NCBI GenBank assembly: GCA_008501785.1
Contig: QQUD01000405.1
Span: 1-6,980, forward strand
Length of the DNA: 6,980 bases
Direction of reading: 5' to 3'
From: Chloroflexota bacterium
GTDB taxonomy: Bacteria; Chloroflexota; Anaerolineae; Promineifilales; Promineifilaceae
Positions within the stretch are counted from its first letter, which is position 1; each line of letters begins with the position of its first letter. The translations under genes and the position numbers were made by a program. Shown here piece by piece: positions 1-6,980 of this stretch. The notes under the pieces are model-generated. The model saw nothing but the letters and a program-made list of their open reading frames with translations, was not told the origin of the DNA and did not search any database.

Positions 1-10
1 TATGATGTAA

Positions 11-709
11 GCAAAGGATGCATTTCTAGCTGTTTTAACGCACTATATGAAAACGCCATTAACCAGCATTGGCATCTATGGTGAATTAATTCAAAAACAC
101 CCCGAGCTAATTACCAAAAAGCCGCATATGGCCACGATTATTACCCAAAGCCAAGAGACGCTGCTTGATATTGTCAACAACATTCTCGACTTGGAAAAAT
201 TAAGCGTGGACGGCTCGCTGCCAATGGACTTGGAAGATTTCGACTTGGTGCCAATTGTTGAAAGAATGGTAGAAACACTGCGCCCCCAGGCTATGCAAAA
301 AGAGATTTGCCTCACGGCACACCTAAATCCATTGCCTATCATATTCAACGCGGACCGACATCAGATTGAGCGCATCATACAAAATCTAATCTCCAATGCA
401 GTCAAATACACGCCGCAGAAAGGAGAGGTGAATGTTACGCTAAGACATGCCGAGGCACTGATCACCATTGAAGTCGCAGACACAGGATACGGCATTCCTG
501 AAGAAGAGCTGCCTCATGTGTTTGACCGGTTCCGCCGGGTGGACAAACATAGAAACAAGGCTGCCGGAACAGGTCTCGGGTTAGCCATCACGCAGCAGTT
601 AGTACAGGCACATGGCGGTGAGGTCACCGTTGCCAGCACAGAAGGTGAAGGTACTACCTTTACGATCCAGTTTCCACTACAATCAAATAACAACAACTCT
701 GAAAATTGA
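11..709 (+). CDS. Sensor histidine kinase, C-terminal part (HisKA + HATPase_c), 5' end missing or frameshifted
   Basis: This is the transmitter part of a two-component sensor kinase, which autophosphorylates on a histidine and passes the phosphate to a response regulator. The H-box reads FLAVLTHYMKTPL, with the phospho-accepting His at 41-43. The ATP-binding domain is complete: N-box NLISNAVKYTP, G1 box DTGYGIPEE followed by HVFDRF, and G2 box GTGLGLAI. The protein ends at TGA 707-709 after an Asn/Ser-rich tail. The ATG at 47 is not a credible start, because the conserved H-box lies upstream of it and no ribosome binding site precedes it. The frame is open only from position 11, after a TAA at 8-10. 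Frame 1 of the first 15 bases reads YDVSK, which would join smoothly to DAFLAVLTH if one base of the AAAGG run were absent. So the gene either carries a one-base frameshift or is broken here. The Glu that normally follows the H-box His is Tyr. The sensor domain lies outside the window. Confidence 0.85.
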   Translation, partial: AKDAFLAVLTHYMKTPLTSIGIYGELIQKHPELITKKPHMATIITQSQETLLDIVNNILDLEKLSVDGSLPMDLEDFDLVPIVERMVETLRPQAMQKEICLTAHLNPLPIIFNADRHQIERIIQNLISNAVKYTPQKGEVNVTLRHAEALITIEVADTGYGIPEEELPHVFDRFRRVDKHRNKAAGTGLGLAITQQLVQAHGGEVTVASTEGEGTTFTIQFPLQSNNNNSEN

Positions 710-720
710 TTTGAAATCAA
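706..720. repeat. Perfect 15-nt palindrome at the histidine kinase stop codon
   Basis: TTGATTT and AAATCAA flank a single central G, and the palindrome overlaps the kinase TGA stop. On the + strand it is followed by a run of A, not T, so it does not look like a classical terminator for the kinase. The 227-base gap 710-936 is otherwise AT-rich, and I see no gene in it. Confidence 0.35.
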
Positions 721-936
721 AAAAAGAAACAGAATCTGCATCAAAATCTTCAAAATCTGTGGTTAAGCTATCTTCAAACACTTTTTTTGCCAATCAAATA
801 AAGCGTTTCAATCCCTCGATATCCCTATATTCCTAAAAACGTTAAGAACTTTTTATACATTTTTCCAGCTTTTTTTAAGCACCATTTGATAGGATGTAAT
901 CGGCTAAAAAACCCAGTTGCAAGAGGTATCAAATAA

Positions 937-1305
937 ATGGAAAAACAAACAGCACTAATCTTAGAGGATTATCACCCGCTGGCAGAACTTTACGCACTCG
1001 CACTTGAGTCAACCGGATTTAAGACAAAAATTATGAGTGATGGCAAAGATGTAATGACATGGATCACTCAAAACAAACCAAATTTAATTTTTGCCAGCCT
1101 GTACCTTCCCTATTTGTCCGGTTCAGAGTTCGTCACCCAAATCCAAAACTTCAATCAAGTCAACGATACAAAAATCGTCCTCTCCAATGGTGATGAAAAA
1201 GAGTTATACGCTTTACAAAAACAGGTGGATTTTGTGATCAAACGGCCGTTAACCTACACCGAACTCTGCGATCTCTCCATGCGTCTGTGCCAGCCCGAAG
1301 CATAA
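937..1305 (+). CDS. Stand-alone receiver-domain protein lacking the phosphorylation-site Asp (pseudo-receiver)
   Basis: This 122-residue protein is a single CheY-like receiver fold with no output domain. The acidic pair E10-D11 (LILEDYHPL) is present, and S83 in KIVLSNGD occupies the conserved Thr/Ser position. In the beta-3 segment NLIFASLYLP the residue that should be the phosphorylated Asp is S54 (codon AGC at 1096-1098), judged from the following L-x-L-P. The usual Lys-Pro near the C-terminus reads K102-R103-P104, so the residue before Pro is Arg. Receivers missing the Asp generally cannot be activated by phosphotransfer and act by constitutive protein contact or other ligands; that this one does so is inferred. 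AAGAGG at 921-926 lies 10 nt before the ATG. It follows the histidine kinase on the same strand, so they may be functionally linked. It converges with the next gene, 60 bases away. Confidence 0.85.
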   Translation: MEKQTALILEDYHPLAELYALALESTGFKTKIMSDGKDVMTWITQNKPNLIFASLYLPYLSGSEFVTQIQNFNQVNDTKIVLSNGDEKELYALQKQVDFVIKRPLTYTELCDLSMRLCQPEA

Positions 1306-1365
1306 TATTTCAATGCAAATTTGTTAGAGAAAAGCTAAATCAGCGAAACATTATATTGGTTTCCA

Positions 1366-4125
1366 TTAAGGATGTTGGAATCGGTCGGCATTTTGCAACA
1401 AAGTTTTCGGCACGCCTACAAAAGGATAATCAACCGGCTTCACGTCAGCACAACTTTGCAGCCACGCCGCAACTCGCTCTGCTTTGAAACATCCAATTTT
1501 AGCAAGCAGTGATTGACTTTTTTCGCCATACTTTTGTGCTTCAACAACTTTGCCCCGACCCCAGGAAACCTGCGCCAGACCAAACGTTGCCGATCCTACC
1601 ATTTCGGGAAGTTCCGATTGCATACTGATTTCCAGCATCTCTGAAAATAAATCGTGTGCCGAATCAAATTGTCCGTGTACTAATTGGTATTCGCCATACA
1701 GCGCCAGCACCTCACAAAGGTACCAGACATCACGTTCGGTCCGGGCTAATGATAAGGCTTTTTGAAAATAGAAAACGGCCGTTTGCGATTCCTTCGTCTG
1801 AGATGCAGCATAACCAAGGTACGTCCAGCATTCAATCTCAATATCTTGCCGTCTAGTCTTAACAGATAATTGGCGCGCTTCTTCCAGATAAATTGCAGCC
1901 TGGTGAACATCGCCCAGTTGTGCTGTTACCATTCCTAAACTTGAAAGGATAAAGGCGACAACCTCCTTGCGACCCAATTCTCGGGCAGCCTGTTCACCTG
2001 CCAACAAACTGTCTTGTGCGCGGGCGAAATCACCTCGTTGAGCAATAAAGAGTTCGGCACGGCGCCGAGTCAGGATAATGTTTACAAACGAGTAACCAAT
2101 CTGTTGCGCAATGGTGTCACTCTCATTAATATACGCTTCCGACTGCTCGTAGTGACCCAAACAAAACGCAATCATGCTTAAATTCATCAGCTGCACAGAT
2201 AAGGCAGATAAATTGTTGTGTTTGCGCTGCAAAACCAGACCTTCTAAATTCAGTTTTTCTGCTTTACGGTAATCACCATAATGGTTTAAAGCAAGCGATG
2301 CCAGGTAATTAGTAAGAAACCCTGCCAGTCTGAACTGTTGTGTCTGCTTAGTCAACAACAGACTTTTTTGCCAATACGTTTCCGCTTCTTCATAATTCTG
2401 CCGTCCATGATGAAACATGCCCAAATCCTTCAAAGTCGAGGCAATGATTTTTTCATCTTGACTGTCATAGGCGAGTGTTAGCCCTTCTTTAAAATAAGTT
2501 TGAGCCAGATACAGGTCACGTTCCGCTTCAATACGGCCTAAAGCGCTTTTGATCAAAGCCAAATGACCGAGAGCGTTTTCACCCAGCGCCACCTGTTCAG
2601 CTTGCTGCAATAAGGAAGCTGCCAACTCCTGTAAGCCATTGAGAAGCATAAACTGCGATAAATCAATCGTGAGCTTAACACCCGTTATCATCTTCTCTTG
2701 TGCAAATGCCAGCTTCAACGCACCAACGATATTGTCTAATTCCTCCCCTAATACCCGATAATCATCTCGATTCTTTGCCACAAAATCAGCATAATAATCA
2801 ATCATGCGATTATCAATGGTCGCGTCGCTGATTTTTAACCGTGCATATTCGCGCAACAACGGGTGTAATTGGTACCGTTTGTTTTTGCCTACCTGCACCA
2901 GGGATAAACTAGCCAGCCGGGACAAATTAGAGCGACATGTTGCTGTTGTTACATCGGTAACGGCCGTTGTCGCTTCCAAACTAAAATCTTCACCAACAAA
3001 TAATCCTAACGCAGCAAAAAATTGCTGCTCTGGCAATGATAAGGCCGCATAACTGGCATTAAGCGAAGCCTGTACGCTCTGATCTTCGTGCGTTAATGCG
3101 TTTAAGCGTCCTTTCTCTTCCTGCAGTTGGGCCAGATAGTCGCTCGGGTTAGCATGGGGTTCATACGCAATACGACCCGCAACAATTGCCAGCGCCAAAG
3201 GGAGGTGCCCTAACAAATCGGCAATGGCCGCCAATGTTTTTTGCTCCGTTTTTACTATCTCGGCTCCCAATATCCTGGTAAATAAATCAGTACTGCTTTG
3301 AGAAGTTTTCTCAAAAGGTGTTAGCCGAATGTGTGGATGTCCTCTGGTTATGCGTAGATTCGTATGCCGCGTTGTGATCAGTGTGGCGCAAGAGCCGGTT
3401 GGCGGCAAGAGCGGTTCAATTTGGCTGCTGCTCTCCACATTATCTAGAATGAGCAAGGCATTTTTATGCGCTAACAGGCTGCGTACCACCTGGCTGCGAC
3501 TGTGCAAATCCGTGTAACGGCTCACATCTTGCCCATAAGAATCGGCCAGCAGCTTCAAGAGGGACATTGTGTTACTGATATCGACGCGAACCCACAACAC
3601 CCCATCACTAAAATGCTCGCGTACCTCATAGGCTAAATGAGCGACCAGGGTTGTTTTACCGACCCCTGCCATCCCATTAATAACATAAAGATTTGAATGC
3701 CCCCCGTGCACTAACTGTTGTTTTAAACTCGCAATCTCTTCTTCCCGACCCACAAAATAAGGCAAATCAGGAATAACTTGAAACGGCACAACTGCGGGAC
3801 TTTCTTCTAACCAGGGTAAAAGCAATTGTTTATCAGCTTCTTGATGCGCCAGGATTTGTAGTTCATTGAGGGAGGCATGATCTGTTACCTGCAACAGTTC
3901 ATTTGCCTGTTCGGTATTTAAACGCAGTGCAGACGCAGCCCGAATGAGCTGCTGCCAATCACGGGGACGCCGCACGACACCTTTACACCAATTGCGAATG
4001 GTTCCACGAGGAATGTCGGCACGATTTGCTAATTGCCGTTCACTCCACCCAGCTTGTGCCAGATGCTGCGGTAATAGTTCGGCCAATGAATAGGCCTGAT
4101 TTATCTCTCTTTGATAGGTGGCCAT
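1366..4125 (-). CDS. XRE-type HTH / NB-ARC NTPase / TPR regulator (STAND family)
   Basis: This 919-residue protein has the layout of a STAND signal-transducing ATPase. Residues about 13-80 form a helix-turn-helix resembling XRE domains (SERQLANRADIPRGTIRNW). NB-ARC begins with FVGREEE (124-130). Walker A is GMAGVGKTT (151-159), Walker B is LLILDNV with D228, TTRH lies at 251-254, and the GLPL-like LLGHLPLAL is at 304-312. A winged-helix segment ends in LHPLLREYA, which stands at the usual MHD position. From about residue 500 to 900 the sequence is helical with TPR-like units (for example YEEAETYWQKSLLL). In this family ligand binding to the repeat half releases an ADP-locked NTPase, which then oligomerises. 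The gene is divergent from the four micro-peptide genes and the exporter, with only 91 bases between the start codons, so it is the natural candidate to control them and perhaps sense their product (inference). Only a weak TTGGA precedes its ATG. Confidence 0.9.
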   Translation of the reverse strand: MATYQREINQAYSLAELLPQHLAQAGWSERQLANRADIPRGTIRNWCKGVVRRPRDWQQLIRAASALRLNTEQANELLQVTDHASLNELQILAHQEADKQLLLPWLEESPAVVPFQVIPDLPYFVGREEEIASLKQQLVHGGHSNLYVINGMAGVGKTTLVAHLAYEVREHFSDGVLWVRVDISNTMSLLKLLADSYGQDVSRYTDLHSRSQVVRSLLAHKNALLILDNVESSSQIEPLLPPTGSCATLITTRHTNLRITRGHPHIRLTPFEKTSQSSTDLFTRILGAEIVKTEQKTLAAIADLLGHLPLALAIVAGRIAYEPHANPSDYLAQLQEEKGRLNALTHEDQSVQASLNASYAALSLPEQQFFAALGLFVGEDFSLEATTAVTDVTTATCRSNLSRLASLSLVQVGKNKRYQLHPLLREYARLKISDATIDNRMIDYYADFVAKNRDDYRVLGEELDNIVGALKLAFAQEKMITGVKLTIDLSQFMLLNGLQELAASLLQQAEQVALGENALGHLALIKSALGRIEAERDLYLAQTYFKEGLTLAYDSQDEKIIASTLKDLGMFHHGRQNYEEAETYWQKSLLLTKQTQQFRLAGFLTNYLASLALNHYGDYRKAEKLNLEGLVLQRKHNNLSALSVQLMNLSMIAFCLGHYEQSEAYINESDTIAQQIGYSFVNIILTRRRAELFIAQRGDFARAQDSLLAGEQAARELGRKEVVAFILSSLGMVTAQLGDVHQAAIYLEEARQLSVKTRRQDIEIECWTYLGYAASQTKESQTAVFYFQKALSLARTERDVWYLCEVLALYGEYQLVHGQFDSAHDLFSEMLEISMQSELPEMVGSATFGLAQVSWGRGKVVEAQKYGEKSQSLLAKIGCFKAERVAAWLQSCADVKPVDYPFVGVPKTLLQNADRFQHP

Positions 4126-4216
4126 TTATATTCCAATTGATCCATTTTGAGGGCAGTAATCATAGTCAACTTATTTTATAGTACATTCATCCTATAACAA
4201 AACGGAGGTGAAATCA
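4126..4216. promoter_or_regulatory. Divergent control region between the STAND regulator and the micro-peptide genes
   Basis: This 91-base AT-rich spacer must hold the 5' signals of both divergent units. A rightward -10-like TATAGT lies at 4177-4182 without a good -35. A leftward -35-like TTGACT is the complement of 4164-4169, with only a poor -10. The dyad TTATAG (4176-4181) and CTATAA (4192-4197), separated by 10 bases, overlaps the rightward -10 and could be an operator. The rightward ribosome binding site is the near-perfect GGAGGTG at 4204-4210, 6 nt before the first peptide ATG. Promoter assignments are tentative. Confidence 0.4.
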
Positions 4217-4267
4217 ATGAAGGTTAAAACAACCGTTAAAGCTGGTGGGTACGCTTGGACTGGTTAA
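4217..4267 (+). CDS. Micro-peptide 1 (16 aa), putative Gly-Gly secreted peptide precursor
   Basis: The product is MKVKTTVKAGGYAWTG. It is the first of four paralogous micro-genes. The N-terminal part MKVKTTVKAGG is shared and cationic; the tail YAWTG follows the shared Tyr/Phe-x-Trp-x-Gly pattern. Gly10-Gly11 sits where a C39 peptidase would cut, which would release YAWTG. Evidence that it is translated: four conserved copies in one cluster, a strong GGAGGTG at 4204-4210 with 6-nt spacing, and synonymous changes between copies. It is the copy nearest the divergent regulator. The leader is far shorter than ordinary double-glycine leaders and lacks their Leu/Glu pattern, so processing is inferred from context. 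I do not recognise a named family. Confidence 0.8.
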   Translation: MKVKTTVKAGGYAWTG

Positions 4268-4353
4268 TACTTTGTCATTTACGTTGGCAAAATAAAGGTA
4301 TTTGATGCAGCAGGCTGTTCAGAAAACAAGTTTGTATTATAAGGAGAAAACTA

Positions 4354-4404
4354 ATGAAAGTTAAGACCAAAGTAAAAGGTGGTATCTACACGTGGAGTGG
4401 CTAA
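4354..4404 (+). CDS. Micro-peptide 2 (16 aa), divergent paralogue
   Basis: The product is MKVKTKVKGGIYTWSG. It aligns without gaps to peptide 1, with Tyr12, Trp14 and Gly16 in register. The Gly-Gly is shifted one residue earlier (9-10), so cleavage after it would leave IYTWSG. It is the most divergent copy at both DNA and protein level. AAGGAG at 4341-4346 is 7 nt before the ATG. Its upstream sequence (TATTATA, then AGGAGAAAA) resembles that of peptide 3, so the duplicated unit seems to include the ribosome binding site. No convincing separate promoter is visible in the 86 bases after peptide 1, which suggests co-transcription. Confidence 0.78.
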   Translation: MKVKTKVKGGIYTWSG

Positions 4405-4410
4405 AGTTGA

Positions 4411-4435
4411 GGGGGAGCCTTGCATGGGGGAGCCT
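4411..4435 (+). repeat. Tandem direct repeat GGGGGAGCCT x2 (15-bp period)
   Basis: Two identical copies of GGGGGAGCCT, at 4411-4420 and 4426-4435, are separated by TGCAT. They lie just after the peptide 2 stop codon, in otherwise AT-rich sequence. Such spacing is common for protein-binding repeats, but no function can be assigned from sequence alone. Confidence 0.5.
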
Positions 4436-4457
4436 ATTACTTTAGTAAATTTTTTAT

Positions 4458-4470
4458 CGTGAATTTCACG
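4458..4470. promoter_or_regulatory. Perfect palindrome CGTGAA-T-TTCACG, possible operator
   Basis: The 6-bp arms are perfect with a one-base centre. CACGAA at 4467-4472 also has an inverted partner TTCGTG at 4498-4503, so the motif recurs within 46 bases. The site lies about 100 bases before peptide 3, in a position suitable for a transcription factor; this is inference. Confidence 0.35.
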
Positions 4471-4514
4471 AACATTTCACATACTGTAAATCACAAATTC
4501 GTGCATGTGTAAGT

Positions 4515-4529
4515 CAAGACGTTGTCTTG
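4515..4529. promoter_or_regulatory. Palindrome CAAGAC-GTT-GTCTTG overlapping a possible promoter of micro-peptide 3
   Basis: Six-base perfect arms surround GTT. The right arm overlaps a -35-like TTGTCT (4522-4527), which stands 16 bases before a -10-like TATTTA (4544-4549). A promoter here would give peptide 3 its own start with a short leader. The dyad would be placed to regulate it. The promoter match is moderate. Confidence 0.35.
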
Positions 4530-4572
4530 TCCAAAAAAACAATTATTTAAATACTATAGAAGGAGAAAAACC

Positions 4573-4629
4573 ATGAAAGTTAAAACAACAGTTAAAGCTG
4601 GCGGGTATGGTTGGATTGGTGGGACATAA
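4573..4629 (+). CDS. Micro-peptide 3 (18 aa)
   Basis: The product is MKVKTTVKAGGYGWIGGT. The first 11 residues are identical to peptides 1 and 4. The tail after Gly-Gly is YGWIGGT, keeping Tyr-x-Trp-x-Gly and adding Gly-Thr. AAGGAG at 4560-4565 is 7 nt before the ATG. The 168-base gap before it holds direct and inverted repeats and a possible own promoter, unlike the gap before peptide 2. The gene ends with TAA, and a further TAA follows after one base. Confidence 0.8.
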   Translation: MKVKTTVKAGGYGWIGGT

Positions 4630-4697
4630 TAATATTAATTATTCGTTTTCTCAATCCACAGTATAACTACAAAAATGTCAATATGTTCTACTTATCC

Positions 4698-4719
4698 GTC
4701 TAAAAAGCCTTTTATAGAC
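4698..4719 (+). other. Small imperfect hairpin between micro-peptides 3 and 4
   Basis: GTCTA-AAAA (4698-4706) pairs with TTTT-A-TAGAC (4710-4719) around a GCC loop, with one bulged A. No T-run follows, so it is not a typical intrinsic terminator. It could stabilise or process the peptide mRNA. The rest of the 151-base gap 4630-4780 shows nothing convincing. Confidence 0.3.
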
Positions 4720-4780
4720 ATTGTATATCTTAAAAGTGAATTAAATATTGGACGATTATCTAGAAACAAAGGTAGACAAA

Positions 4781-4834
4781 ATGAAAGTTAAAACAACCGT
4801 TAAAGCTGGTGGGGCATTCGCTTGGAGTGGATAG
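4781..4834 (+). CDS. Micro-peptide 4 (17 aa)
   Basis: The product is MKVKTTVKAGGAFAWSG. Its first 33 bases differ from peptide 1 by a single silent change (AAA for AAG), while the tail AFAWSG is different, with Phe-x-Trp-Ser-Gly and one inserted Ala. AAAGGT at 4768-4773, 7 nt upstream, is a weaker ribosome binding site than those of the other copies. It is the last copy before the hairpin and the export genes. Confidence 0.8.
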   Translation: MKVKTTVKAGGAFAWSG

Positions 4835-4842
4835 TAATAATT

Positions 4843-4884
4843 GAAAATTGTAGGACAAAATAGCAATTTTATCCTACAATTTTC
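4843..4884 (+). terminator. Long hairpin between peptide genes and export genes (attenuator, terminator or mRNA stabiliser)
   Basis: The arm GAAAATTGTAGGA (4843-4855) is perfectly complementary to 4872-4884. After one mismatch the stem continues with AAAAT/ATTTT around an AGCA loop. The stem is AT-rich. A T5 run occurs at 4893-4897, eight bases past the stem, so it is a poor classical terminator. It begins 9 bases after the peptide 4 stop and could lower read-through, or protect the 3' end of the abundant peptide mRNA relative to the exporter mRNA. Confidence 0.55.
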
Positions 4885-4925
4885 CGAACAGCTTTTTATA
4901 ATTATTTGTGCGAGGGAATCATATC

Positions 4926-5438
4926 TTGTCTGCTATATTCTCACGGTCCCTGCAAAAACTTCATACTGAAGTGGGCGGTCGCCATATGTGGCCGCTGTTG
5001 TTGATCACGGCCGTTTTCATCCTCTGGTTGCTCTGGTTCTTGCTGGCCCCCATCACTCAAATTGAAAAGTCCGAAACCGTTGAACTAGCCAGAGGCAACG
5101 AAGCAGTTGCGTATTTCCCGCCATCTTCGCTTGTTCATATCCAGGCAGGACAGCTCGCTCAATTGCGACTCGATGATTTTCCCTGGACAACGTATGGGAT
5201 CGTGCCCGCAACTGTTGTCAAAGTGGTGCCAATTGTGCAAGACGGCCGTATTCAAGTCACCTTTCGCCTTTTACCCACCTCCGATTCATCGATTCCGCTG
5301 CAACGCGGCCTCACCGGCAGCGTCGAAGTTGAAGTTGGCAAAACATCTCCAGCAGCCCTTCTCTTGCAGGCGGTTGGCTACCGCGCCGCTCAAATAGACA
5401 CCCCCAATCCTACAACAACGGAGCGTGATACGCCGTGA
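4926..5438 (+). CDS. Miniature HlyD-like membrane fusion / export accessory protein
   Basis: This is a protein of 170 residues from TTG at 4926. That start is preferred because GAGGG at 4912-4916 stands 9 nt before it. An in-frame GTG at 4908 has no ribosome binding site and would add six residues. A short cytoplasmic N-terminus (SAIFSRSLQKL) is followed by one membrane segment at about 22-42 (LLLITAVFILWLLWFLL) and an extracytoplasmic domain. That domain resembles the C-terminal beta part of HlyD-type adaptors: AYFPPSSLVHIQAGQLAQLRL, then FPWTTYGIVPATVVKVVP, and GLTGSVEVEVG near the end. HlyD proteins bridge ABC exporters to the outside. Typical members are about 400 residues with a lipoyl domain and coiled-coil hairpin; both seem absent here. 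Its stop overlaps the exporter start by 4 nt, indicating translational coupling and a shared export role. Confidence 0.75.
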   Translation: MSAIFSRSLQKLHTEVGGRHMWPLLLITAVFILWLLWFLLAPITQIEKSETVELARGNEAVAYFPPSSLVHIQAGQLAQLRLDDFPWTTYGIVPATVVKVVPIVQDGRIQVTFRLLPTSDSSIPLQRGLTGSVEVEVGKTSPAALLLQAVGYRAAQIDTPNPTTTERDTP

Positions 5439-6980
5439 CGGCCGTTTCTTCCTCCAAACGACGCTTCCTCATCCCCGAAGTTGTGCAAACCTCTGCCATG
5501 GATTGCGGCCCAGCCGCGCTCAAATGTTTGTTGGAAGGATTTTATATTGACGCCAGTTACGGCCGTTTGCGTGAAGCGTGCCAAACCGATGTAGACGGCA
5601 CCTCCATCGACACCATGGAAGAAATAGCCATCCAGCTCGGGTTGGATGCCGAACAAATCATGCTGCCGGTGGACCACCTGCTGCTGCCAGAAGCGAATGC
5701 GCTGCCAGGGCTGGTTGTGGTGCGTCTGCCCAATGGCTTTACGCACTTTGTGGTTGTCTGGCGTACTCACGGCAGCCGCTTTGTGCAAATCATGGACCCC
5801 GCCGTTGGCCGCCGTTGGCAAACCATTCCCCAATTTCTCAGATCCGTTTATACGCACACCTTTCCCGTACCGGCTGATGGCTGGCGTGAATGGGCCGGCT
5901 CGGAAGAATTCCTGGCTCCGCTGCGTCGCCGCTTGGCAGAAATAGGTGTCGTCGGCGAAAAAATGACCGGGTTTGTGCCCGCAATCCTTGCCAATCCTGA
6001 CTGGTTTCCACTTGCCGCATTAGACGCAGCTACGCGAATGGTAACAGCGCTTGTAAATGCGGGTGGATTAGCGCGTGGTCAAGCTGCTGCTATTGCCTTG
6101 CAAACATTTTTAAAACAGACTGAAGAAAGCAAAACCCCAGAAAATTCGCCCATTCCGGCCAGTTATTGGTCAGTACAGCCGTTACCCCCTGACGAGGATG
6201 GCGACGCCCAACTGGCATTACGAGGGGCTGTGATCGTACGCATTAAAGGGAAACTGCCGTCGGTCTCGGAAGGTGAGGGGGGAGAGAAACGGCCGTTATC
6301 CCCCGAACTGGTCGCCGCCCTCGAAGAACCACCCCCTCGCCCAGAACAACACCTGTGGCAAATGCTTTTCGCCGATGGCAAACGACAACCATTTGCGATT
6401 TTGCTTGGCACAATTCTTGCTGCTGGGGGCGTTTTCATTGAAGCGCTGCTCTTTCGCGGCTTGATCGAAATCGGAGAGTCGCTCGGGCTAGTTTTTCAGC
6501 GTTTGGGTGCAATTATTGCCGCCATTCTTTTCATTATCATTCGGCTCTTATTGCAATTTCGGACCACCAGTCACGCTCTCCGCCTGGGACGCACAATCGA
6601 AAATCATTTTCGGATCGCATTTCTAAAAAAAATCCCACGCCTACATGATCGATATTTCCACAGCAGGCCCAAATCAGACATGGCTCAACGCAGCCATTTC
6701 ATTCATAAATTACGCAATTTACCCAATATGGGTGCTGCTATGGTGCGCAATGTGCTCACCATTTTATTTATCATGCTGGGCATTATCTGGTTAAGCCCCC
6801 ACTCAACATTTTGGGCCATCATTACAGCGCTGGTGGCTATCGGTGTGCCGTTGCTGACGCAGCCGCTGTTGGTAGAGCGGGACATGCGCGTGCGAACGCA
6901 TATGGGCGCACTCAGCCGCTCATTTTTAGATGCCATGCTTGGGTTAGTCGCTATCAAGGCCCATACCGCCGAAAAACCTA
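5435..6980 (+). CDS. C39-peptidase-containing ABC exporter (PCAT), C-terminus beyond the window
   Basis: The frame is open from GTG 5435 to the window end (515 codons). The start overlaps the preceding TGA as GTGA, with GGAG at 5420-5423. The N-terminus is a peptidase C39 domain. VVQTSAMDCGPAALKC supplies oxyanion Gln18 and nucleophile Cys24, GFTHFVVVW gives His104, and MDPAVG gives Asp121. Such domains cut leader peptides after Gly-Gly during export. Residues about 136-315 are an unusually long linker, with a charged, Pro-rich part (PLPPDEDGD, EEPPPRPEQ). Membrane segments follow at about 319-340 and 358-376, then the cytoplasmic stretch HFRIAFLKKIPRLHDRYF and SDMAQRSHFI, and more hydrophobic segments from about 441. 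The nucleotide-binding domain must lie to the right. Placement directly after four Gly-Gly micro-peptides makes them its likely substrates (inference). Confidence 0.92.
   Translation, partial: MTAVSSSKRRFLIPEVVQTSAMDCGPAALKCLLEGFYIDASYGRLREACQTDVDGTSIDTMEEIAIQLGLDAEQIMLPVDHLLLPEANALPGLVVVRLPNGFTHFVVVWRTHGSRFVQIMDPAVGRRWQTIPQFLRSVYTHTFPVPADGWREWAGSEEFLAPLRRRLAEIGVVGEKMTGFVPAILANPDWFPLAALDAATRMVTALVNAGGLARGQAAAIALQTFLKQTEESKTPENSPIPASYWSVQPLPPDEDGDAQLALRGAVIVRIKGKLPSVSEGEGGEKRPLSPELVAALEEPPPRPEQHLWQMLFADGKRQPFAILLGTILAAGGVFIEALLFRGLIEIGESLGLVFQRLGAIIAAILFIIIRLLLQFRTTSHALRLGRTIENHFRIAFLKKIPRLHDRYFHSRPKSDMAQRSHFIHKLRNLPNMGAAMVRNVLTILFIMLGIIWLSPHSTFWAIITALVAIGVPLLTQPLLVERDMRVRTHMGALSRSFLDAMLGLVAIKAHTAEKP

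Follow-up and report, generated by a model that had tools for sequence, protein, structure and literature searches.

Class II microcins of the colicin V type are exported from diderm bacteria by a C39 ABC transporter with an HlyD protein. We know of few peptide signals or bacteriocins from the phyla considered below. In PCAT/AMS systems (PCAT1, LahT, ComA), a C39 peptidase acts on a constant leader; for LahT, hydrophobic residues at −4, −7 and −12 are required, and Thr at −4 and Lys at −3 are tolerated (PMC6363468). The Rtg system of pneumococcus (RtgAB) is a PCAT locus with co-located small Gly-Gly peptides and a regulator; regulation is by an Rgg/SHP-like pair, RtgR/RtgS, apart from the Gly-Gly peptides (PMC7018657).

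The window analysed here is a stretch of 6,980 nucleotides from a Chloroflexota contig. From left to right it contains the end of a histidine kinase gene, a response regulator, a divergent STAND regulator, four micro-genes, an HlyD-like adaptor and a C39 exporter (Table 1). We consider it likely that the micro-genes encode minimal secreted-peptide precursors in which a ten-residue tag would be cut after Gly10 by a C39 domain, with the tail leaving through a two-ABC complex. The first-pass annotation had claimed four micro-genes with Shine-Dalgarno sequences ahead of a short HlyD and a C39 exporter, and this arrangement is borne out. The leader, written as a degenerate codon pattern, occurs at exactly four places in the window and has no match in 200 dinucleotide shuffles, a purine-rich Shine-Dalgarno stretch precedes all four genes (products of 16–18 aa), and the exporter matches the Pfam C39 model. 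A repeat finder reported a single family in the window, with four 54-nt copies that are 67–85% identical to the reference copy and therefore do not represent one long duplicated block. Pairwise differences among the four leaders comprise 17 synonymous-only codons versus 6 amino-acid-changing codons.

Table 1. Positions of features in the window; a slash marks the predicted cut and SD the Shine-Dalgarno stretch.
Feature	Position	Strand	Details
STAND regulator (HTH/NB-ARC/TPR), 919 aa	1366..4125	-	divergent; relatives at same place in L064 and L065
Micro-gene 1	4217..4267	+	MKVKTTVKAGGYAWTG; MKVKTTVKAG/GYAWTG; SD cggaggtg
Micro-gene 2	4354..4404	+	MKVKTKVKGGIYTWSG; MKVKTKVKGG/IYTWSG; SD aaggag
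Micro-gene 3	4573..4629	+	MKVKTTVKAGGYGWIGGT; MKVKTTVKAG/GYGWIGGT; SD aaggag
Micro-gene 4	4781..4834	+	MKVKTTVKAGGAFAWSG; MKVKTTVKAG/GAFAWSG; SD aaagg
Inverted repeat, 19-bp, 95% complementary	4843..4884	.	between micro-gene 4 and HlyD; RNA fold z -5.6
Short HlyD-like adaptor	4926..5438	+	TTG start proposed, 170 aa; longest ORF 4908-5438
C39-peptidase ABC exporter, N-terminal 515 aa	5435..6979	+	open at window edge; Pfam C39 E 1.4e-18

The inverted repeat after the last micro-gene is a possible terminator or attenuator; a terminator scan scored it as terminator-like on the minus strand only. No known RNA element was found in the window at gathering threshold, and sigma-70 promoters in the peptide region did not rise above shuffle level. 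The STAND regulator has relatives of 50–53% identity in L064 and L065, with the L064 copy split over two frames. A phage origin was considered and rejected: a phage collection gave no match and viral contigs gave no leader-pattern match.

A first scan of the genome_contigs collection for the leader pattern followed by a Trp codon returned 26 loci in 24 genomes. Most are small genes that start MK[VI]K[TS]x[VI]KAG behind a Shine-Dalgarno stretch, and record titles assign the bearers to Acidobacteriota, Chloroflexota, Myxococcota, Planctomycetota, a gammaproteobacterial bin, Syntrophobacterales and Desulfatirhabdium. Three of the 26 loci (L011, L018 and L023) are chance-like matches in longer unrelated frames, one of them lipoprotein-like; they were excluded from the peptide counts but retained among the 24 genomes. 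The set assembled from all searches comprises 64 distinct peptides (69 copies) in the window and 26 genomes. It omits G476 and G277 forms that are altered or extended, along with additional places in G469, and includes two doubtful longer peptides from G464. Arrays of up to nine copies per locus occur, and a four-base Shine-Dalgarno match precedes 67 of the 69 copies versus 12% (1845/15420) of ATGs in 32 loci. Reversed-pattern controls gave zero matches. Tag strings (MKVKTNVKAG, MKVKTTVKAG and variants) are absent from open-licence PMC papers, and none of the papers listed in topic searches there describes the family, judging by title and abstract start. The family of precursors to which the micro-genes belong is real and apparently undescribed, and its exporter cassette can be recognised.

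The constant part of the 64 peptides is MK[VI]K[TS]x[VI]K[AGS]G. M1, K/R at positions 2, 4 and 8, and G10 cannot be called conserved from this set alone because the collecting expression required them; position 8 is Lys in 64/64. Position 3 is Val or Ile, position 5 is Thr (50), Ser (13) or Ala (1), and position 7 is Val (40), Ile (20), Thr (2), Leu (1) or Met (1). Position 9 is Ala in 59 peptides, Ser in four and Gly in one, and position 11 takes twelve different residues. Tails range from 5 to 114 residues, with 15 or fewer in 49/64. Among same-genome paralogues, leader codons give 342 synonymous versus 153 changing comparisons and tail codons 143 versus 750; the chance synonymous share of single changes is 0.24. 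Two caveats are that pairs from the same genome lack independence and that the leader was itself a selection criterion. Trp is present in 31/64 tails and absent from 33/64, and even this share is inflated because the first search pattern required Trp. Trp as a family hallmark is therefore not upheld, and the [YF]xWxG tail that had been suggested as a search pattern is a local flavour.

Cutting had been predicted after Gly-Gly, but with position 9 mostly Ala and position 11 free, Gly-Gly is rejected as a conserved cut motif. A cut is expected after residue 10 because K-[A/G/S]-G is conserved and Gly-Gly is not. The tails would then be GYAWTG, IYTWSG, GYGWIGGT and GAFAWSG, which shifts three of the four originally proposed (YAWTG, IYTWSG, YGWIGGT and AFAWSG) by one residue. 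Counted from Gly10, the tag has V/I at −4 (Thr in G453), Lys at −3 and −7, V/I at −8, and no −12 position. Compared with the LahT leader rules (PMC6363468), the tag agrees at −1 and −4 and departs at −7 and −12, and −2/−1 is mostly A-G; early doubt about how such a leader would be recognised was therefore well placed. A conventional precursor gene just beyond the right edge had also been named as grounds for refutation. One regular expression for the Glu-Leu double-glycine type, run on 16 loci, gave two matches, neither with a Shine-Dalgarno sequence; the window itself ends at base 6980.

In several loci the peptides adjoin a cassette of HlyD, a ~900-aa C39-ABC (ABC1) and another ABC of ~710 aa (ABC2). 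The closest relatives of the window exporter among the studied loci are those of L021 (61% identity) and L025 (58%), which together with the short HlyD suggest Chloroflexota. The C39 domain of the window exporter has Q18, C24, H104 and D121, and 28 of the 29 C39 domains that were aligned keep the same Q/C/H/D set intact (33 loci given, four missed by the regular expression). The degenerate domain of L068 has lost the set, and its 20 kb contain no tag peptide. The ATP-binding part of ABC1 is seen in relatives only, with the window ORF running off the right edge, beyond which an ABC2 gene would be expected; in L083 and L070, ABC_tran matches strongly and ABC_membrane falls under its Pfam cut-off. 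In an AlphaFold model of window ABC1 residues 1–326 (mean pLDDT 87.9), ~130 additional, mostly helical residues come after the C39 fold. For the first 220 residues of L083 ABC2 (mean pLDDT 88.7), the best structural match is the PCAT1 peptidase (E 3.4e-4; TM 0.36 by query length, 0.49 by target length) and the second is AvrPphB, another cysteine protease. This moderate likeness suggests that the N-terminal part of ABC2 is a degenerate C39-like domain; no Cys or His is conserved across an alignment of 14 ABC2 sequences.

The window HlyD-like ORF has a weak TIGR01843 match (E 2.6e-4) and shares 45% identity with the L064 and L065 adaptors. Its start is likely the proposed TTG, which has GAGGG upstream and agrees with the ‘FSRS’ start in relatives. 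Counted from the earliest possible start, the HlyD frame spans 145–200 residues in the window and in eight loci from Chloroflexota, two of which share a genome; in the other 20 loci that gave a match it has at least 384. Similarity searches gave no HlyD match in four loci, three of them Chloroflexota, and no HlyD in the sequence pieces from G005, G008 and G462. Some Chloroflexales are without the usual outer-membrane genes, although an outer layer is present in two of three strains (PMC7332563). This may fit the loss, in the short Chloroflexota HlyD, of a part that docks to an outer-membrane channel.

One or both cassette ABC genes occur in 19 of the 24 peptide-first genomes, and both occur in 17. 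G001, G002, G004 and G009 carry cassette genes; among the remaining 20, ABC2 was found in 15 and ABC1 in 14. G002 has ABC1 only, on a short contig, and G465 has ABC2 only. A cassette gene lies within 5 kb of 10 of the 26 peptide loci. In Minicystis rosea DSM 24000, ABC1 and ABC2 are located at 12.56 Mb next to an HlyD gene, and four pattern matches are spread over three other places. The five genomes in which searches found no cassette are the three chance-like ones, the doubtful G464 and G006, a planctomycete with six peptides that is a real exception. With centre genomes removed, background occurrence is 2/399 for ABC1 in Chloroflexota, 7/75 for ABC1 in the Minicystis order and 4/120 for ABC2 in Terriglobia. 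The total of 13/594 (~2%) compares with 19/24 at Fisher 2e-23, which indicates an order of magnitude only, since the searches differed in threshold and phylum and scored few candidates in each background genome. The G001 order (5/56 at E ≤ 1e-20, including G001 and G002) lies outside this sum; if it is included, the total is 16/648. The leader pattern itself is rare, matching in 1/399, 0/120 and 0/99 non-centre genomes, and the lone match, in G390, lies 2.6 kb away from a gene that resembles ABC2 (31% identity) and is truncated by a contig end.

The reverse test used 16 further genomes found by exporter alone, with peptide rules loosened after the fact. Tag peptides adjoin the exporter in four of them (G453, G457, G476 and G277) and occur elsewhere in two (G752 and G496). 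The adjoining peptides are MKVKTNVKSGGGDAWSG in G457, MKVKTSTKSGASRQAWS in G453, an array of KKTPKPKLKVKTQVKGG...NHNE forms in G476 and, in G277, a 39-mer containing what we read as two altered motif copies. No peptide was found under the loosened rules in the other ten (G021, G446, G538, G580, G706, G708, G724, G743, G758 and G768; the G446 exporter is cut by a contig end), so either the exporter has further cargo or the rules miss some leaders. A search for micro-genes beside C39 exporters elsewhere had been proposed; tag peptides do occur next to homologous exporters or share a genome with them, in support of the first-pass interpretation.

Longer relatives carry the tag more than once. A 46-aa peptide near the cassette in L132 gave 73 protein matches at E ≤ 1, including its own record. 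These proteins have 39–81 aa, and none has a Pfam domain or a functional name. The unit [K/R]VK[T/S]xVKAG-variable-NHN(Q)(T) is repeated within most of them, and the tag is therefore a module rather than just an N-terminus. Among the papers listed in literature searches, the strings NHNET, NHNQT and NHNETLVR match only papers unrelated by title.

In the proposed mechanism, residues 1–10 (MKVKTxVK[AG]G) would act as a tag for export and processing. The adjoining exporter would hold the tag with its C39 domain, through the hydrophobic tag residues at −8 and −4, and cut after Gly10, and the tail of 6–8 residues would leave through a complex of the C39-ABC and the second ABC with its degenerate C39-like domain. 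The complex would also include an HlyD adaptor, which has its full length in most relatives and is reduced in Chloroflexota. The peptide genes are multiplied in arrays, may be distant from the exporter, and are concatenated in relatives, with the tag repeated inside. Alternatively, the tag may stay uncut, with KVKxxVKAG kept in the mature peptide (for example, as a cationic surface- or membrane-binding strand) and the exporter carrying the whole peptide. The tag is strongly cationic, and if the repeat proteins were cut at each KAG, every piece would still have the following tag attached; nevertheless, the C39 active site is intact in all but one of the aligned domains and variability starts where the tag ends, and we regard an uncut tag as unlikely. 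Chance or an annotation artefact has a negligible probability: genes so short are usually noise and a few pattern loci are chance-like, but shuffles and reversed patterns gave nothing, and the tie to one exporter type crosses phyla.

Precursor status itself could also be understood differently. Arrays with constant leaders and variable Trp- or Cys-containing tails resemble RiPP precursors, whose modifying enzymes might lie elsewhere in the genome, and the STAND/TPR neighbour in the window matches RiPP-system models far under their cut-offs. Such a RiPP origin is improbable, however, given tails that vary without a fixed modifiable site and no RiPP-enzyme family among the 25 Pfam families most often matched by 52 scanned neighbours (51 of 140 near ORFs plus the window response regulator). 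The radical-SAM motif CxxxCxxC occurs in none of the 140 neighbouring ORFs, and the tails are therefore probably unmodified. That the micro-genes are regulatory upstream ORFs is very unlikely. In the window they do lie upstream of the exporter genes, with a stable hairpin after the last one, but elsewhere copies lie downstream of ABC2 (L070, L081), precede only ABC2 (L134) or are remote from any cassette. The large arrays and conservation at the amino-acid level also argue against this explanation.

Secreted tails might serve as signal or as weapon. A signalling role is attractive given the TPR neighbours because TPR proteins in Gram-positives are known peptide receptors. A divergent STAND-TPR regulator is common to the window, L064 and L065. 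BTAD-NB-ARC regulators lie near peptides or cassette in L064, L019 and L005, and TPR, kinase or winged-helix-TPR proteins occur in L070, L081, L125, L126 and L132 (L125 and L126 are without an adjoining peptide). NB-ARC was matched in 6/52 and TPR_2 in 7/52 scanned neighbours, raw counts without a matched background for genes that are common. Tentatively, it is possible that KVKTxVKAG is a modular tag, N-terminal or repeated, for the export of unmodified oligopeptides of 5–30 residues by a two-ABC exporter in Acidobacteriota, Chloroflexota, Myxococcota and some proteobacterial lineages, with STAND/TPR or kinase-TPR neighbours as receptors, and that it represents a new class of cell-cell peptide signalling outside Gram-positives.

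Bacteria in several distant groups may secrete short peptides by a route that gene finders miss. Gene callers tend to skip the family, with genes often only 15–25 codons long, and a searchable motif and exporter signature are now available. The exporter type is common: with its first 300 residues as query, E ≤ 1e-30 was reached by at least 4765 protein clusters, not all of which need be cassette members. Direct tests can now address which of the tails leave the cell, how they are cut and who senses them. The system also bears on how such export is adapted to cells without the usual outer membrane, and on how C39 peptidases might recognise leaders below the 13-residue length examined with LahT (PMC6363468).

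Several described systems share parts of this arrangement. Class II microcins have the C39 ABC and HlyD proteins in common with it, and their precursors are many times longer, with canonical leaders, unlike tag peptides. Rtg leaders are also longer than the tag-peptide leader, and the window regulator is of a STAND/TPR (HTH/NB-ARC/TPR) type instead of an Rgg/SHP-like pair; the likeness to Rtg suggested in the first-pass annotation is functional at most. The NHLM/NHLP cassette (TIGR03794, TIGR03796, TIGR03797) likewise combines HlyD, a C39-ABC and a second ABC, and TIGR03796 is the best NCBIfam match for ABC1 of L083 and L070. Scores stay far below the model cut-offs, at 170–190 versus 853 for ABC1, 52 versus 156 for the L083 HlyD and 93–120 versus 709 for ABC2. 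NHLM leaders are of nitrile-hydratase or Nif11 type, and the tag-peptide leader appears unlike both; two longer family members that were scanned matched nothing in NCBIfam and, in Pfam, nothing above cut-off. PCAT/AMS systems share a C39 domain with Gln, Cys, His and Asp, which matches the PCAT1, LahT150 and ComA domains in sequence and fold, and a constant leader with small residues at −2/−1 and V/I at −4. The present system differs in its ABC1 of ~900 aa with ~130 extra residues after C39, its partner ABC2, and a ten-residue leader with Lys at −7, no −12 and mostly A-G instead of G-G. The likeliest mechanism is the PCAT peptidase chemistry, with recognition altered and shortened, and the system would work like PCAT export as far as sequence tells.

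Two HlyD frames, at loci L083 and L132, have N-terminal extensions that contain tag-like stretches (VKAKTKIRGG..., VRARKLKTHLKAG...), and these extensions look as if a peptide gene had been fused in frame to the adaptor. In genome G453, the C39-like domain of a second exporter has lost its catalytic residues, and no tag peptide was found near this exporter.

Adaptor and exporter frames at three loci
Feature	Locus	Coordinates	Strand
HlyD frame with tag-like N-terminal extension	L083	5803-7047	-
HlyD frame with tag-like N-terminal extension	L132		-
Second exporter of G453	L068	5725-8385	-

Searches found no exporter cassette in two genomes. The planctomycete G006 (L020/L076) has six tag peptides that form three pairs of GGGNYTG and GGGNWGG types; it may use a different exporter or its genome may be incomplete. 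Desulfatirhabdium G464 (L017/L184) has two longer leader-bearing frames (48 aa and 60 aa) whose tails are unrelated.

In the window, a stable A+T-rich hairpin (4843-4884) separates peptide 4 from the exporter genes and could set the peptide-to-exporter ratio. Several Terriglobia peptides (L070, 12716-13361) have Cys-rich tails (PHGCGSGGCMHAA), a composition that suggests that the tails of this branch form disulfides or bind metal.
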